Shown piece by piece: positions 1 to 64,000 of a stretch of DNA of 64,000 nucleotides (its first letter is position 1; the number at the start of each line of letters is the position of its first letter). The translations under genes and the position numbers were made by a program. The notes under the pieces are model-generated. The model saw nothing but the letters and a program-made list of their open reading frames with translations, was not told the DNA's origin and searched no databases. Origin of the DNA: Verrucomicrobiaceae bacterium (GTDB lineage: Bacteria > Verrucomicrobiota > Verrucomicrobiia > Verrucomicrobiales > Verrucomicrobiaceae); assembly GCA_947458455.1 (NCBI GenBank), contig CANGYJ010000008.1, forward strand, positions 186,001 to 250,000, in the 5' to 3' direction.

Positions 1-201
1 ATCGGTGTCGGCGGCACTTCCACACCGGAAAAAGCCGGCGTGAGAGTGATCACCGTGCCTCGGATGTCGGTGCTCGGCTCGACTTTCCCCAAGGCGCAGA
101 TCGATGTGATGCCGGGTGCTCCGCGTATCGGGAGCTACTTTTTACAGAACTACCGCGTCACCTTTGATCTGCGCCGCCAGCTCGTGTGGCTGGAATGGTG
201 A
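1..201 (+). CDS. C-terminal end of a retropepsin-like aspartyl protease family protein (partial)
   Basis: The frame is open from base 1 and ends at a TGA at 199-201, giving 66 residues; the start lies outside the window. The visible part reads as a beta-rich tail ending in YFLQNYRVTFDLRRQLVWLEW-like sequence. The pattern G-x-(F/Y)-L-x-x-(Y/F)-x-V-T-F-D-x-x-x-x-x-L-x-L is common at the end of bacterial retropepsin-like aspartyl proteases. The catalytic Asp-Thr-Gly motifs would lie upstream and cannot be seen, so the family call is an inference from the tail only. Confidence 0.5.
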   Translation: MGVGGTSTPEKAGVRVITVPRMSVLGSTFPKAQIDVMPGAPRIGSYFLQNYRVTFDLRRQLVWLEW

Positions 202-261
202 ACGACGCACAAAGCATTTGCCGCGTTCCGGGATGGTGCGTGATGGTACTCGATTGCCATC

Positions 262-1413
262 ATGGACTCACGACTTGATAAAGACTCTGAACTCATGCTC
301 GACGCGTTGCGAGGCATCGCGGCGCTGATCGTGCTGTTCACGCATGGCTTTGATCTGGCGGTGGCGCAGGCTTTTGGATGGGACCCGCTGACGAATCCGG
401 TGGAGTGGCGCTGGGCGCGGGCGGTTTTAGGCAATGGTGACTGTTGTGTGTGGTGCTTCTTTGTCATCTCCGGCATCTGCATACATCGCTCCATCGCCTG
501 CGGTGTGGAATCGGGCAGCTTTCGATGGGGGCGCTATGCGCTGGCGCGGATCACACGCTTGTATCCGCTGTTTTTGTTGGGCTTGGTTCTGGCTGTGGCG
601 GCCTGGCGGCAGGGGCTGGATTTTGGCGCGAGCGAGGTCAAAGCTGCGCCTTGGCGGGAACTGGGAGCCAGCCTTTTGAATCTCCAGATCTTCACCACAG
701 CTTTTCCGGCCTTCAGCCCATCGTGGAGCCTGAGTTGCGAGGTCCTCTACTATGCCGCGTGGCCGATACTGCTGATGCTGGCGGGTGGAAAAACGGGCCG
801 GGCGACCTTTTTCGCCTCCGCTGCCACCTTGGGCACGCTGGCGATGATTCTGGTGCTCTGGCGTGTGTCTCCGAAAGCACAAAGCAGCGCGGCGGTGGAA
901 GGCCTGTGGGTTGTCACGGCCTTGTTTCCGCTGTGGTTCATCGGAGCATGGATGAGCGGGCGCTGGGAACCTCTCACAGCGAGCATCACGCGAGGTCGCT
1001 GGATGCTTGGCATCGTGCTCTTTGCCGCGTCGGCCGTCGTTTCCATCGTGTTGAAGCATCAACATAGTCCGAGGGCATGGTACAATCTGGCGGCGTTGTC
1101 ATCGCTCCCCGGATTGGTGCTCATGCTAGGCGGGGCGCGGCATCTGGGACTCTCGCGGAAGAACGTGGAGCCGCTGTGCCGCTGGCTGTCGCAGTTCAGC
1201 TACCCGTGTTACATCCTGCATGTGCCTCTGCTGTTGCTGACGAATCGTGCGGTGGGTGTTTTGATGCCAAATGTGGCGGCCGAGCATCCCTTTCTGCGTG
1301 TGGGCCTGAGCCTGGGTGTGGTGCTGGCCTTGCTGGTGGCCTTTGGACCGGCGCTGGAGCGGTTTTTCATGGCTTGGCGTTCACGCGTGCTTTCTGGCGA
1401 AACGAGGGCCTGA
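262..1413 (+). CDS. Acyltransferase 3 family membrane protein
   Basis: A 383-residue, strongly hydrophobic protein of about the usual size for integral-membrane acyltransferases (Acyl_transf_3, OafA/NodX-like), which move acyl groups onto sugars or other exported molecules. The N-terminal family signature is present at residues 13-30 (LDALRGIAALIVLFTHG), followed by FFVISG near residue 68 and FSPSWSLSCEVLYY near residues 152-165, and SYPCYILHVPLLL near the C-terminus. About ten membrane segments are apparent. The ATG at 262 places the signature near the N-terminus, as is normal. It lies 24 bases upstream of a sulfatase on the same strand, so the two may be co-transcribed. The substrate is unknown. 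Confidence 0.85.
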   Translation: MDSRLDKDSELMLDALRGIAALIVLFTHGFDLAVAQAFGWDPLTNPVEWRWARAVLGNGDCCVWCFFVISGICIHRSIACGVESGSFRWGRYALARITRLYPLFLLGLVLAVAAWRQGLDFGASEVKAAPWRELGASLLNLQIFTTAFPAFSPSWSLSCEVLYYAAWPILLMLAGGKTGRATFFASAATLGTLAMILVLWRVSPKAQSSAAVEGLWVVTALFPLWFIGAWMSGRWEPLTASITRGRWMLGIVLFAASAVVSIVLKHQHSPRAWYNLAALSSLPGLVLMLGGARHLGLSRKNVEPLCRWLSQFSYPCYILHVPLLLLTNRAVGVLMPNVAAEHPFLRVGLSLGVVLALLVAFGPALERFFMAWRSRVLSGETRA

Positions 1414-1437
1414 GTCGCTTCGTTAAAGCGGCCCACC

Positions 1438-3009
1438 ATGCGCCTTTTCCTGCTCTTTTCCCTCCTCCTTGTCTCCACCGGCATCTCCCCGGCGGCCGCC
1501 AAGCCGAACATCATCTTCATCCTTTGCGATGACCTCGGCTACGGCGATGTGAAATGCCTGAATCCCGAGGGAAAGATCGCCACGCCACAGATGGGTCGCC
1601 TCGCGGCTGAGGGCATGATCTTCACGGATGCGCACAGCGGATCGAGTGTGTGCACTCCCACCCGTTACGGCGTGATGACCGGCCGCTACGCTTGGCGTTC
1701 CAAGCTCCAAAGCAGCGTCCTCGGTGGTCTCTCACCGCGTTTGATTGAAAACGGCCGTCTCACCGTCGCCGAGTTCCTTCGTCAAAACGGCTACTCCACC
1801 GCCTGCGTGGGCAAATGGCACCTCGGCATGGATTGGGTGCGCCAAGGCGAGGTCACCGAGCTCGGCATCGAAAACGCCGAGCAGGTCAACAACGTCGATT
1901 ACACCCAACCGATCGCCAACGGACCCACCAGCGTGGGTTTTGATAGCTACTTCGGCATCAGCGCCTCGCTCGACATGGTGCCCTACTGCTTCATCGAAAA
2001 CGATCGCGTCCCGGCGAACCCCACCGAGACGATGAAGCTCGTCATGAACGGCTCTGATAAGATGAGCTTCACCCGCGAAGGCCCCGGCAGCCCCGGTTTC
2101 CGTGGCGAGGATGTGCTCCCCGCCTTCACCGAGCGGGCGGTGAAGATCATCCACGATAAATCCTCCGACGCCAAGAACGGCAAGCCCTTCTTCATCTACA
2201 TGCCGTTGAATTCACCGCACACACCGATCCTGCCGAGCAAGAAGTGGCAGGGCAAAAGCGGCCTCAGCCTCTATGCCGACTTTGTCATGGAGACCGATGA
2301 TGCCATCGGCCAGGTCATGGCCGCCACGGAGCAGGCCGGCATCGCTCAGGACACGCTCATCATCGTCACCAGTGACAACGGCTGCTCTCCGCAGGCCAAC
2401 TTCCCGCTGCATCTCGAAAAGGGCCACAACCCCAGCTACAACATGCGCGGGCACAAGGCGGACATCTACGATGGCGGCCACCGCGTGCCCTTCCTCGTGC
2501 GCTGGCCGGCGCAGGTCAAAGGCGGGCAAAAAACGGCACAGCTCACCTGCCTCACCGATTTCATGGCCACCGCCGCCGACATCCTCGGTCAGAAGCTTCC
2601 CGACAATGCCGCCGAGGATAGCTTCAGCTTCCTTCCGGCTCTCACCGGCCGAAAGAGCGAGGCCGCACGCCCCAACATCATCCATCACAGCATCAATGGC
2701 TCCTTCGCCATCCGCGAGGGCAGCATGAAACTCGAACTCTGTGCCGATTCCGGCGGCTGGAGCGATCCGCGTCCCGGCCAAGCCCCCAAAGGCAGCCCGG
2801 CCAGCCAGCTCTACGACCTCAGCAGCGACATCGCCGAGCAGGACAACCTCCTCGCCGCAAAGCCCGAGGCCGCCGCGAAGCTCGAAGCCCTGCTCGAATC
2901 CCAAATCGCCGCCGGTCGCAGCACGCCGGGCGCTGCACAGAAAAACGCCGTCGAGGTCGTCGTGCGCAAACCGGTGCCTGCTGCGAGGCCGAAGAAGGCG
3001 AAGAAGTGA
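1438..3009 (+). CDS. Secreted type I sulfatase (arylsulfatase family)
   Basis: A 523-residue protein with a signal peptide (residues 1-21, ending AAA) followed by the sulfatase fold. The metal-binding DD pair is at residues 31-32 and the active-site signature CTPTRYGVMTGR begins at C72. This Cys must be oxidised to formylglycine by a maturation enzyme that is not in this window. Later motifs include GKWHLG and SDNG, both typical of the alkaline phosphatase superfamily. It probably removes sulfate esters from glycans in the periplasm or outside the cell. The C-terminus is Lys/Ala/Pro-rich (KPVPAARPKKAKK). It follows the acyltransferase by 24 bases. Substrate specificity cannot be read from the sequence. 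Confidence 0.9.
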   Translation: MRLFLLFSLLLVSTGISPAAAKPNIIFILCDDLGYGDVKCLNPEGKIATPQMGRLAAEGMIFTDAHSGSSVCTPTRYGVMTGRYAWRSKLQSSVLGGLSPRLIENGRLTVAEFLRQNGYSTACVGKWHLGMDWVRQGEVTELGIENAEQVNNVDYTQPIANGPTSVGFDSYFGISASLDMVPYCFIENDRVPANPTETMKLVMNGSDKMSFTREGPGSPGFRGEDVLPAFTERAVKIIHDKSSDAKNGKPFFIYMPLNSPHTPILPSKKWQGKSGLSLYADFVMETDDAIGQVMAATEQAGIAQDTLIIVTSDNGCSPQANFPLHLEKGHNPSYNMRGHKADIYDGGHRVPFLVRWPAQVKGGQKTAQLTCLTDFMATAADILGQKLPDNAAEDSFSFLPALTGRKSEAARPNIIHHSINGSFAIREGSMKLELCADSGGWSDPRPGQAPKGSPASQLYDLSSDIAEQDNLLAAKPEAAAKLEALLESQIAAGRSTPGAAQKNAVEVVVRKPVPAARPKKAKK

Positions 3010-3029
3010 GCAGGCAGCACTCCTTTACG

Positions 3030-3227
3030 ATGAAAGCCTTCCTCTTAGCTTGTCTGGTAGTCTTCTCACGGCTAGTGATTGGGATGGGTGTGCTCTTCAT
3101 CATCGATGGACTCCTGCCGATGCGTTCGGACGGTCCCAATCCCAGTTGGAGGGAGGTGGTGCTCGGGGCTGTGACCGCCATTTTTGGCGTTTGCCTGCTC
3201 CGGTTTATGCGCAGGATTCGTTTGTGA
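3030..3227 (+). CDS. Small two-helix membrane protein, function unknown
   Basis: A 65-residue protein starting at the ATG at 3030, 20 bases after the sulfatase stop. A GTG at 3006, overlapping that stop, is in frame and would add eight polar residues. Residues 1-26 form one hydrophobic segment ([23 protein letters not shown]) and residues about 45-60 a second ([18 protein letters not shown]), with a short polar loop containing SDGPNPSW between them and a positively charged tail (MRRIRL). The loop and charge pattern fit a real inner-membrane protein. I recognise no family. It could be co-transcribed with the sulfatase. Confidence 0.5.
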
Positions 3228-3263
3228 TGCCCCGGCTGCAATGGATCGGGCAGAAGCCTCAAA

Positions 3264-3298
3264 AATTCGTCATTCCACATTCGACATTCCGCATTCTT
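3264..3298. repeat. Heptamer-period intergenic repeat (CATTCNN type)
   Basis: Upstream of the TIM-barrel gene there are five successive 7-base units: AATTCGT at 3264, then four units of the form CATTCNN at 3271, 3278, 3285 and 3292. The ten-base core ATTCGTCATT at 3265-3274 is also found in the larger repeat at 17622-17782. In the frame of the downstream gene it translates to a spurious N-terminal extension rich in H, S and F. Confidence 0.7.
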
Positions 3299-3336
3299 TC
3301 TCCTTCTTCCCGGCCTCTATTCAACCACCACACGTC

Positions 3337-4338
3337 ATGCCACGTCCCGTTACTCTCTTCACCGGCCAGTGGGCCGATCTTTCCTTCGACACCATGCTCC
3401 AAAAGGGCAAAAGCTTTGGCTATGATGGCCTGGAGCTCGCCTGCTGGGGTGATCACTTTGAAGTCGAAAAGGCCGACCAGGCCTACTGCGATGCCAAACG
3501 CGCCAAGCTGAAAGCCGCTGGCATGCAGTGCCACGCCATCTCCACCCATCTCGTCGGCCAGGCCGTGTGCGATAACATCGACCCGCGTCACAAGCAGATC
3601 CTCCCCGGCCACATCTATGGCGATGGCGATCCCGAAGGCGTCCGCCAGCGTGCTGCCGAGGAGCTCATCAAGACCGCCCATGCCGCAAAGCGCTTCGGCG
3701 TCAGCGTCGTGAACGGCTTCACCGGCAGCAGCATCTGGCACCTCGTCTATTCCTTCCCGCCGAATCTCCCCGGCCAGATTGATGCCGGTTACGCCGACTT
3801 CGCGAAGCGCTTCAAGCCCATCCTCGACGAGTATCAGAAGCTCGGCATCCGCTACGCTCTCGAAGTGCATCCCACCGAGATCGCCTTCGACATCGCCAGC
3901 GCCGAGCGCGCCCTCCAGGCCCTCGATTATCACCCCGCCTTCGGCTTCAACTACGACCCCAGCCACTTCGGCTACCAGGGCGTCGATTATGTGAAGTTCA
4001 TCTACCAGTTCAAAGATCGCATCTTCCACGTTCACATGAAGGATGTGGCCTGGGGCATCGGTGATGGCACCGCCGGCGTCTTCGGCGGCCACGTCGATTT
4101 CCACAAACCGAGCCGTTACTGGGACTTCAAGTCCGTCGGCCGTGGCAACATCAACTTCGAGCGCATCATCCGTGCTCTGAACGATATCGAGTACGGCGGC
4201 CCGCTCTCCGTCGAGTGGGAAGACGGTGCCATGGACCGCGAATTCGGTGCCACCGAATCCGCTGCCTTCGTGAAGAAGATCGACTTCCCGCCCTCGAAGA
4301 TCATCTTCGACGCCCAGTTCGCCGAGAACAGCAAATAA
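3337..4338 (+). CDS. Sugar phosphate isomerase/epimerase-like TIM-barrel protein
   Basis: A 333-residue cytoplasmic protein of the xylose isomerase-like TIM-barrel family (AP_endonuc_2). Probable metal ligands are visible in the expected order: E177 (ALEVHPTE), D207 and H210 ([10 protein letters not shown]), H233 (HVHMKD) and a Glu in LSVEWEDG near residue 300. Relatives isomerise or epimerise sugars and inositols. The ATG at 3337 is chosen because [17 protein letters not shown] begins the first barrel strand. The upstream in-frame ATG at 3184 would overlap the previous gene and translate the heptamer repeat. A rho-independent terminator follows the stop. The substrate is not known; nearby sulfatases suggest sugar catabolism. 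Confidence 0.85.
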
Positions 4339-4363
4339 GCGCCGCGAACATCCGCTAAACGAC

Positions 4364-4394
4364 ACAGGCCGGGATCACCTCCCGGCCTGTTTTT
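4364..4394 (+). terminator. Rho-independent terminator after the TIM-barrel gene
   Basis: A perfect 10-bp stem (ACAGGCCGGG at 4364-4373 pairing with CCCGGCCTGT at 4381-4390) encloses a 7-base loop and is followed by a run of T (4390-4394). It starts 25 bases after the stop at 4338. The minus-strand side has no T run, so it should act only on plus-strand transcripts. Confidence 0.85.
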
Positions 4395-4431
4395 GGTTGG
4401 TAGCGGCGGGCGTGAGCACGCCGAAGATCGC

Positions 4432-5844
4432 CTATCGGTAGTCCTCGCCATTCAGGCTCCTCGCCACGCTTTCGAGCCAGTTTTCGAGAGCGGCACGCAT
4501 CGCGGCAAAGCGTTCGGGCTGCTCGGCGATGAGGATGTGCTCTTCATTCGCATCGGTGGCCAGATTGTAGAGTTCCCACTCCACCTCGCCCTTCTTTTCG
4601 ATGCGGTGGAGCTTCCACGGCCATTCGAGCCAGGCGGAATGACCCGCGAAGCTCGTGAGCGAAACGGGTTCGCCGATCTTTCCGGCGTCCGGCATCAGAC
4701 GAGCGGGCTCACTCGGCTCGATGCCCTTGGCTTGATCGGCGAGGAGATCGGCCATCCATTTGTCGGAAGGCGTGCTGATGCCGCCTTTGCCCGCCTCCCA
4801 AAAGCCGATGGGCTTGCTGCGCTTGTCGGAATCGCTTTCGAGCACGGGAAGAAGGCTTTGACCATCCAGCGGCATCTGATGGCCGATGGCCGCGCCAGTG
4901 ATGTCGGCGATGGTGGGGAGGATGTCACTGGTCACGCAGGGCGTGGTGATCACTTTGGGCTCTTTGAACTGCGCCGGCCATTCGAGCAACGAAGGCACGA
5001 GCAGGCCTCCCTCGTAGATTTTGCCCTTGTTGCCGCGACGCCCGCCGCTGGAGCCGATCTTCGGTAGAGCGCCATTGTCGCTGCAATACCACAACACCGT
5101 CTCATCACGCAGATCGAGCTTCTTGAGCTCCTCGCGAATGCGGCCAAAGGCACGATCTATGGCGGTAATCTCGCCGTAGAAGTCTCGCACGTTCTTCGGC
5201 TGGTCCGCGTAGAGGTCGCGATCCGCATCGAGGGCCTTGTGCGGGCTGTGCGGTGAGCCAAACCACACCACCGCGAGGAAGCGCTGATCCTTCTCCGCAC
5301 ACTGGCGGATGAATTTCAAAGCGAGATCCGCCGTGATGTCCGAGCTATCGCCCTGGAACTGCACCGCTCGGCCTTGATCGCTGAGGATGGGATCGAGGTC
5401 GAAGAAGTTCGGTGCCGAGACCCAGCGATCAAAGCCGCTCGCACCCGGCGAGACGGGGCTGGCCTTTTGCACCGAGCCGAGGTGCCATTTGCCGAAATGG
5501 CCCGTGCGGTAGCCCGCCTTTTGCATCACCTCACCGATGGTCACTTCTTGCGGTCTCAAGGTGTGCCCCCACGAGAAGCAGCCGAAGCGATTCGGCGTGC
5601 GCCCCGTCATCACACTGCCCCGCGTGGGCGAGCAGACCGGCGCCGCCGCATGGAATTGATCAAAGCGGATGCCCTCACGAGCCATCGCATCAAAGTGCGG
5701 CGTCTTCACCTGCGGATGGCCGTTGTAAGCCATGTCCCCCCAGCCCTGATCATCCGCCATCACGAGCACGACATTCGGCGGATCAGACGGCGCCGCGAAA
5801 GAGAGCGAGGCAGAGAGGAAAACGAGGAGGCCGGAGAGCTTCAT
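4432..5844 (-). CDS. Secreted type I sulfatase (arylsulfatase family)
   Basis: A 470-residue exported sulfatase. The start at 5844 gives a clean signal peptide (MKLSGLLVFLSASLSFA). Longer in-frame starts up to 6135 would overlap the divergent M20 gene. The metal-binding DD is at residues 31-32 (MADDQGWGD) and the formylglycine signature CSPTRGSVMTGR begins at C71. GKWHLGS and CSDNGALPK follow. The C-terminus is a typical sulfatase tail with the ELYNLATDANE motif. It is divergent from the M20 hydrolase gene at 5950, with 105 bases between the starts. It probably hydrolyses sulfate esters of polysaccharides; the exact substrate cannot be inferred. Confidence 0.9.
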   Translation of the reverse strand: MKLSGLLVFLSASLSFAAPSDPPNVVLVMADDQGWGDMAYNGHPQVKTPHFDAMAREGIRFDQFHAAAPVCSPTRGSVMTGRTPNRFGCFSWGHTLRPQEVTIGEVMQKAGYRTGHFGKWHLGSVQKASPVSPGASGFDRWVSAPNFFDLDPILSDQGRAVQFQGDSSDITADLALKFIRQCAEKDQRFLAVVWFGSPHSPHKALDADRDLYADQPKNVRDFYGEITAIDRAFGRIREELKKLDLRDETVLWYCSDNGALPKIGSSGGRRGNKGKIYEGGLLVPSLLEWPAQFKEPKVITTPCVTSDILPTIADITGAAIGHQMPLDGQSLLPVLESDSDKRSKPIGFWEAGKGGISTPSDKWMADLLADQAKGIEPSEPARLMPDAGKIGEPVSLTSFAGHSAWLEWPWKLHRIEKKGEVEWELYNLATDANEEHILIAEQPERFAAMRAALENWLESVARSLNGEDYR

Positions 5845-5949
5845 GACCTGCGTTATACTTCGATGGGCCGCCGCGTGTGAAGCAGTATTCTTGGCAAGCG
5901 TAAGCACATTTTGATTCCAAATCCGCGGTTGTTGGCTCGTAATCGCCTC

Positions 5950-7266
5950 ATGCGCCTTTTCTTCCTCTTCCTCCTCGCTGCCAGCACCACCTCCGCAGCT
6001 GAAAACCGCGATGCCATCTTCCAAAAGACCATCGAAAGCCTCTTCCCGAAACTCGTCGAGATCCGCCGCGACATTCACAGCCACCCCGAGCTCTCCAACG
6101 AGGAAGCGCGCACCTCGAAAAGCGTGGAAGCCCACCTCAGATCACTCGGCATCACCGACATCAAAACCGGCGTCGCCAAGCACGGCATCGTCGCCATCCT
6201 CAAAGGAGATCACGAAGGGCCCTGCGTGGCCTTGCGGGCGGATATGGATGCTCTTCCCATCAAAGAACTGCGCAGCACGCCTTATCGTTCGCAGGTGCCC
6301 GGCGTCATGCACGCTTGTGGGCATGATGTGCATACCACCTGCGCCATGGGCGTGGCCGAGCTGCTCTCCAAACATCGTGATCTGCTCCACGGCAGCGTCA
6401 AATTTCTCTTTCAACCTGCCGAAGAAGCCATGCCCGCCACGTTCAAAGGCGATTGGGGAGCCAAGCTCATGGTCGCCGAAGGTGTGATGGAAAACCCGAG
6501 GCCCGCCGCTATCTTCGGCCTGCACACCACCGCCGTCGTCCAGCCCGCAGGCATCACGGATGACGAGGTTCACTACCTCAAAGCCGGCCAGATCGGCTAC
6601 ACACCCGGCATCGACAATGCCAACAGCGACCGCTTTCACATCGTCATCCATGGCAAGATGGCCCACGGCTCCGCGCCGCACAAAGGCGTGGATGCCATCG
6701 CCATCGCTTCCGAGGCCGTCATGGCGCTCCAGATGATCAAAAGCCGCCAAACGAACACCCGCCAGCCTCTCGTCATCAGCATCGGCACCATTCACGGCGG
6801 TGATCGCGAAAACATCATCGCCGAAAAAGTCGAGCTCGGCGGCACGGTGCGCACCTACGACGCCAAATTCCGCGATGGCATCATCGAGCAGATGCACCGC
6901 ATCCTCAAAGGCATCACCGAGGCCCACGGTGCCAGTTACGAGATGGAATACCGCAAAACCTATCCGAGCATCCAAAACAACCTCGACCTCGTCGCCGCCA
7001 CGCTTCCGGCCTTCCAACGCATCTGCGGCGAGAAAAACGTCATCGAACTCACTCCCGGCATGGGCGGTGAGGACTTCAGCTACTTCGCCCAAATCGTGCC
7101 TGGCTTCTACTTCCGCCTCGGCGTGGCGAATGAAGAAAAAGGCATCATTCACGGCGGTCACACGCCCCTGTTTGACTGCGACGAGGAATCGATCAAAACC
7201 GGCGTCGCCGCCATGGCGGCTGCGGTGTGTGATTTCCTCGACTCAGCAGCGAAGGTTACGCGGTAG
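5950..7266 (+). CDS. Secreted M20-family amidohydrolase/metallopeptidase
   Basis: A 438-residue protein. The ATG at 5950 gives a signal peptide (MRLFFLFLLAASTTSAA); a TTG 13 codons upstream is less likely. Motifs of the M20D amidohydrolase family appear in order: HPELSNEE (about 45-52), ALRADMDALPI (about 94-104), HACGHDVHTT (121-130, with the metal-binding Cys and His), FQPAEE, and GMGGEDFSYF near the C-terminus. Relatives hydrolyse N-acyl or indole-acyl amino acids with a two-metal centre. Export to the periplasm is implied by the signal peptide, whereas many relatives are cytoplasmic. Its last 11 bases overlap the end of the convergent gene 7256-7522. Confidence 0.9.
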   Translation: MRLFFLFLLAASTTSAAENRDAIFQKTIESLFPKLVEIRRDIHSHPELSNEEARTSKSVEAHLRSLGITDIKTGVAKHGIVAILKGDHEGPCVALRADMDALPIKELRSTPYRSQVPGVMHACGHDVHTTCAMGVAELLSKHRDLLHGSVKFLFQPAEEAMPATFKGDWGAKLMVAEGVMENPRPAAIFGLHTTAVVQPAGITDDEVHYLKAGQIGYTPGIDNANSDRFHIVIHGKMAHGSAPHKGVDAIAIASEAVMALQMIKSRQTNTRQPLVISIGTIHGGDRENIIAEKVELGGTVRTYDAKFRDGIIEQMHRILKGITEAHGASYEMEYRKTYPSIQNNLDLVAATLPAFQRICGEKNVIELTPGMGGEDFSYFAQIVPGFYFRLGVANEEKGIIHGGHTPLFDCDEESIKTGVAAMAAAVCDFLDSAAKVTR

Positions 7267-7522
7267 GAGACGCTTCGCTCTCATCCACGACCTTCATGCC
7301 GGGCAGTTCCTTGGCTTTGTCCGCATAGCGATCAAAGCGGTTCGAGAGGATGAGAAGCGTGGGTGCCCACAGGCCCACGAAAATACCGAAACGCTCCGCA
7401 TGCGCCTGCTCCTCCGGTGTTTCGCCGTTTTGAATCCACCAGATCCAGATGGAGAGCAGGATGCTGAACATGCCTGCTTGGAAGCAGATGGCGCTGAGGG
7501 TGCGGCAGATGGAGGAATTCAT
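7256..7522 (-). CDS. Small two-helix membrane protein, function unknown
   Basis: An 88-residue protein starting MNSSICRTLSAICF (ATG at 7522; an ATG six codons upstream is also in frame). Two hydrophobic segments are visible, at about residues 9-30 (SAICFQAGMFSILLSIWIWWI) and 47-64 (FGIFVGLWAPTLLILSN), joined by a polar linker (NGETPEEQAHAERF). The cytosolic tail is acidic. The arrangement fits a small inner-membrane protein. Its 3' end overlaps the convergent M20 gene by 11 bases. No characterised family recognised. Confidence 0.6.
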   Translation of the reverse strand: MNSSICRTLSAICFQAGMFSILLSIWIWWIQNGETPEEQAHAERFGIFVGLWAPTLLILSNRFDRYADKAKELPGMKVVDESEASPTA

Positions 7523-7628
7523 GACGGCAGAGTGTGCCATGCATCACAGTAAGCATGCAAGCCTGCTGACGAGCCGTCACAAGGCTGGCTCATCAAATCG
7601 CAGGCTAGACGCACCAGGCCGGAAAGAC

Positions 7629-8750
7629 TCACCACGTCCATTGGAGGCCAAAACGGCCAGCCAGGGCAAGGAGGTCATCGCGCATGCTCCACTCATCGGC
7701 GCGGGCTTCCATGTCCGCCGGATGGCGGTGGCTGGCACCTTTGAGGGCCATGCAGCCGGTGTTGTCACCGATCTGGCGGATGGCTTCGATCTCTTCGGCG
7801 CTGAGGCATTGCGCAGGCAGCGCAGCGAGATCATCCAGCTTGCTCTCGATGCTGCGGGCACCTTCGCCATGCTCTTGAATGAGCGTGGGAACCACGCTTT
7901 TCACAGCGGTGTTGCCGAGCGTCCACAGGCAGGCAAGCTGCAGCATGCTGATGCCGTGCTTCTCCGCAAAGGGGCGCACTTTTTCGAGTTTCTCGACGCC
8001 ATGCTCGATCCAGTCGCCAGGACGATGCGTGCGATGATCGCCATCGCGGAATTTGTGGCCGGGTTTCACATCGTCATGGAAGAGACCGCCGTAATCGACC
8101 ACGCGGGCCATGATATCGACCTTGTTCTTCTCGGCGGCGGCGAGCACATGCTGACCAGGCCAAGGCTCGAAGGGATTCAAAATGATCATCGCCCAGTCCA
8201 TGCGGTCGCCGTAGCGTTCGAAGCATTCGATCATATCGAGCGTGAAGCCGTTCGCGGGTCCGGGAGCGATGCCGAGGCGGTCGGCGAGGCCCTCGTTTTT
8301 CAGCGCGGTGAAGGCGTCCCATACCTTTTCACTCGTGTAGCTGATGTTATCTGGATTGTGCAGCATGAGGAGGTCGAACTTGGAAGTCTGGCAGCGCTCC
8401 AGGCTCTTCTCCGTGGCCATTTTGAGGTAGTCGTCATACTTCTCCGGCCCACGCAGGGTGGGATCCGTGAAACGAGGATAGCCTTTGGAGCCCTGGCGGA
8501 TGCCTTCGTAAATATCGTGCCCTACGATGCCAACGAGGCAGTATTCCTCACGCGGGATGCCTTTGAGCGCCTCGCCCAGCAGCGAATCGGCACGGCCCAC
8601 GCCATACACATCCGCGGTGACGAAGGTTCGCACGCCTTTGGCGAAGGAATCTCGCATGAGCTGCATGTAATGCTCCTCGGAGAGTTGTTCGCCGTAGTGC
8701 ATAAAGCGGCCGCCGCTCCAGGTGCCGTAAGCCGTGCGTGTGAGATTCAT
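7629..8750 (-). CDS. Aldo/keto reductase family protein with altered catalytic residues
   Basis: A 373-residue protein with the aldo/keto reductase barrel pattern: RTFVTADVYGVGRADSLLGEAL near residues 41-62, KFDLLMLHNPDN near 124-135 and a late strand ending in a helix. In ordinary members the first motif reads F-D-T-A-x-x-Y-G and the next strand carries T-K. Here the Asp position is V44 and the Lys position reads I75 (LVGIVGHD), while Tyr49 and His131 are kept. The protein may therefore not be a normal NADPH-dependent reductase. The start at 8750 is the first ATG that gives a family-like N-terminus. It is divergent from the subtilase-like gene at 8905. The alignment was made by eye. Confidence 0.75.
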   Translation of the reverse strand: MNLTRTAYGTWSGGRFMHYGEQLSEEHYMQLMRDSFAKGVRTFVTADVYGVGRADSLLGEALKGIPREEYCLVGIVGHDIYEGIRQGSKGYPRFTDPTLRGPEKYDDYLKMATEKSLERCQTSKFDLLMLHNPDNISYTSEKVWDAFTALKNEGLADRLGIAPGPANGFTLDMIECFERYGDRMDWAMIILNPFEPWPGQHVLAAAEKNKVDIMARVVDYGGLFHDDVKPGHKFRDGDHRTHRPGDWIEHGVEKLEKVRPFAEKHGISMLQLACLWTLGNTAVKSVVPTLIQEHGEGARSIESKLDDLAALPAQCLSAEEIEAIRQIGDNTGCMALKGASHRHPADMEARADEWSMRDDLLALAGRFGLQWTW

Positions 8751-8904
8751 GGTCGTTCGTTGGGGTGGGGTTGAAGGTGGGGCGGGCTTCTTACCGCGCC
8801 GCCGGGGCGTTTCAAACGATCCCTGCATGCGGATTTTGGCATTCACCGGGTTTGAACAGTTCACGCAGGACGAATCTCGAATCCGCTTCATCCTCCGCCC
8901 GCCC

Positions 8905-10434
8905 ATGTTTTGCCGCTTTTTTGTCTTTTCCACCCTCCTCGCCGTCTCCACGGCGGCGGCGGATTGGCGGGACGACATCGGTCTCACTCGGCTAGCAGCA
9001 GAACTCGGCCCCGCTATGCCGACCGGCGTGGGCATCTCGCTGCTGCAAAGCGAGGCCAACACCATCACCTCCCCGCCGAACTACCTGCCACAAACGGGCG
9101 GCCCCGATCCCTTCGGCGGCAGCGGGGCCTTTGCAGGAAAAACCTTTCACCCAGCGTCCGGCGCAGGCACGGAGCTGGGCCATGCTGGCAGCGTGGCCTC
9201 CTATTTCTACGGTACCTACATCGGTGTGGCTCCAGGAGCCGTGGAAATCCACAACTACACCGCCATCGACTTCATCAACCGGCTGACGGTTGGCACCGCG
9301 CCAGAGACTTTACCGGGTCGCGTGCAGAATCACAGTTGGGCCGGCAGCCTCGGCAGCACTTCAGTCGATAACGATGCCATCCGCGCCTTCGATTTCATGA
9401 TCAACCGAGACGCACGCATCGCCACCATCGGCATCTCCGGCGGAAATCTGTCTCCGCTGCTTGGTGACACCTACCACGGCATCACCGCTGGCGTGCGCAG
9501 CGGCAATCACAGCATCAGCGGCACGCTCACCGATGGCGCAGGCCGCATGAAGCCGGACCTCGTGGTCAACCTGGATGCCACGAGCTACGCCGCGCCGGTC
9601 ATCGGTGGGGCTGCCACCTGCCTACTTCAAGGGGCAATCGCCTCCGGCAATGCCAACGCGGAGAAACCCCAAACCCTCAAAGCCATCCTCCTGGCCGGAA
9701 CCTCGAAACAGAATCTGCCTCAATGGCAGCGTGATAGCACGACGGAGCCTTATGACGATGTCTTCGGCGCGGGTGAGCTCAACCTCTCCAATTCCTGGCA
9801 CATCCTCCAGGCCGGTGAACAAGCCTTTTCCACTAGCAGCGAGGTCGCCTCACGCGGCTGGGACTTTGCCACCACGACCAACAATGCCGCCGGACGCCGC
9901 TACTTCTTCACCATCCCGGCAGGAAGCGTCGCCGAGACCTTCTCCGCCGCGCTCACTTGGCATCGCAGCCTCACGAACCTCCTCGGAAACTACATCAGCA
10001 GCCTCACCAACCTCACCCTGAAGCTTTACGCTGCAAGCGGCCTCACGGCGGGGGCTTTGATCAGCAGTTCCACGAGCAGTGTGGACAACGTGGAGCACCT
10101 CAATCACTACAATTTACCACCCGGCCAGTATCTCCTCGAAGTGACCTCCACCGCCAACAACCGCGACTACGCCCTCGCCTGGGAAGCACGTCTCGGTGAA
10201 GGCCCCAAGCTCAAGGTCACAACGGCAAGCTCGAGCAGTGTTTCTTTCTCGGCCTCGACACTCGATCCCTTCACCACCTACACCCTCGAAAGCTCCCCCG
10301 ATCTCACCACCTGGACTACCGAGCACACTTTTCGCACCGCCGACACCACGCCCGCTTTCCAATCGAACTGGCAGGACACCTCACCCGCGCCCGGCAAGCA
10401 GTTCTACCGCCTGCGCTGGACGCCAGTGCGGTGA
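8905..10434 (+). CDS. Secreted subtilisin-like (S8) protein, catalytic Asp apparently missing
   Basis: A 509-residue protein with a signal peptide (residues 1-19). The subtilase order is recognisable: a first strand GVGISLLQSE (41-50), GHAGSVAS (92-99) with the candidate catalytic His93, IGISGGN (175-181) with a candidate oxyanion Asn, and DATSYAAPVIGGAA (224-237) with candidate catalytic Ser227. The first strand usually ends in an Asp and here carries Q48, so the triad may be incomplete. The C-terminal 200 residues are beta-rich and end in FYRLRW, a terminus common to large secreted verrucomicrobial proteins. An upstream ATG at 8734 would antisense-overlap the neighbouring gene. Role unknown; extracellular proteolysis or binding is possible. 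Confidence 0.7.
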   Translation: MFCRFFVFSTLLAVSTAAADWRDDIGLTRLAAELGPAMPTGVGISLLQSEANTITSPPNYLPQTGGPDPFGGSGAFAGKTFHPASGAGTELGHAGSVASYFYGTYIGVAPGAVEIHNYTAIDFINRLTVGTAPETLPGRVQNHSWAGSLGSTSVDNDAIRAFDFMINRDARIATIGISGGNLSPLLGDTYHGITAGVRSGNHSISGTLTDGAGRMKPDLVVNLDATSYAAPVIGGAATCLLQGAIASGNANAEKPQTLKAILLAGTSKQNLPQWQRDSTTEPYDDVFGAGELNLSNSWHILQAGEQAFSTSSEVASRGWDFATTTNNAAGRRYFFTIPAGSVAETFSAALTWHRSLTNLLGNYISSLTNLTLKLYAASGLTAGALISSSTSSVDNVEHLNHYNLPPGQYLLEVTSTANNRDYALAWEARLGEGPKLKVTTASSSSVSFSASTLDPFTTYTLESSPDLTTWTTEHTFRTADTTPAFQSNWQDTSPAPGKQFYRLRWTPVR

Positions 10435-10494
10435 GGAGTGCCAGGCTGGAAGTTCCAGTGGCGGTTCACCGCACATTCGTTAAAATCATGCCTC

Positions 10495-10725
10495 ATGAGC
10501 ACCCTGTCACAGGCATTCACGCCGATTGAAGAACGACTCGCTAACATGCAGGCAAAGGCCGCGTTGAAACGCGAGGAGGTGCTGACCCGCTATCGTGCCT
10601 CAGGCCGTGACTGGCGGAGCACCGTCGGAGCCTTTCAAAACGACGCCGACTACGACAACGCGATGAAACAAGGGCGCAAATGGCGTGAGCAGGCCAACCT
10701 CGATTCTCTGGATGAGGATTCTTGA
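10495..10725 (+). CDS. Probable antitoxin of a VapBC-type pair
   Basis: A 76-residue, highly charged protein directly upstream of a PIN-domain gene that it overlaps by 14 bases. It contains a helical, Lys/Arg-rich centre (MQAKAALKREEVLTRYRASGRDW) and an acidic tail (LDSLDEDS), as expected of an antitoxin that wraps round its toxin. The start MSTLSQAF at 10495 is preferred; an in-frame ATG 19 codons upstream lies close to the subtilase stop. The assignment rests on size, charge and gene order; no DNA-binding domain was positively recognised. Confidence 0.6.
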   Translation: MSTLSQAFTPIEERLANMQAKAALKREEVLTRYRASGRDWRSTVGAFQNDADYDNAMKQGRKWREQANLDSLDEDS

Positions 10726-11131
10726 CACAGACCATCACTCCGAACTCGATCGTGCCTCTGTGCCGGGCGAACAACTGAAACAGCGGCTCTCGCACGCGCA
10801 TGAAGACCCGGCGGTCACGCTCGTCACTGTGGAGGAACATCTGCGCGGCTGGCTTGCTGAACTGAGGCGCGAGACGAATCCGCACCGCCAGATCAGGCTC
10901 TACGACAAGCTCGGCAGCCAGTTGGAACTCTTCTCCCGATGGATTGTCCTGCGCTGGGACGAGGACGCTGCGGACCTTTTTATGGCTTACCGACGCCAAG
11001 GCGTCCGAATCGGCACACAAGATTTGAAAATCGCCTGCATCGCCATCGCTCACGATGCCGTCCTTTTGTCACGAAACCTTGGCGATTTCCGCCAAGTTCC
11101 CGGCCTCAAAGTCGAGAACTGGCTGGACTGA
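10712..11131 (+). CDS. PIN-domain ribonuclease, VapC-like toxin
   Basis: A 139-residue protein with the PIN-domain arrangement of acidic residues: D5/D7 in the first strand (ILDTDHHSEL), a Glu in TVEEHLRGW, Asp in IGTQDLKIACIAIAH and an Asp in SRNLGDFRQVPGLKVENW. This closely follows type II VapC toxins, which cut RNA in an Mg-dependent manner and are blocked by the antitoxin encoded upstream. The start at 10712 gives the Asp at its usual position. It is translationally overlapped with the antitoxin gene and ends just two bases before the convergent DUF1501 gene. Confidence 0.85.
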   Translation: MRILDTDHHSELDRASVPGEQLKQRLSHAHEDPAVTLVTVEEHLRGWLAELRRETNPHRQIRLYDKLGSQLELFSRWIVLRWDEDAADLFMAYRRQGVRIGTQDLKIACIAIAHDAVLLSRNLGDFRQVPGLKVENWLD

Positions 11132-11133
11132 CC

Positions 11134-12546
11134 TCACGCCACGATCTGCTTGATCACCTTGCACGGCTCCACGCCGGTGAGTTTGAAATCGAGACCTGCA
11201 GCGCGGAAGGATAGCCTGTCGTGATCCATGCCGAGCTGATGCAGGATCGTGGCGTGGATGTCGGCCACGTGGACTTCGTCTTCGATGATGTTGAAGCCCA
11301 TCTCGTCGGTCGCGCCCATCGTGACGCCGCCTTTGATACCGCCGCCGGCCATCCACATGGTGAAGGCCTGCGGATGGTGATCGCGGCCCATGCTGCGGCC
11401 GAGAGACACGCTGGCCTCGACCATCGGCGTGCGGCCGAATTCACCGCCCCATACGACGAGCGTGCTGTCGAGTAGACCGCGTTGTTTGAGGTCTTTGATC
11501 AGCGCGGCGCTGGCCTGGTCGGTGTTCTTGCAGTTGTTGCGCACGTTGCCCTCGACGTTGCTGTGCGCGTCCCAGCCTTCGTTGTAGATGTTGATGAAGC
11601 GCACGCCGCGCTCGACCATGCGTCGTGCGAGCAGGCAGGCCCGGGCAAAGGACGGCACCTTCGGATCGCAGCCGTAGAGTTCGAGCGTGGCCTTGTCTTC
11701 CTTCGTGAGGTCCATCAGCTCCGGCGCGGAGGTTTGCAGGCGGTAGGCCATCTCGTAGTTCGCAATGCGCGTGGCCGTCTCGCCATCGCCATCGAGTTTG
11801 AGGCGGCGATGGTTGAGCGAGTTGATGAGATCAATCGTGTCCTTCTGCGTGCCGGGCGTGATGCCTTCGGGCGTGCTCACATTCAAAATGGGATCGCCCG
11901 TGTTGCGGAAGCGTGTGCCAGAATACACGCTCGGCAAAAAGCCGCTGCTCCAGCACGCCGCGCCGCCGCTGATGCCGCCGCCGGTGCTCATCACGACAAA
12001 GCTCGGCAGATCCCGCGACTCCGCGCCAAGGCCATACGTCACCCACGAGCCCATGCTGGGCCGGCCTGGCTGCGAAAAGCCCGTGTTCATGAAAATCTGC
12101 GCCGGAGCGTGGTTGAACTGCGTGGTGCGGCAAGATTTCACGATGGCGATGTCATCCACCACCGTCGCCAGATGCGGCAGCACCTCTGAAAGCTCCGCGC
12201 CGCACTGCCCATGCTTGGCAAACTTGAAGCGTGGCCCAAAAACAGCCGCATCAGACCGGATGAAGGCATAACGCTGCCCACCGATCACCGAAGGCGGCAA
12301 CGGCTTGCCCTCATACTTCGTCAGCATCGGCTTGTGATCGAACAACTCGAGCTGCGACGGCGCTCCGGCCATGAACATGTGAATCACCGCCTTCGCCTTC
12401 GGCTCAAAATGCGTCGGTGACGCCACATTCGGGCTCTTCGCCGCTCCATAAGCCGACTCCGCCAGCAACGAAGCCAGCGCAATCTTGCCCGTGCCGACGG
12501 CGCAATCGTTGAAGAAGTGTCTGCGGGTGATGTTGGGGGTATTCAT
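11134..12546 (-). CDS. DUF1501 family protein, Tat-type signal
   Basis: A 470-residue DUF1501 protein, related to the sulfatase/alkaline phosphatase superfamily and typical of Planctomycetes and Verrucomicrobia. The N-terminus has a twin-arginine pair (ITRRHFF, R8-R9) before a hydrophobic stretch, suggesting folded export by Tat. Motifs seen include [39 protein letters not shown] and GRDHHPQAF; the two latter supply probable metal-binding Asp/His residues. The molecular function of the family is not established. In this group DUF1501 genes usually pair with PSD1 genes, and here the PSD1 gene lies just upstream with one small membrane-protein gene between. The gap to that small gene is 14 bases. 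Confidence 0.9.
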   Translation of the reverse strand: MNTPNITRRHFFNDCAVGTGKIALASLLAESAYGAAKSPNVASPTHFEPKAKAVIHMFMAGAPSQLELFDHKPMLTKYEGKPLPPSVIGGQRYAFIRSDAAVFGPRFKFAKHGQCGAELSEVLPHLATVVDDIAIVKSCRTTQFNHAPAQIFMNTGFSQPGRPSMGSWVTYGLGAESRDLPSFVVMSTGGGISGGAACWSSGFLPSVYSGTRFRNTGDPILNVSTPEGITPGTQKDTIDLINSLNHRRLKLDGDGETATRIANYEMAYRLQTSAPELMDLTKEDKATLELYGCDPKVPSFARACLLARRMVERGVRFINIYNEGWDAHSNVEGNVRNNCKNTDQASAALIKDLKQRGLLDSTLVVWGGEFGRTPMVEASVSLGRSMGRDHHPQAFTMWMAGGGIKGGVTMGATDEMGFNIIEDEVHVADIHATILHQLGMDHDRLSFRAAGLDFKLTGVEPCKVIKQIVA

Positions 12547-12560
12547 GAAAAATAGTTTGG

Positions 12561-12974
12561 TTAACCGACAGGGTGAGCGCTCATGTAAATCACACACCAA
12601 GCGTCAAACATGCAGAGCAATGACAACACAGTCACTGCCATACGAAGATGGTTGAGAGTTCGTGCTCGAAGCAGCATGAATGCGGAGGCTGTGATGGCTA
12701 ACAAATATCCCAGTCCGATTACCAACTTCAGCGAAGATGTGTTTGTCATTTGGGAAGCCGCGTCCGCCATCACGATCGGAGACCACATCGCGGCAACCAG
12801 TGCTTCACGCACTTTCACCTCTGGCGGACATGCGTCTGTTCGATGGTTGGCATAAACAACCCAGCTTGAAGCCGCCCAAAGTGCCAGAATAATGGCGATT
12901 CGCCTCATCAGGATTGTCCACCTTTGGAGTGTTCCAGATGTCATATTCAATGTTGATGGCTCAACGGTCGTCAT
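12561..12974 (-). CDS. Small membrane protein between PSD1 and DUF1501 genes
   Basis: A 137-residue protein whose ATG (12974-12972) overlaps the PSD1 stop in an ATGA arrangement, indicating coupled translation. Internal ATGs (MTSGTLQ, MRRIAII) are alternatives. Hydrophobic segments lie at about residues 25-42 (IAIILALWAASSWVVYA), 83-102 (LKLVIGLGYLLAITASAFML) and 113-130 (AVTVLSLLCMFDAWCVIYM). The region after the first segment holds Cys49 and charged residues and may face the periplasm. No family recognised. Its position inside the PSD1-DUF1501 pair suggests a role with those envelope proteins, an inference from context only. Confidence 0.7.
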   Translation of the reverse strand: MTTVEPSTLNMTSGTLQRWTILMRRIAIILALWAASSWVVYANHRTDACPPEVKVREALVAAMWSPIVMADAASQMTNTSSLKLVIGLGYLLAITASAFMLLRARTLNHLRMAVTVLSLLCMFDAWCVIYMSAHPVG

Positions 12975-15900
12975 GGGTGAGTGATGGCCTCATCAAGGTT
13001 CAGCACCGCACGGCACACCGAAGTCCACAGCGCTTCGCCGTCGAGTTTTTGGGCGCGTTGTTTGGTGAGGAAGGTCTTCAACATCGTTAGCTCATCGGCG
13101 GCGGGTGGGCGGGTGAGGCAGCGGCGGAAAGTGTTGGTGAGGCGGGTGTCGTCGTCGGGGGAGGCAGCGATGACGGCTTTGGCCATGGCTTGGGCGGCTT
13201 CCATGAACATCTGGTCGTTGAGGAGCGTGAGGGCTTGCAGCGGGCTGTTGGAGACATCGCGCTTGGCGAGGCAGGCTTCGCCGGTGGGGGCGTCGAAGGT
13301 GGTGGCCATGGCGAAGGGCGCGGTGCGCTTCGTGAAGGTGTAGAGGCTGCGGCGATAGCGGTCCTCGCCCTCGCTGGTCTTCCACTCAAATTTCCCGTAG
13401 GTGCCCTCGGAGGTGATGCTGGCAGGCTGCGGTGGATAGACGCCGGGGCCGCCCATTTTCGGCGACAACACGCCCGCGGCTTTCAAAGCGGCATCGCGGA
13501 TGATTTCGGCATCGAGGCGGAAACGCGGCGCGATGACGTAAAGCGAGTTTTCCAACTCGCTGGGTTCTGAACGAGTTGGAAAACTCGTTCTACGGCTCGC
13601 TTGCTTGTAGGTCTGCGACATCACGATGAGCTTGTGCAGCTTCTTCAGGCTCCAGCCTTGCTTCACGAACTCGACGGCGAGCCAGTCGAGCAGCTCGGGA
13701 TGGCTCGGGGGCTCACTTTGATAGCCAAAATCCTCCAGCGACTTCACCAGGCCGCGACCAAAGAAGGCCTGCCACTGGCGATTGACCATGACACGAGCGG
13801 TGAGCGGGTTTTCGGGGGCGAAAAGCCACTTCGCGAAGGTGAGTCGGTTCGCTGGCGCATCTTTCGGCAACGAAGGCAGGAAGGCGGGCACGGCGGGCGG
13901 CACAGTTTCTTTGGGCGAGAGGTATTCGCCGCGATGGTAGCGGTTCGTGGGGCGTGGATTGGAGGCGGGGCGTTCCTTCATCGCGAGCGTGGGTTGACCG
14001 CGTGGCATCTGGCGACGGGCAGCAAGCAAGGGCGCGGCGGCTTGCTTCATCTCGGGCGCCGTTTCGAGGAAGCGCTGGAGCATCAAGGAGCCGGGCTTAC
14101 CAAGCCCGGATTTGGCGGGACTTGGCAAGTCCCTCTCCTTGGCCAAGGCGTTTTCGACTTCAAACGGATGCCCAGTCGCCTCGGCGTGACCGCTGGTGGT
14201 CACGGAGAGGCGGAAGTGGCCGAGCGGGCAGGCGAAGTGTTTTTCGAAGAGCATCTTCAAATCGAAGCCGTTCGTGAGATCGACCGGTTTCTCGAAATGA
14301 AACACGGCGGCGTGAGACTGCCCGTATCCGCCGAGCACCTGCCAGCCGCTGGACATTTCGGCGTCGAGCGTGGCGGAGGCGTTGTTGGTCTTTTTCGCGG
14401 CGGCTTTGCGGGCGGCTTTTTTCGTCGGCTTCGCGGCGGTGGCAGCGTCGTTGATCTTGTCCTCTTCTTCCTCGTTGGTCGCCTCGGCGCGGGCGATGGG
14501 CACTCGCTGGCCGTTTTGGAAGGCTTGCAGCTCACTGAGGAAGAAGCCGCCGAGCGGGCCTTCGTAATTGGTGAGGCCGGGGCCGTCGTTTGGCAGGCTG
14601 GGATGGCTGGCGACTTCGATTTTGATGGCGGTGACGCCTTTGATCGGCGCTTTGAAGCTCAAATCATAGACATCGCTCTTCGAGATGTCGCCGCTGCCGA
14701 GGATGAAGCCATCGGGCTGCTGCTCGAGATGCGGCATGGTGGTCTTCATGGCCGTGGGGCGGACGATTTGCCAGTTGGAGGCGCGTTTGGATTCGCCCTC
14801 GATCCATCCTGCGAAACGGCTCTGCATCGCTGCTTCGCCTCCGGGGAACTTCTTCGGCAAATCGGCCTCTAGCTTCGCAATCTTGGTCGCGTGGGCTTTT
14901 TGCTGCGCTTCGATCTCGGGTGTCGGGATGTGGTAGGTCGGTTCGTCGGCGTTATTGAGCAGCGCCATGACGCTGAAGTAATCGGTGTGGAGGATGGGAT
15001 CGTATTTGTGCGTGTGGCACTGGCAGCAATTCATCGTGAGGCCCATCCACGCGGTGCCGGTGACGCCAACGCGGTCCACCATGGCGTAAAAGCGGTATTC
15101 GTTCGGGTCGATGCCGCCTTCTTCGTTCAGCATCGTGTTCCGATGAAAGCCGGTGGCGATGATGTCCTCCGGCGTGGCGTTGGGGAGCATGTCGCCGGCG
15201 AGCTGCTTAATGCTGAACTGATCGAACGGCATGTCGTCATTCAGCGCCTTCACCACCCAATCGCGGTAAGGCCAGATCTGGCGCGGGCGGTCTTTTTCGA
15301 AGCCGTTGGTGTCGGCGTAGCGGGCAAGGTCGAGCCAGCGGCGTGCCCAGCGTTCGCCGTATTGGGGGGAGTTGAGGAGGGTATCGACGAGCTTCTCGTA
15401 GGCTTGACCGGCTTGACCGGCTTGACCGGATTGACTTTGGACGAAGGCATCGGCTTCGGCGGGAGTGGGGGGAAGGCCGGTGAGGTCGAGATAGACGCGG
15501 CGGACGAGGGTGTAGGCATCGGCTTCGGGAGAAGGTTTGAGGCCTTCTTTTTCAAGACGTCGGCGGATAAAGTCATCAATGCTGGCCTTCGCATCGGTGG
15601 CTTTGGGCGGCGAATAGGCCCAGTGCGCCTCATACTTCGCTCCCTCGGCGATCCAGGCCTTCAGCGTGGCTTTGTCCTTTTCGGACAGGACTTTCTTCGT
15701 ATGCGGCGGTGGCATGACCTCGTCCTCATCGGTGGAGAGGATGCGCTTGATGACCTCGCTGGCGTCGGGCTTGCCGGGGACGATGGCGATCTCGCCGGAT
15801 TTGCCCGCGCCGTAAGCGGATTCGCTCAAATCGAGGCGGAGTTTGCCTTTGCGGCCGTGGTCATCCATGCCGTGGCAGGTGAAGCACTGCTGCGCGAGCA

Positions 15901-15976
15901 CGGGGCGCACGTCGCGATTGAAATCGACGGCGTGGGCAGTCGCGGCGAGGAGAAAAAGGAAGAAGGGGGTCTTCAT
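12971..15976 (-). CDS. PSD1-type protein: cytochrome c, DUF1549 and DUF1553 domains
   Basis: A 1001-residue exported protein. After a signal peptide (to about residue 16) comes a planctomycete-type cytochrome c domain with the haem motif CFTCH at 31-35 and a methionine ligand candidate in EVMPPPH. DUF1549 follows (EGLKPSPEAD...YLDLTGLPPTP, about 145-180), then a long central beta-rich region, and DUF1553 (NPLTARVMVNRQWQAFFG, LLDWLAVEF) in the last third. The family is thought to be a periplasmic c-type cytochrome, with unknown redox partner. A poly-Ala/Lys linker (KPTKKAARKAAAKK) interrupts the centre. A REPIN-like palindrome encodes part of the DUF1553 region and a 9-bp tandem repeat encodes GQAGQAGQA. 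The start 15976 is an ATG preceded by an in-frame GTG. Confidence 0.9.
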   Translation of the reverse strand: MKTPFFLFLLAATAHAVDFNRDVRPVLAQQCFTCHGMDDHGRKGKLRLDLSESAYGAGKSGEIAIVPGKPDASEVIKRILSTDEDEVMPPPHTKKVLSEKDKATLKAWIAEGAKYEAHWAYSPPKATDAKASIDDFIRRRLEKEGLKPSPEADAYTLVRRVYLDLTGLPPTPAEADAFVQSQSGQAGQAGQAYEKLVDTLLNSPQYGERWARRWLDLARYADTNGFEKDRPRQIWPYRDWVVKALNDDMPFDQFSIKQLAGDMLPNATPEDIIATGFHRNTMLNEEGGIDPNEYRFYAMVDRVGVTGTAWMGLTMNCCQCHTHKYDPILHTDYFSVMALLNNADEPTYHIPTPEIEAQQKAHATKIAKLEADLPKKFPGGEAAMQSRFAGWIEGESKRASNWQIVRPTAMKTTMPHLEQQPDGFILGSGDISKSDVYDLSFKAPIKGVTAIKIEVASHPSLPNDGPGLTNYEGPLGGFFLSELQAFQNGQRVPIARAEATNEEEEDKINDAATAAKPTKKAARKAAAKKTNNASATLDAEMSSGWQVLGGYGQSHAAVFHFEKPVDLTNGFDLKMLFEKHFACPLGHFRLSVTTSGHAEATGHPFEVENALAKERDLPSPAKSGLGKPGSLMLQRFLETAPEMKQAAAPLLAARRQMPRGQPTLAMKERPASNPRPTNRYHRGEYLSPKETVPPAVPAFLPSLPKDAPANRLTFAKWLFAPENPLTARVMVNRQWQAFFGRGLVKSLEDFGYQSEPPSHPELLDWLAVEFVKQGWSLKKLHKLIVMSQTYKQASRRTSFPTRSEPSELENSLYVIAPRFRLDAEIIRDAALKAAGVLSPKMGGPGVYPPQPASITSEGTYGKFEWKTSEGEDRYRRSLYTFTKRTAPFAMATTFDAPTGEACLAKRDVSNSPLQALTLLNDQMFMEAAQAMAKAVIAASPDDDTRLTNTFRRCLTRPPAADELTMLKTFLTKQRAQKLDGEALWTSVCRAVLNLDEAITHP
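13538..13593. repeat. REPIN-like double palindrome inside the PSD1 coding sequence
   Basis: Two 16-base hairpin units lie in inverted orientation: CGAGTTTTCCAACTCG at 13544-13559 and its exact reverse complement CGAGTTGGAAAACTCG at 13572-13587. Each unit is itself a 6-bp stem with a 4-base loop. The flanks begin GTA and end TAC. The spacer is 12 bases. The layout matches paired REP elements (REPINs). It is translated in frame as part of a loop between the conserved SQTYKQASR and PRFRLDAEIIRD motifs. Confidence 0.75.
15403..15429. repeat. Three tandem copies of a 9-bp unit in the PSD1 gene
   Basis: The unit CTTGACCGG occurs three times without interruption at 15403, 15412 and 15421, then decays. 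On the coding strand it gives a Gly-Gln-Ala repeat in an exposed linker of DUF1549. Copy-number change would keep the frame. Confidence 0.8.
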
Positions 15977-16043
15977 CACCTCAAAGAACGAAGTGAGTGG
16001 CCTGATTTGACCGCTCGTTTGGATGGAAAAAACCGCCGTGACC

Positions 16044-17582
16044 TCAATCGAGGGTCTTTTTCGGTGGGGCGATGCCGACGGGGGCGGTGCCTGCGGGCGT
16101 GGGCTTGCGCACGGGCGCAGGCTCGAGTCGTTGAATCTCGTAGGTGGTGAGATTCACGGCGAGGTCGAGCTTGGCGAGGAAGTCCCAGGTGGCGGACACG
16201 CCGACTTCATCGGCGACTTGGCGGGCTTCGAGGTAGGCGTCGAAGGCATCGGGCATGACTTGGAAGAGGACGACGCCATTCGGATCGGCCTTCACATCAC
16301 GCATGAGGCGGATGAAGGCGGAATTGGGCTGCTTGAGGGCCTCGACGGTTTCTCCGCCGCCGCCTTTGGGTTTCAAGGCGAGGCGGATGTAGGCGAGCGT
16401 GGGCTGAAAATCCGGCTCGAAGGTGTAGGAGCCGGTGAGCAAGGGATTGGTGGCGGCGCGTTGCAGGAGCGATACGATGCGCGTCATGTCATAAACCGTG
16501 CGGGCCTTGCTGGCGTCTTCGATGCCTTTGAGCTTGGCGAGGTCTTTGACGAAGTAATCGAGCACGTCCTTCGGATTGGCCTTCACCTCGGCGGTTTTGG
16601 CGCCCCAGCCAAAGGTGATCTTGCCACCGGAGGCGGTGGCTTTGATGATGGGCGTGGCGGGATCGCGGGAGGGATCGAGCTTCACCCAATCGGCGGTGCT
16701 GCCTTTGCTGGCGCTGACGATGGCCGCAGCGACGACGGGCATCGTGCTGCGGGTGGGAATGGAAAGGTCCGCGATGGCTTCGAGGATCTGCTTGTTCGGT
16801 GTGATGCCACCTTCGGCGAGGACTTTGTAGGTTTCGGCGGCATGCTCGATCTGCATGCGGTTCACCAGCGGGGCGATTTCCGGCCAGGCCTTGGTGGCGT
16901 TGGCCCCGAGGATCTTTTCCATGAGCTTGGCAAAGATGGGATATTCCACTCGCTGGTATTCGAGCTGGGATTTGACCTTCTCCATGCCGTCGAGAATGGG
17001 CTGCATGAACTTCGGCTGGTTGAAGCTGAGCACGCCCTGCTTGGCGACGAGCACGCGGGTCTCGTTTGGCTTTTCAGGATACGGGCGCGGATTCGGCAGG
17101 CGGACGTATTTGGGCGGTGGCGGCTGATAGACGGGCGTTTGATCGAGTAGGGCTTTCAAACGCTCGACCTCGGCCTGGAGCTTGTCGGTGGCGGCTTTTT
17201 GGGCTTCGCGTTCCTTTTTCCGGAGTTCGAGCTGCTTCTTATACTCATCGAGATCCATCGACTTCATCTTCGATTCGAGATCGGAGACATCGACGGTCTT
17301 GAGATCTTCGAGGATCTTCTTGAGGTCCGTTTCGGCCTTCTTTTTCTGTTCTTCGAGCTGCTCGGGCGTGGGAAGCTTCGGCAGGCTTTTCGCGTTTTCG
17401 CGGATCTCAGCGAGTTCTTCCTTCGTGACGGGCGGGAGGTCCGAAAGCACGGTTTTGACCACATTCGACACGCTGAGGCCGACCATGACGAGCACGATGA
17501 TGAGCACGCCGACGACATTCGTCATCGTGTCCATCAGAGCGACAAAGGGAAGCTCTTGTTCTTCGTGTTTACGTTTCGACAT
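16044..17582 (-). CDS. ExbD-like membrane protein with coiled coil and large periplasmic domain
   Basis: A 512-residue protein with one N-terminal membrane helix (residues about 13-38) that carries Asp18 in the pattern F-V-A-L-M-D-T-M-x-N-x-V-G-V-L, resembling the proton-path helix of ExbD/TolR. A long charged coiled coil (about 60-170, rich in K, E and L) follows, then a Pro-rich linker (QTPVYQPPPPKY) and a mixed alpha/beta region. Near residues 435-475 the pattern NGVVLFQVMPDAFDAYLEARQVADEVGV resembles the small ExbD periplasmic domain. There is no OmpA-like peptidoglycan motif. The start at 17582 is chosen because upstream codons only translate heptamer repeats. The gene follows another ExbD-like gene and an ExbB-like gene. 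Confidence 0.7.
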   Translation of the reverse strand: MSKRKHEEQELPFVALMDTMTNVVGVLIIVLVMVGLSVSNVVKTVLSDLPPVTKEELAEIRENAKSLPKLPTPEQLEEQKKKAETDLKKILEDLKTVDVSDLESKMKSMDLDEYKKQLELRKKEREAQKAATDKLQAEVERLKALLDQTPVYQPPPPKYVRLPNPRPYPEKPNETRVLVAKQGVLSFNQPKFMQPILDGMEKVKSQLEYQRVEYPIFAKLMEKILGANATKAWPEIAPLVNRMQIEHAAETYKVLAEGGITPNKQILEAIADLSIPTRSTMPVVAAAIVSASKGSTADWVKLDPSRDPATPIIKATASGGKITFGWGAKTAEVKANPKDVLDYFVKDLAKLKGIEDASKARTVYDMTRIVSLLQRAATNPLLTGSYTFEPDFQPTLAYIRLALKPKGGGGETVEALKQPNSAFIRLMRDVKADPNGVVLFQVMPDAFDAYLEARQVADEVGVSATWDFLAKLDLAVNLTTYEIQRLEPAPVRKPTPAGTAPVGIAPPKKTLD

Positions 17583-17621
17583 GCGTGCTGGAATTGGAGT
17601 GATGCCTGCTGGTGGAGCGGA

Positions 17622-17782
17622 GAATGACGAATGGAGCGGGGAATGACGAATGAGTAAGCCCGAATGACGAAAGAAGGTCGAAGCTCGAATGACGAAAGGC
17701 GTCCCCAACCTGCACTGGGCAGCAAGTTTGGGCATTCGGCATTGGGAGTTCTTTCGTCATTCGGATTTAGGAATTCGTCATT
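17622..17782. repeat. Heptamer-type intergenic repeat with inverted arms (GAATGACGAA)
   Basis: The 195-base gap between the two ExbD-like genes contains GAATGACGAA at 17622, 17641, 17662 and 17687, and its inverse complement at 17753 (exact) and 17773 (one mismatch), so the arms could fold together. The same ten-base core appears at 3265. Translated on the minus strand it gives repeated FxIRHS-like words, which explains spurious N-terminal extensions of the gene that follows. Confidence 0.75.
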
Positions 17783-18704
17783 TAGCGGCCGCTTTTTTTG
17801 GAGCTTCGGCTTTCGCGGGAGTAGCCGCAGGCGGCGAGGCAGGAGCGACGGGTGGCGGGGAGATTATGCCGCGGAATTTGTCGAACATGGCGAGGTCGAG
17901 CACGCCGCGGCCGGGGATGGGGAGCTTGCCGATGCGGACTTTGTAATCGTTGTCGGCACGACCAGCGCCGTTGTTGAAGGCAGCCTGGCCGTCATCGCGA
18001 ATGAGGAAGAGGACGAGAGCGTTGGGGATCTTGGCGACTTCGGTGAGGAAGTGATTGAAGACGACATCGGCGAGCACGACCTCGGCGGTGGCGGAGAGCG
18101 GGTAATCGTCCTTGCCCCAGGCGCTGAGGATTTTCAGGCGACCGGCGGTGGCCTCGACGAAGAAGACCTTGGTATCGGCCGCCATGCCGCCACCGGAGGG
18201 CTGGACGACGACAGGCGGCACTTTCTTATCGGCGGGCACCTGGCGTTCTTTGAGTTCGGCGGCGAGCTTTTCGAGCGCGGCTTTGGACTCGGCCTGCTGC
18301 TTTTTGAGGCCGTCGAGTTCGAGCATGAGGTCATCCAGCTCCTTCTGCATCTGCTGGGAGAGCTTCTGGTTGGTTTCAAGGATCTCCTTGGAGGTGGACT
18401 GGAGTTTGCGGAGCTTGATGAAGCGCTGCTGGCGCTCCTCGATCTGCTTTTTGAGTTCGTCGAGCGTGGCGACCTTCTCGTTGACGACGATCTCTTGTTT
18501 TTTGGTCTCGGTGATCTCTTTGCGCAGGCGCTTGGCCTCCTGGGCATCCTCTACCTCCTCGACGGTGCGGCCTTCCGTCTGCTGCGTCATGGAAACGCAC
18601 ATCACGACGATGATGAGCACCAGCACCCCGATGAGGGAGCACAGGATGTCCAGGAACGGAATCAGGAGGATTTCGTCTTTGGCAGCAGGTCTGCGTTTGG
18701 CCAT
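17778..18704 (-). CDS. ExbD-like membrane protein with coiled coil
   Basis: A 308-residue protein with one membrane helix (about residues 12-38, ILLIPFLDILCSLIGVLVLIIVVM) that has Asp19 at the place of the essential ExbD/TolR aspartate. A coiled coil of about 100 residues follows (EEVEDAQEAKRLRKEITETKKQEIV to ELKERQ). A compact alpha/beta domain with ADVVFNHFLTEVAKIPNALVLFLIRDDG resembles the periplasmic domain of ExbD. The tail is Pro/Ala/Lys-rich. It lies 18 bases downstream of the ExbB-like gene and is surely co-transcribed with it. It shares architecture, but little direct identity, with its downstream neighbour, which suggests a two-type ExbD subunit ring partner. Confidence 0.75.
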   Translation of the reverse strand: MAKRRPAAKDEILLIPFLDILCSLIGVLVLIIVVMCVSMTQQTEGRTVEEVEDAQEAKRLRKEITETKKQEIVVNEKVATLDELKKQIEERQQRFIKLRKLQSTSKEILETNQKLSQQMQKELDDLMLELDGLKKQQAESKAALEKLAAELKERQVPADKKVPPVVVQPSGGGMAADTKVFFVEATAGRLKILSAWGKDDYPLSATAEVVLADVVFNHFLTEVAKIPNALVLFLIRDDGQAAFNNGAGRADNDYKVRIGKLPIPGRGVLDLAMFDKFRGIISPPPVAPASPPAATPAKAEAPKKAAAK

Positions 18705-18722
18705 AAGAGCGGGTTGAGGCGG

Positions 18723-20159
18723 TTACTCCGAGCGGCTGAACCAGCCTTTTTTCTTCACCTGATGGATGAGGATTTGTTTTTCGCCGAGCTGGGAGAGCAC
18801 GCCATTGAGGCTCTGAATGCCGCTGGAGAGGGCGCGGATGTACTCGCTGGTCTTGTTGACGTTTTCGGTGACGGCATCGGTCATCTTTTCCCGCATGATC
18901 GTCAAAGCGGTGGCGAATTCGCGGTCCACGCGGGCCTGATGCTCGGTGGCGCGGCGGTCGAGATTCGCGGCCTGCTCCATGAGGCGGGCGGAGAGAGTGT
19001 TGAGGTCGATGAGGAATTCCTTCTGCGAATTGGCCACGGCTTTGACGAGCGTGTCCATGATGCCCTCGGTGCTGCCACCGGCGATGCTGCCGCCGTCGTT
19101 GAGGCGAGGAAGGAGCACCTCGTTGCAGAAAGCGTCGATGTCGTTGAGGCAATCGTCCTCGGCCTTGGTCATGGCATTGAGCGGGAAATTCAGCGCGAGG
19201 GCGAAGACGAGGCCGAGCAGCGTGGCATCGAAGGCGGTGCCGAGACCGCCGGTGACGTTGCCGAGCGTGTTGGTGATCTCTTTGAGGTCGCTCATGCCGG
19301 CGAAGTTCATGCCGCTGATGGCGTGGGAGAGACCGATGACGGTGCCGATGAAACCAAGAATCGGAATGGCCCAGAGGAAGGCTTTGAGCTGGGAGAAACT
19401 GCCGCCGATGCGCATGCCGTCGATGTCGCTCTGGCTGGAGAGCATGTTGGTGACATCCCCGGTGTTTTGTTTCACCTCGAAGAGTTCGAGGGCTTTGCGG
19501 ATGCGGTTCACCATCATGCTGTCACGCAGGCGATGGGGGAGGCGGTAGAGGTGGTCGATGAACTGGCCCACGTTGTCGCGGTTGATCTCGGAGCCGATCT
19601 CCCAAGGCAGCACATCGAGCAGGAGCGCCTTCTTTTGATGGTTCAGCTTCTGCAGTTTGAGATACAGGATAGCCATGGACCAGGTGAAGAAGAGCGTGTT
19701 TGTGAAGCTGACGAGGGCATGCTTGAAGAACAGCGAGGCGATGAACTGCATGACCGTGTAGTTCGCGGCGGCGGTGCCATCCGGTGCCTTGAAGGGATAC
19801 AGCACGCCGATCCAGACGAGGAAGACCACGAAGCCGATGCCAAAGGCGAGCATGGGATTCGGATTCGTGGGATCGGACTCCTCCCAGCCGCCGCGTGCGT
19901 TGCGGTTTTGCTCGACGAGCAAATCAGCTGCGGTGGGTGCCTGTGAATGCTCCTCAGCCTCCGAGGCCGGTGCTCCAGCAGGTGCGGAGGTGAGATCCGG
20001 CGCGGGGAGACCGCTGGGGGAAGGCAGACCACTGGGAGCGGGCAGGCCTCCCGCAGGGATTTGCAGCTTCGAATCACAGCCAGGGCAGCGAACGAGTTTT
20101 CCGGCCATTTCCGGTTCGACGTTGAGCTGCGTTTCACAGGTGGGGCATTTGAACTTCAC
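18723..20159 (-). CDS. MotA/TolQ/ExbB-type proton channel with N-terminal zinc ribbon
   Basis: A 478-residue protein. The first 30 residues hold a CPTC/CPGC zinc ribbon (Cys5, 8, 25, 28). A Pro/Ala/Gly linker leads to membrane helices at about 102-123 and 140-165. The MotA/TolQ/ExbB core follows, with GFIGTVIGLSHAISGM and GGLGTAFDATLLGLVFALALNF, the two pore helices that carry the Thr/Ser/Ala ring residues. A helical C-terminal extension (about 380-478) ends in basic residues. Family members use the proton gradient to drive envelope processes with an ExbD/TolR partner; two such partners are encoded immediately downstream. The zinc ribbon is unusual for an ExbB homologue. Confidence 0.85.
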   Translation of the reverse strand: MKFKCPTCETQLNVEPEMAGKLVRCPGCDSKLQIPAGGLPAPSGLPSPSGLPAPDLTSAPAGAPASEAEEHSQAPTAADLLVEQNRNARGGWEESDPTNPNPMLAFGIGFVVFLVWIGVLYPFKAPDGTAAANYTVMQFIASLFFKHALVSFTNTLFFTWSMAILYLKLQKLNHQKKALLLDVLPWEIGSEINRDNVGQFIDHLYRLPHRLRDSMMVNRIRKALELFEVKQNTGDVTNMLSSQSDIDGMRIGGSFSQLKAFLWAIPILGFIGTVIGLSHAISGMNFAGMSDLKEITNTLGNVTGGLGTAFDATLLGLVFALALNFPLNAMTKAEDDCLNDIDAFCNEVLLPRLNDGGSIAGGSTEGIMDTLVKAVANSQKEFLIDLNTLSARLMEQAANLDRRATEHQARVDREFATALTIMREKMTDAVTENVNKTSEYIRALSSGIQSLNGVLSQLGEKQILIHQVKKKGWFSRSE

Positions 20160-20343
20160 GGATGAGATCTCGGGTTTGAGGTGTTTAAGTGACGCCGACG
20201 AGGCTAGCGGGGAGGCTACGCTGGCGACAAGGATTTTCTTGGGGCCGAAGATGATCCGAATGAGCCACGAAGCGGGCGTTTTGTGATCCTGACGCTAGAA
20301 AGTAGTTTGTTTCCAGCAGGCGACCCGCCATCCTCCGCGCCGC

Positions 20344-21684
20344 ATGACCTCCCCTGCCCTCTCTCCGCTCGACTCCGCCCGGCGCAAAGCCTTCCGTCGT
20401 CTGCTACCGATCCTCTTCATCAGCTACGTCATCGCCTATGTGGACCGCAACAACGTGGCCGTGGCCAAGCTGACGATGGAGAAAGACCTGCCCGGTTTCG
20501 ACAGCGCGGTGTTTGGCCTGGGGATGGGGATGTTTTTCTGGGGTTACTGGCTGCTGGAGATTCCGGGCACGCTGATGGTGGAGCGCTGGAGCGCCCGAAA
20601 GTGGATCTGCCGCATCATGGTGAGCTGGGGCTTCATGGCCGGCCTCACCGCCGCCGTGACGACGCCGACGCAGTTTTATGTGGTGCGCTTTTTGCTCGGC
20701 CTGGCGGAGGCGGGCTTCTTCCCCGGCGTGATCGTGTATCTCACGCATTGGTTCACCAGCCGTGACCGTGCCAAGGCGTTGTCGTATTTCCTCATCGCCA
20801 CGCCCTTTGCCCAAGTGCTGAGTCCGAAGATCTCCAATGCGCTGCTCAAAATCGGCACCACCGAAATCGTGGACGGCCAGTCGATCACGCATCCGCTCGT
20901 GCTCGGCATGACGGGCTGGCAGTGGGTGTATGTCTTCTGGGCCATCCCCTCCGTGCTGCTGGGCGTGCTGGTGTTTTTCATGCTCACGGATCGTCCGCGG
21001 CAGGCGAAATGGCTCACGCCGGAAGAGCAGGAGGCGCTGGAAAGCACGCTGGCGGAGGAACGTGCCCGCGTGGCAAAGGGAAAACGCATGACGCTGATGG
21101 AGGCGATCTTCCATCCGAAGGTGCTGCTGCTGGCGCTGATCTACTTCTGCTGCGTGACCGGCAGCTACGGCATCGAACTCTTCATGCCCAGCATCTTGAC
21201 GGACTGGTACAAGCTCAACCTCAACGATCTCACCTGGCTCATCATGCTGCCACCGCTGCTCGCCGTGGCGGGTCAGCTCGCCATGGGCTGGAGTTCGGAC
21301 CGCTTCAAGGAACGTCGCCTTCATGCGACGCTACCGATGGTGCTCGGCGCCGTCTCGCTGGCACTGCTACCGGCCTCCCAAGGCAATCTGCCCCTCACGA
21401 TCGTGCTCTTCATGCTCGCCTTCACCGGCTTCAAAGCCTACATGCCAGCCTTCTGGGCGCTGCCCAGTCTGCTGCTCACGGAAAGCGCCGCGGCGGCGAG
21501 CATCGGCTTCATCAATTCGATGGGGAATCTCGGCGGCTTCTTCGGCCCCACGATCCTCGGCTTTGCGCAAAAGACGACCGGCTCCTACGCCGGCGGTCTT
21601 TATTATCTCGCGGGCTCGATGCTGTTCGCGGCGGGAGTCATTTTCACACTCAAAATCGGGACCAAGAAGGAAGCGGTGGGCTGA
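20344..21684 (+). CDS. MFS transporter, anion:cation symporter (ACS) type
   Basis: A 446-residue protein with twelve apparent membrane segments. The N-terminus reads RRLLPILFISYVIAYVDRNNVAVAKLTM, a signature of the ACS branch that transports organic anions such as tartrate, phthalate, glucarate and hexuronates with protons or sodium. GYWLLEIPGTLMVERWSARKW and RFLLGLAEAGFFPGVIVYLTHWF also match that branch. A cytoplasmic loop of about 60 residues splits the halves. The ATG at 20344 gives a short cytosolic N-terminus. It is divergent from the ExbB-like operon (184 bases between). The substrate may be a sugar acid, in keeping with the degradative character of the region, but this is inference. 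Confidence 0.85.
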   Translation: MTSPALSPLDSARRKAFRRLLPILFISYVIAYVDRNNVAVAKLTMEKDLPGFDSAVFGLGMGMFFWGYWLLEIPGTLMVERWSARKWICRIMVSWGFMAGLTAAVTTPTQFYVVRFLLGLAEAGFFPGVIVYLTHWFTSRDRAKALSYFLIATPFAQVLSPKISNALLKIGTTEIVDGQSITHPLVLGMTGWQWVYVFWAIPSVLLGVLVFFMLTDRPRQAKWLTPEEQEALESTLAEERARVAKGKRMTLMEAIFHPKVLLLALIYFCCVTGSYGIELFMPSILTDWYKLNLNDLTWLIMLPPLLAVAGQLAMGWSSDRFKERRLHATLPMVLGAVSLALLPASQGNLPLTIVLFMLAFTGFKAYMPAFWALPSLLLTESAAAASIGFINSMGNLGGFFGPTILGFAQKTTGSYAGGLYYLAGSMLFAAGVIFTLKIGTKKEAVG

Positions 21685-21727
21685 GGTGCTCGTTGGCTCA
21701 AAGTGCCTCCTCGCTCGCGTTCACTTC

Positions 21728-21827
21728 AGCAATCAGCAATGGGCGTTCAGCAATCTGCGGTTTCGGAGGCTGTGCGGCCGACGGAACCGGGAATCTCGAT
21801 TGCTGATTGATGATTGCTGATTTTTGA
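21728..21827. repeat. Heptamer-period intergenic repeat (CAGCAAT / ATTGCTG arms)
   Basis: Downstream of the MFS gene, CAGCAAT occurs at 21728, 21735 and 21749, all in the same 7-base register. After about 45 bases the inverse complement ATTGCTG occurs at 21800 and 21814 with an ATTGATG unit between, again in strict 7-base register. The two arms can pair as a long imperfect stem. It fills most of the 213-base gap between two convergent genes; no coding potential is seen. Confidence 0.75.
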
Positions 21828-21897
21828 AGTGTCTAAGGCGATCACTCGGCGGACATTCGTGAATTTAGTCAGTAGATAGCCCCTTGCCAGCGCCAGC

Positions 21898-23661
21898 TCA
21901 CTCCCACTGGCTCTTCTGCACGCCCACGAGGCTCATGCTGAGGCCGATGAGGACATGCACGAGAAGCACGAAGCCGCAGATCGAAGGAGCGATGAGATCC
22001 GTGGCGGTCACTTGCTTCACGGCATCGTAAAAGGCGGTGCTGCGCATGCTGGTGAGGCTGCCGCTCCAGCTCCAGAAGGCGGCGATGAGCGGCTGCACCC
22101 AGTTTTCCAACCAGTCCGGCAAGGTAAGCACCGCGCCGGAAAGCGGGAGCTGGAAGCCGACGAGATAGATGCTCAAAATTGTGGCCTTTTCCGGTGTGCG
22201 GCTGGTGGCGGAGATGCCGAGGCAGACACTCGTCATCGCGGCGGAGGCCAAAACGAGCAGCGCTAGCTTGATGACGAGGTCACCCGGCAGCCCACCGGTG
22301 ATCATTTCGACGAAAAGCCCCATCCATAAACTCTGCGCCAGCACGAAGACGCCGAGGAAGATGACCTTGCTCCCCACATAAGCGAGCGGGCTGAGGCCAC
22401 CGAGCTTCTCCCGCTCCAAAATGAGCCGCTCGGAGGCGATCTCACGCGCGGCGTTGTTGCTCGCCATCAAGGTCACGAGCACCACCTGGAGCATGATGAG
22501 GCCGCTGACGAGACTTCCGGCATTGAGCTGCTCGATTTGATGCTGCGCACGCTTCGCCAGCTCCACGCCGATGTTTTGATCCTGATAGGTCGAGAGTGCC
22601 CGCAGCGGCTTGATGCCATCCAGGGCAAAGATGGCGACGAGCAGCGGAAAGCCCAGCAGCATGGCGAGATGGAGCCAGACCTGCGATTTATCGCGGCGGA
22701 AGATCGTCCAGCGGCGGCGCAGCAGCTCAAAAAGCTGCGTAGTGACCGCCGGCAGCTCAATCGGCGGGAATTCATGATGCGGGATGATGTCTTCCTCGGG
22801 CGCTTTTTCTTCCTCCGCGTCCTCAGGAGCCTTCACCTGGGCCTCAAAGCCAAACTGCTGGTAGTAGTTCTCGCGTTTGCGGTTCCATGAATCGGCCCAT
22901 TCATTGGCCGGACGCTCCGTGAGGCGGCGATAAACATCCTCGGGATGCTCGACGCCAAAGTAGTGCATCAGCGCCTTCGGCGGGCCGTGGTAGGTGAGTC
23001 GGCCCTGATACATGACCATGATGCTATCGTAGTCCGTGAGACTGGCGAGGCTGTGGGTGACGTTGATGACGACACGCTTCGGATGGCCGCGAGAAAGCTT
23101 GTGAAGCAGTTTGGTGATCTCCGCCTCGCTTTTGGGATCGAGGCCGCTCGTCACCTCATCGCAGAGCAGCAGGCACGGATCGGTGACAAGCTCCAACGCC
23201 AGACCAAGACGACGTTTTTGCCCTCCCGAGAGCACTTTCACGCGGCGTTCAGCGAGGTCCGTCAACCCAGTGACCTCCAGGATGTAATCGAGCGCCGGGA
23301 TAAACTCTTCCGTATCCGAAAGCTGCGTGCGCAGCGCCATGGCGCTGGCGATGCTTTCCTCCACCGTTAGCAGATCAAAGGCCACGCTGAACTGCGGCAC
23401 ATAGCCGAGATCTCCGGGGTGAAGGTCTTCCTCCTCCTTCAAATCACGCCCGTCCCATTTCAGTTCGCCTTCCGTCTGCTCCAAAATGCCGGTGATGACT
23501 TTGAGGAGCGTCGTTTTGCCGCAACCTGAAGGCCCCACAATCGCCAGCAGATGCTCCGGCGGCACGGTGAAGCTCACCTCGTCGAGCAGGCGCAGCGTGT
23601 CATTTTCTTCCGAATCGCCCGGACCGGGCACTTCGAGGCGGACGTTGAGAGCTTCGAGCAT
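21898..23661 (-). CDS. ABC transporter, ATPase-permease fusion (ABCG-like half transporter)
   Basis: A 587-residue protein with the ATPase first and an ABC-2 type permease second, the ABCG order. Walker A is GPSGCGKTT at 43-51, the signature LSGGQ at 144-148, Walker B LLLCDE at 164-169 and the switch His is in NVTHS near residue 200. After a hydrophilic linker (about 270-340) come six membrane segments between about 335 and 585. Such half transporters work as dimers to export lipids or small hydrophobic molecules. It is divergent from the ketosynthase pair, so it may export their product; this is only a positional hint. Confidence 0.88.
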   Translation of the reverse strand: MLEALNVRLEVPGPGDSEENDTLRLLDEVSFTVPPEHLLAIVGPSGCGKTTLLKVITGILEQTEGELKWDGRDLKEEEDLHPGDLGYVPQFSVAFDLLTVEESIASAMALRTQLSDTEEFIPALDYILEVTGLTDLAERRVKVLSGGQKRRLGLALELVTDPCLLLCDEVTSGLDPKSEAEITKLLHKLSRGHPKRVVINVTHSLASLTDYDSIMVMYQGRLTYHGPPKALMHYFGVEHPEDVYRRLTERPANEWADSWNRKRENYYQQFGFEAQVKAPEDAEEEKAPEEDIIPHHEFPPIELPAVTTQLFELLRRRWTIFRRDKSQVWLHLAMLLGFPLLVAIFALDGIKPLRALSTYQDQNIGVELAKRAQHQIEQLNAGSLVSGLIMLQVVLVTLMASNNAAREIASERLILEREKLGGLSPLAYVGSKVIFLGVFVLAQSLWMGLFVEMITGGLPGDLVIKLALLVLASAAMTSVCLGISATSRTPEKATILSIYLVGFQLPLSGAVLTLPDWLENWVQPLIAAFWSWSGSLTSMRSTAFYDAVKQVTATDLIAPSICGFVLLVHVLIGLSMSLVGVQKSQWE

Positions 23662-23806
23662 GGTGAGGGTTTAGAGGTTAGGCGGCATGAAATCAACCGC
23701 AGAGGCGCCGCCGCCAGACCAAACAGAATTTGCAGTCCGAATCCGTGAGGCTAAATCCCGCGTACCGCACTCGTCGGTCAGTCCCCCACCCCGGTTCCTT
23801 TTTCTC

Positions 23807-25024
23807 GTGCCAGATTCCAACCTCCAACGCATCGCCATCACCGGAGCGGGCATCGTCTCGCCGCTGGGCATCGGCTGGAAGGCGAACGAGGCCTCCTTTG
23901 AGGCGGATCGCATGGCGTTTCGGCCGGTGCCGCCGGAACTGTTCGGCGTGGAGGGTTTTGTGGCCAAGACGGCGGGCATCGTCGATCTGCCACCGAAGGT
24001 TCCGATGCCGATCAAGACATGCTACGCGGACCGTGGCAGCGTCATGCTGATGCTGGCACTGCGTGAGGCGCTGGCACAGAGTGGTCGTTCGACGATGGAG
24101 GGCATCGATGCGGTCATCATCGGCACCTCCGCCGGGGCGATGTCGCTCGGTGAGACCTACTTTGAGACAGCGGTGAGTGATCCGGGCCGTCATCGCCGAC
24201 AGCTTTCGCGTGCGGAGCACTACCAGCCGCAGCGGCAGATGAATGAGATCGCCGCAGAGCTTGGCTGGCGGGGACCGATCATCATTGTCTCGAATGCCTG
24301 CGCTTCGGGTGCCAATGCCATCGGATGGGGTGTTGAGATGATTCGCAGCGGGCGTGCCAAGCGGGTACTGGCCGGTGGCTACGATGCGCTGGCGAAGCTG
24401 GTCTTCGCAGGCTTTGATTCGCTCAAGGCGCTGGCCCCAAGCGGCATTCCGAGGCCTTTTGATGCCGCTCGCGATGGCTTGGCACTCGGTGAAGGCGCGG
24501 CGGTGATGATTCTGGAGGCGGAAGAGGTGCGCCAGGCAGATGCTTTGGCCGATGTGACCGGTTACGCGACGGCGACGGACCTTCATCACCTCACGCAGCC
24601 TGATCCATTGGGCAACGCGGCCATCCGCACGATGACGCAGGCCACCCTGCAATCCGGCCTCACCCCGGCGGACATTGATTACATCAACTCGCATGGCACC
24701 GGCACGCCCTTCAACGATGTCGCGGAGGCACAAGCCATCGCCGCCTGGGCAGGTGAGGCCACCTCACGCATCGCCGTGAGCTCGACGAAATCCGCGATGG
24801 GTCATCTGCTCGGCGGCGCAGGCGCGGTGGAGGCGGTGATCTGCCTCATGGCGCTGCGAGGCCAGTGGATGCCCGCGAGCCTCAACGTGCGCGAAGTGGA
24901 CCCGGCGGTGAAATTCGATCTCGTGCGCACTTTCCGCCGTGCGAAGGTGGAGCATGCGCTGACGAATTCCTTCGGCTTTGGCGGCACGAATGCCACGCTG
25001 GTGATGAAAAGGAGGTCCGCATGA
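23807..25024 (+). CDS. Beta-ketoacyl-ACP synthase (FabF-type), catalytically complete
   Basis: A 405-residue condensing enzyme if the GTG at 23807 is used, which puts QRIAITGAGIVSPLG at the N-terminus as in FabF. An in-frame ATG at 23687 would add 40 residues without family likeness. The catalytic triad is visible: C165 (SNACASGANA), H296 (NSHGTGTPFND) and H333 (SAMGHLLGGAG). It joins an acyl-ACP to malonyl-ACP by decarboxylative condensation. The stop overlaps the next gene by four bases (ATGA), and that gene encodes a second ketosynthase fold without the catalytic residues. No acyl carrier protein, ketoreductase or cyclase gene is adjacent. Confidence 0.88.
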   Translation: MPDSNLQRIAITGAGIVSPLGIGWKANEASFEADRMAFRPVPPELFGVEGFVAKTAGIVDLPPKVPMPIKTCYADRGSVMLMLALREALAQSGRSTMEGIDAVIIGTSAGAMSLGETYFETAVSDPGRHRRQLSRAEHYQPQRQMNEIAAELGWRGPIIIVSNACASGANAIGWGVEMIRSGRAKRVLAGGYDALAKLVFAGFDSLKALAPSGIPRPFDAARDGLALGEGAAVMILEAEEVRQADALADVTGYATATDLHHLTQPDPLGNAAIRTMTQATLQSGLTPADIDYINSHGTGTPFNDVAEAQAIAAWAGEATSRIAVSSTKSAMGHLLGGAGAVEAVICLMALRGQWMPASLNVREVDPAVKFDLVRTFRRAKVEHALTNSFGFGGTNATLVMKRRSA

Positions 25025-26016
25025 ACGCCATCGGCCTTCACATCAACGGCGTGGGTGCGGTGAGCGCCGCTGGCTGGAGCAGCGAGGAGCTGCTGCGTGC
25101 TGTTCGTGACAAAGTGGAGCTTCCGGTGACGAATTGTCCGCGTCCGGGTGCCGAGCGGCCTTGGCCCTGCCCGGTGCGCACTGTGCCCCCTGCCCCGCCA
25201 GAGAAGCAGGTGCGCCATCCACGCTTCCGCCGTGTCTCTGCGATCTCCCGCTATGCCGCTGCGGCCTGCTTGGAGGCCTTGAAGGACGCAGGTTTCGACA
25301 CGCCGCCACCTCGGCTGGGCATTCTCTTTGTGATGATGAATGGCTGCGTGAACTACACCGGCCGTTTTTATCAGGAGGTGCTGGATAATCCCGCACAGGC
25401 CAGCCCGCTGATCTTCCCGGAGACCGTTTTCAATGCGCCCGCCTCGCACATCGCCGCGCTGCTCGGTGCTGATGGCGCAGTGACGACGATCATTGGCAAT
25501 TCCAACGCCATCATGGAAGCGCTCGACATGGCTGCCGTGTGGCTGAGCTGCGGCGTGTGCGATCACTGCCTCGTCGTCGGTGCCGAGGAATGCGATTGGC
25601 TCAGCGCCGAGGCGCTCACCTACTACCACGAGGCGCACATCGCCACCGAGGGTGCCGGGGCGCTGCTCGTTTCCGCCACTGGCAAAGGCCCATCCATTCA
25701 GCGCATCGCCGGCCCGCTGCCCTTCCACTCCTGGAAAGAACGCGGCGAACTCATTCCGCAGCTCGCTCTTCCCGCCTCCATCTTGATCGACGACCACAAC
25801 GGCATCGCCAAACACGATGCCGCCGAAGCTGCCGCCTGGTCTCAACTCACTTTCCAAGCCCGCCACAGCCCCAAGAAGCTCCTCGGCGAAAGCATGGGAG
25901 CCTCCGCCGCCCTCCAACTCGTGCTCGCCACCCTCGAAAGCCGCGATCAAAAGACCTCCGTGGCCGTTTCCATGCCCGGCTGCAACACCGCGGCGTATGC
26001 GTGTGTGCTCGGCTGA
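25021..26016 (+). CDS. Ketosynthase-fold protein lacking catalytic residues (chain-length-factor-like)
   Basis: A 331-residue thiolase-fold protein that starts on the stop of the ketosynthase gene (ATGA overlap), so the two are translated together and are probably partners. Where the active enzyme reads CASGANAI, this one reads IIGNSNAI (residues 157-164), so the Cys is replaced. Where the active enzyme reads AMGHLLGGAG, this one reads ESMGASAAL, so the His is lost. It is also about 75 residues shorter than FabF. The arrangement resembles the KS-alpha/KS-beta heterodimers of type II polyketide and aryl polyene systems, in which the inactive subunit sets chain length. The alignment was made by eye. 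Confidence 0.7.
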   Translation: MNAIGLHINGVGAVSAAGWSSEELLRAVRDKVELPVTNCPRPGAERPWPCPVRTVPPAPPEKQVRHPRFRRVSAISRYAAAACLEALKDAGFDTPPPRLGILFVMMNGCVNYTGRFYQEVLDNPAQASPLIFPETVFNAPASHIAALLGADGAVTTIIGNSNAIMEALDMAAVWLSCGVCDHCLVVGAEECDWLSAEALTYYHEAHIATEGAGALLVSATGKGPSIQRIAGPLPFHSWKERGELIPQLALPASILIDDHNGIAKHDAAEAAAWSQLTFQARHSPKKLLGESMGASAALQLVLATLESRDQKTSVAVSMPGCNTAAYACVLG

Positions 26017-26019
26017 AGA

Positions 26020-26505
26020 TTACTCGCCCACCTGATCGAGTGTTTGTCTCAAATGCGCCTCACTAAGGAAGAAGCCCGCTTCCTTGCGCAGTCTCTCGAT
26101 CACTCCCCGGGCGTCATTGATGAGTGATTTCTGTTTTGCCGCGACCAGAATACCGAGGATGCCCGAAAAGCGCAACCCAAGCTGCGATGCCGCATGCCGT
26201 CCCTTTCTCTCATCAATCAAAAGAAGCGCAGCCCCAAGCTGGAGGGTCAGAGCAATCGCATCTCTCTCGCCAGGATCGAGCCTAGCAGACGGAAGCCAGT
26301 GGCTCAGCGGCTGAATGACCTCATGCACCTCAATGAACCTGGGAAAGACCAGCTTTTCGAAGCGTGGATAAACCTCCGTGGCTCGTTGAAACTCCAGTTG
26401 GACCGACCGAGGAGCCGTCACCTCGCCGAAGATTTCCCAAAGAAGATTCTCCTCCCCCACCCGGCAGAGATTCAGCAGCACCGAGGTGTCAGCAACGACG
26501 ATCAT
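26020..26505 (-). CDS. PIN-domain toxin, DUF3368 family
   Basis: A 161-residue protein with PIN-fold acidic residues: D6 in the first strand (MIVVADTSVLLNL), a Glu/Asp pair in LDPGERDAIALTL and an Asp in LLIDERKGR. The length and the motif LIDERKGRxxA are typical of DUF3368 proteins, predicted endoribonuclease toxins. The ATG overlaps the stop of the UPF0175 gene upstream (ATGA), the normal order for this antitoxin-toxin pair. It ends three bases from the convergent ketosynthase-fold gene. Confidence 0.85.
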   Translation of the reverse strand: MIVVADTSVLLNLCRVGEENLLWEIFGEVTAPRSVQLEFQRATEVYPRFEKLVFPRFIEVHEVIQPLSHWLPSARLDPGERDAIALTLQLGAALLLIDERKGRHAASQLGLRFSGILGILVAAKQKSLINDARGVIERLRKEAGFFLSEAHLRQTLDQVGE

Positions 26506-26747
26506 GCACCCATGACAGCGGAAAGATGACGCATGTCCTCTTCCAGCATGTCATCCGTGTAGCTGGAAATCCGCCTTTCGGCGAGCGCGGTTTGGAAACC
26601 AAAGAAATCCACCCCGGCGAGTGCGGCGGCAGAAAGCTTGCTCAGTGCGCCACGGGCGAACATGGAGCACGCAAGATCGAGCCTCGCCTCCTCAGGACGG
26701 ATGTCCTGGCAGGAAACCTCATCTGGCAACGTGAGCGTGAGCGTCAT
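26502..26747 (-). CDS. UPF0175 family antitoxin
   Basis: An 81-residue protein. It begins with a short strand (MTLTLTLPDEV), followed by helices with the pattern RLDLACSMFARGALSKLSAAALAGVDFFGFQTALAERRI, which matches the ribbon-helix-helix-like UPF0175 family, in which 'aas..AG....Ff..L..R.i' is conserved. Its partner DUF3368 gene overlaps it by four bases. The start at 26747 is preferred to an ATG six codons upstream because it begins the conserved strand. Such antitoxins usually repress their own promoter. Confidence 0.85.
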   Translation of the reverse strand: MTLTLTLPDEVSCQDIRPEEARLDLACSMFARGALSKLSAAALAGVDFFGFQTALAERRISSYTDDMLEEDMRHLSAVMGA

Positions 26748-26896
26748 GCCCAAGAATGACCTCAAAGCTTCTACTCTGCCACGTAAAACATTCCCGCGAA
26801 GGTGTTCGGCGTGAGCTTGGCATCTGCTGCTGGACCTTTTCCAAGGGAAACCTTTTGCCTTTGGCTGTATCCGGCCAAGTTCGCGGACTCTCTCCC

Positions 26897-27577
26897 ATGT
26901 TCAACGCTCGCGACTATCTCGATCTCACCCACACGAAGCACAGCATCCTCTTTCCCGAGGATGCACCGGTGTGGACGGCGCTTTCGCGGATCGAGCAATA
27001 CCTTGAGTTTCGCCTCCAGCGGGAGGTTCGCTGCCAGGTGCCGCCGGGGGCCTTCATCGGTGAGGATGTCTTCATCGACGAAGGCACCACGCTGGAGCCA
27101 GGCTGTGTGATTCGTGGTCCGGCCTGGATCGGGCGAAACTGCCAGATCCGCGCCGGCTGCTACATCCGCGAAAATGTGCTCGTCGGAGATGGCTGCGTGC
27201 TGGGAAACTCCTGCGAGTTCAAGAACAGCGTGATCTTCGACGACTGCGAGGTGCCGCACTACAACTATGTGGGCGACTCCGTCCTCGGTCATCGGGCGCA
27301 TCTCGGCGCAGGCGTGGTGCTTTCCAATGTGCGGCTCGACCGCCAGGAGGTCACCGTGCGCTCTGAGTCCGATATCGTGCCGACCGGCCTGCGGAAATTC
27401 GGCGCGGTGATCGGTGACTATGCCGAAATCGGCTGCAACAGCGTGATCAGCCCGGGCACTTTGATTGGCCGCCGGAGCATTTTGTATCCGCTGACGCACT
27501 TTGGCGGCGTACTGGGCCACGATCTGATGGTGAAGACGCGGCAGACTCAGCAGGTGGTGAAGCGGAAGGGGCGGTGA
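26897..27577 (+). CDS. Left-handed beta-helix (hexapeptide) transferase
   Basis: A 226-residue protein built mainly of hexapeptide repeats (GAFIGEDVFIDEGTTLEPGCVIRGPAWIGRN and onward, about residues 55-195), which fold as a left-handed beta helix. The pattern FKNSVIFDDCEVPHYNYVGDSVLG resembles the C-terminal acyltransferase part of GlmU-type and sugar-1-phosphate nucleotidyltransferase proteins, but the N-terminal nucleotidyltransferase domain is absent. It may acetylate a sugar nucleotide. The ATG at 26897 starts MFNARDYLDLTHTKH, which resembles the helical N-terminus of stand-alone members; longer starts run into the antitoxin promoter. Substrate unknown. Confidence 0.75.
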   Translation: MFNARDYLDLTHTKHSILFPEDAPVWTALSRIEQYLEFRLQREVRCQVPPGAFIGEDVFIDEGTTLEPGCVIRGPAWIGRNCQIRAGCYIRENVLVGDGCVLGNSCEFKNSVIFDDCEVPHYNYVGDSVLGHRAHLGAGVVLSNVRLDRQEVTVRSESDIVPTGLRKFGAVIGDYAEIGCNSVISPGTLIGRRSILYPLTHFGGVLGHDLMVKTRQTQQVVKRKGR

Positions 27578-27589
27578 AAGGCTGGGGAA

Positions 27590-27660
27590 CTGGAGTGATG
27601 GAGAATTGGAGTGCTGGGATACCCAACACTCCACCCATCCACTACTCCAACACTCCATCC
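27590..27660. repeat. Inverted short-repeat block (TGGAGTG / CACTCCA)
   Basis: Between two convergent genes, TGGAGTG at 27591 and TTGGAGTGCTGGG at 27606 face CCCAACACTCCA at 27622-27633 and further CACTCCA and ACTCCAA units at 27644-27657. The central part can form a hairpin around GGATAC. Part of it keeps a 7-base period. It resembles the other heptamer repeats in layout, with a different word. It could also work as a transcription end between the convergent genes. Confidence 0.6.
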
Positions 27661-27676
27661 ATCCCGCCCTGCCGGA

Positions 27677-29023
27677 TCAACCGTGCGTGTCGCACTTCTC
27701 CGCCTCGGGTTCGGTCTCCTCGACGACAGCATTCGCCTTGAGGAATTCGAGGGCTTCTTGAAGGAGGAGATCCGAACGGACGCTGTCGATGACGCCGTTT
27801 TTCTGCGCTTCGGCCATGAATTTCTTCGCGGGCTTGTTCTGACGCTCGGCGATCTGGGCGAGGGCCATGGCGACCTTCTGGCCGGGGACTTCGAGGGCTT
27901 CCTTCTTAGCCACTTGCTCAAGGATGAAGCTCACTTTGACATTCGAGCGGGCCTGATTGGTGGCGCTGTTGAGGATTTCTTCCTGCTGCTTGATGAGTTC
28001 TTCCTCGGGCACGCCCTGCTGCATGGCGCGGGTGGCGATCTCGTTGGTGCGGCGCTGGGCCTCGCGGTTCACGACTTCCTGCGGGAGATCGAACTCCACC
28101 TTTTCAAAGATGTGCGCGATGACCTGATTGCCCTTCGAGGCATCACGAGCCTGCTCCTTGCGGCGGCGGATCGCATCGCGGACCTCGTTGCGGAGGCTTT
28201 CGAGGGTCATTTCATCGCCACCGATCTTCTTGATGAATTCTTCGGTGAGTTCAGGCACGGCCTTGAACTTCACGCCATGGCATTTCGCGGCCAGGGTGAT
28301 GGTTTTGCCGCGCAGGGCTTCAAAGCGGAAGTCCTCGGGGATGGTGATGGTGAGGCTGCGCTCGCCGTCTTTTTCGATGCCCACGAGTCCGGCGTAGAAG
28401 CCAGGGAGAAAATCATCTTCCTCGGCGAGCAGGAACCAGTTCTCCTTAATCTCCTTCAAATGGGCGGGCGCATCCGGCATGGCTTCGTCGAGAGACACGC
28501 CATCGAGGCTGCCCGTCGTGGAGAGCACGACGACATCGCCATTGGCGGCGGCGCGGTCCACATCTTCATAGGACGCCTGATTTTCGCGGATGTGGAGGAG
28601 GTCGTGATCGATGTCCGCATCGGTCACTTCGATGCGGGGAAGCTTCACGGGGATGCTTTTGTATTCCGGCAGGTCAAACTTCGGCTGGAGGCTCATCTCG
28701 ACGCTGAAGGAGAAGCTGGAATCCGTGTCGTGATACATCTTGTCGTTCACCGCGAGGACGTTGATCACTTCGAGACCCTCGCTCTTCACGGCCTGACGGA
28801 GGCCGTCATTGATGAGCTGCTTTTCGAGCTCTTCCTTCACCTCGTTTTCGTAGCGCTTGGCCACGATGCTCTTCGGCGTCTTGCCAGGGCGGTATCCGGG
28901 GAGGTTCACCATGCGGGCAAAGTAGGCGACGATCTGGTCACGCTCCTTGGCGATTTGATCGGCAGGCACGCGGATGTGGGCGACGGCGCGGCAGTTAGGC
29001 TGGTGTTCGACGTTGATGTTCAT
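27677..29023 (-). CDS. tig: Trigger factor, ribosome-associated chaperone
   Basis: A 448-residue protein with the three trigger-factor parts. The N-terminal ribosome-binding domain carries GYRPGKTP at 43-50, the loop that contacts ribosomal protein L23. The FKBP-like peptidyl-prolyl isomerase domain lies at about residues 160-245 (GDVVVLSTTGSLDG to LRGKTITLAAKCHGVKF). The helical C-terminal chaperone arms follow (PELTEEFIKKIGGDEMTLESLRNEVRDAIRRR). It folds newly made cytosolic proteins. Length is normal. The usual neighbours clpP and clpX are not next to it: downstream is a transferase gene on the other strand, upstream an exported-protein gene. Confidence 0.92.
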   Translation of the reverse strand: MNINVEHQPNCRAVAHIRVPADQIAKERDQIVAYFARMVNLPGYRPGKTPKSIVAKRYENEVKEELEKQLINDGLRQAVKSEGLEVINVLAVNDKMYHDTDSSFSFSVEMSLQPKFDLPEYKSIPVKLPRIEVTDADIDHDLLHIRENQASYEDVDRAAANGDVVVLSTTGSLDGVSLDEAMPDAPAHLKEIKENWFLLAEEDDFLPGFYAGLVGIEKDGERSLTITIPEDFRFEALRGKTITLAAKCHGVKFKAVPELTEEFIKKIGGDEMTLESLRNEVRDAIRRRKEQARDASKGNQVIAHIFEKVEFDLPQEVVNREAQRRTNEIATRAMQQGVPEEELIKQQEEILNSATNQARSNVKVSFILEQVAKKEALEVPGQKVAMALAQIAERQNKPAKKFMAEAQKNGVIDSVRSDLLLQEALEFLKANAVVEETEPEAEKCDTHG

Positions 29024-29165
29024 GGCAGGGAATTTCGAGGGCAGTCAGAGGTCCGCTCGCGGGATAGGGCAGGGCTTGAAAAGCCAAGGCCGGGCCGGAG
29101 GGGCGGGCATGCTAGGACAACTTGCGGGTTTGACAACCACTGAAAAACCCGTTCTTGGCCCCCGC

Positions 29166-29666
29166 ATGCGCCTCATTTCCCGCCCTGAAGTCTGGTTCCT
29201 CGTGCTCGCCAGTGCCGTCGCCGCCTGGTGGGCACTCCGCGAGCCTGCCCCCTACGCCGCCGAGGCGACCGAAGCCGCCACCACGATGGCGGAGGACGCC
29301 GTCCTGCGCATCCATCGCTGCACGCTCACACGAGACTTTGCCAATGCCCGGCTGGACATCGAATTCCGCTTCCGCAACACCGCCCCGCGCCCTCTTTTCA
29401 TGCAGCCGCCGGATGTGCGGCTCCTCACCTCCGAGGGTAAGGAAGTGCCGCCCTTCATCCTGCCCGCCGAGCGGCCGCCGCGAGTGGCTGAAAACGCCTC
29501 CGGGGATCTGCGGCTGCGTTTTTGGCTCGAAAAAGAGCATCTGGCTTCCGGCCTGCGTCTGGAAGTGCGCGGCCAAAGTATCGAGGTGAAGGCCAAAGGG
29601 CCCTTCGACCTCGAAAAGCTCGAAAACGACCAGCCGAAGGTCTGGACGACCTCGAAATGGCAGTGA
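29166..29666 (+). CDS. Membrane-anchored hypothetical protein with beta domain
   Basis: A 166-residue protein with an N-terminal signal anchor (residues 8-25, VWFLVLASAVAAWWAL) and a beta-rich outer domain. The domain reads like an immunoglobulin-type fold: alternating strands around LDIEFRFRNTAPRPLFMQPPDVRLLTSEGKEVPPFILP. I do not recognise a named family. The ATG at 29166 gives the anchor a normal position; longer in-frame starts overlap the trigger-factor promoter. It precedes a sulfatase gene by 34 bases on the same strand. Confidence 0.6.
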   Translation: MRLISRPEVWFLVLASAVAAWWALREPAPYAAEATEAATTMAEDAVLRIHRCTLTRDFANARLDIEFRFRNTAPRPLFMQPPDVRLLTSEGKEVPPFILPAERPPRVAENASGDLRLRFWLEKEHLASGLRLEVRGQSIEVKAKGPFDLEKLENDQPKVWTTSKWQ

Positions 29667-29700
29667 CAAAGCGGCGCATCACTGGCGTTTAAGTGCGTCC

Positions 29701-31077
29701 ATGCGCTTCCTCGCCTCCTTCCTGATCCTTTCCTCCGCTCTTTTCGCCGCCCAGCCGAATGTGCTGGTCATCATCGCGGATGATCTCGGCTACGCGGACA
29801 TCGGCGTGCATGGCGGGGCCGAGGTGCCCACGCCTCACATCGACGCCCTGGCCGCCTCCGGCGTGCGCTGCACGAATGGCTATGTCTCTGCGCCGTATTG
29901 CAGCCCCTCGCGGGCAGGTTTTCTCACTGGCAAGGCGGCCACCCGCTTTGGCCATGAGTTCAATCCGCACGTCGGCGACGAAGCGAAGCTCGGCCTGCCG
30001 CTCGATCAGCGCACGATCGCCAATGCGCTGCACGATGCCGGCTATGCCACCGCGCTGATCGGTAAATGGCATCAGGGCTTTGATGCGGCGCATCATCCGC
30101 TCTCGCGTGGCTTTGATGAATACTTCGGCTTCCTCGTCGGCGGTCACAACTTCCTCCTCCACAAGGACGCCGAGCCAGAATTCGGCTCCGCTCACTCACA
30201 TGACATGATTTACCGAGGCCGCGAGGTGCAAAAGCTCGATGGTTACACCACCGATCTCTTCACGGACGAGGCTTTGAGCTTTATGAACCGGCACAACGCG
30301 AAGCCGTGGTTCCTTTACCTCGCCTACAACGCCGTCCACACGCCGCTGGAGATTGCCGAGAAGCTCAAAGAGCGTGTCCCCGCCACCGTGACCGATCCTG
30401 ACCGTCGCGGCTACCTTTCCCTGCTCCTCGGCCTCGATGACGCCATCGGCCGCTTGATGGCCGAAGTGAAGGCCAAGCATCCCGACACGCTGGTGTTCTT
30501 CTTTAGCGACAACGGCGGCAGCGGCATCAAGCCCTTCTTTGCCTACAACACCGGCCGCAACACCCCGCTACGTGGCGACAAAGGCCAGACCTACGAGGGC
30601 GGCATCCGCGTGCCGTTTTTCGTCTCCTGGCCCGGCAAGCTGCCCGCTGGCAAAACCTACGACCATCCCGTCACCGCGCTCGATGTGCTGCCCACGAGCT
30701 GCGCCGTGGCTGGTGTGAAGCCACCGGAAGGTGTCGAAGGCGTGAATCTCGTCCCGCACCTCAGCGGCGAAAAGAGCGAACCGCCCCACGACATGCTCGC
30801 GTGGCGTTTCGGACCCCAGCAAGCCATCCGCAAAGGTTCTCACAAGCTCGTCATTGCCCGTGACATGAAAGAGAAGAAGAACTCCGCCTGGCAGCTCTTC
30901 GACCTCAGCACCGATATCGGCGAGCAAAACGACCTCGCCGCATCGAAGCCCGAACTCGTCGCCGAGCTCAAAGCCGCCTGGGAAGCCTGGGACGCCAAAA
31001 ACATCCTGCCGCAGTGGCACGGCAACGTGAACGAAGATCCCTCCTCACCGCAAAAGCCTGCGAAGAAGGGCAAGTAA
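29701..31077 (+). CDS. Secreted type I sulfatase (arylsulfatase family)
   Basis: A 458-residue exported sulfatase with a signal peptide (MRFLASFLILSSALFA). The metal-binding DD is at residues 27-28 (IIADDLGYADIG) and the formylglycine signature CSPSRAGFLTGK begins at C67. Motifs GKWHQG, FFSDNGGSG and RGDKGQTYEGGIRVPFFVSWPG follow in standard order. The SPSR form of the signature differs from the TPTR and SPTR forms of the other two sulfatases here, suggesting different subfamilies and substrates. It needs a formylglycine-generating enzyme encoded elsewhere. The tail (PSSPQKPAKKGK) is basic. Confidence 0.92.
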   Translation: MRFLASFLILSSALFAAQPNVLVIIADDLGYADIGVHGGAEVPTPHIDALAASGVRCTNGYVSAPYCSPSRAGFLTGKAATRFGHEFNPHVGDEAKLGLPLDQRTIANALHDAGYATALIGKWHQGFDAAHHPLSRGFDEYFGFLVGGHNFLLHKDAEPEFGSAHSHDMIYRGREVQKLDGYTTDLFTDEALSFMNRHNAKPWFLYLAYNAVHTPLEIAEKLKERVPATVTDPDRRGYLSLLLGLDDAIGRLMAEVKAKHPDTLVFFFSDNGGSGIKPFFAYNTGRNTPLRGDKGQTYEGGIRVPFFVSWPGKLPAGKTYDHPVTALDVLPTSCAVAGVKPPEGVEGVNLVPHLSGEKSEPPHDMLAWRFGPQQAIRKGSHKLVIARDMKEKKNSAWQLFDLSTDIGEQNDLAASKPELVAELKAAWEAWDAKNILPQWHGNVNEDPSSPQKPAKKGK

Positions 31078-31105
31078 TGGCGCTGCTACAGAGGGGAATT
31101 CGTCT

Positions 31106-31432
31106 TCACTCTAGCTCCGGCTCGTCGCGGTGGCTGTGCCAGAAGCGCAGGATGTGAACGACGTGCTCCGCAGCATCGATCCTGTAAATGATCCGGTAGC
31201 TGCCCTTGAAGACCAAGATTTCGCGTGTGTCAGGCAGGATCGCCACACGCACGCGACGCCCACTTTCCGCCCGCTCCGGAAAGGCCAACTCCAGCTCCGC
31301 TTTCTCGATGAGATCGCGCACATACTGCTCACCCCGTTCTGGCTCTCCATGCTGGAACCAGTAGTCGTCGATCTCATGGAGATCCTGCAACGCTGAATCT
31401 GTCAGACGAACTTGGAACGGCGTTGAGTCCAT
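31106..31432 (-). CDS. ParE/RelE-superfamily toxin
   Basis: A 108-residue protein with the ParE-type pattern: VRLTDSALQDLHEIDDYW at the N-terminus, then FPERAESGRRVR, and the final strands REILVFKGSYRIIYRIDAAEHVVHILRFWHSHRD. ParE toxins block gyrase, and RelE toxins cut mRNA; the sequence alone does not decide which. The preceding gene, overlapping by 31 bases, has antitoxin features. The pair is convergent with the sulfatase. Confidence 0.85.
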   Translation of the reverse strand: MDSTPFQVRLTDSALQDLHEIDDYWFQHGEPERGEQYVRDLIEKAELELAFPERAESGRRVRVAILPDTREILVFKGSYRIIYRIDAAEHVVHILRFWHSHRDEPELE

Positions 31433-31608
31433 TTTTGCTCCAGCAGTTGTTTCGCTTCGGCGAGCGGCCGCTCACGACCATGTCGCACATCGTTTTCTGC
31501 TGCCGCGATGTCCCGCAGCAGGCGTGCATCATCATGCAGTTCCCGCCACGCTGGAGCCTCATCAGGCAGCTCGGCCAGCCAGGATAAAGTAAGCTGTTTG
31601 GTGCTCAT
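31402..31608 (-). CDS. Antitoxin partner of the ParE-like toxin
   Basis: A 68-residue protein directly upstream of the ParE-like gene and overlapping it by 31 bases. The C-terminal part, AAAENDVRHGRERPLAEAKQLLEQKW, follows the pattern of small antitoxins of ParE/RelE pairs (A..Di..Gr..p.eev...l). The start at 31608 (MSTKQLTLSW) is the best match; an in-frame ATG at 31668 (MKAFDEHAV) would add 20 residues. Confidence 0.65.
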   Translation of the reverse strand: MSTKQLTLSWLAELPDEAPAWRELHDDARLLRDIAAAENDVRHGRERPLAEAKQLLEQKWTQRRSKFV

Positions 31609-31726
31609 GCGAAAGAGGCTATCACCGGACGCTGCGGGCGCAACCGCATGTTCATCGAATGCCTTCATCGGGAGCTTGCTGATGGAGTGAAACAGAGTCA
31701 ACCCAGTGGCCAACCTTGCCTCCTTC

Positions 31727-33148
31727 TCACGCCAGCATCTTCTTCACCAGCTCGCCATGCACGTTGGTGAGGCGCATGTCGAGGCCCTGGAACTTCACGG
31801 CGAGCTTCGTGTGATCAAAGCCGAGCAGGTGGAGCAGCGTGGCGTGGAGGTCATGCACATGCACGGCATCCTGGGTGACATTGAATCCGAACTCATCGCT
31901 CTCGCCGAGCGTGAGGCCGGGCTTCATGCCGCCGCCGGCGAACCACATGCTGAAGGCATTCGGATGATGATCGCGGCCATCGCTGCCGCCTTGAACCATC
32001 GGCGTGCGTCCAAACTCACCGCCCCAGATGACGATGGTGTCTTCCAGCAAGCCGCGTTGCTTCAAATCACGCACGAGAGCGGCGCAGGGCTTGTCGGTGA
32101 GGCCGCACTGAGTCTTCAATCCGCCGGTGAGGCCGCCGTGATGGTCCCAGGCTTCGTGAAAGAGCTGCACAAAGCGCACACCACTTTCGATGAGGCGGCG
32201 GGCGAGCAGGCAGTTGTTGGCAAAGGATGCCTCGCCGGGCTTCGCACCATACATGTCGAGGATGTGCTGGGGCTCTTTGGAGATGTCCATCAGCTCCGGC
32301 GCGGTCTGCTGCATGCGGTAAGCCAGCTCGAAGCTGTTGATGCGGCTGGCGATCTCGGGATCGCCCACGACGTTGAGCCGCTCCTCGTTGAGCTGCTTCA
32401 ACACGTCGAGCGTGTCACGCTGCGTGGCATCATCGACGCCTTGCGGATTGTTGAGGAAGAGCACCGGCTCGCCACTGCTGCGGAAGGGCACGCCTTGATA
32501 AACGGTGGGCAGGAAACCGCAGCCGAAGTTGCTCATGCCGCCGCTGGGGCCTTTCTGCCCGCTTTGCATGACGACGTAGCCGGGGATATCCCGGTTCTCG
32601 GTGCCGAGACCGTAGAGCGTCCAGGCACCAAAGCTCGGACGACCGAAAATCTGCGAGCCAGTGCTCATCAAAATCTGCCCCGGCGCATGATTGAAGGCAT
32701 CCGTCTTCATCGAGCGCACAATGGTGAGATCATCGGCGATCTGCGCGGTGTGCGGCAGCAGCTCACTCAGCTCCGCGCCACTTTGACCGTGGCGAGCAAA
32801 TTTAAACTTGGGGCCAAGCAGCTTGCTGTTCGGATTGATGAAGGCAGCGCGGTAGCCTTTGAGCAAATCGGCTGGGGGGAGCTTGCCATCCCATTTCGAC
32901 AGCTCGGGCTTGTTGTCGAAAAGCTCCAGATGGCTCGGCGCACCGCCCATGAAGAGGTAGATGACGCGTTTGGCCTTCGCGGGGTAGTTGGGCTTCTTGA
33001 TGGCCAGCGGGTCGGCGGCCGTGGGCGCGGCTTTCGCAGCCAGATCCATCGCCGCGATGCTGGCGAGGCCCACGCCGCATTCTTTAAAGAACCAGCGGCG
33101 GGTGCGGTAGCGGGCGTATTCGGCCTGGAGTTCGTGGCGGAGCTTCAT
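31727..33148 (-). CDS. DUF1501 family protein without an adjacent PSD1 gene
   Basis: A 473-residue DUF1501 protein, paralogous to the one at 11134-12546. An Arg pair (RTRRWFF, R17-R18) precedes a hydrophobic stretch, a possible Tat signal. Family motifs are [39 protein letters not shown] and GRDHHPNAF. The two paralogues share gene length and motif order. Unlike the first, it has no cytochrome PSD1 gene beside it; the neighbours are the ParE pair and, 102 bases upstream on the same strand, the Fic gene with a terminator between. Molecular function of the family is unknown. Confidence 0.88.
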
Positions 33149-33202
33149 GGCAGGCTTTTACACCCGAAATGACCTTCTTCCTGCCACGAACTCGCTCAAA
33201 AC

Positions 33203-33236
33203 AAAAAGCGCCGCGGCATTCTCCATGCCGCGACGC
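33203..33236 (-). terminator. Rho-independent terminator after the Fic gene
   Basis: Read on the minus strand, a 12-bp stem with one mismatch (GCGTCGCGGCAT against ATGCCGCGGCGC, + strand 33208-33236) with a 5-base loop is followed by five T and then more T-rich sequence. It lies 15 bases beyond the Fic stop and separates that gene from the DUF1501 gene. Confidence 0.8.
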
Positions 33237-33250
33237 CGTGATTTCGGGCC

Positions 33251-34681
33251 TCATTTGCCCTGCTGACCGCTCCACGCCGGCCACCACGCCTCGAATTCGG
33301 ACGGGCGCACCTTGATGCGCACGAGGTTGTTCGCGTGCAGCGAGAGCAGCCGCTCCTCGATGAGCTCGAGGAAGTGCTCGCGGTCGTTCGCGGTGATGTT
33401 TTTCGCCGTCCAGCGACGGAGGAAGTCCGCCGCCTGAGGCTTTGTCATGCCTTTCACGACCACCTCGCGGGCGAGGTCCTTCAGCTCCAGGCGGTAGCCA
33501 AGAGCGATCGGATCTGGAGAACCCATCTCGCCGCGGATGACGCCGTAGCGGGCGCACGATTCCTCATACGCATGCACAAAGACCTCCCGCAGCACCTCCA
33601 CGCGATTCAGCTCATACACGGCAAGGATGCCCGTCGTGTAATCCCGCACCGGCACGCCGGTGAAGGACAGCGGCGCTACATTCGCCTGGATGAGCGGGAT
33701 GTTCGCCGCCAGGCGCGAGGTGCGCTTGTTCCCATCAAGGAAGGGTTGCAGATAAGGCATCTGCACCATGAGGAAAAAGCAGCACTCCAGCGGATCATGG
33801 ATCGCCGCGGCCTTTTGCAGGATGAGGTCAAAGCACTCCTCGATGAGCGCGGGGTTGTTCGTCGGATGAAAAACACTCCCGCCGATGCCCACCGGCTTCG
33901 TGCGCAGCGCACCTTCCACCTTGCGGCTCTCCAGCAGGTATTCCGTGAGGATCGCGTGCAGGTTGAGGAAGGTGTAGCGGTTGTAGCCGAGCTGCGCCTG
34001 CTCCTCGATGAGGAACTCAATGGCCGTCTTGTGATTGAGGATCATGAGCGCCTCCTCCTGCCGCGCGGGATCGTCACTGCGGCCCTGCTGGAGAAGGAAA
34101 TCCGTCTCCAGCAAAGAAAAGGTGCTGCCCTCGAGGCGGCTGGAATTCCAGACGAGGTCGATGACGAGCCGGTCCATCACCTGCCGTGCATAAGTGCCCG
34201 GCGGCATGCCTTCCATATCGGGTGGTAGGCCGCGGGTGCGCAGATGCTCCCGCAGATGCTCCGGCAGCCAGGCCGTTTCATTCGGCACATAGCTGTCGAG
34301 GAAGTCACGCTGATAGCCCACGGGCTTCCGCAGGCTGTGATGCTCGCGGAAGTAGTTCTTCAGCTCGCTGAGCGGATCGATGCCATAGGCGGGCGTATCC
34401 TCGCGGAGGATGTTGGACTCGGAGAGATGGATGGAGACCGGCGGCGGCACGAAAGTAGGCGCGGGAGCCGGTTGGGATGGCTTTTGCGCCACGCGATACT
34501 TCGTGGCCCGAGCCTTGCCAACTCGCTCGAGCTGCCCCCCACGAACCATTTCGTCCAAACGACGCTGGAGAGTGCGGCGGGAGGTTTCCTGGCTGAATCG
34601 TGCCATGAGGTCGTCGATGCCGAGGCCGTTGGCGACCTCGGAAATGGCGCGATTCAGGGTGTTTGGCGTGATTTCTGGCAT
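33251..34681 (-). CDS. Fic-domain protein with winged-helix N-terminus and Gln in place of the catalytic His
   Basis: A 476-residue protein. Residues 1-65 look like a winged-helix DNA-binding domain (LNRAISEVANGLGIDDLMARFSQ...RLDEMVRGGQLERVG). The Fic core holds an inhibitory-helix motif SSRLEG at 180-185 (S-x-x-x-E-G) and the active-site loop at 312-323, QPFLDGNKRTSR. The canonical motif is H-P-F-x-x-G-N-G-R; here the catalytic His is Gln (codon CAA) and the Gly before Arg is Lys. Fic enzymes transfer AMP or related groups to target proteins; the change puts ordinary AMPylation in doubt. A separate C-terminal helical domain follows. Repeats upstream suggest self-regulation. Confidence 0.85.
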   Translation of the reverse strand: MPEITPNTLNRAISEVANGLGIDDLMARFSQETSRRTLQRRLDEMVRGGQLERVGKARATKYRVAQKPSQPAPAPTFVPPPVSIHLSESNILREDTPAYGIDPLSELKNYFREHHSLRKPVGYQRDFLDSYVPNETAWLPEHLREHLRTRGLPPDMEGMPPGTYARQVMDRLVIDLVWNSSRLEGSTFSLLETDFLLQQGRSDDPARQEEALMILNHKTAIEFLIEEQAQLGYNRYTFLNLHAILTEYLLESRKVEGALRTKPVGIGGSVFHPTNNPALIEECFDLILQKAAAIHDPLECCFFLMVQMPYLQPFLDGNKRTSRLAANIPLIQANVAPLSFTGVPVRDYTTGILAVYELNRVEVLREVFVHAYEESCARYGVIRGEMGSPDPIALGYRLELKDLAREVVVKGMTKPQAADFLRRWTAKNITANDREHFLELIEERLLSLHANNLVRIKVRPSEFEAWWPAWSGQQGK

Positions 34682-34763
34682 GATTGGCGCGATTTTGGCA
34701 TGACAATGGCACAATTCAAGAGCTTTCTGGCATGATTTTGACTTATCGCGCCAAATCGCGCCA
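34672..34763 (-). promoter_or_regulatory. Possible operator region of the Fic gene
   Basis: The gap upstream of the Fic start contains the direct repeat TTTCTGGCATGATT (about 34672 and 34724) and the word TGGCGCGATTTTGGC (34685-34699). On the other side lie its inverse-like CGCGCCAAATCGCGCCA words at 34747-34763. Because the Fic protein has an N-terminal winged helix, these could be its own binding sites. No clear -35/-10 pair could be fixed. Confidence 0.4.
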
Positions 34764-34771
34764 CGGTGGCC

Positions 34772-35341
34772 TCAAGGGCGGCCGAGGAGCCTTTTGATGT
34801 CGTCTTCCGAGTAGGTCTTGCTGAGGTCGTCCAGCGGCCGGTTTTCGATGACCTTCGGCGCTTTGCCGATCTGCTGGTTGGAAGGCAGAGCGGAATCAAC
34901 ACCAAAGGCTTTGCCGCCATCCCGGAAGAAGCTGCCGCCATCTCGGGACATCTTGGTGGCATCGCGGCTCATGGAGGCGTCGAAGGCCTGATTTCCGAAG
35001 CGGCTCGCCTTTCCGCCTTCATTGAAAGCAGCCTGACCATCCCGCGACATCGTCAGCCCCTTGGCGTCGGAGGTTTTGAAGTAATTTAACCCCTTAGCCT
35101 GATTCGCCCCGCTAAAGCTCGAAGCATGATGTCCCTGTGTTTGCCACTTCGAACCGATGTTCCGGCCTTTTGACGGATCATTCATGTACTTCTGATATGG
35201 ACTGACGCGGTTCATGTCCGGCTTGTTGAGTCGCTGGCCGAGCGTCTGGCTCATCGGGTCCTTGTTCTTTTTGCTCTTGGTGCTGCACGAGCACAAAAAC
35301 ACCGCGCCAAGGCAGAGGATGATTTTGAAGAGAAACTTCAT
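34772..35341 (-). CDS. Small lipoprotein with SRDG repeats
   Basis: A 189-residue protein. Its signal peptide ends in the lipobox LCSC, with the lipid-bearing Cys at 19. The mature part is polar and low in hydrophobic residues, and carries the word (M)SRDG(x)AxF three or four times (SRDGQAAF, SRDATKMSRDGGSFF, RDGGKAF). The C-terminus holds a short acidic helix (SEDDIKRLL). Its ATG overlaps the stop of the giant TPR gene (ATGA), indicating coupled translation and suggesting a joint role in the envelope. No named family recognised. Confidence 0.75.
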   Translation of the reverse strand: MKFLFKIILCLGAVFLCSCSTKSKKNKDPMSQTLGQRLNKPDMNRVSPYQKYMNDPSKGRNIGSKWQTQGHHASSFSGANQAKGLNYFKTSDAKGLTMSRDGQAAFNEGGKASRFGNQAFDASMSRDATKMSRDGGSFFRDGGKAFGVDSALPSNQQIGKAPKVIENRPLDDLSKTYSEDDIKRLLGRP

Positions 35342-38300
35342 GGGGGTGGGGCGGCTTGGTCGAGCTGCTGCTTGGCGAGGAAGGCGGCTTCGCGGGCGGT
35401 GCCGGAGGGGAGGCGGTATTTCGGCAGCTCGGCGGCGAGGCTGCTTAGTTTCCCCCACGCGGCGTGGAGTTCAAACACGAGTTTTGCGACCTCGCCGGGC
35501 ATCGCCCAGTTCATGCGCATGAGGAAGGCCTCCGCGGCCTCGAAGTCTTTTTGGCGAATGAGAAAACGCGTCCACGCGGCGTGAATCTCTGGCTGCAAGC
35601 TCTCGCCGGCCTCGATCTGCCTCAGCGCGGCATCGAAAAGCTCGCGGGCGAGGTCCGCGTGACCCGTTTCCTCCAAAGCAAGCGCCCAGGCCACCGTCTG
35701 CCCGCCGCCGGGGAAGGGCATGCGCAGCGTCTCGTTGAAAAGCTCACGCACCTCCGCCTCGTCGCCCAAGGCCTGCGCCACGCGGACGGCGAGCGGCAGC
35801 TTGCGACCGCTCTCACGCAGCGTGGGGATGGAGGCGGCCACCTGGCAGGCCTGGCGTGCCCACGAGGCCTTTTGACCTTCGAGCAGGCGTTGTGCGGTCA
35901 GCTCGATGCAGAGGCGGTCTTTCTCGACAGCATCGGCCCAAGCCTGCCGGAGGATCGCAGGCGTGGTCTCATCCAAAACGCTGGCGAAAGCACTCAGCGC
36001 CAGCGCCGCAGCGGCTCGATCACTGCCTGCGGCGGCCTCAGCACGCAGCACGCGGACCCACGCGGCGGCGTGACGGCCTTCCGCTTCCTTTTTGAGCCAG
36101 TCGAGCAGGCGCACGAGCGTCTCGCGATCCCGTGTGGGCGTGCGGAAGAGCGCGGAAAGGCGGGCACGGTCCCGCTCCGGCGACCACGCGGCGTCCTGCG
36201 AGAGCCATTGAAGCTGCTCCAGCCGCAGCGTGAAGCGCTGATGATCCTCCTTCAGCGTGCGCTCAGCCTGCGTGAGGAAATTCAGCGCTTCCACGCGTCG
36301 TTCATGCGTCGCGAGCTCGCGGGAGATCACGAGCACGATGGCCAGCGATTTCAGCTCCACGGCCTGCACCTTCAGCTCGCCAAGCTCTTTCCAGTCGCCC
36401 ATGGCGGCGGCGAGACGCACGCGTTGATCGAGCGTGTCGTTCATCACCTCGGTCAGCGGTTCCTTCACCGGCACGGCACGCAGCGCTTCGACAGCTTCTT
36501 TGGGCCTCGCGAGACGCTGCAGCAGCTTCGCAAGGTGCAAATTGCCCTCCGCCTCGAAGTCGTGGCCGCTTTGATCATTCGCCGCAAACACCGCCTTCAA
36601 GTGCTGCCAAGCCTGCAACGCGGCCTGCTCGTTGCCCAAGCGTTCCTGCAACAGCGCATACGCCTTCAAATAGGGAATCTCATGCGGCTCGCGACCGGCG
36701 AGCACCTGCGAGATCTTTTCGCGGAAGGCATGCGTGCGCAGCTCGTCGAGGTTGAAATCGCGGGTGAGGAATAAGGCATGCTTCTCGCGCAAAACCTCAT
36801 CGCCGATGGCCGGCGGCTTATTCGGAGCCTCGGCGGTGAGCAGGTGATACGAGAAGGAGCAGCCGGGCTCCACATCGCCGGAGTTTTCACAGGCTCGAAG
36901 AAGCCACTGCGCATAATCGGGATTCGACGGCGCACGATCCGGGAGCTGGCGATACACCGTCACCGCCTCGCGAGACATGCCGGCGCTTTCCAGACGGCTG
37001 CCGAGATTGCCAAGTGTGTCCACGCTGTGCTCCGTGCGCATGTCCACACTCGCCAGATGCTCGCGGATGAGGCGCAGACGCGTGGGATAATCCACCGGGC
37101 GCAGTTTGGAAAGCAGCGCATGAATGCGCCACTCGCCGAATTCCGTGTCGGACCTCGGCGCGAGCATCGTCGTGCCCCAGCGCTGCTCCAGCTCGGCGTT
37201 CGTGCCTTTGATGGCGCCGCCGAGACCTTGCTGGCGCAGGATCATTTGCAGCTCGCGAGTCTCCTCCCACAGGCTGCGCACATGCTGAGCCTCCTCGTAG
37301 CGAGAAGAACCCTGCGGCATCAAATTACCGCGCCCATCGCTCATCTGGCGCGTGGTGCTAAAATCCCCGGTGAAGAAACCACCAAGCTTTTTCGCCGCGG
37401 CCTCATCCGCACCTGCCACGCCTTCCACCGCCGCCTGGCGGATGATGGTGAGATCACTCGGCGTCGAGCGCTGGAGGCGACGCCACGCGTTTTGCGTGAT
37501 CGCATCGCGTTCCGGCTTCGAGCCAGCCACGCGTTGCAGAGAGGAAAAGCTCGACAGGAAGGTATCGAAGCGGCTGCGATACGCCTCCGGCAGCAGCGGC
37601 GCGTTCACCGCCTCTTGAAGGTAATGCCGCGCCAGTTTCCAATCCTCAGCACTCTCCGCGATGCGGGCGAGGAAGAGCGAGTAGATCGATGATTTGTCCA
37701 TCGTCTGCCGTGGCAAGCCCTCGCCGAGTGCGAGCGCCTCGTGATAGCGTTGTTTACCCTTCAACTTGTCCGTCACATCCCAGATGGCCGCCGTGCGCAT
37801 CACCTTCGAGCGACCGAGCTGCCTCAGCTCGTCTTCGCTGAATCGAAACCCCTCCGCATCGACCAGCATCGACACGCAGGCATGCACCAGCCGCTCCCGC
37901 GCCGCGATGACCTCCGGCATCAAGGCTCCCGGCGCGGCCCATGCGATCGCATCGCTCATGCCGTGGCTGCGCAACGTCATCCACAGCAGGCAAAACTGGC
38001 CTTCCAGTGTGCCTTGATCGCCTTGCAGCATCGTTTGCAGCAGCTTGCGGAATTCCTCACCTTCACCGCTGTAATGCAGCGCCCAGAGTTTTTCCCAGTC
38101 CGAGTGCAAACCAGTGCTCCACTGCCGGATCCACGCCTCGAGCGACTTGCCACCGCTTTGTGTCTTCAGCTTCGACAGCTCCTCAATCGCCCGCAAACGC
38201 ACCAGCGCCGCATCCTCCGGCACCTCGGCGAATTCCGGCCTCGGCATCGAGAGAAAGGTGCGCAGCTTCTCGATCTCCAGCTTTTCAATACCCGGCGCAA

Positions 38301-41300
38301 AATCCAGCAACGGAGCCAGATCGCTCACCGGACTCTTCGCGCCTGATTTTCGGCCATCGCTCAGCGGCAGCGGACCGCGCATGCCGGTGCGGGTGATCAT
38401 GGCCTTCGTTTTGAGCGCCAAAATCTGCTCCAGATGCTTCTCCGCGCCTGCGGTGTCCGCAAAGCGCAGACACTTCAAAGCCAGGCGCAGCAGCGAGCGG
38501 GTATCCCACGACTGCACCTTCACCACCTGCTCATACACACGCTTCTCCGCCTCGTCCTGGCCGGTCGTTTGATAATGCTTCGCCAGCTCATCGAGCGCCT
38601 TCACATCCTGCGAGAAGCGGCTTTCCAGCCGACGCCGCACACGATCCGCCTCATCAATCTGAAACGTCTGCTCCAGCAGCTCCACCAAACGACGCGACTC
38701 CGCCGCCAGCTCCTGCGGTGGCGAGGCAGCGGCGATCTGCTTCTGGAAATAGATCGCCGATTTCACATCACCCACCTTCAGCGCCGCCTCGCGAAGCTGG
38801 TCGAGCGAGAAAGGCGTCTCCGGTGCGGTGTAATACGCCTGCTTCATGCTCGCGAAGGCCTTGGCATGATCTCCCTGCCGCTCCGCCACCATCGCCAGCG
38901 CCTCGTGGTAAAAGCCATCGAAAAGGTGACGCTGCAAAAGACCGCGCAACGCATTCTCCACGAGCTGCAGCCGGTCCTTCACCACACTCGGAGCCAGCTC
39001 GCCGCCGCTCGCATCGGAGAAGGTCAGGCGGTCCACGCAGCGGCTGAGCATCTCGCGACGCCGCTTGATGTCCGTCTCACGTTCCAAAATCAGCGCCTGC
39101 GTCTGCACGAAATTTTCCAGCCTGTTCAAACGCAGCAGCAGATCCGCATGCCGCTCCATCAGCGCTGCGGCGGTGGTTCCCTCCGCCCGCTTCACCGCTG
39201 CTTTCCAAAGCGCCAGCACATCGTCCGTGCGGCGTTGCAGCAGATACACCTGCGTTAGTGCCGAAAGGATCTGCTCGGACTCCGGCATGTCGCGATAAGC
39301 TCTTTCGAGCAACTTCGCCGCCATCAGACCCGGCACCGGCGAGGTGCCCATCATCCGCCAGCCCGCGCCACCGACCTCTGCCGTGGCACGACGCTCGCTT
39401 TCGAGCATCAACTCGCTCAAACGCAGCGTGTGACGCACGCGACCCGCCACATCCGTCTCGATCAGACGCTTCAACTGCCGCTCCTGCAGCGCCAGATTTT
39501 CATCCGCTACGGCCAGATCGAGCTTCAACTGCTCCACGGCGGGTGAGAGCGGCTTCAGCCCGCCTTTCGCATCGAATTCGAGGTTTTGAAGAATGGCGTA
39601 ACCATCCTCCTTGTGCTGCGTGCGCACCGCCCACCACAGCGCCCGGAAGCGTTCCGCCTCGCTTCCCTTGGCCGCAAGCGCCGCCAGCTCCCGCGCCTTG
39701 TCCTCGACGGCTTCGGGGAAGGTTTCGCGATTCTGGTTTTCAGGCTCGTCGGAGCCAAAACCAGCTCCGGTGAAGGCATTGGGCAAAGTGAACTCCGAGG
39801 TCTTCTGGCCCTTTTGCGTCGATTCGTCCTTCCCGCCCATCAAAATCGAAAACAGACGTTCATCGGCATCGATGCGTTCTTCATCCGTCGTGCTCGCCGA
39901 CCATGCTTTTTCGATCCACTCAGCCGCTTCATCATTGTCACCCTGCTCCGCGAGTAGATCCGCGAGCCTCAACCACGCATCACGACCCGCATCCGGCTTC
40001 GACACGGATTCACGAGCCAGCATGATGGCGCTGTCGAGGTTGTTGCTGGAGGCGAGAAAGGCCGCCGCATCACCGAGACGCTTCTGACGCTCCGCGTCGT
40101 TGGCCGCGCCGTTGGTGAATTCACGCAGCAGCTTGTCCTCCGCCGCCACATCGCGACGCGCCCGATAGTAAGCCGCCAGCTCGAAGACCGCTTCCGTCAT
40201 CTGCGGATCACGATCCACGCGACCGCGCAGGATCTTTTCGATCACCGCATCGAGGGATCGAGACTGTGCAAACACGAGCACCTGCTTCTCCACCTCCCCA
40301 TCGGCCTGCGTATCGAGCAGCTTCACCAGCCTCGTGATAGCCGCCGCAGGATCAACACTGCGCAGATCCGCCTCGCAGCGCAGCAAAACCACCGCCGGCA
40401 AATCGCTGCCATCGTTTTTGAGCCGTTCATCGAGCAGCTTCGCCGCCTCCGCCGCGCTCTCATGGTCGAGCAAAGCCCGCACGAGCTCCCAGCGATAGTC
40501 TTCCACCTGCGGCACGGCCTTCACCAGCTCGCGCAGCCATTTCACCTGCTCGTCCACCTCCACGGTGAGATCAAAAAAACGCGTCGCATCCCACAGCGCC
40601 TGCTCCGAGGGCGGCTGCGCCTTCGCGGCGGTCAGCAGCGCCTTTTGCAAATCCTCGAGCATGCCGAAGCGCTCATGCAGTCGCACCCGGCGACGAAAGA
40701 AATCAAAGTAGCGACCATCGCGGAAATGCAGCAGCGCTAGGCCGTCACGCAGCGCCTTGTCCGCCTTCGCGAACTGGTCCGCGTGCTCATAAATGCGGGC
40801 AAGGTCGTAAAGCGCATCGAGCCGGCGTTGCGGGTCTTTTTGATCCGCCAGCTTCGAGAAGAAAGCGCCTGCCCGATCTGGAAAACCCGCCTGGAGGAGC
40901 AACTGCGCCACCTGCCGTGCCAACGTAAAATCCTCCGGCTGCATCTGCGCCGCCTTTTCCCATGCTTCCGCAGCTTCCGCGTTCTTGCCGATGCCCAGTG
41001 AGAGATTGCCGATCTCAATCCACACCGCCGTGCTCGCTGATTTTTCCGCCAGACGCTTCAACAAGGCCACCGCCTCCTCCGGCTGCTTCAGCTCCACCGC
41101 CACATCCGCCCGGCCCCGCATCGCAAACACATTCGCCGCGTCCAGCTTGAGCACCTCGTCATACTTCGCCGCCGCCGCCTTCAGGTCACCGGCACGCCGC
41201 AGCAGATGCCCATGCACCAGCAGCACGCTCGGATGCCTCGACGAGGCCGCCTGCGCCGCCACATTCTCCACCAGCAGCTTCGTGGACTCATGCTTCTCAT

Positions 41301-41493
41301 ATAGCGTCCACAGCAGCTCGACGACGCGGCCATACTCCGGCTGCTGCACCAGCAGCGAGAGATACTCATTCGCCAGCCTCGTATCCCGCTCCGCCCACGG
41401 CTTCGGCGCATTTTGACCATTCGCCGAAACAACCAATACCGCCGCCGCCATGAGGCAGCGAAGGTGAAAAGCCAGTCCCGGAGTGTTTCGCAT
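35338..41493 (-). CDS. Giant exported TPR-repeat protein
   Basis: A 2051-residue protein, the largest in the window. After a signal peptide (MRNTPGLAFHLRCLMAAAVLVVSANG) it is almost wholly alpha-helical, with TPR-like helical pairs throughout, for example EYGRVVELLWTLYEK, AGDLKAAAAKYDEVLKLDAANVFAMRGRADVAVELKQPEEAVALLKRLAE and later LEEAGRPKEAVEALRAVP-like units. TPR proteins usually act as scaffolds, so it may organise an envelope complex. The start at 41493 is the ATG that gives a signal peptide. Its stop overlaps the start of a lipoprotein gene by four bases. No enzymatic domain is recognised. The frame is intact across the whole length. Confidence 0.85.
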   Translation of the reverse strand: MRNTPGLAFHLRCLMAAAVLVVSANGQNAPKPWAERDTRLANEYLSLLVQQPEYGRVVELLWTLYEKHESTKLLVENVAAQAASSRHPSVLLVHGHLLRRAGDLKAAAAKYDEVLKLDAANVFAMRGRADVAVELKQPEEAVALLKRLAEKSASTAVWIEIGNLSLGIGKNAEAAEAWEKAAQMQPEDFTLARQVAQLLLQAGFPDRAGAFFSKLADQKDPQRRLDALYDLARIYEHADQFAKADKALRDGLALLHFRDGRYFDFFRRRVRLHERFGMLEDLQKALLTAAKAQPPSEQALWDATRFFDLTVEVDEQVKWLRELVKAVPQVEDYRWELVRALLDHESAAEAAKLLDERLKNDGSDLPAVVLLRCEADLRSVDPAAAITRLVKLLDTQADGEVEKQVLVFAQSRSLDAVIEKILRGRVDRDPQMTEAVFELAAYYRARRDVAAEDKLLREFTNGAANDAERQKRLGDAAAFLASSNNLDSAIMLARESVSKPDAGRDAWLRLADLLAEQGDNDEAAEWIEKAWSASTTDEERIDADERLFSILMGGKDESTQKGQKTSEFTLPNAFTGAGFGSDEPENQNRETFPEAVEDKARELAALAAKGSEAERFRALWWAVRTQHKEDGYAILQNLEFDAKGGLKPLSPAVEQLKLDLAVADENLALQERQLKRLIETDVAGRVRHTLRLSELMLESERRATAEVGGAGWRMMGTSPVPGLMAAKLLERAYRDMPESEQILSALTQVYLLQRRTDDVLALWKAAVKRAEGTTAAALMERHADLLLRLNRLENFVQTQALILERETDIKRRREMLSRCVDRLTFSDASGGELAPSVVKDRLQLVENALRGLLQRHLFDGFYHEALAMVAERQGDHAKAFASMKQAYYTAPETPFSLDQLREAALKVGDVKSAIYFQKQIAAASPPQELAAESRRLVELLEQTFQIDEADRVRRRLESRFSQDVKALDELAKHYQTTGQDEAEKRVYEQVVKVQSWDTRSLLRLALKCLRFADTAGAEKHLEQILALKTKAMITRTGMRGPLPLSDGRKSGAKSPVSDLAPLLDFAPGIEKLEIEKLRTFLSMPRPEFAEVPEDAALVRLRAIEELSKLKTQSGGKSLEAWIRQWSTGLHSDWEKLWALHYSGEGEEFRKLLQTMLQGDQGTLEGQFCLLWMTLRSHGMSDAIAWAAPGALMPEVIAARERLVHACVSMLVDAEGFRFSEDELRQLGRSKVMRTAAIWDVTDKLKGKQRYHEALALGEGLPRQTMDKSSIYSLFLARIAESAEDWKLARHYLQEAVNAPLLPEAYRSRFDTFLSSFSSLQRVAGSKPERDAITQNAWRRLQRSTPSDLTIIRQAAVEGVAGADEAAAKKLGGFFTGDFSTTRQMSDGRGNLMPQGSSRYEEAQHVRSLWEETRELQMILRQQGLGGAIKGTNAELEQRWGTTMLAPRSDTEFGEWRIHALLSKLRPVDYPTRLRLIREHLASVDMRTEHSVDTLGNLGSRLESAGMSREAVTVYRQLPDRAPSNPDYAQWLLRACENSGDVEPGCSFSYHLLTAEAPNKPPAIGDEVLREKHALFLTRDFNLDELRTHAFREKISQVLAGREPHEIPYLKAYALLQERLGNEQAALQAWQHLKAVFAANDQSGHDFEAEGNLHLAKLLQRLARPKEAVEALRAVPVKEPLTEVMNDTLDQRVRLAAAMGDWKELGELKVQAVELKSLAIVLVISRELATHERRVEALNFLTQAERTLKEDHQRFTLRLEQLQWLSQDAAWSPERDRARLSALFRTPTRDRETLVRLLDWLKKEAEGRHAAAWVRVLRAEAAAGSDRAAAALALSAFASVLDETTPAILRQAWADAVEKDRLCIELTAQRLLEGQKASWARQACQVAASIPTLRESGRKLPLAVRVAQALGDEAEVRELFNETLRMPFPGGGQTVAWALALEETGHADLARELFDAALRQIEAGESLQPEIHAAWTRFLIRQKDFEAAEAFLMRMNWAMPGEVAKLVFELHAAWGKLSSLAAELPKYRLPSGTAREAAFLAKQQLDQAAPPP

Positions 41494-41636
41494 CACGCGG
41501 CCGATCATAGGCCGCCACGAGGCTGCCGCCAAGCCCCGATGATGACATTCCTCGGCTGGCTATATGCGCCATCGATGCAGCTAGCCAGACGCACTCTTTG
41601 GTTGAGCAATGATTGGGATGACGGCGCCGTTCGCCC

Positions 41637-42797
41637 ATGCCCCAGCGATCCAAGAAGCCCAACATCGAAAAGCCGGACCTTGAAGAGCGTCTCGCCAGGG
41701 GACGCGCCAGGCCGGACGCACGCTTCACGACACGGCCGTCCGCTGCGGATATGCCGTCCGCTTACGGCAGTCTTCTGAACGAAATCAAAGGCCGGGTCCA
41801 ACGCGCCCGGCTGCGCACCGTTCTCGCCGCCAATGCATCCATGGTTCTTGCCTATTGGGACATCGGGCAGGTCATTCTCGCCCGTCAGGAGGCTGCAGGA
41901 TGGGGCGCAAAGATCATCGACCGCCTCTCCGCCGATCTCCGCGAAGCCTTTCCTGACATGCAGGGCCTCTCACCGCGTAATCTCAAATACATGCGGGCCT
42001 TTGCTGCCGCCTGGCCTGATGAGTCAATTGTGCAACGGGTGGTTGCACAATTGCCCTGGAAACAAAACATCGCGCTGCTCGACAAGCTCAAGCAGCCCGA
42101 GGAACGCCTTTGGTATGCCAGGAAAACACTGGAGCACGGCTGGTCGCAACCGATCCTGTGCCTGCAAATCGAGGGACGGCTCCACCACCGGGAAGGCAGG
42201 GCGCAGTCGAACTTTGACCTCACTCTCCCGCCAGCCGACTCCGACCTCGCAACACAGATTTTCAAAGACCCGTATCTCTTCGATTTCGTCGGCACTGATG
42301 ATCCTCGCAGGGAGCGTGAGATCGAGCAGATGCTGGTGGACCACATTCAGCGATTCCTCCTCGAGCTGGGAGCAGGTTTCGCCTTTGTCGGGCGTCAGGT
42401 GCATCTTGAGGTGGGCAGCCAGGACTTTTATATCGACCTGCTTTTTTATCATCTCAAACTGCGGCGCTACGTCGTCGTGGAGTTGAAAAACCGGGCTTTT
42501 CAGGCAGGAGATGCCGGCCAGATGAATCTCTACCTTTCTGCGGCGGATGACCTTCTGAAACATCCTGATGACCAGCCCACAATCGGACTTCTTCTTTGCA
42601 AGGGGCAGGACAAGATGGTGGTTGAGTATGCTTTGCGCGGCCTTGATAAACCCATCGGAGTAGCGGGATGGGCCACGCAGCTCCTGAACCGGCTTCCGGC
42701 TGAATTGCAATCCAGTCTCCCCACGGTGAAGCAGATCGAGGCGGAGCTGGCCTTGGTGTCCAAAGCCAAAAAACCTGCAAAAAAATCACGCTCATGA
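41637..42797 (+). CDS. YhcG-type PD-(D/E)XK nuclease (DUF1016)
   Basis: A 386-residue protein of the YhcG/DUF1016 family. The N-terminal part (about residues 41-200) has the family helices with YWDIGQVIL near 73-81 and GLSPRNLKYMRAFA near 110-123. The C-terminal part holds the nuclease core DFYIDLLFYHLKLRRYVVVELKN, with D267, E282 and K284 as the probable PD-(D/E)XK residues. YhcG proteins are often found next to restriction-modification or other defence genes, and are predicted DNases; none of those partners is visible here. The first 38 residues are poorly conserved-looking, and a start at 41751 is possible. The 3' end lies 17 bases from the convergent MFS gene. Confidence 0.85.
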   Translation: MPQRSKKPNIEKPDLEERLARGRARPDARFTTRPSAADMPSAYGSLLNEIKGRVQRARLRTVLAANASMVLAYWDIGQVILARQEAAGWGAKIIDRLSADLREAFPDMQGLSPRNLKYMRAFAAAWPDESIVQRVVAQLPWKQNIALLDKLKQPEERLWYARKTLEHGWSQPILCLQIEGRLHHREGRAQSNFDLTLPPADSDLATQIFKDPYLFDFVGTDDPRREREIEQMLVDHIQRFLLELGAGFAFVGRQVHLEVGSQDFYIDLLFYHLKLRRYVVVELKNRAFQAGDAGQMNLYLSAADDLLKHPDDQPTIGLLLCKGQDKMVVEYALRGLDKPIGVAGWATQLLNRLPAELQSSLPTVKQIEAELALVSKAKKPAKKSRS

Positions 42798-42814
42798 TCA
42801 AGCGCATCCGCGCC

Positions 42815-44083
42815 TCAATCCCGCTTTGAACCTTCGTCGTGGCTCTCAAAGAGATTGAGAGCTTCCTGCTTCGCCTCATGCGCCTTTCGCGCTTTCAAAG
42901 CCACCAAGAAAGCCAGCAGCCCGATCACCGCCGCGCTGAAAAACGGCGCACCAGGCACCTGCACCGCCCTTTTCGCATCAATGAAGTGGCTGAAGAGCTG
43001 CGTGGCGATCAGCGGCCCGATGATGCCGGAGATGCTTTCCAGACTCGTGATGGCTCCTTGCATCGTGCCTTGCTCATCATCACCCACGGAATTCGAGATC
43101 AAACTCTGCACCGCAGGTCCCGCCAGCCCGCCGAGCGAGCCGATCACGATCATGACGTAGATCATCCAGCCGCTGGAGGCCAGCCCGTAGCCGATGTAGG
43201 CGATAACCGCCACCGCCAGCCCGATCAAGGCCGTGCGCCAGTCGCCCACCTTGGCCGTCACCTTACCCGTGAGCCATGCGGCCACAAACGCCGCGCACAA
43301 GCCAACCGCCGCGAGCGACACGCCATTCCACAGCGGCGTCCAGCCATAGCGATGCTCCGTGTAGAGCACCCACACGCTCGGATACACCGTGTGCGCGATG
43401 AACGACAGCAACGCGCACACCGCCAGCCACAGCACGCGTGGACGGCTGCGCAGGCAATAGATCGCGCCAAACGGATTCGCACGCGTCCAGTCGATGGCGC
43501 GACGATTTTCCACCTTCAGCGACTCCGGCAGGATGAACCAGCCGTAAAGCCAGTTCGCCGCCGTAAGCGCCGCCGCCGCGTAAAACGGCACCCGCGTTCC
43601 AAACTGCCCCAGCGTGCCGCCAATCAGCGGCCCGATGATGAAGCCGATGCCAAACGCCGCGCCCATCAGCCCGAAGTTCGCCGCCCGTTTCTCCGGTGGG
43701 CTCACATCCGCGATGTAAGCCGTCGCGGCCGAGAAATTCGCCCCCGTGATACCCGCAATGATCCTTCCCGCCACAAACCACGCCATCGTCGGCGCAAAAG
43801 CCAGCAGCAGGTAATCCAGCGCCAGCCCAAACTGCGAAATCAAGATCACCGGCCGCCTTCCAACCTTATCCGAAAGACATCCGAGCAGCGGCGCAAAGGC
43901 GAACTGCATCATCGCATACAACGCACTCAACCATCCCGCCGCCTGGGAAGCCGCCGCCGTGTCTCCACCGCTGAACTCTTTGACCAGCTTCGGCAGAATC
44001 GGCACGATCAGCCCGATGCCGAGAATATCGAGCGTGAGCGTGATGAGGATGAAGCCCAGTGCAGGCGTGCGATTGGAAGACAT
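42815..44083 (-). CDS. MFS efflux transporter, TetA-like (DHA1 family)
   Basis: A 422-residue protein with twelve apparent membrane segments. The N-terminus (LGFILITLTLDILGIGLIVPILPKLVKEF) and the loop GCLSDKVGRRPVIL are typical of the DHA1 drug:proton antiporters that include the TetA branch. The second half repeats the pattern with a GxxxxxxxDWRTA loop. It may export a drug or a metabolite; the sequence does not show tetracycline specificity. It lies downstream of a GH25-like lipoprotein gene and a PhyH gene on the same strand, with 54- and 40-base gaps, so the three may form one unit. Confidence 0.85.
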   Translation of the reverse strand: MSSNRTPALGFILITLTLDILGIGLIVPILPKLVKEFSGGDTAAASQAAGWLSALYAMMQFAFAPLLGCLSDKVGRRPVILISQFGLALDYLLLAFAPTMAWFVAGRIIAGITGANFSAATAYIADVSPPEKRAANFGLMGAAFGIGFIIGPLIGGTLGQFGTRVPFYAAAALTAANWLYGWFILPESLKVENRRAIDWTRANPFGAIYCLRSRPRVLWLAVCALLSFIAHTVYPSVWVLYTEHRYGWTPLWNGVSLAAVGLCAAFVAAWLTGKVTAKVGDWRTALIGLAVAVIAYIGYGLASSGWMIYVMIVIGSLGGLAGPAVQSLISNSVGDDEQGTMQGAITSLESISGIIGPLIATQLFSHFIDAKRAVQVPGAPFFSAAVIGLLAFLVALKARKAHEAKQEALNLFESHDEGSKRD

Positions 44084-44137
44084 GAGCGCGTGCGCCGCCT
44101 CTCGCGGCTCGCTGAGGCGAAATCAAGCGGTCTCAGA

Positions 44138-45016
44138 TCAACGCAGCCTCAGCCCATGCTGCTGCCAGAATCCAGCCAGCGCCGCGTGCGAGCCGTGGAA
44201 GACATTTCGCTCCGCCGGGCGGTCGAGATTGCCAAAGTACGGCGAGAAGCGGTAGCGGCCATGGTTGTACACCTTCGGCCGCGAGCGTCCGCCCTGCCAA
44301 TCGACACCGCCGTATTGCCACATCGTCCAGTTGGACCACACATCATACTGATCGACCAGTCCGGCGGGATTGCCCGGAGCCGGATAAACCGGTCCCGCGC
44401 CGCTATCGTGCGCATACAAAGCCAGCCAGTAAGGCATGCGGCGCAGCTTCGCCTTCGACGCCGCGTCCGCGCCACTGAGCGTCTGCTTGAGCTGCATGCT
44501 GTTCTCCAAATAAGCCACCGGCACAACGCCCGTGCGTGCCTCCACGCGATCCATGAACCGCAGGATCGACGATAACGGCAGATCCCCATCAAAATCACCG
44601 CACAACAACAACGCCGGCGCACTCCACGCACGACTGCGAGCCAGCGACATCGCCCGATTCACAAACTGATCCGCCTGCGCTACCGCATCCACATGCCTCT
44701 GCACGCGGTAGTAGATCCCCGGCAGCATCCCCTCGCGATCCGCCGACGCCAAAAAGTTCGCGCACTTCTCATCCAAATTACCGCCCTTCCCTGCCCTCGC
44801 GATCAGCCCGCTCGCTCCATTCGCCCGCAAAGCCGAGACATCATGCTCCGAGAAGCTCCGTCCTTCCCGCTGCCTCTCCTTTGGATCATACGCCGACACA
44901 TTGATGATCTGCGGCATGCCAAAACCCGACGACGGAGGCAAACTCCCCGGCGTGCTGCCGGGCTGGCTGCTGCAACTGGCGAGGAAAAGAATGAGCGGAA
45001 GAAGGAGATTCTTCAT
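44138..45016 (-). CDS. Lipoprotein related to GH25 lysozymes (diverged)
   Basis: A 292-residue protein with a lipoprotein signal (MKNLLLPLILFLASC, lipid Cys15). The rest suggests the GH25 barrel: a strand INVSAYD, then LIARAGKGGNLDEKCANFLASADREGMLPGIYYRVQ, a central LLLCGDFDGDLP and a late MWQYGG. Canonical GH25 lysozymes have D-V-S in the first strand and D-x-E in the middle; here these read N-V-S and D-F-D, so the enzyme may be altered in activity. The likely site is the inner or outer membrane, facing the cell wall. The start at 45016 gives the lipobox. Confidence 0.55.
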   Translation of the reverse strand: MKNLLLPLILFLASCSSQPGSTPGSLPPSSGFGMPQIINVSAYDPKERQREGRSFSEHDVSALRANGASGLIARAGKGGNLDEKCANFLASADREGMLPGIYYRVQRHVDAVAQADQFVNRAMSLARSRAWSAPALLLCGDFDGDLPLSSILRFMDRVEARTGVVPVAYLENSMQLKQTLSGADAASKAKLRRMPYWLALYAHDSGAGPVYPAPGNPAGLVDQYDVWSNWTMWQYGGVDWQGGRSRPKVYNHGRYRFSPYFGNLDRPAERNVFHGSHAALAGFWQQHGLRLR

Positions 45017-45056
45017 GTGCAGGAGACTAGGCAGCAACCGCAGTCTGCCAAGCACT

Positions 45057-45722
45057 CTACATTCCCTGCCACCCTAACGGCTGCGGTAGCTCAAAGCCCG
45101 CAAACTCGATGTGGAGCACCCGGCGGCGGTGTTCACTCATCGAACGCGAGGAGGAATGAAGCAGCAGGGGCCGCAACAACAATGCATCACCGGCTTTGGC
45201 GGTGCAAAGCACCTCTGTGTGTGTTTCGCGGCATCGTGCTATGCTCTCGGCATGCAATCGGCCCAGCCGATGCGTGCCAGGCAGCACTCGCAGTGCGCCA
45301 TTGTCCGCATCGGCATCATCCAGGTGCAAGCGCACCGTCAGCATCTGCTCCAGGCATTCCACCGGCGGCTGCACATGCGGCGTACCATCTTTCACACTCC
45401 ACGGCCCCCATCCTGGCACCTCGATGCGTTCCTTGAGGGCCAGCGTGATGTCTTGATGCCAGGCAACGAGCCAGTTCGTCTCCGGCCTCTTGTCAAAAAA
45501 GATGCCGCGCACCGCCACAGGCTCGGCAGGTAGATGCGGACGCACCAGATCCGCCAGCAGCGACTGAGCGAGCCTCATCACCTCCGGCACACGCAGCATC
45601 CCGCGAGTGCCCGCGCCATCTGCATCACCCAAAAGGTCCCACAAAGCCCTGCAAGCCACCTCATCGAGCAACTTTGGCACGATGGCGAATCCTTGGGTAT
45701 CGAGGTCATCGCGGTAGTTCAT
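45057..45722 (-). CDS. Phytanoyl-CoA dioxygenase (PhyH) family protein
   Basis: A 221-residue protein of the Fe(II)/2-oxoglutarate oxygenase PhyH family. The metal-binding motif is HQD at 89-91 (VAWHQDITL), and the distal His is H188 in LLRPLLLHSSS. An Arg in RRRVLHIEF near residue 200 is placed to bind 2-oxoglutarate. Members hydroxylate lipids, amino acids and secondary metabolites. The ATG at 45722 is preferred; an in-frame start at 45785 adds a Cys-rich stretch. It lies upstream of the lipoprotein and MFS genes on the same strand, and is divergent from lpxI with 189 bases between. The substrate is unknown. Confidence 0.88.
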   Translation of the reverse strand: MNYRDDLDTQGFAIVPKLLDEVACRALWDLLGDADGAGTRGMLRVPEVMRLAQSLLADLVRPHLPAEPVAVRGIFFDKRPETNWLVAWHQDITLALKERIEVPGWGPWSVKDGTPHVQPPVECLEQMLTVRLHLDDADADNGALRVLPGTHRLGRLHAESIARCRETHTEVLCTAKAGDALLLRPLLLHSSSRSMSEHRRRVLHIEFAGFELPQPLGWQGM

Positions 45723-45911
45723 TTGGCACTGCTTGGTTTGAATCGCTTCGTGCCCTGATGCGCACCTCATCAAAAAGCACACCAAGAATACTCACGAAGA
45801 GGAAAACGCTATTCGCAGGGCCAGCTCGCAGGCAATTGATACTTCTGGCAGCCTCTTGGTTTGGCGATTGAATGAATCGTTATCAGCGTCCAACATCGTG
45901 ACCTCGCCTGA

Positions 45912-46730
45912 ATGACTGCTCCCAATCTCGACACCATCGCCCTCATCGCCGGAAACGGCATCTATCCGGAGACCTTTGTCGCGGCAGCGAGGAAGGCGGG
46001 CGTGAAAAAGCTCGTCGCTGCCGCCTTTGACACTGAGACGAAGCCCGAGCTGGCGGGGATGGTAGATGCGATTGAGTGGTTCCGCGTCGGCCAGCTCGGG
46101 AAGATGATCTCCTTCTTCAAAAAGGAAGGTGTCACTCAGACGGTGATGGTAGGCCAGATCGCCCCGAAGAACCTCTTCGACCTGCGCCCCGACCTTCGCA
46201 CGCTCATCATGATGGCACGACTAAAGCAGCGGAACGCCGAGACGCTCTTCGGCGGTATCGCGAACGAATTGGCGAAGGACGGCATCTCTCTACTGCCCGC
46301 CACCACCTTTCTCAAAGACCTCATACCTGGCTCTGGTCATGTCGCAGGACCGCAGATCAAAAAACGCCGCCAAGAAGATGCCGAATACGGCTTTAAGATC
46401 GCCAAGGAGAGCAGCCGCCTCGACATCGGTCAGACGGTGGTCGTCAAAAATGGCACCGTGCTCGCCGTGGAGGCCTTTGAGGGTACCAACGAGGCCGTGA
46501 AGCGCGGCGGTGCCCTCGGACGTGGCGGCGCGACGATGGTCAAAGTCTCCAAACCGAATCAAGACATGCGTTTCGACGTGCCTGTCGTAGGCCCCGACAC
46601 CATCCGCACGGCCGCGAGTGCCGGAGTGGACCTCATCACCGTCGAGGCGGGCATGACCTTGTTGCTTGGGCGCGAGGAAGTTCTGAAACTTTGCGCCGAT
46701 CTGAAGGTCAGCGTGATCGCCATTGGATAG
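45912..46730 (+). CDS. lpxI: LpxI-type UDP-2,3-diacylglucosamine hydrolase
   Basis: A 272-residue protein of the LpxI (DUF1009) family, which cuts UDP-2,3-diacylglucosamine to lipid X and UMP in lipid A synthesis. It takes the place of LpxH in many bacteria. The N-terminal domain starts with TIALIAGNGIYPETFVAAARKAG; the C-terminal catalytic domain contains DIGQTVVVKNGTVLAVEAFEGTNEAVKRGG and GATMVKVSKPNQDMRFDVPVVGPDTI, conserved family blocks. Length is normal. It points to an outer membrane with lipid A. It lies 31 bases upstream of the first exported-protein gene of the degradative locus, and may share its promoter. Confidence 0.9.
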   Translation: MTAPNLDTIALIAGNGIYPETFVAAARKAGVKKLVAAAFDTETKPELAGMVDAIEWFRVGQLGKMISFFKKEGVTQTVMVGQIAPKNLFDLRPDLRTLIMMARLKQRNAETLFGGIANELAKDGISLLPATTFLKDLIPGSGHVAGPQIKKRRQEDAEYGFKIAKESSRLDIGQTVVVKNGTVLAVEAFEGTNEAVKRGGALGRGGATMVKVSKPNQDMRFDVPVVGPDTIRTAASAGVDLITVEAGMTLLLGREEVLKLCADLKVSVIAIG

Positions 46731-46761
46731 ATCCAGCCTTGAGCGTCATTATTCAGCGGCC

Positions 46762-48069
46762 ATGAAACGATACCTGGCCTTCTTTGTCTTTTCCCTTCAA
46801 CTCCAAGCCGCAGAGCCTCCATCATGCGAATGGGTCTTCAGCGGCGGTGGAAGTGGGCATGACAAGACGCGGGCGGTCACGACGGATCGTGCGGGGAATG
46901 TGTTTCTCGCCTCCGAGTGCGTGGGGGATGCGACGTTTGGCGATCAGCAGCACAAAACCGCCGGTGAGATGGACATGTGCCTGACGAAGCTCGATGCCGC
47001 AGGCAAACCGCTATGGGTGAGTGGCTTTGGCGGCAGCAAGACGGATCGAGCGTATGGCGTGATCACGGATGCGGCGGGGAATGCGTATGTCACGGGGCAC
47101 TTCGAAAGCACGGACGTGATGGTGAATGGAGAGAAGCTGCCGAATGCGGGTAACTTCGATGCCTTCACGGCGAAGTTCGCACCCGATGGCAAGCTGCTGT
47201 GGGTGCGAGTGAAAGGTGGTGAGGGTTCCGATTATGGACACGGCATCGCCATCGACTCGAAGGGGCATGTCGTCATCACCGGCGCGATCGGCGGCCAGTT
47301 CTTTTGCACGAAGTATGACGCGGAAGGCCGCGAGATCTGGCATCGCTCTCCTTCAGGAAAGGTCTCCGGCAGCGGTCACGGCATCGCGATGGATGGGAAG
47401 GACCACATCTACCTCGGTGGCAGCGCTTCGGGCGCAGGGGCCTTTGGTAAAATCGCCATCGAATCCAAAACGAGCGCCGCGCTAGTGCTGAAACTCACCC
47501 CGGAAGGCGAGGGCGAATGGGTGAACCTCATCCCGGGCACCACGAGCGCCATTTATCACGAGATCGCGTGCGATTCGCAGGGTCGCGTGTGGGGCGCAGG
47601 CATGTTCAAGGGCAGCGTGAATGTGGCAGGCCAGACGTTTCAATGCAGCGGTAAAGATTACGACGGCCTCATCGTGCATCTCGATGTCGAAGGCCAGGTG
47701 CAGTGGGCGCGGCATCTGCATGGTCCAGGCACCGATTACTGCCTCGGCGTGACCACCGATGATCACGGCACCTCCTTTGTGTGCGGCGATTTCAATCAAG
47801 ACACCGTGCTCGCCGGTCACGCCCTCACTACTCGCGGCAGCGGCGACATCTTTCTCGCCGCGTTTGATGTGAAAGGCGGCCTCACCTGGGTGCAGCAGGC
47901 CGGCGGCAAGCAAAACGACAACGCCTACCCCATCACCTTCCGCGCTCCCGATGAACTCATCATCGCCGGAGCCCTCTCCACACCTGCCACCTTCGGCTCC
48001 CACGAAGTGACGATTTCCGCTTCGAGTGATTTGTATGCCGCGAAGTGGAAGCTGAAGGCGGTGAAGTGA
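46762..48069 (+). CDS. Exported beta-propeller protein (SBBP-type repeats)
   Basis: A 435-residue protein with a signal peptide (MKRYLAFFVFSLQLQA). The mature part is made of repeats of about 45-50 residues, each with a block of the type A-x-x-x-x-(T/A)-D-x-x-G-N-x-(F/Y)-(V/L)-(T/A)-G (for example AYGVITDAAGNAYVTGHFES, HEIACDSQGRVWGAGMFKG, CLGVTTDDHGTSFVCGDFN). These match seven-bladed beta-propeller repeats of the SBBP/NHL type. Such proteins bind ligands or partners outside the cell. It sits 25 bases upstream of the SASA/hydrolase fusion gene. Confidence 0.8.
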   Translation: MKRYLAFFVFSLQLQAAEPPSCEWVFSGGGSGHDKTRAVTTDRAGNVFLASECVGDATFGDQQHKTAGEMDMCLTKLDAAGKPLWVSGFGGSKTDRAYGVITDAAGNAYVTGHFESTDVMVNGEKLPNAGNFDAFTAKFAPDGKLLWVRVKGGEGSDYGHGIAIDSKGHVVITGAIGGQFFCTKYDAEGREIWHRSPSGKVSGSGHGIAMDGKDHIYLGGSASGAGAFGKIAIESKTSAALVLKLTPEGEGEWVNLIPGTTSAIYHEIACDSQGRVWGAGMFKGSVNVAGQTFQCSGKDYDGLIVHLDVEGQVQWARHLHGPGTDYCLGVTTDDHGTSFVCGDFNQDTVLAGHALTTRGSGDIFLAAFDVKGGLTWVQQAGGKQNDNAYPITFRAPDELIIAGALSTPATFGSHEVTISASSDLYAAKWKLKAVK

Positions 48070-48094
48070 TCCAAGCATCTGCCTATTCTTCTCA

Positions 48095-50293
48095 ATGAAA
48101 CGTCTTCTCGCTTTTCTCCTCGTCGCGACTTCCGCACTTCATGCGCTTGATCTGACTTTGACCTTGCCGCTCGATTACCAAGTCGTGCAGCGCAGCAGTC
48201 CCGGGAAAGGGTTGCTGCGCATCGCGGGGGAGTTGTCGGAGGCGGTGGCTTTGCCGGATTTGGCGATGGAGGCGCGGCTGATGGGCGAGAAGGATCAAAC
48301 CTCGTGGCAACGCATGGGCGGCTCGGTGTCGGGGAAGAAGCTGTCGGGCGCTGTCGAGGTGCCTGCGGGTGGTTGGTGGCGGCTGGAGGTGCGGGTTTTG
48401 CAGGGTGGAAAGCAACTCGCGCTCGGCAGCGTGGCGCATGTGGGCATCGGCGAGGTGTTTGTGATCGCGGGGCAGTCGAACTCGGCGAATCACGGCCAGG
48501 AAAAGCAGACGACGAAGACGCGGCGCGTGGCGTCGTTCGATGGGAAGGAGTGGCGCATCGCGGATGATCCGCAGCCGGGGGCGAGTGGTGGTGGCGGCAG
48601 TTTCATCCCGCCGTTTGCGGATGCGGTCGCGACCAAGGAGAATGTGCCCGTGGGCATCCTCGCGTGTGGGATCGGTGCCACGAGTGTGCGCGAGTGGTTG
48701 CCAAAAGGTGCGACGTTTCCAAATCCGCCGACGCTGGTGAGTCGCGTGGAGCAGCTTCCAGATGGAAAGTGGGCCAGCAAAGGCGCGGCGTATGACGCTT
48801 TCATCGCGCGGATGAAGTCGGTGCCGCCGCAGGGCTTCCGCGCCGTGCTCTGGCATCAGGGCGAGAGCGATGCGAACCAAAAGGACGCCACTCGCACGTT
48901 GCCAGGCAAACTTTACCGCGAGTCTTTGGAGAAGATCATCCGTGAGTCGCGACGCGCCATCGGCTGGGACGCGCCGTGGTTCGTGGCGCAGGCGAGTTAT
49001 CATGTGCCCGGCGATGAAGGCAGCGACGACATCCGCGCCGCGCAGGCCTCTCTTTGGAAGGATGGCCTCGCATTCGAAGGCCCCGACTCCGATGCGCTGA
49101 AAGGCAAACTCCGCGAGCGCGATGGCCAAGGCGTTCACTTCAGCGGCCCCGGCTTGCGTGAGCATGGTGCGAAGTGGGCGGAGAAGGTCATCCCTTGGCT
49201 CGATGCGCAATGGACCACGCCACGCCAGGCCAACGGCGGCACGGAGTGGAGTGATTTCGCGCAACTACCCGAATGCCACAGCCTCGGCTGGGTGAGCGCG
49301 AACGTGCAGTCAAAGGACACGAAGAGCTGGAACGGCGTGCTCGATGAAGCGAAGTGGGGCACGCCTGATCCGCAGCAGGTCGTCAGCCGCAACTGGGACT
49401 GGAAAGTGAGCGACGAGCAATGGCGCGAGGCCGTGAAGCAAAAAGGCGAAGGCAAACGCGAGGAAGTGGCCTTCGATCTCTGGCTGCCGGAGGGCATCGA
49501 AAGCGTGAAAGGCATCGTCGTCATGTCCGGTCACGGCAGCGGCGAAGGTCTCTTCAAGCGTGCTGACCTGCGAAAGCTCGCGCAGGAACTGGGGCTCGCG
49601 TTGTTCAAGTTCACCGGCAATCCGATGCAGCGCGGCTTTTGGCCGAGAAGCCTGCTTTTCGATCACTTGAAGGCTTTTGGCACCAAAAGCAGTCATCCTG
49701 AGCTCGAGCACGCACCGCTCTTTTTATACGGTCACTCGAACGGAACCGGCTTTTCGGCCATTTTTGCCTCGTACGAGCCGCAGCGTGTCTGGGGCTTCGT
49801 TTCGATGCGTCCCGGCACCACGTTTCAGGTGTATCAGCCCGGCGCGGCGCAGGTGCCCGGCCTCGTCATCTTCGGCGAGGACGATCCTTTCCTCGCCCGG
49901 CCATCCAAAGAAGAAAACCTCGCCGTGGTGCCCGCGCTGCGAAAAAACCATCGCGCCCTCTGGAGCATCGCCATCGAGCCGAAAACCGGTCACGGCCCAG
50001 GCGAGAAAACCTGGCCGCTCGTGTTCAGTTTCCTGCGTCACAGCTTCACCGCCCGCGTCCCCGCCGATGCCGATGCCCGAAAAGGCCCCGTGAAGCTCCT
50101 CACGCCCGTTCTTGAGAGCGGTCACCTCGGTGCCAACTGGCAAACCAAGCCCGGCGGCTACCAAAAGCTCATCACCGCTCCCTTTGCCGAATTCACCGGC
50201 GACAAATCCACCGCCTCCTGGTTGCTCAATGCCGACTATGCGAAGGATTGGCAGGCGTTTCAGCGCGAGGGCGAAATCAATCAATCCCACTGA
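48095..50293 (+). CDS. Two-domain exported esterase: SASA (SGNH) domain plus alpha/beta-hydrolase
   Basis: A 732-residue protein with a signal peptide (to about residue 17). The first half is a carbohydrate esterase of the SASA/SGNH group: GQSNSANHG with Ser128 as nucleophile, the block LWHQGESD near 252-258 and HFSGPG near 348 as the catalytic His region. A beta-rich link leads to a second domain (about 455-680) with YGHSNGTGF (Ser548), GEDDPF and TGHGPG, the Ser-Asp-His order of an alpha/beta-hydrolase. Both domains look complete. Fusing two deacylases suggests removal of two different acyl groups from one glycan. It belongs to the run of genes from 46762 to 63625. Confidence 0.8.
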   Translation: MKRLLAFLLVATSALHALDLTLTLPLDYQVVQRSSPGKGLLRIAGELSEAVALPDLAMEARLMGEKDQTSWQRMGGSVSGKKLSGAVEVPAGGWWRLEVRVLQGGKQLALGSVAHVGIGEVFVIAGQSNSANHGQEKQTTKTRRVASFDGKEWRIADDPQPGASGGGGSFIPPFADAVATKENVPVGILACGIGATSVREWLPKGATFPNPPTLVSRVEQLPDGKWASKGAAYDAFIARMKSVPPQGFRAVLWHQGESDANQKDATRTLPGKLYRESLEKIIRESRRAIGWDAPWFVAQASYHVPGDEGSDDIRAAQASLWKDGLAFEGPDSDALKGKLRERDGQGVHFSGPGLREHGAKWAEKVIPWLDAQWTTPRQANGGTEWSDFAQLPECHSLGWVSANVQSKDTKSWNGVLDEAKWGTPDPQQVVSRNWDWKVSDEQWREAVKQKGEGKREEVAFDLWLPEGIESVKGIVVMSGHGSGEGLFKRADLRKLAQELGLALFKFTGNPMQRGFWPRSLLFDHLKAFGTKSSHPELEHAPLFLYGHSNGTGFSAIFASYEPQRVWGFVSMRPGTTFQVYQPGAAQVPGLVIFGEDDPFLARPSKEENLAVVPALRKNHRALWSIAIEPKTGHGPGEKTWPLVFSFLRHSFTARVPADADARKGPVKLLTPVLESGHLGANWQTKPGGYQKLITAPFAEFTGDKSTASWLLNADYAKDWQAFQREGEINQSH

Positions 50294-50304
50294 AAAGAAA
50301 ACTC

Positions 50305-51855
50305 ATGAAACACATCCACCTCATCACGCTCTTCGCGTTCACCGCTCTCGGCTGCTCGTCACTTTCCGCCGCCGACTTCCGTGTCGCCTCGGCGATTTCC
50401 GACCACATGGTGCTTCAGCGTGAGAAGCCCGTCGCCGTCTGGGGATGGGCGGATGCGGGGGAAAGCGTGACGGTTTCCTTTGCGGGTCAGTCGAAGTCCG
50501 CTACGACGGGCACGGATGGCAAATGGTCGCTCAAGCTGGAGGCGCTGGCCGCCAGTGCTGAGCCTCGCACGCTCGTCGTAACGGGAAAGGGCGGACACAA
50601 GGTCGAGGTGAAGGATGTGCTCGTGGGTGAGGTTTGGCTCGGTTCCGGCCAGTCGAACATGGCGATGACGGTTGCGGGTTGTTACCACTTCGATGAGGAA
50701 AAGGCGGCAGCGAAGTTCCCGCTGATTCGTCATTATCGCGAAAGCTCCGGCCCGGCTGAGCAGCCGCAGGCCGAGGGCAAAGGCATATGGCAAACATGCA
50801 CGCCGGACACGGTCGGGGGCTTCTCTGCCGCGCTGTATTTCTTTGGTCGGGAGATCCACAAAGAAGTCGGCGTGCCTGTCGGCCTCATCAACACGTCCGT
50901 CGGCGGCACGCCCATCGAGTCATGGGTCGCCGCCGAGGTGCAGTCCTCCGATTCCGAAACGAAGTCGAACTACGACACGCGGCTGGACGCACACCGGAAG
51001 TTCGATCCCGCACAGGCACCCGCTTTGCATCAAAAGCAGCTCGCTATCTGGAAAGCTGCGTCGGAGAAGGCGAAAGCCAACGGCACTTCCTTCGTCGTCC
51101 CCGCACCGAAGGACCCGCTGGCGATGTGGAAGCTCAAAGGTGGCCCCGCTGGTCTCTACAATGGCAAGGTGGTCAACCTCGTGCCCTACACCCTGCGTGG
51201 CATGCTTTGGTATCAAGGCGAAGGCAATGCCAACAGCAATCCCGGCCTCTACCACAAGCAGCTCACGCAGCTCGTCACGAGCTGGCGCACGCTTTGGCAG
51301 GAAGAAGTGCCCTTCGCATGGGTGCAGCTCCCGAACTTCACTGCACCCGGCGAGGGCTGGCCGCGCGTGCGTGAATCCATGCTGAAGACGCTCGCTTTAC
51401 CCAAGACCGGCATGGCCATCACCATCGACCTCGGCGATGCGAAGGACATCCATCCGAAGAACAAGCAAGATGTCGGCAAACGTCTCTCCTTCTGGGCGCT
51501 GGGCACCATCTATGGCAAAAACGTCCCCGCCATCAGTGGCCCGCTGCCCTCAGGCTCCACCATCAGCGGCAGTGCGATCACCGTTTCGTTCAAGCATGCC
51601 AACGGCGGCCTGAAATCCATCACCGGAGGTCCACTCACCGGTTTCCAAATCGCCGCCGCCGATCAGCAATGGAAGCCCGCCGAAGCCAAGATCGTCGGAG
51701 AAACGGTCGTCGTCAGCAGCCCCGAGGTCGCTCAGCCAGTCGCCGTTCGTTACGCCTGGAAAGACTGGCCCGACGACAGCCTCGCCAACGGCGCTGGATT
51801 GCCTGCCTCGCCTTTCCGCACGGATGACTGGCCTGTGCCTGCGGTGAAGAAGTGA
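50305..51855 (+). CDS. Sialate O-acetylesterase family protein
   Basis: A 516-residue exported protein of the sialate O-acetylesterase family. After the signal peptide (to about residue 24) comes the N-terminal beta domain with ISDHMVLQREKPVAVWGWADAGE, a hallmark of the family. The SGNH core follows: GSGQSNMAM with the nucleophile Ser, GLINTSVGGTPIESW with the oxyanion Gly/Asn, and LWYQGEGNA. The terminal part holds IDLGDAKDIHPKNKQDVGKRL, with the catalytic Asp and His. These enzymes remove O-acetyl groups from sialic acid or from xylan-type glycans. The gene starts 11 bases after the fusion gene. Confidence 0.9.
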   Translation: MKHIHLITLFAFTALGCSSLSAADFRVASAISDHMVLQREKPVAVWGWADAGESVTVSFAGQSKSATTGTDGKWSLKLEALAASAEPRTLVVTGKGGHKVEVKDVLVGEVWLGSGQSNMAMTVAGCYHFDEEKAAAKFPLIRHYRESSGPAEQPQAEGKGIWQTCTPDTVGGFSAALYFFGREIHKEVGVPVGLINTSVGGTPIESWVAAEVQSSDSETKSNYDTRLDAHRKFDPAQAPALHQKQLAIWKAASEKAKANGTSFVVPAPKDPLAMWKLKGGPAGLYNGKVVNLVPYTLRGMLWYQGEGNANSNPGLYHKQLTQLVTSWRTLWQEEVPFAWVQLPNFTAPGEGWPRVRESMLKTLALPKTGMAITIDLGDAKDIHPKNKQDVGKRLSFWALGTIYGKNVPAISGPLPSGSTISGSAITVSFKHANGGLKSITGGPLTGFQIAAADQQWKPAEAKIVGETVVVSSPEVAQPVAVRYAWKDWPDDSLANGAGLPASPFRTDDWPVPAVKK

Positions 51856-51974
51856 AGCTCGAAAGGATTGGGAATCACTGTCCGAGTTCGCTGCGAAATC
51901 AGACACGGGTTTGGCCGTAATGCGTTCGCTCCCTTCCCGTATCCTCATCTGCTTTTGATAAAACCTCCGATCTA

Positions 51975-53654
51975 ATGAAACCCACCCTCACATTCGGCAT
52001 CGCCTTGCTACTCGCGCAGTTGGTCGCGCTGCACGCCGCCGAGCCTGCCACCCAGCCCGCTTGGGGCGATCAAGGGGACGGCACCTATCGCAATCCCATT
52101 TTGTGGGCGGATTTCAATAACCCGTGTGTGTTCAAGGCGGGCGGCACTTTCTATCTGACCTGCGCCTCGCATCACTTCATGGGCATGCCGTTGCTGGCGT
52201 CGAAGGATCTGGTCAACTGGACGCACGCTGGGCGCATCTACTCGCGACTCGGTGGGGTTCATGCGGACTTCACTTTCCCCGGCAAGGCGTGTTCCGCTGG
52301 ATCGCAGGATGGCGAGGTGGGGTTCTTTCGTGGCACGTATTACCTGTTCAACTGGAGCACGAAATACCGGGGCTTTGTCTGCAAGGCCGCTGCGCCGGAA
52401 GGCCCGTGGAGTGAGCCGGTGAGCCTTTCGGAAAAGATCGTGGGCGACTTCGAAGACCCGTGTCCGTTTTGGGATGAGGATGGCAAAGGCTACTTGTTCC
52501 TGTTGGGCAATCCGGGGGCGCTGCGGATCTATCGCTTGAACGACACCTTCGATGCCATCGTGGACCAAGGCACGATCTTGATCGATGACATCCCGCCCAA
52601 GGGACCGCAGGTGTTCAAGCGCAACGGCTTCTACTACATCTCCGTCGCCTCCACCGGTAAGAACAAAGACAAGGCGCAATATGTCTATCGTTCCAAGTCG
52701 CTCTACGGTCCCTATGAGAGCAGGAAGCTCTTCCACGCAGGCAAGGCCGACATCAATGCCGCGCAGGGATCGCTCGTCGAAGTCAGTGGCGACCGCTGGG
52801 CCTTCCTGCATCACGACTACAACCTCTTCGCCACCTATGGCCGCCGTCTCTACCTTGAGCCTGCGGGTTGGACGGCTGATGGATGGCCGTGGATTGGCGT
52901 TGATGCTGACGGCGATGGAATCGGCGAACCCGTAGGCCTCACCGAGCCCTACGCCAAGCCCGCGCTGCCAATCCAACCCATCAATGCGGCGGACCCTTCC
53001 GATGAGTTTGAAGCGAGCATGCTCGGCGGTCAGTGGGCCTGGAATCACGACCCCGATGACTTGCGCTGGTCGCTCACCGCGAGGCCGGGACACCTGCGAT
53101 TGACGGCGCGGCATCTGAACACGCAAGGCGGTGTTTCCCAATTTGGCCGAACGAAGGTCAACTATCGCGATGACCATCTCCTCTTTGCCTACAACACGCT
53201 CGTCCAGCGCCTCTACGGAGCCGAGTCTGACATCGTCACGAAGCTCGACACCACGAACATGATCGATGGCCAATGCGCCGGACTCTGCACGATGATCGAC
53301 GACTACACTTGGATCGGAGTCGCCAAGGAGGGCGGCGTCAAACGCATCCGCTTTGCCAAAGGCACCGCCACTTCCGGCCCTGGCGCATTCACCGATGGTC
53401 CAGAACTCAAACAAGACGCCATTTGGTTGAAGCTCGAACACCGTCACTACAAAGGCAGCATGCTCTACAGCCTCGACGGCGAACACTTCGAGCCGCTGGG
53501 TGATCGCGACTACCCCTACCGCACCGCGTGGTATGAGGGCACCAAGGTCGGCCTGTTTTCCTACAACCTGTCATCGGCAGCAGAAGGCGGTCACGCGGAC
53601 TTTGATTTCATCCACCAGCAGCACGACGGACCAAAAACAGCGCGCAAAGAATGA
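51975..53654 (+). CDS. GH43-like exported protein with apparently replaced catalytic residues
   Basis: A 559-residue protein with a signal peptide (to about residue 22). The N-terminal five-bladed propeller is of the GH43 type (PILWADFNNPCVFKAGGTFYLTCASHHFMGMPLLASKDLVNW), and a C-terminal jelly roll follows (about 345-550). In active GH43 enzymes the base lies in P-D-P and the acid in E-G-P. Here the first site reads N-N-P (N49) and the second K-G-P (K209 in PPKGPQVFKRNGFYYI). The pKa-setting Asp161 (FEDPCPFWDEDG) is kept. The protein may bind glycan without cutting it. The alignment was made by eye. A 119-base gap precedes the gene, the longest in the locus. Confidence 0.8.
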   Translation: MKPTLTFGIALLLAQLVALHAAEPATQPAWGDQGDGTYRNPILWADFNNPCVFKAGGTFYLTCASHHFMGMPLLASKDLVNWTHAGRIYSRLGGVHADFTFPGKACSAGSQDGEVGFFRGTYYLFNWSTKYRGFVCKAAAPEGPWSEPVSLSEKIVGDFEDPCPFWDEDGKGYLFLLGNPGALRIYRLNDTFDAIVDQGTILIDDIPPKGPQVFKRNGFYYISVASTGKNKDKAQYVYRSKSLYGPYESRKLFHAGKADINAAQGSLVEVSGDRWAFLHHDYNLFATYGRRLYLEPAGWTADGWPWIGVDADGDGIGEPVGLTEPYAKPALPIQPINAADPSDEFEASMLGGQWAWNHDPDDLRWSLTARPGHLRLTARHLNTQGGVSQFGRTKVNYRDDHLLFAYNTLVQRLYGAESDIVTKLDTTNMIDGQCAGLCTMIDDYTWIGVAKEGGVKRIRFAKGTATSGPGAFTDGPELKQDAIWLKLEHRHYKGSMLYSLDGEHFEPLGDRDYPYRTAWYEGTKVGLFSYNLSSAAEGGHADFDFIHQQHDGPKTARKE

Positions 53655-53701
53655 GGATTAGCATTCTCCGCTCATCTCAACCGTTCACTCCACCCATCAC
53701 C

Positions 53702-54517
53702 ATGAAGCAACTCCTCCTCTCCCTGCTCCTGCTTGCCAGCACCGCCCACAGCCATGAACCCGCAGCGCCCGCGCCCAAGGGCAACGGACTCAAAGTGCTC
53801 GTGTATTCCAACACTGGCTACTATCGCCATCCCGAAACTCCGAAGATCAATCGCTGGCTCGTCCTGCTCGGTCATGAGCACGGCTTCGAGGTGGACGTGA
53901 CGGAGCATTGGAAAGACATGCGTGCGGAGGAACTGAGCCGCTACGACGTGCTCGTGCTCAACAACGCCAACGAACTCGATAAGGTGCTGCCCGAGGAACA
54001 GCGCAAGTCGGTGGAGGAATGGTTCACCAAGGGTGGCAAAGGCATCGTCGGCCTGCATGCCGCGCTGGTGCATCAGACGAAGTGGCCGTGGCTGAATGTG
54101 CTCGGCGGATGCGACTTCAATAGCGACTCCGACTTCAGCAAAGCCAAGGTCACCATCGATCCCGCCGCGAAGGATCATCCTGCCGTCAAAGGCCAGCCCG
54201 CCGAGTTCTGGATCGAAGCCGATTGGACCAATCACGACCGCGCCGTCACCGGCCAGCCCGGTTTCAACGTCCTCATGCGCGTGGACGAGACCACTTACAC
54301 GCCGGTGCGCGACTATTTCAAAACCCGCAACGGCAAGCCCATGGGCGCGGATCATCCCATCGCCTGGACGCACGAACCCGCGACCGGCGGTCGCTTCTTC
54401 TACACCGAGTTCGGCCACGACCTGCGCTCGCTCAGCACGCCCTTCGCGCGGCAGCATGTGCTCGAAGGCATCAAGTGGGCCGCGAAGGTGACGGTGATCC
54501 CTGCCAATCAAAAATAG
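53702..54517 (+). CDS. Exported ThuA-domain protein
   Basis: A 271-residue protein with a signal peptide (MKQLLLSLLLLASTAHS). The ThuA fold, a glutamine-amidotransferase-like domain, begins at about residue 31 (LKVLVYSNTGYYRHPETPKINRWL) and includes YDVLVLNNANELDKVLPEEQRKSVEEWFTKGGKGIVGLHAA, WLNVLGGCDF and TEFGHD near the end. ThuA domains take part in sugar metabolism in rhizobia; exported forms are common in Planctomycetes and Verrucomicrobia, without proven activity. The ATG at 53702 is chosen because it gives the signal peptide; an in-frame ATG at 53651 overlaps the previous stop. Confidence 0.88.
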   Translation: MKQLLLSLLLLASTAHSHEPAAPAPKGNGLKVLVYSNTGYYRHPETPKINRWLVLLGHEHGFEVDVTEHWKDMRAEELSRYDVLVLNNANELDKVLPEEQRKSVEEWFTKGGKGIVGLHAALVHQTKWPWLNVLGGCDFNSDSDFSKAKVTIDPAAKDHPAVKGQPAEFWIEADWTNHDRAVTGQPGFNVLMRVDETTYTPVRDYFKTRNGKPMGADHPIAWTHEPATGGRFFYTEFGHDLRSLSTPFARQHVLEGIKWAAKVTVIPANQK

Positions 54518-54528
54518 CAGATTGAACC

Positions 54529-56526
54529 ATGAAACACGCCCTCACCCTCCTCACCGCCCTGCTGCTCACGCCGCTGGCCGCGCTGCACGCTGCCGACTTC
54601 CTGCTAGTCGCGAAGGACAATCCACCCGTGCCGATCATCGTTTTCAAAGACGCGCCGCCACGCACACGCGATGCAGCGGTGACGCTGGCGGACTACATCG
54701 CGAAGATCAGCGGTCAGAAGCCGGAGGTGATCGATGGCGAACCAAAGGCAATGCCGGAGCGGGCCATCTGGATCGGCGTGCAGCCGGTGGTGAAATCTCT
54801 CTTCCCGAAAACCGACTTCGATTTCAAGCAGCCGGAGGAAACGCTCATCGTCGCGAATGAAAAACATCTCGTCATTGCCGGGCGGGATCGGTGGAACCCC
54901 GCGCACATGGAGGCTAAGGGCCGTCTGGCGATGAAGACCGGCGTCCAGCAGGAATATGGTACCGCGAACGCCGTGTATTCCTTCATCCAGGAGCAGCTCG
55001 GCGTGCGCTGGCTGTGGCCGGAGGAGGAGGACGTCATTACTCGCGACAGCATCGCCATCGCGCCGATGGAGCGGCGTTATGCGCCGTCCATCCGCTCGCG
55101 TGGCGGCATGTTGACCAAAACTTCGCTGGGCGACAACAAAGAGTCCGGCGAAGAGTTGTGGGCGCGGTTCCAGCGCGTGCAGCTCGACTCCATGGATATC
55201 TCCGGCGGGCATGGTTTCGGCGATTGGTGGGAGAAGTATGGTGCGGAGCATCCCGACTACTTCGCCGCCGCGCCGGACGGCACGCGCACGGCGGTCAAAC
55301 CCAGCGTCAGCAACACCAAACTCTGCGCCTCCAATCCCAAGGTCTGGCAGCAATGGATCGAAGACACCGCCGCGCTGGTGCAAGCCGATCCGCTGCTGCG
55401 CATCATCAATGTCTCGCCGAACGACGGCTACACCAGCGGCCACTGCACTTGTGCCAACTGCCGCGCCTGGGATCATCCCGACGGTGAAAAGGTGGAGTGG
55501 GGCTTCGGCGGCGGCGTGAAGATCCAAGGCGTGTCACAGACCGATCGCGACGTGCGTTTTGCCAACACCCTCGCCCGCCTGTTGAAACAGCGGTTTCCCG
55601 ACCGCGAGCTGTTTGTGCAGCTCAACGCCTACGGCCTCGCCCGCAATCCGCCGCTCGGAGTGGTGCCAGACGACAACGTCGTCATCTCCAGCGTGGCGAA
55701 CTTTCACCTGCGCTCGCCAGCCGAGCGCAAGCTGCCCATGCAGCAACATGCCGGCTGGGCCAAGGTGGCGAAGCATCTCATGTGGCGGCCGAATCTCGGC
55801 AGCCCCGCCGGACTGAGCTGGGGCCTGCCGGATGTCGCCATGACGCAGGCTGGTGAAGACTTCCGCTTTGCCGCCGACACGCATTGCCTCGGTCTCTACT
55901 TCGATTTGATCTGGCAGCACTGGGCCAATCAGGGGCCGCACTACTACGCCCTGGCGCATCTGGCGTGGAATCCGCAGGCCGATGTCGCCGCCGTGATGGA
56001 TGACTATTACCAGCGTGGTTTCGGCCCCGCCGCAGCCGAGGTGAAAGCTTACTGGCAGCTCCTGGAGCGCACCCGCATGGAGTTCGTGGCCGAGGAGCCG
56101 AGCCGCCATCGCGCCTTTGATTTGCCGAAGAAATACACGCCGGAGCTGTTCGCGCAGGCGCAGGCTCATCTCGATGCCGCCGCGAAGAAGCTGACCGCCG
56201 CCGATGAAAAATACCGTCGCCGCCTGCACTTCATCCAATACGGACTCGACTACGCCAAGCTCGTCGTGGACACCCGCGCCTCGATGCAAAAGCTCGAAGC
56301 CAGCAAAGGCCAGGAGGCCGCCGCCAAAGCCGAAGTGATGGCCAACTGGGACCGCGCCGAGCAGATGAAGCAGAAAGCTCCCGCCTACGCCATCAACTGG
56401 CAGGCCGTCTTCCGCCAGCCCGGCAATGGCGGCGGCGATGGCAACAAGCGCGTCATGGGCCTCCACCCCGATGCGCCGCTGAGCGGCAGGACACTGAAGG
56501 AACTGCGGGAGCCGGGGCTGGAGTAA
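54529..56526 (+). CDS. DUF4838 family exported protein
   Basis: A 665-residue protein with a signal peptide ending AALHA. Residues about 25-170 resemble the N-terminal alpha-glucuronidase/hexosaminidase-type beta-alpha domain (AAVTLADYIAKISGQKPEVI; AVYSFIQEQLGVRWLWPEEED). The DUF4838 region follows, a predicted TIM barrel, with NVSPNDGYTSGHCTCANCRAW holding a C-x-C-x-x-C motif. A helical C-terminal part completes it. The family is widespread in glycan-degrading bacteria and is thought to act on polysaccharides, but activity has not been shown to my knowledge. It is paralogous to the gene at 57880. Confidence 0.85.
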   Translation: MKHALTLLTALLLTPLAALHAADFLLVAKDNPPVPIIVFKDAPPRTRDAAVTLADYIAKISGQKPEVIDGEPKAMPERAIWIGVQPVVKSLFPKTDFDFKQPEETLIVANEKHLVIAGRDRWNPAHMEAKGRLAMKTGVQQEYGTANAVYSFIQEQLGVRWLWPEEEDVITRDSIAIAPMERRYAPSIRSRGGMLTKTSLGDNKESGEELWARFQRVQLDSMDISGGHGFGDWWEKYGAEHPDYFAAAPDGTRTAVKPSVSNTKLCASNPKVWQQWIEDTAALVQADPLLRIINVSPNDGYTSGHCTCANCRAWDHPDGEKVEWGFGGGVKIQGVSQTDRDVRFANTLARLLKQRFPDRELFVQLNAYGLARNPPLGVVPDDNVVISSVANFHLRSPAERKLPMQQHAGWAKVAKHLMWRPNLGSPAGLSWGLPDVAMTQAGEDFRFAADTHCLGLYFDLIWQHWANQGPHYYALAHLAWNPQADVAAVMDDYYQRGFGPAAAEVKAYWQLLERTRMEFVAEEPSRHRAFDLPKKYTPELFAQAQAHLDAAAKKLTAADEKYRRRLHFIQYGLDYAKLVVDTRASMQKLEASKGQEAAAKAEVMANWDRAEQMKQKAPAYAINWQAVFRQPGNGGGDGNKRVMGLHPDAPLSGRTLKELREPGLE

Positions 56527-56545
56527 CGTTCACGAGCTAGCACCC

Positions 56546-57883
56546 ATGAAACACACGCTCACACTCCTCACTGCCCTGCTGCTCGCGCCGCTGGCCGCGC
56601 TTCACGCCGAGCCGCCGCACATCTTGCTTCGCGAGGCGCTACAGTTTGAGAACATCGGCGACAGTGGACGCGTGCCGGGGACGATCCGGCTGCTGTATCA
56701 GCATCTGCCGGAGGCGACGGTGACGCTTTGGCCGTGGCAGCTTCACGAACGCGAGCGGGAGTTGCTCATGCGGGCGTTTCCGAAGCTGCGCATCGCTGAG
56801 GGCGAGGTGGATGAGGCGGGCAATGCCTCGACACCTGCTCTGGCGACGGCGTGGAAGGACGCGGACATCTTCATCACGCCAGCACGTCATGCGAAGACCT
56901 TCCAGGCCTGGGCAAAAACGGGCAGGCCGTATGGCTTCTTCGGCTCGCACTTTGATCCCATCAGCAGCCGCACGACGTTGCGGGATGGCGGCACGTTGGA
57001 GGAGTTGCGGGAGGCGATGGCGAAACTTCCAGCGGATCATTTGGACGGCCACTACAAGTCCCGCGAGGTCTATGATGGCGCGTCCTTCATCTTCGCCCGC
57101 GACACTTATTCGCTTCAGTATTTGCAGAGCCAAAAGCTGCGCACACCCATCGTCGAGTTCGGCCTGGATGGCACGTTTGGCATTGCTGTGCGGGATGAAA
57201 AGCGGGCGCAGAGCTGGCTGCGGCGCATCGGTGTGGATGAGGGGAAGTTCATCTGCGTGCTGCCGCGCCTGCGCTACACGCCCTACTACCGCGTGAAGAA
57301 TCTGCCGCGCGACGAGAGCGACTACGAGATCGATGCGATCAACTCCGAGCACGCCGCCCGCGATCTCGCGCCGCTGCGCGACCTCATCACGCTCTGGGTT
57401 CGCGAGAGTGGGCTGAAAGTCATCCTGTGCCCAGAGATGACTTATGAGATCACGGTGGCGAAGGAGCACCTCTTTGATCCGCTGCCCGCCGACGTGAAAC
57501 CCAATGTCATCTGGCGCGACAGCTTCTGGCTCGCCGACGAAGCCGCGTCCGTCTATGCCCGCGCTGTCGCCGTGTTCAGCGCTGAGTGCCACTCGCCCAT
57601 CATCGCCCTTTCCCAAGGCACGCCCGCTTTCTACGTGCGCAATCCTGCCGACACCGTGAAAGCCCAAATGTTCCGCGACCTCGGCCTCACCGATTGGGTC
57701 TTCGAAAGCAGGCAAACCACCGGCCAACAGCTCTGGGAAAAGCTGAAACCCATCCACGAAAACCGCGCCGCTGGTCGGGCGAAATCGGACGCTGCGATGA
57801 AGCAAGCCGCCGCCATTCAGAAACGCATGGTCCAGGCCATCGCGGATGCGGTGGCGAAACACCGCTCGAAGTTATCGCGATGA
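56546..57883 (+). CDS. Exported polysaccharide pyruvyl transferase-like protein
   Basis: A 445-residue protein related to the polysaccharide pyruvyl transferase family (PF04230, GT-B-like fold): LLREALQFENIGDSGRVPGTIRLL at the start, GTFGIAVRDEKRAQSWLRRIG, and the late block VFSAECHSPIIALSQGTPAFYV that resembles the donor-site region. Family members normally add pyruvate to glycans in the cytoplasm, from phosphoenolpyruvate. Here a clear signal peptide (residues 1-21) directs the protein out of the cytoplasm, where that donor is not expected. Its signal peptide is nearly identical to that of the preceding DUF4838 gene. The stop overlaps the next start (ATGA). Confidence 0.75.
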   Translation: MKHTLTLLTALLLAPLAALHAEPPHILLREALQFENIGDSGRVPGTIRLLYQHLPEATVTLWPWQLHERERELLMRAFPKLRIAEGEVDEAGNASTPALATAWKDADIFITPARHAKTFQAWAKTGRPYGFFGSHFDPISSRTTLRDGGTLEELREAMAKLPADHLDGHYKSREVYDGASFIFARDTYSLQYLQSQKLRTPIVEFGLDGTFGIAVRDEKRAQSWLRRIGVDEGKFICVLPRLRYTPYYRVKNLPRDESDYEIDAINSEHAARDLAPLRDLITLWVRESGLKVILCPEMTYEITVAKEHLFDPLPADVKPNVIWRDSFWLADEAASVYARAVAVFSAECHSPIIALSQGTPAFYVRNPADTVKAQMFRDLGLTDWVFESRQTTGQQLWEKLKPIHENRAAGRAKSDAAMKQAAAIQKRMVQAIADAVAKHRSKLSR

Positions 57884-59802
57884 AATACGCTCCGCTTCTC
57901 ATCCTTATCGCCACCGCGTTGTCGGTTCCCAGCGCCATCGCCGACATCACGCTCGTGAGCGATGGCAAGGCGCAGGCGGTCATCATTGTGCCGGAGGGCC
58001 TTTACAAGCAGGTGCAGAAGTCGGCTGCGCAGTTGACGAGCGAGACGATGAGCGTGCCATTGGCGGCGGTGGAGTTGGCGGACTATTTGCAGAAGGTCAG
58101 CGGGGTGAGGCCGGTGATTGCCACGGAGACGCAGAAGGGCGTGGAAGCGGCCTCGCGCATCTACATCGGGCACTGCAAGGCGAACGCGGACCTCGTGGTG
58201 CAGCCGGAGGAGTTTGTCATTCGCACCAAGGGCAAGGACTTGCACATTCGCGGCGGCGATTCGGCTCCCGGAGGCCTGATTTGCCAGGGCACGCTCTTCG
58301 GCGTGTATGATTTCACCGAGCGAGAACTCGGTGTGCGTTGGCTTTTTCCCGGTGAGCATGGCGAGGTGGTGCCAAAGCGGTCCACGCTCACCATTCCCGA
58401 TATCGACCGCCGCGAGCAGCCGCGCATCGAGAAGCGCAAGGTGCGGAATCAGGCGGTGACGCGCGAGGACACCTTCGCGCCGGTGCTGCAGAAGTGGGGC
58501 ATTCCGGTGGAGGCTTGGAAGGCCGCGCATGGCCCCGAGGCGACGGGCGCGTGGTTTCGCCGCATGAGGCTCGGTGCGCGCATCGAGATCGAGGGCGGTC
58601 ATGCTTACGCGGGCTGGTGGGAGAAATACGGGAAGGATCATCCTGAGTGGTTCGCGCTCCAGCCCGACGGCACGCGCACGCAGAAGCCGGAACGCGAGCG
58701 CTTGTGCAAATCGAACCCCGCGCTATGGGATGAAATCGCCCGAGTGCGCATCGCCGAGTTCCAGGCCGATCCGAGCAAGCGTATGGCCTCGCTCGCGCCG
58801 AATGACGGCGGCGCGAACAAGTGGTGCATGTGCGCTACGTGCCGTGCGCTCGATCCTGCGGATGCGCCGAAGCTCCAGAATGATCGCAGCCTCATCGATC
58901 CCGCCACGAAGCTGCCCTTTGCCGAATATCCGGCGCTCACGGACCGCGTGTTCACCTTCTTCAATGAGATCGCCAAACGCGTGCGACGCGAGATGCCGGA
59001 CCGCGACCTCGTGGCCTACGCCTACTCCGTGTATCGCACACCGCCGGTGAAACTCGGCCCGCTGGAGCCAAACCTCATCATCGGCTACGTCGGGCTCGAT
59101 CCCGCCGACATCAAGGCGTGGTCCCGCATCGCGCCGCGCCTTTACATTCGTCCGAACGACCTCGGTCCCGCCATTGATCTCGGCCTGTCACGCAACCACG
59201 CCGTGCACCTAGCCGAAGCTGTGAAGTTCGCCGTCGAGCACAAAGCCATCGGCTTCGACTTCGACAACTGCCACGGCAACTGGAGCGCCCACGGCCTCGA
59301 CTACTACGTCCTGTGCAAAGCCCTGTGGAATCCCACGCTCGATGTCCGCGCCACGATCACCGACTACTGCCGCAGCGCGTATGGCCCGGCTGCGGAGGTG
59401 ATGCAGCAGTATCACGATCTGCTCGAAAAGATCAGCAACCAAGTCCGCGCCGATCCCGAACTTGGACCCCGCAAGCCCCACGCCGCCCGTTTGCGCCGCT
59501 ACTACTCTCACGAGTCCCTGCAAAGCCTCGAAGCTCACATCAAAACTGCCCAAGCGGTGCAGGGCGATGACGCCGGAGTCAAAGCCCGCATCGAAATGGC
59601 CGCCGAGTCCGTGAAGTATGCCCGCCTCGTCACCGCATTGCTCGAAGTCGCCCACGACAAGAAATCCCCCATCTTCAACGACCGCATCGCCGCCGTGGAA
59701 ACCTTTCTGAAAACCAAAGTCCTCACCCACGAACTCGCCCCGCTCCACAGCCACCGCTACCTGCGCATGGCTTTGGCGTATGCAGAGCGCGAAGTGGAAT
59801 AG
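57880..59802 (+). CDS. DUF4838 family exported protein (second copy)
   Basis: A 640-residue protein with a signal peptide (MKYAPLLILIATALSVPSAIA). The N-terminal beta-alpha domain includes AAVELADYLQKVSGVRPVI and VYDFTERELGVRWLFPGEHGEVVP; the barrel includes SLAPNDGGANKWCMCATCRALDP, with the same C-x-C-x-x-C motif as the copy at 54529. It then ends in a helical domain. The two copies differ widely in sequence, so they are not a recent duplication. Its start lies on the stop of the pyruvyl transferase-like gene, showing translational coupling. Probably a glycan-binding or glycan-cleaving periplasmic protein; activity unknown. Confidence 0.85.
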   Translation: MKYAPLLILIATALSVPSAIADITLVSDGKAQAVIIVPEGLYKQVQKSAAQLTSETMSVPLAAVELADYLQKVSGVRPVIATETQKGVEAASRIYIGHCKANADLVVQPEEFVIRTKGKDLHIRGGDSAPGGLICQGTLFGVYDFTERELGVRWLFPGEHGEVVPKRSTLTIPDIDRREQPRIEKRKVRNQAVTREDTFAPVLQKWGIPVEAWKAAHGPEATGAWFRRMRLGARIEIEGGHAYAGWWEKYGKDHPEWFALQPDGTRTQKPERERLCKSNPALWDEIARVRIAEFQADPSKRMASLAPNDGGANKWCMCATCRALDPADAPKLQNDRSLIDPATKLPFAEYPALTDRVFTFFNEIAKRVRREMPDRDLVAYAYSVYRTPPVKLGPLEPNLIIGYVGLDPADIKAWSRIAPRLYIRPNDLGPAIDLGLSRNHAVHLAEAVKFAVEHKAIGFDFDNCHGNWSAHGLDYYVLCKALWNPTLDVRATITDYCRSAYGPAAEVMQQYHDLLEKISNQVRADPELGPRKPHAARLRRYYSHESLQSLEAHIKTAQAVQGDDAGVKARIEMAAESVKYARLVTALLEVAHDKKSPIFNDRIAAVETFLKTKVLTHELAPLHSHRYLRMALAYAEREVE

Positions 59803-59814
59803 TTTCTCCCAATC

Positions 59815-60930
59815 ATGAAATACAGACTCGCAGCCATCTGCCTCCTTACGCTCTCCACGCTAACCGCTTTCACTGCCGATTCACCTTTGCCGGCTAACTT
59901 CAAAGCCAAGCTCCAGACGACGGTGACGCGGCATTTGAATCAGCTCCTCAAAGAGGATGGTTCCATCACCGAGATGAAGGGCAAAACTTCCGAGGGGAAT
60001 GGTGCGCTGGCGTTTTATCTGATGTTCGAGGTCACGGGTGAGTCGAAGTTTCGCCAAGCGGCGCTCACCCTCGCGGATCAGGTTTTGAAAGACATGCGGG
60101 CGACGAAGCATGGTGTGCTGCCGATCAAGGAAAAGGACAAGCCCGGTGGAAAAACGATCATCGGCGGCGGCCCGCCAGCGCTGGGGGCTTACACCTCGGG
60201 TGTCGCTTACATTTTGCACAAGGAAGGCGGACGCAACGATGACCTCAAATACATCGCCACCGTGCTCGACCGTTATCCTTGGAGTGAGGAGGGCTGGTGG
60301 GCCTCCACCATCGACGTGGACACGGGCGAATCCAAACTGCCGATGACCAAACCTGCGATCATCAACAAGACCGCCGCCGTCGCGATGGCCGCCGGAATCG
60401 TCAGTGACTATGTGCGTGAGATTGATTCGACTCTCGCCGCGAGCTTGAAGCGCAAGGCCGACAAGTGCATCTACAGCCAGATCATTCCTGCGCAGTTGGA
60501 GGACGGCTTCTGGCATTACAGCCTTCTGGACAAAGACCCGAAGGACAAGGACGTGCTCGGCTACTTCATGCTCACGACGAAGGAACTGATGGACCTACAA
60601 AAGCTCAATCCTGCCTATCGCGAAGAGAAACTTACCGCCGCACTTAAAAAGGCCCAGGCCTTCGCGCTCAAGCACATCGCCCCGATGACGGACCCGAATA
60701 CAGGCACCTCCACGTCTGAACACGCCACTCGCGGCACGCCGACTCACTACGCCATCAAGGAAGACCTCAAGCGCAGCTTCCAACTCGGCCTCGTCCTCAT
60801 CGGCGGCGGTCACAGGGAGGAAGGCATCAAAATCATGACCACCGCGCTCGATCACTTCCCCATCGGCAACGCCGGGCAGGACAGCGCTCATGCAGCGGAG
60901 CCATCTGCACTCATTTTATCCGGCTTCTAA
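59815..60930 (+). CDS. Exported alpha-helical barrel protein, possible glycan hydrolase or lyase
   Basis: A 371-residue protein with a signal peptide (to about residue 21). It shows repeated helical pairs in the manner of an (alpha/alpha) barrel: LQTTVTRHLNQLLKEDGSI, GNGALAFYLMFEVTGESKFRQAALTLADQVLKDM, and YFMLTTKELMDLQKL. Such folds occur in unsaturated glucuronyl hydrolases and polysaccharide lyases, but the conserved catalytic residues of those families could not be placed with certainty. The genes on both sides encode exported glycan-related proteins, so a role in glycan breakdown is likely. It begins 12 bases after the DUF4838 gene. Confidence 0.6.
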   Translation: MKYRLAAICLLTLSTLTAFTADSPLPANFKAKLQTTVTRHLNQLLKEDGSITEMKGKTSEGNGALAFYLMFEVTGESKFRQAALTLADQVLKDMRATKHGVLPIKEKDKPGGKTIIGGGPPALGAYTSGVAYILHKEGGRNDDLKYIATVLDRYPWSEEGWWASTIDVDTGESKLPMTKPAIINKTAAVAMAAGIVSDYVREIDSTLAASLKRKADKCIYSQIIPAQLEDGFWHYSLLDKDPKDKDVLGYFMLTTKELMDLQKLNPAYREEKLTAALKKAQAFALKHIAPMTDPNTGTSTSEHATRGTPTHYAIKEDLKRSFQLGLVLIGGGHREEGIKIMTTALDHFPIGNAGQDSAHAAEPSALILSGF

Positions 60931-60946
60931 TGCGAGGCATACCATC

Positions 60947-62623
60947 ATGAAACGCACCCTCGCACTCCTCACCGTATTCATCCTCGCTCCGCAGGCCGCC
61001 TTGCACGCTGCCGACGCTGGCATCACCTGGCTCCTTCACTACGACGGCAAATCATTGCCATCTGAGCCGTGGACAACTCTTGGCAAAGCCAATGCGAAGG
61101 TCGAAGCTGGTGCGCTGCGTTTGAGCGATGACTCAAAAGACGACATGGGTGCCTTTGAAGCCGAGTGGCAGGGCGATCTCGAGGGCAAGGAGATCATCGT
61201 CGAGGCCCGCGTGAAGCTGGTGAGCATGGTGGGCCATCGCGACTCGCCGACGGCGACTTGGCCGCAGCGCGACGGGTCGCCGATCTGCCTGGAAGTCTGC
61301 GATGGAAAGCATGTGGAGGGTATTTTGCTCACGCCTCCTGCCGCTACCCATGAGGGAGCCGCAAAAGGCTATGTGCGCACGCTGACGGATCGCTTTGCTC
61401 AAGCGGACACACGGGACGCCTTTCACACCTATCGGCTCGTCATTCGTGGCGAAGACATGGCGGTCGAGATGGACGGCAAACCCATCATCGAAGGCCGCGA
61501 TGCTTTCTGGAGACCCGCGACATCACCGCGCAAGTTCATCCGTTTTGGCTCCACCTCGAAGCCGTTCACCGGCGATGCTCAGTGGGAGTTTGTGCGGCTT
61601 GGATTGCGGCCTGCTGCGACTGCGGCGGCGGAAAAGTCGCCGCTGAAGATCACTGTCAGCGAGCCGTGGCCGCTCAATGTGGAAGAGAAGAACACCGAGT
61701 CGCGCCCCTACCTCTACGACATGGGCCAGGGGTTGCTTTTGACCAGCAATCCGCAAGGCAGCGATGCCTTGCTGGAGCCTTACATCGTGCGCCGCAGCAC
61801 GGATGCGGGCAAAACGTGGCAGGCCGTGCCGGGCACTGAACAAAACAGCGATTCGCCACAGGAACTCGTGCGCCTCGCCGATGGGCGCATCCTCGGGCCA
61901 TCGCGTTGGACGCGCTTGCAGCCGGACGGCACCCTGACTGGCAAGACGACGATCCTCAATGCCACTGCGGAGACCTTCACCATGCACGACAGCACCATCA
62001 CTCTGCCAGCCGAGTTCATGCCAGCGAAGAGCGGCGAGGTGCTCATTTGCGAGCGCCACATCTGGGCAGAGAAAGACGGCAGCATCACCGCCGTCTCCTG
62101 GAGTCGCACCAATCAACGCGATGCTCAAAAACGCTTCGTCGTCACACGCCACACCCATTTGCTGCACAGCACCGATCTCGGCAAAACGTGGACGCATCAC
62201 GCTCACGTCGGCCTCGGCGGTGAACCCGCCGTCGTGCGCCTCAGCGACAGCGAATGGCTCGCCGTCACACGTCCCGATGGCCACATGTCGAACCTCCTCC
62301 AACACCGTTCGCTCGATGGCGGCAAGACCTGGATGTTCGAGCGCACGCTGGAAGAAGGCAGCGTCATGCCCGACCTCGTGCTCATGAGCAACGGCGTGCT
62401 CGCTTGCAGCTACGGCCGCCCCGTTTCCAATCTCATGTTCAGCCTCGATGGCGGCCGCACCTGGCGCGACCACCGCGTCATCTCCGACCGCGCGAACTTC
62501 AACTACACCACCATCCGCGAGATCAGCCCCGGTCGCCTGCTCTATATGCACGACGGCCCAATCCCCGGCACCCTGGCTCGGATTAACTCACTCTATGTCG
62601 AGGTGCAGAAGGCGAAGCCTTGA
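60947..62623 (+). CDS. Exported BNR/Asp-box sialidase-type protein
   Basis: A 558-residue protein with a signal peptide (MKRTLALLTVFILAPQAALHA). The N-terminal third is a beta-sandwich of the laminin-G/concanavalin type (GAFEAEWQGDLEGKEIIVEARVKLVS). The rest is a six-bladed propeller with four Asp boxes of the form S-x-D-x-G-(K/R)-T-W: RSTDAGKTW, HSTDLGKTW, RSLDGGKTW and FSLDGGRTW. These mark the sialidase/exo-alpha-sialidase superfamily. The sialate esterases in the same locus support a sialic acid-related substrate, but the catalytic Arg triad was not verified. Start chosen for the signal peptide; an in-frame ATG at 60890 overlaps the previous gene. Confidence 0.85.
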   Translation: MKRTLALLTVFILAPQAALHAADAGITWLLHYDGKSLPSEPWTTLGKANAKVEAGALRLSDDSKDDMGAFEAEWQGDLEGKEIIVEARVKLVSMVGHRDSPTATWPQRDGSPICLEVCDGKHVEGILLTPPAATHEGAAKGYVRTLTDRFAQADTRDAFHTYRLVIRGEDMAVEMDGKPIIEGRDAFWRPATSPRKFIRFGSTSKPFTGDAQWEFVRLGLRPAATAAAEKSPLKITVSEPWPLNVEEKNTESRPYLYDMGQGLLLTSNPQGSDALLEPYIVRRSTDAGKTWQAVPGTEQNSDSPQELVRLADGRILGPSRWTRLQPDGTLTGKTTILNATAETFTMHDSTITLPAEFMPAKSGEVLICERHIWAEKDGSITAVSWSRTNQRDAQKRFVVTRHTHLLHSTDLGKTWTHHAHVGLGGEPAVVRLSDSEWLAVTRPDGHMSNLLQHRSLDGGKTWMFERTLEEGSVMPDLVLMSNGVLACSYGRPVSNLMFSLDGGRTWRDHRVISDRANFNYTTIREISPGRLLYMHDGPIPGTLARINSLYVEVQKAKP

Positions 62624-62644
62624 AGGCAACATTCCACTCAAAAC

Positions 62645-63625
62645 ATGAAACTCGAACTCACCCTCATCGCCCTCCTCCTAGCTCCACTGACGACGCTTCT
62701 CGCCGCTGATGCCCCAGCCAAGGCGCAGAAGCCCGCACCCGAGCACCGGAAGTATGAGCTGCCCGTCGAGCCTGACGAAAACGTCGCGTATGGCACGCAT
62801 CGGATGCAGGTGATTTATTTTTGGAGGGCCAAGTCCGACCAACCCACGCCGCTGCTCGTTTACATCCATGGCGGCGGCTGGCAGGGCGGGGATCGCTCCG
62901 TGGCTCGAAGCATGATCCTGCCAGCGCTCAGTGCTGGGATCTCGGTGGCCTCCGTGGAATACCGCACCATCAAAGACTCCACCGCCGATGGGCTCGTGCC
63001 GCCGGTGAAGGGGCCGATGCTCGACTGCGCCCGCGCTCTCCAGTTCTGCCGCAGCAAAGCCAAGGACTGGAACCTCGACAAAACCAAGGTCGCCCTGGCT
63101 GGCGGCTCCGCTGGTGCCTGCACCAGTCTCTGGCTAGCCTTTCACGATGACCTCGCCGATCCTACCAGCGCCGATCCGGTCGCTCGCGAATCCACCCGCG
63201 TCCTCTGTGCCGCCGTCTCAGGAGCGCAGACCACGCTCGATCCTCACCAGATGCGCGAATGGACGCCCAACAGCAAATACGGCTCCCACGCCTTCGGCAT
63301 CGTGTGGGATGCGAAGAAGAAAATCGGCTCCTTCCAGACGTTCTACGAAGCCCGAGAGCGCCTCATGCCCTGGATCAAAGAATACTCGCCCTACGAACTC
63401 GTCACCCCGGGCGACCCGCCCGTCGGCCTTTACTACAGCGCCCCGCCCAACCTCGGCCACGACGAAAAAGATCCCACCCACACCGCGAACTTCGGCGTGA
63501 AGCTCAAAGAACACTGCGACGCCCACCAAGTCCCCTGCGACCTCGTCTATCCCGGTGCCCCGAACGTGAAGCACGCCACCGACAACGATTACATCAAGGC
63601 GCATCTGAGGCCGGAGCTGAAGTAA
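62645..63625 (+). CDS. Exported alpha/beta-hydrolase (carboxylesterase type)
   Basis: A 326-residue protein with a signal peptide (to about residue 20). The esterase fold begins with LLVYIHGGGWQGG, the oxyanion HGGGW motif, followed by GGSAGAC at 153-159 with the probable nucleophile Ser155. The His near the C-terminus (NVKHATDND) could complete the triad. Members of this group hydrolyse acyl esters on sugars or small molecules. It is the last gene of the tightly packed run, and 90 bases separate it from the next start. Probably it deacylates glycan fragments made by its neighbours. Confidence 0.85.
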   Translation: MKLELTLIALLLAPLTTLLAADAPAKAQKPAPEHRKYELPVEPDENVAYGTHRMQVIYFWRAKSDQPTPLLVYIHGGGWQGGDRSVARSMILPALSAGISVASVEYRTIKDSTADGLVPPVKGPMLDCARALQFCRSKAKDWNLDKTKVALAGGSAGACTSLWLAFHDDLADPTSADPVARESTRVLCAAVSGAQTTLDPHQMREWTPNSKYGSHAFGIVWDAKKKIGSFQTFYEARERLMPWIKEYSPYELVTPGDPPVGLYYSAPPNLGHDEKDPTHTANFGVKLKEHCDAHQVPCDLVYPGAPNVKHATDNDYIKAHLRPELK

Positions 63626-63715
63626 GTCCCACCGCATCATTGGAAGACTCTCCCCACAGATCTTGGTTGCCACGAATGGCTTGATCTCCTCTTACCTTCA
63701 TGCAGAGCTAACACG

Positions 63716-64000
63716 ATGAACCCTCCCCCCTTTGAATCGCTGAGCGCCATCAAGAACTGGCTCGGAGACGCGGAAGCCGTCCCGCTTCCGCAACCACAGC
63801 CTCAAGGGCTGAGTGCGCAGGAGAGACAGGAACTTAAAAAAGTGGAGCGAGCAATGGCCCAACTTGCAGAGCTTGGCTTTCCGATCCCTCCGGAAATGAC
63901 CACCAAACACAAACAGTTGGCCGAGCGCGTTGTCCCTGAGGCACCCGAACCGGAGGCAGCACTAATGCTCCCCGAGCTTGAGCGGCTGTGTGACGATCTC
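63716..64000 (+). CDS. Hypothetical protein, N-terminal 95 residues (cut by the window edge)
   Basis: An ATG at 63716 opens a frame that remains open to the end of the window. The 95 residues are polar and rich in Pro and Gln at the start (MNPPPFESLSAIKNWLGDAEAVPLPQPQPQGL), then helical and charged (SAQERQELKKVERAMAQLAELGFP), with no signal peptide. It therefore seems cytoplasmic and probably belongs to a different transcript from the exported-protein run. No family recognised from this part. Confidence 0.6.
   Translation, partial: MNPPPFESLSAIKNWLGDAEAVPLPQPQPQGLSAQERQELKKVERAMAQLAELGFPIPPEMTTKHKQLAERVVPEAPEPEAALMLPELERLCDDL

Follow-up and report, generated by a model that had tools for sequence, protein, structure and literature searches.

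Four intergenic sites within the window, by which we mean the whole 64-kb stretch of DNA that was analysed, carry short repeated words (Table 1). Site 1 is flanked by genes for a sulfatase (1438-3009) and a TIM-barrel protein (3337-4338), both assigned with Pfam; site 2 lies between two minus-strand genes (17778-18704 and 16044-17582), from whose sense its own strand was assigned; and sites 3 and 4 are both located between convergent genes. Comparison of the window with Rfam families at the gathering score returned no matches. A very long reading frame of ~2000 codons on the minus strand (35338-41349) was also called as a gene.

Table 1. Repeat sites of the window and their parts, numbered from the first base of the window.
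Feature	Start	End	Strand	Description
Site 1	3265	3296	+	Solo CATTCNN heptamer array without inverted partner; lag-7 score 15
Site 2	17622	17782	-	Family-1 inverted-repeat element; two lag-7 segments and inverted arms
Site 2, left arm	17622	17701	+	GAATGNN-type words; lag-7 segment
Site 2, right arm	17728	17782	-	Reverse complement of GAATGNN-type words; lag-7 segment
TGA stop codon of gene 17778-18704	17778	17780	-	Inside the site-2 end word AATGACG
Site 3	21723	21830	-	Family-2 element; ends near ACTTCA(A/G)CAATCAGCAAT; two end types, one end of each
Site 4	27583	27674	.	Element of 8-nt period (TGGAGTGN and its inverse), between convergent genes

A blind scan compared the window with itself at several lags, and local scores of at least 9 were counted as segments. 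At lag 7, such segments were found only at sites 1-3 (3265-3296; 17622-17701 together with 17728-17782; 21783-21827), while at site 4 (about 27583-27674) the period is 8 and not 7 (lag-8 segment 27623-27674; TRF periods 16 and 8). The first-pass annotation had placed all four sites in a 7-base register, which holds for sites 1-3 but not for site 4, where the period of 8 makes its description of CACTCCA words in that register wrong. It had also described arms that are inverse complements at three of the sites, and indeed the arms of sites 2, 3 and 4 were in each case matched by 0/100 shuffles, while at site 1 an inverted partner sought in the same manner was absent (P = 0.82). Its view that the words differ and the architecture is shared was likewise borne out.

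These patterns were then counted in a genome sample consisting of the window and 20 systematic 20-kb stretches (464 kb, 84% coding), with gene limits taken from a custom codon-usage script and not from a standard annotation. Fifteen lag-7 segments lie in the 74.8 kb of intergenic sequence and four in the 389 kb of coding sequence, compared to 0.4 in dinucleotide shuffles of the sample (mean of 5). The corresponding intergenic, coding and shuffled counts are 9, 2 and 0.6 for lag 8 and 11, 4 and 0 for lag 14. Of the remaining lags in the range 4-30, multiples of 3 aside, lags 16, 25 and 28 yielded three intergenic segments each and the others 0-2; lags that are multiples of 3 are common within genes. 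The first-pass annotation had held that similar counts in shuffled sequence, or frequent repeats inside genes, would speak against a repeat family; since segments at lags 7, 8 and 14 are concentrated in intergenic DNA, the excess is real. A chance origin of the repeats was ruled out by these shuffle counts together with the reversed-word control given below.

The repeated words vary and include GAATGNN, AAGTTCC, GATTTCA, ATTGCTG, AACCTGA, AAAGGGC and octamers such as ACTCCANN. After merging of intergenic sites with a period of 7, 8, 14 or 16 in the 464-kb sample, an inverted partner was detected (P <= 0.01) for 13/25 and no clear one for 12/25. Further periodic words (AAGTTCC/TTCAACG, AACCTGA, GCTCTTT and CTCTGCC-type octamers), some of them with an inverted partner, were observed at L034 18128-18266, L036 13278-13350, L036 14738-14767, L049 1949-1971 and L044 15222-15251, and these probably represent additional families of like build.

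The 5.35-Mb genome contains 81 occurrences of the CATTCNN word in three units (CATTCNNCATTCNNCATTC) and 0 of the reversed control. Many of these sites resolve as an inverted-repeat element, here termed family 1, whose ends read AATGACG-AAACCAG-AATGNNG-AATGA from the outside in. Allowing up to 3 mismatches, this end was found as 90 arms genome-wide (control, 0), and allowing up to 4 mismatches as 110 arms within 777 kb of the genome. Neighboring arms less than 500 bp apart (n = 32) are arranged as '+ then -' in 28 cases, as '- then -' in four and as '- then +' in none, and the spans of the 28 '+ then -' pairs are 72-168 bp in all but two (292 and 448 bp). The limits of the elements are sharp, and the sequences flanking them show no evident relationship to one another. 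Among the 28 pairs, none had an exact target duplication of at least 4 nt, flank repeats shorter than 4 nt being indistinguishable from chance; softer flank comparisons fell below 0.05 in 2/21 cases (0.041 and 0.009).

The two ends of a family-1 element differ in their inner words, and in co-directional contexts the type of inner word follows the direction of transcription (21 vs 4 for the 5' arm and 21 vs 6 for the 3' arm; Fisher's test, 8.7e-6), a rule that was drawn post hoc from the same data, with 32/84 arms unclassified and the arms of one element not independent of each other. The third arm word (AG or GC) showed no clear relation to gene direction. Some elements are mosaic, a second repeat (CTCGCTTCGCTCGG-like, with GTCTGTCTCGC) lying inside them or replacing a part of them (L029, L030, L063, L190 and L191). 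Additionally, nearly perfect arrays of CATTCAT or CATTCGT with no inverted partner in view were seen on contigs C6 and C2 and at the end of C12 (L057, L011 and L069); these pure arrays include ~15 CATTCAT units on C6 and a CATTCGT run that lies less than 100 bases from the end of contig C12.

Family-1 arms are positioned non-uniformly relative to genes: 84 of the 110 lie between co-directional genes, 6 between convergent and 7 between divergent genes, 10 within called genes and 3 in undecided contexts, while gene pairs in the genome sample number 206 co-directional, 60 convergent and 60 divergent. The 5' arm starts between -19 and +19 nt from the upstream stop codon in 39/39 cases, and in seven 5' arms the offset is -5, which places the TGA inside the first word of the element. 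On the other side, the distance from the end of the 3' arm to the downstream start ranges from -2 to 232 nt (n = 45). Among complete elements between co-directional genes (n = 24), 21 are nearer to the upstream stop, two nearer to the start and one equally distant. A GC-rich mini-palindrome of 11-15 nt (CCGGCTGCGCCGG, CCGCTATGCGG) is often present between the stop codon and the arm, and its stem bases vary yet remain complementary (for example at C15_57900, C3_350001, C4_17200, C22_8400 and C5_88400).

At site 2, the occupied state can be compared with an empty one. The two flanking genes are adjacent in congeners as well, where 36 matches were reduced to 29 loci with 22 readable and 7 unreadable spacers. 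The spacer is 195 nt here, most of it element, compared to 2-26 nt in the 22 readable congener spacers; we therefore conclude that the element was gained at this site, and the short spacers also indicate that site 2 probably lies inside an operon. In one relative (G016), in which the block is alignable at 68-82% DNA identity, the spacer is 14 nt and starts with TGACG, as found in the end word of the element. Occupied and empty states were established in relatives at this one site; at site 3, the neighboring genes differ in the relatives' loci examined, which thus offer no synteny.

In the genome, the element at 21723-21830 is matched by 18 further sequences of 80 nt or longer, with identities of 73-90%, a range that gives no sign of a recent burst. 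In alignment, these sequences have sharp ends and terminal repeats near ACTTCAACAATCAGCAATCG, and the resulting family 2 comprises 21 copies in the genome DNA searched, of which 15 lie in co-directional, three in convergent and three in divergent contexts (11 sense and 4 antisense, not significant). Scored on their inner parts, against consensuses that were derived from the same 21 copies, the ends comprise one of each type in 18/21, one type twice in 1/21 and an undecided combination in 2/21. No exact flank repeat of at least 4 nt was present in the 21 copies. Site 4 belongs to an octamer family, for which 69 matching pieces, the query included, were obtained at E values up to 1.

We next considered RNA structure, which the first-pass annotation had put forward as a possible function. 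The 26 family-1 elements folded have a mean z of -6.1 relative to dinucleotide shuffles, so that a hairpin is possible. Strand-specific stability was considered as well and rejected, sense and antisense strands folding about equally. Pairing follows from the inverted ends themselves, and the similarity between the two arms within an element scarcely exceeds that between arms from different elements (P = 0.055, 0.18 and 0.21 over 18, 26 and 34 nt, not significant), so that selection for pairing is not demonstrated.

Twelve matches to Y1 transposases, probably representing 11 genes, were identified in the genome. Neither a lag-7 array nor a family-1 arm was present at any of the 12 loci, searched to about 1.5 kb on each side, while the family-2 word CAATCAG occurs once each in two of them. 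Five loci examined for inverted repeats contained other, GC-rich palindromes; these five genes (L313, L314, L315, L319 and L323) are each framed by palindromes of their own and are candidate ordinary REP systems. Among the transposases examined, namely the Y1 loci, no autonomous copy or mobiliser was found.

Outside this genome, three units of CATTCNN were found in 34/39 genomes of the genus (0 to 255 matches each), the family-1 end in 46/68 genomes and 7/11 genera of the bacterial family, and the general word in 30/145 genomes and 28/82 genera of the phylum. Copies are numerous in genomes G001, G011 and G015. Four units of CATTCNN occur in at least 118 stretches of named species from many phyla, Prosthecobacter records included. 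Among the matches listed, 124 clusters have a four-unit run, 108 of them direct only and 16 inverted, and the GAATG arm comes first in 16/16 of the inverted clusters listed. Furthermore, a long reading frame ends -25 to +60 nt from the matching end in 10/16 of these listed inverted clusters, compared to a mean of 2.1 and a maximum of 7 in 200 trials at random places, which include coding DNA. The clusters across phyla may belong to one family or may be parallel cases.

In several genes, the arm encodes the start of the protein and forms an N-terminus of the secreted type. Three such genes have a Pfam sulfatase domain behind the arm-encoded start, from residue 24 in L357 (MKQLAVFLSSFLILVSSFAASPRPN...), residue 26 in L332 (MKLGTLACLLSSFLILVSSFAAEPRPN...) and residue 22 in L055; in L338 and L327 the called start lies at or inside the sulfatase domain, and an arm-encoded stretch with a start codon of its own is directly upstream. 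Because the domain either begins right after the arm or extends as far as it, these five sulfatases probably use the arm as a genuine signal peptide. The first-pass annotation had regarded such readings as false N-terminal extensions, which describes many cases but probably not these five. The five proteins are 26-36% identical in pairwise matches and all contain the arm-encoded stretch, which may reflect common descent. Solo arms probably serve further genes as apparent signal peptides too. Weaker cases are L051 (Pfam SASA, with the domain further in), L352 (a weak pectate-lyase match) and L066, in which the arm supplies the leader of a prepilin-type N_methyl motif; L019, L050 and L333 are candidates by their look, and L050 gave no Pfam match. 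The sequence CATTCT(G/A)NNTTCG is present in 7/13 candidate N-termini and, in 6 of the 7, is read in the same frame without charged residues. On the minus strand of L065, a sulfatase-like start (MFRSLLLLVSSFAIPHSSFSAQPNVIVILADDLG) is formed from the same words, and the remainder of that gene was left uncalled by the script.

The history of one such start was traced in a tree of the L357 sulfatase and its homologues in congeners, built from 18/28 loci picked by hand, with 10 more distant ones left out. Arm-like signal peptides are found in four rows of a fully supported five-row clade (L357 itself and sequences 89, 84 and 83% identical to it), while the fifth row (86%) and 13 rows outside the clade have ordinary signal peptides; one of the rows outside, L370 (70%), has perhaps a decayed arm. 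The tree requires two changes, such as one gain and one loss.

On balance, we lean toward the interpretation that the sites are small dispersed inverted-repeat elements, MITE-like non-autonomous hairpins whose arms also change by steps of 7 nt. Like MITEs, they are short and dispersed, with inverted ends and sharp limits; like tandem heptamers, they consist of 7-nt units repeated in tandem between genes more often than chance would give, site 4 being built of octamers. Unlike plain tandem heptamers, families 1 and 2, the two for which this was established, are bounded. The elements resemble MITEs in look and may do so in working as well, and we do not claim membership in that class, as the search for target duplications came up empty and the elements have no known parent transposon. 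The mobile origin that the first-pass annotation had listed among its options is supported by the sharp-ended dispersed copies and by the gain at site 2.

Under this MITE-like interpretation, each arm would be a run of 7-nt words (8-nt at site 4) and the two ends of an element would be unlike. A master copy, presumably moved in trans by some enzyme, would have seeded numerous loci, preferentially spots just behind stop codons between co-directional genes. There the element would become part of the upstream gene's transcript, in which it can form a long, imperfect hairpin; unless it is neutral, the main role of this hairpin would be to protect or process the 3' end of that message and not to terminate transcription. 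Once settled, arms would gain and lose 7-nt units, and solo arms beside a start codon, read in the uncharged frame (for example, SSFLILVSSF), could give rise to signal peptides that plausibly work as such.

A rather unlikely alternative is that the repeats arose in place, with polymerase slippage producing local heptamer arrays, template switching at hairpins producing inverted arms and bias making the words recur. Slippage was also among the origins named by the first-pass annotation, and it fits the pure arrays on C6 and C12 but not the pairing of two unlike end types. Heptamers are reported to outnumber other long simple repeats in most of the bacterial genomes that are rich in repeats, and slippage, an explanation due to Mrazek, is the sole reason offered for them in the portions of PMC4679880 and PMC4692102 available to us. 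The direct-only clusters in other species (108/124 among the matches listed) and the drift of words along arrays there agree with it, whereas it accounts poorly for sharp ends with unrelated flanks and for the single polarity of inverted pairs (28/28 here, and 16/16 elsewhere among the matches listed). Selection could instead have maintained a cis-acting RNA element, spread by recombination, whose hairpin behind the stop codon serves mRNA processing or stability. The stop-codon position, the direction of the ends and the strong folding all favor such a role, and ERIC repeats are reported, in the text available, to act on mRNA in one orientation (PMC2229807). However, the arms lack clear co-variation, the two strands fold about equally, none of the 22 readable congener spacers holds a counterpart of site 2 and three units of CATTCNN are absent from 5/39 genus genomes, and we consider this account distinctly unlikely.

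With 12 Y1 matches in the genome and arm pairs that are REPIN-like in layout, mobilization by RAYT (Y1) transposases might be expected, but the lack of lag-7 arrays and family-1 arms at all 12 loci, five of which have other GC-rich palindromes where examined, makes REPIN-like elements of that kind very improbable. The first-pass annotation had also suggested that the repeats serve termination between convergent genes. Both site 3 and site 4 are so placed and the hairpins are strong, but only 6/110 family-1 arms (against 84 in co-directional contexts) and 3/21 family-2 copies lie between convergent genes, 0/45 downstream family-1 ends have at least 5 T in the next 8 bases, and site 2 probably lies within an operon, given the 2-26 nt spacers of the 22 congeners; the suggestion does not hold up, and we attach next to no likelihood to a terminator function. 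In the other direction, the MITE-like interpretation can be extended to a class of 7- or 8-nt-period hairpin elements of fixed polarity, aimed at stop codons in many phyla and moved by as yet undescribed machinery. In this extension, which we offer as a doubtful conjecture, the 7-nt period would run the words through all three reading frames, so that an arm would supply stop codons at gene ends when read one way and the core of a signal peptide when read the other, and the elements would provide a constant supply of new signal peptides.

No description of the family was seen in listings of literature on Verrucomicrobia or Prosthecobacter and their heptamer or palindromic repeats, nor in listings on repeats associated with signal peptides or stop codons, subscription journals being mostly outside these searches; literature matching the DNA words and peptides was unrelated as far as titles show. 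The likeness to cyanobacterial heptamer repeats drawn by the first-pass annotation finds support in the available parts of two papers (PMC4692102; PMC4679880). The GGGAATC repeats of Xanthomonas and the GGGGA(C/T)T repeats of Nostoc are, like the present elements, intergenic tandem heptamers; they lie nearer to the upstream gene, at an average of 28 nt, often between aligned genes, and in some cases overlap the stop codon (PMC4692102). They differ in being G-rich and studied as quadruplex formers, and the text available describes no bounded, two-ended inverted-repeat element (PMC4692102). TAACTGA repeats of Beggiatoaceae, cyanobacteria and Bacteroidetes are also intergenic heptamers with a patchy distribution over distant phyla, but according to the portions seen they are direct (169 direct sets vs one indirect), have one fixed word and lie mostly just upstream of start codons (PMC4679880). 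Similarly, the part of PMC2700814 available reports 49 dispersed elements of four tandem heptamers (consensus GGACCGG) in Geobacter metallireducens, which have another word, occur also within genes and are described there as direct repeats only.

Bacterial MITEs (Correia/NEMIS, ERIC, RUP, RPE and YAPL) share with the present elements a length of about 100-170 bp, inverted ends and a dispersed, intergenic distribution, and are sometimes in frame within genes, a Yersinia YAPL copy being part of a signal peptide (YPO1552); relative to these MITEs, as far as that source was available, the present elements differ in the 7- or 8-nt periodicity of their arms, their position at stop codons, the lack of an exact target duplication and the use of an arm as the N-terminus of several genes (PMC2229807). 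REP elements with GTAG or CGTC tags are likewise dispersed intergenic palindromes in oppositely oriented pairs, and CGTC is present in arms of this genome, perhaps by chance; in the pages of PMC3733652 at hand, however, CGTC families have short stems of 8-9 bp with loops of 4-5 nt, and GTAG families accompany Y1 transposases, a link not seen here at the 12 Y1 loci. In the present genome, heptamers form the arms of elements that have defined limits and a direction and are anchored at stop codons. This puts the heptamer question into a testable form, and an arm that forms the N-terminus of several secreted-type enzymes, traced over orthologues, is a candidate case of non-coding repeats making parts of proteins. 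Compared to known repeats, it is the anchoring at stop codons, the two unlike ends and the recruitment as signal peptides that are unusual.
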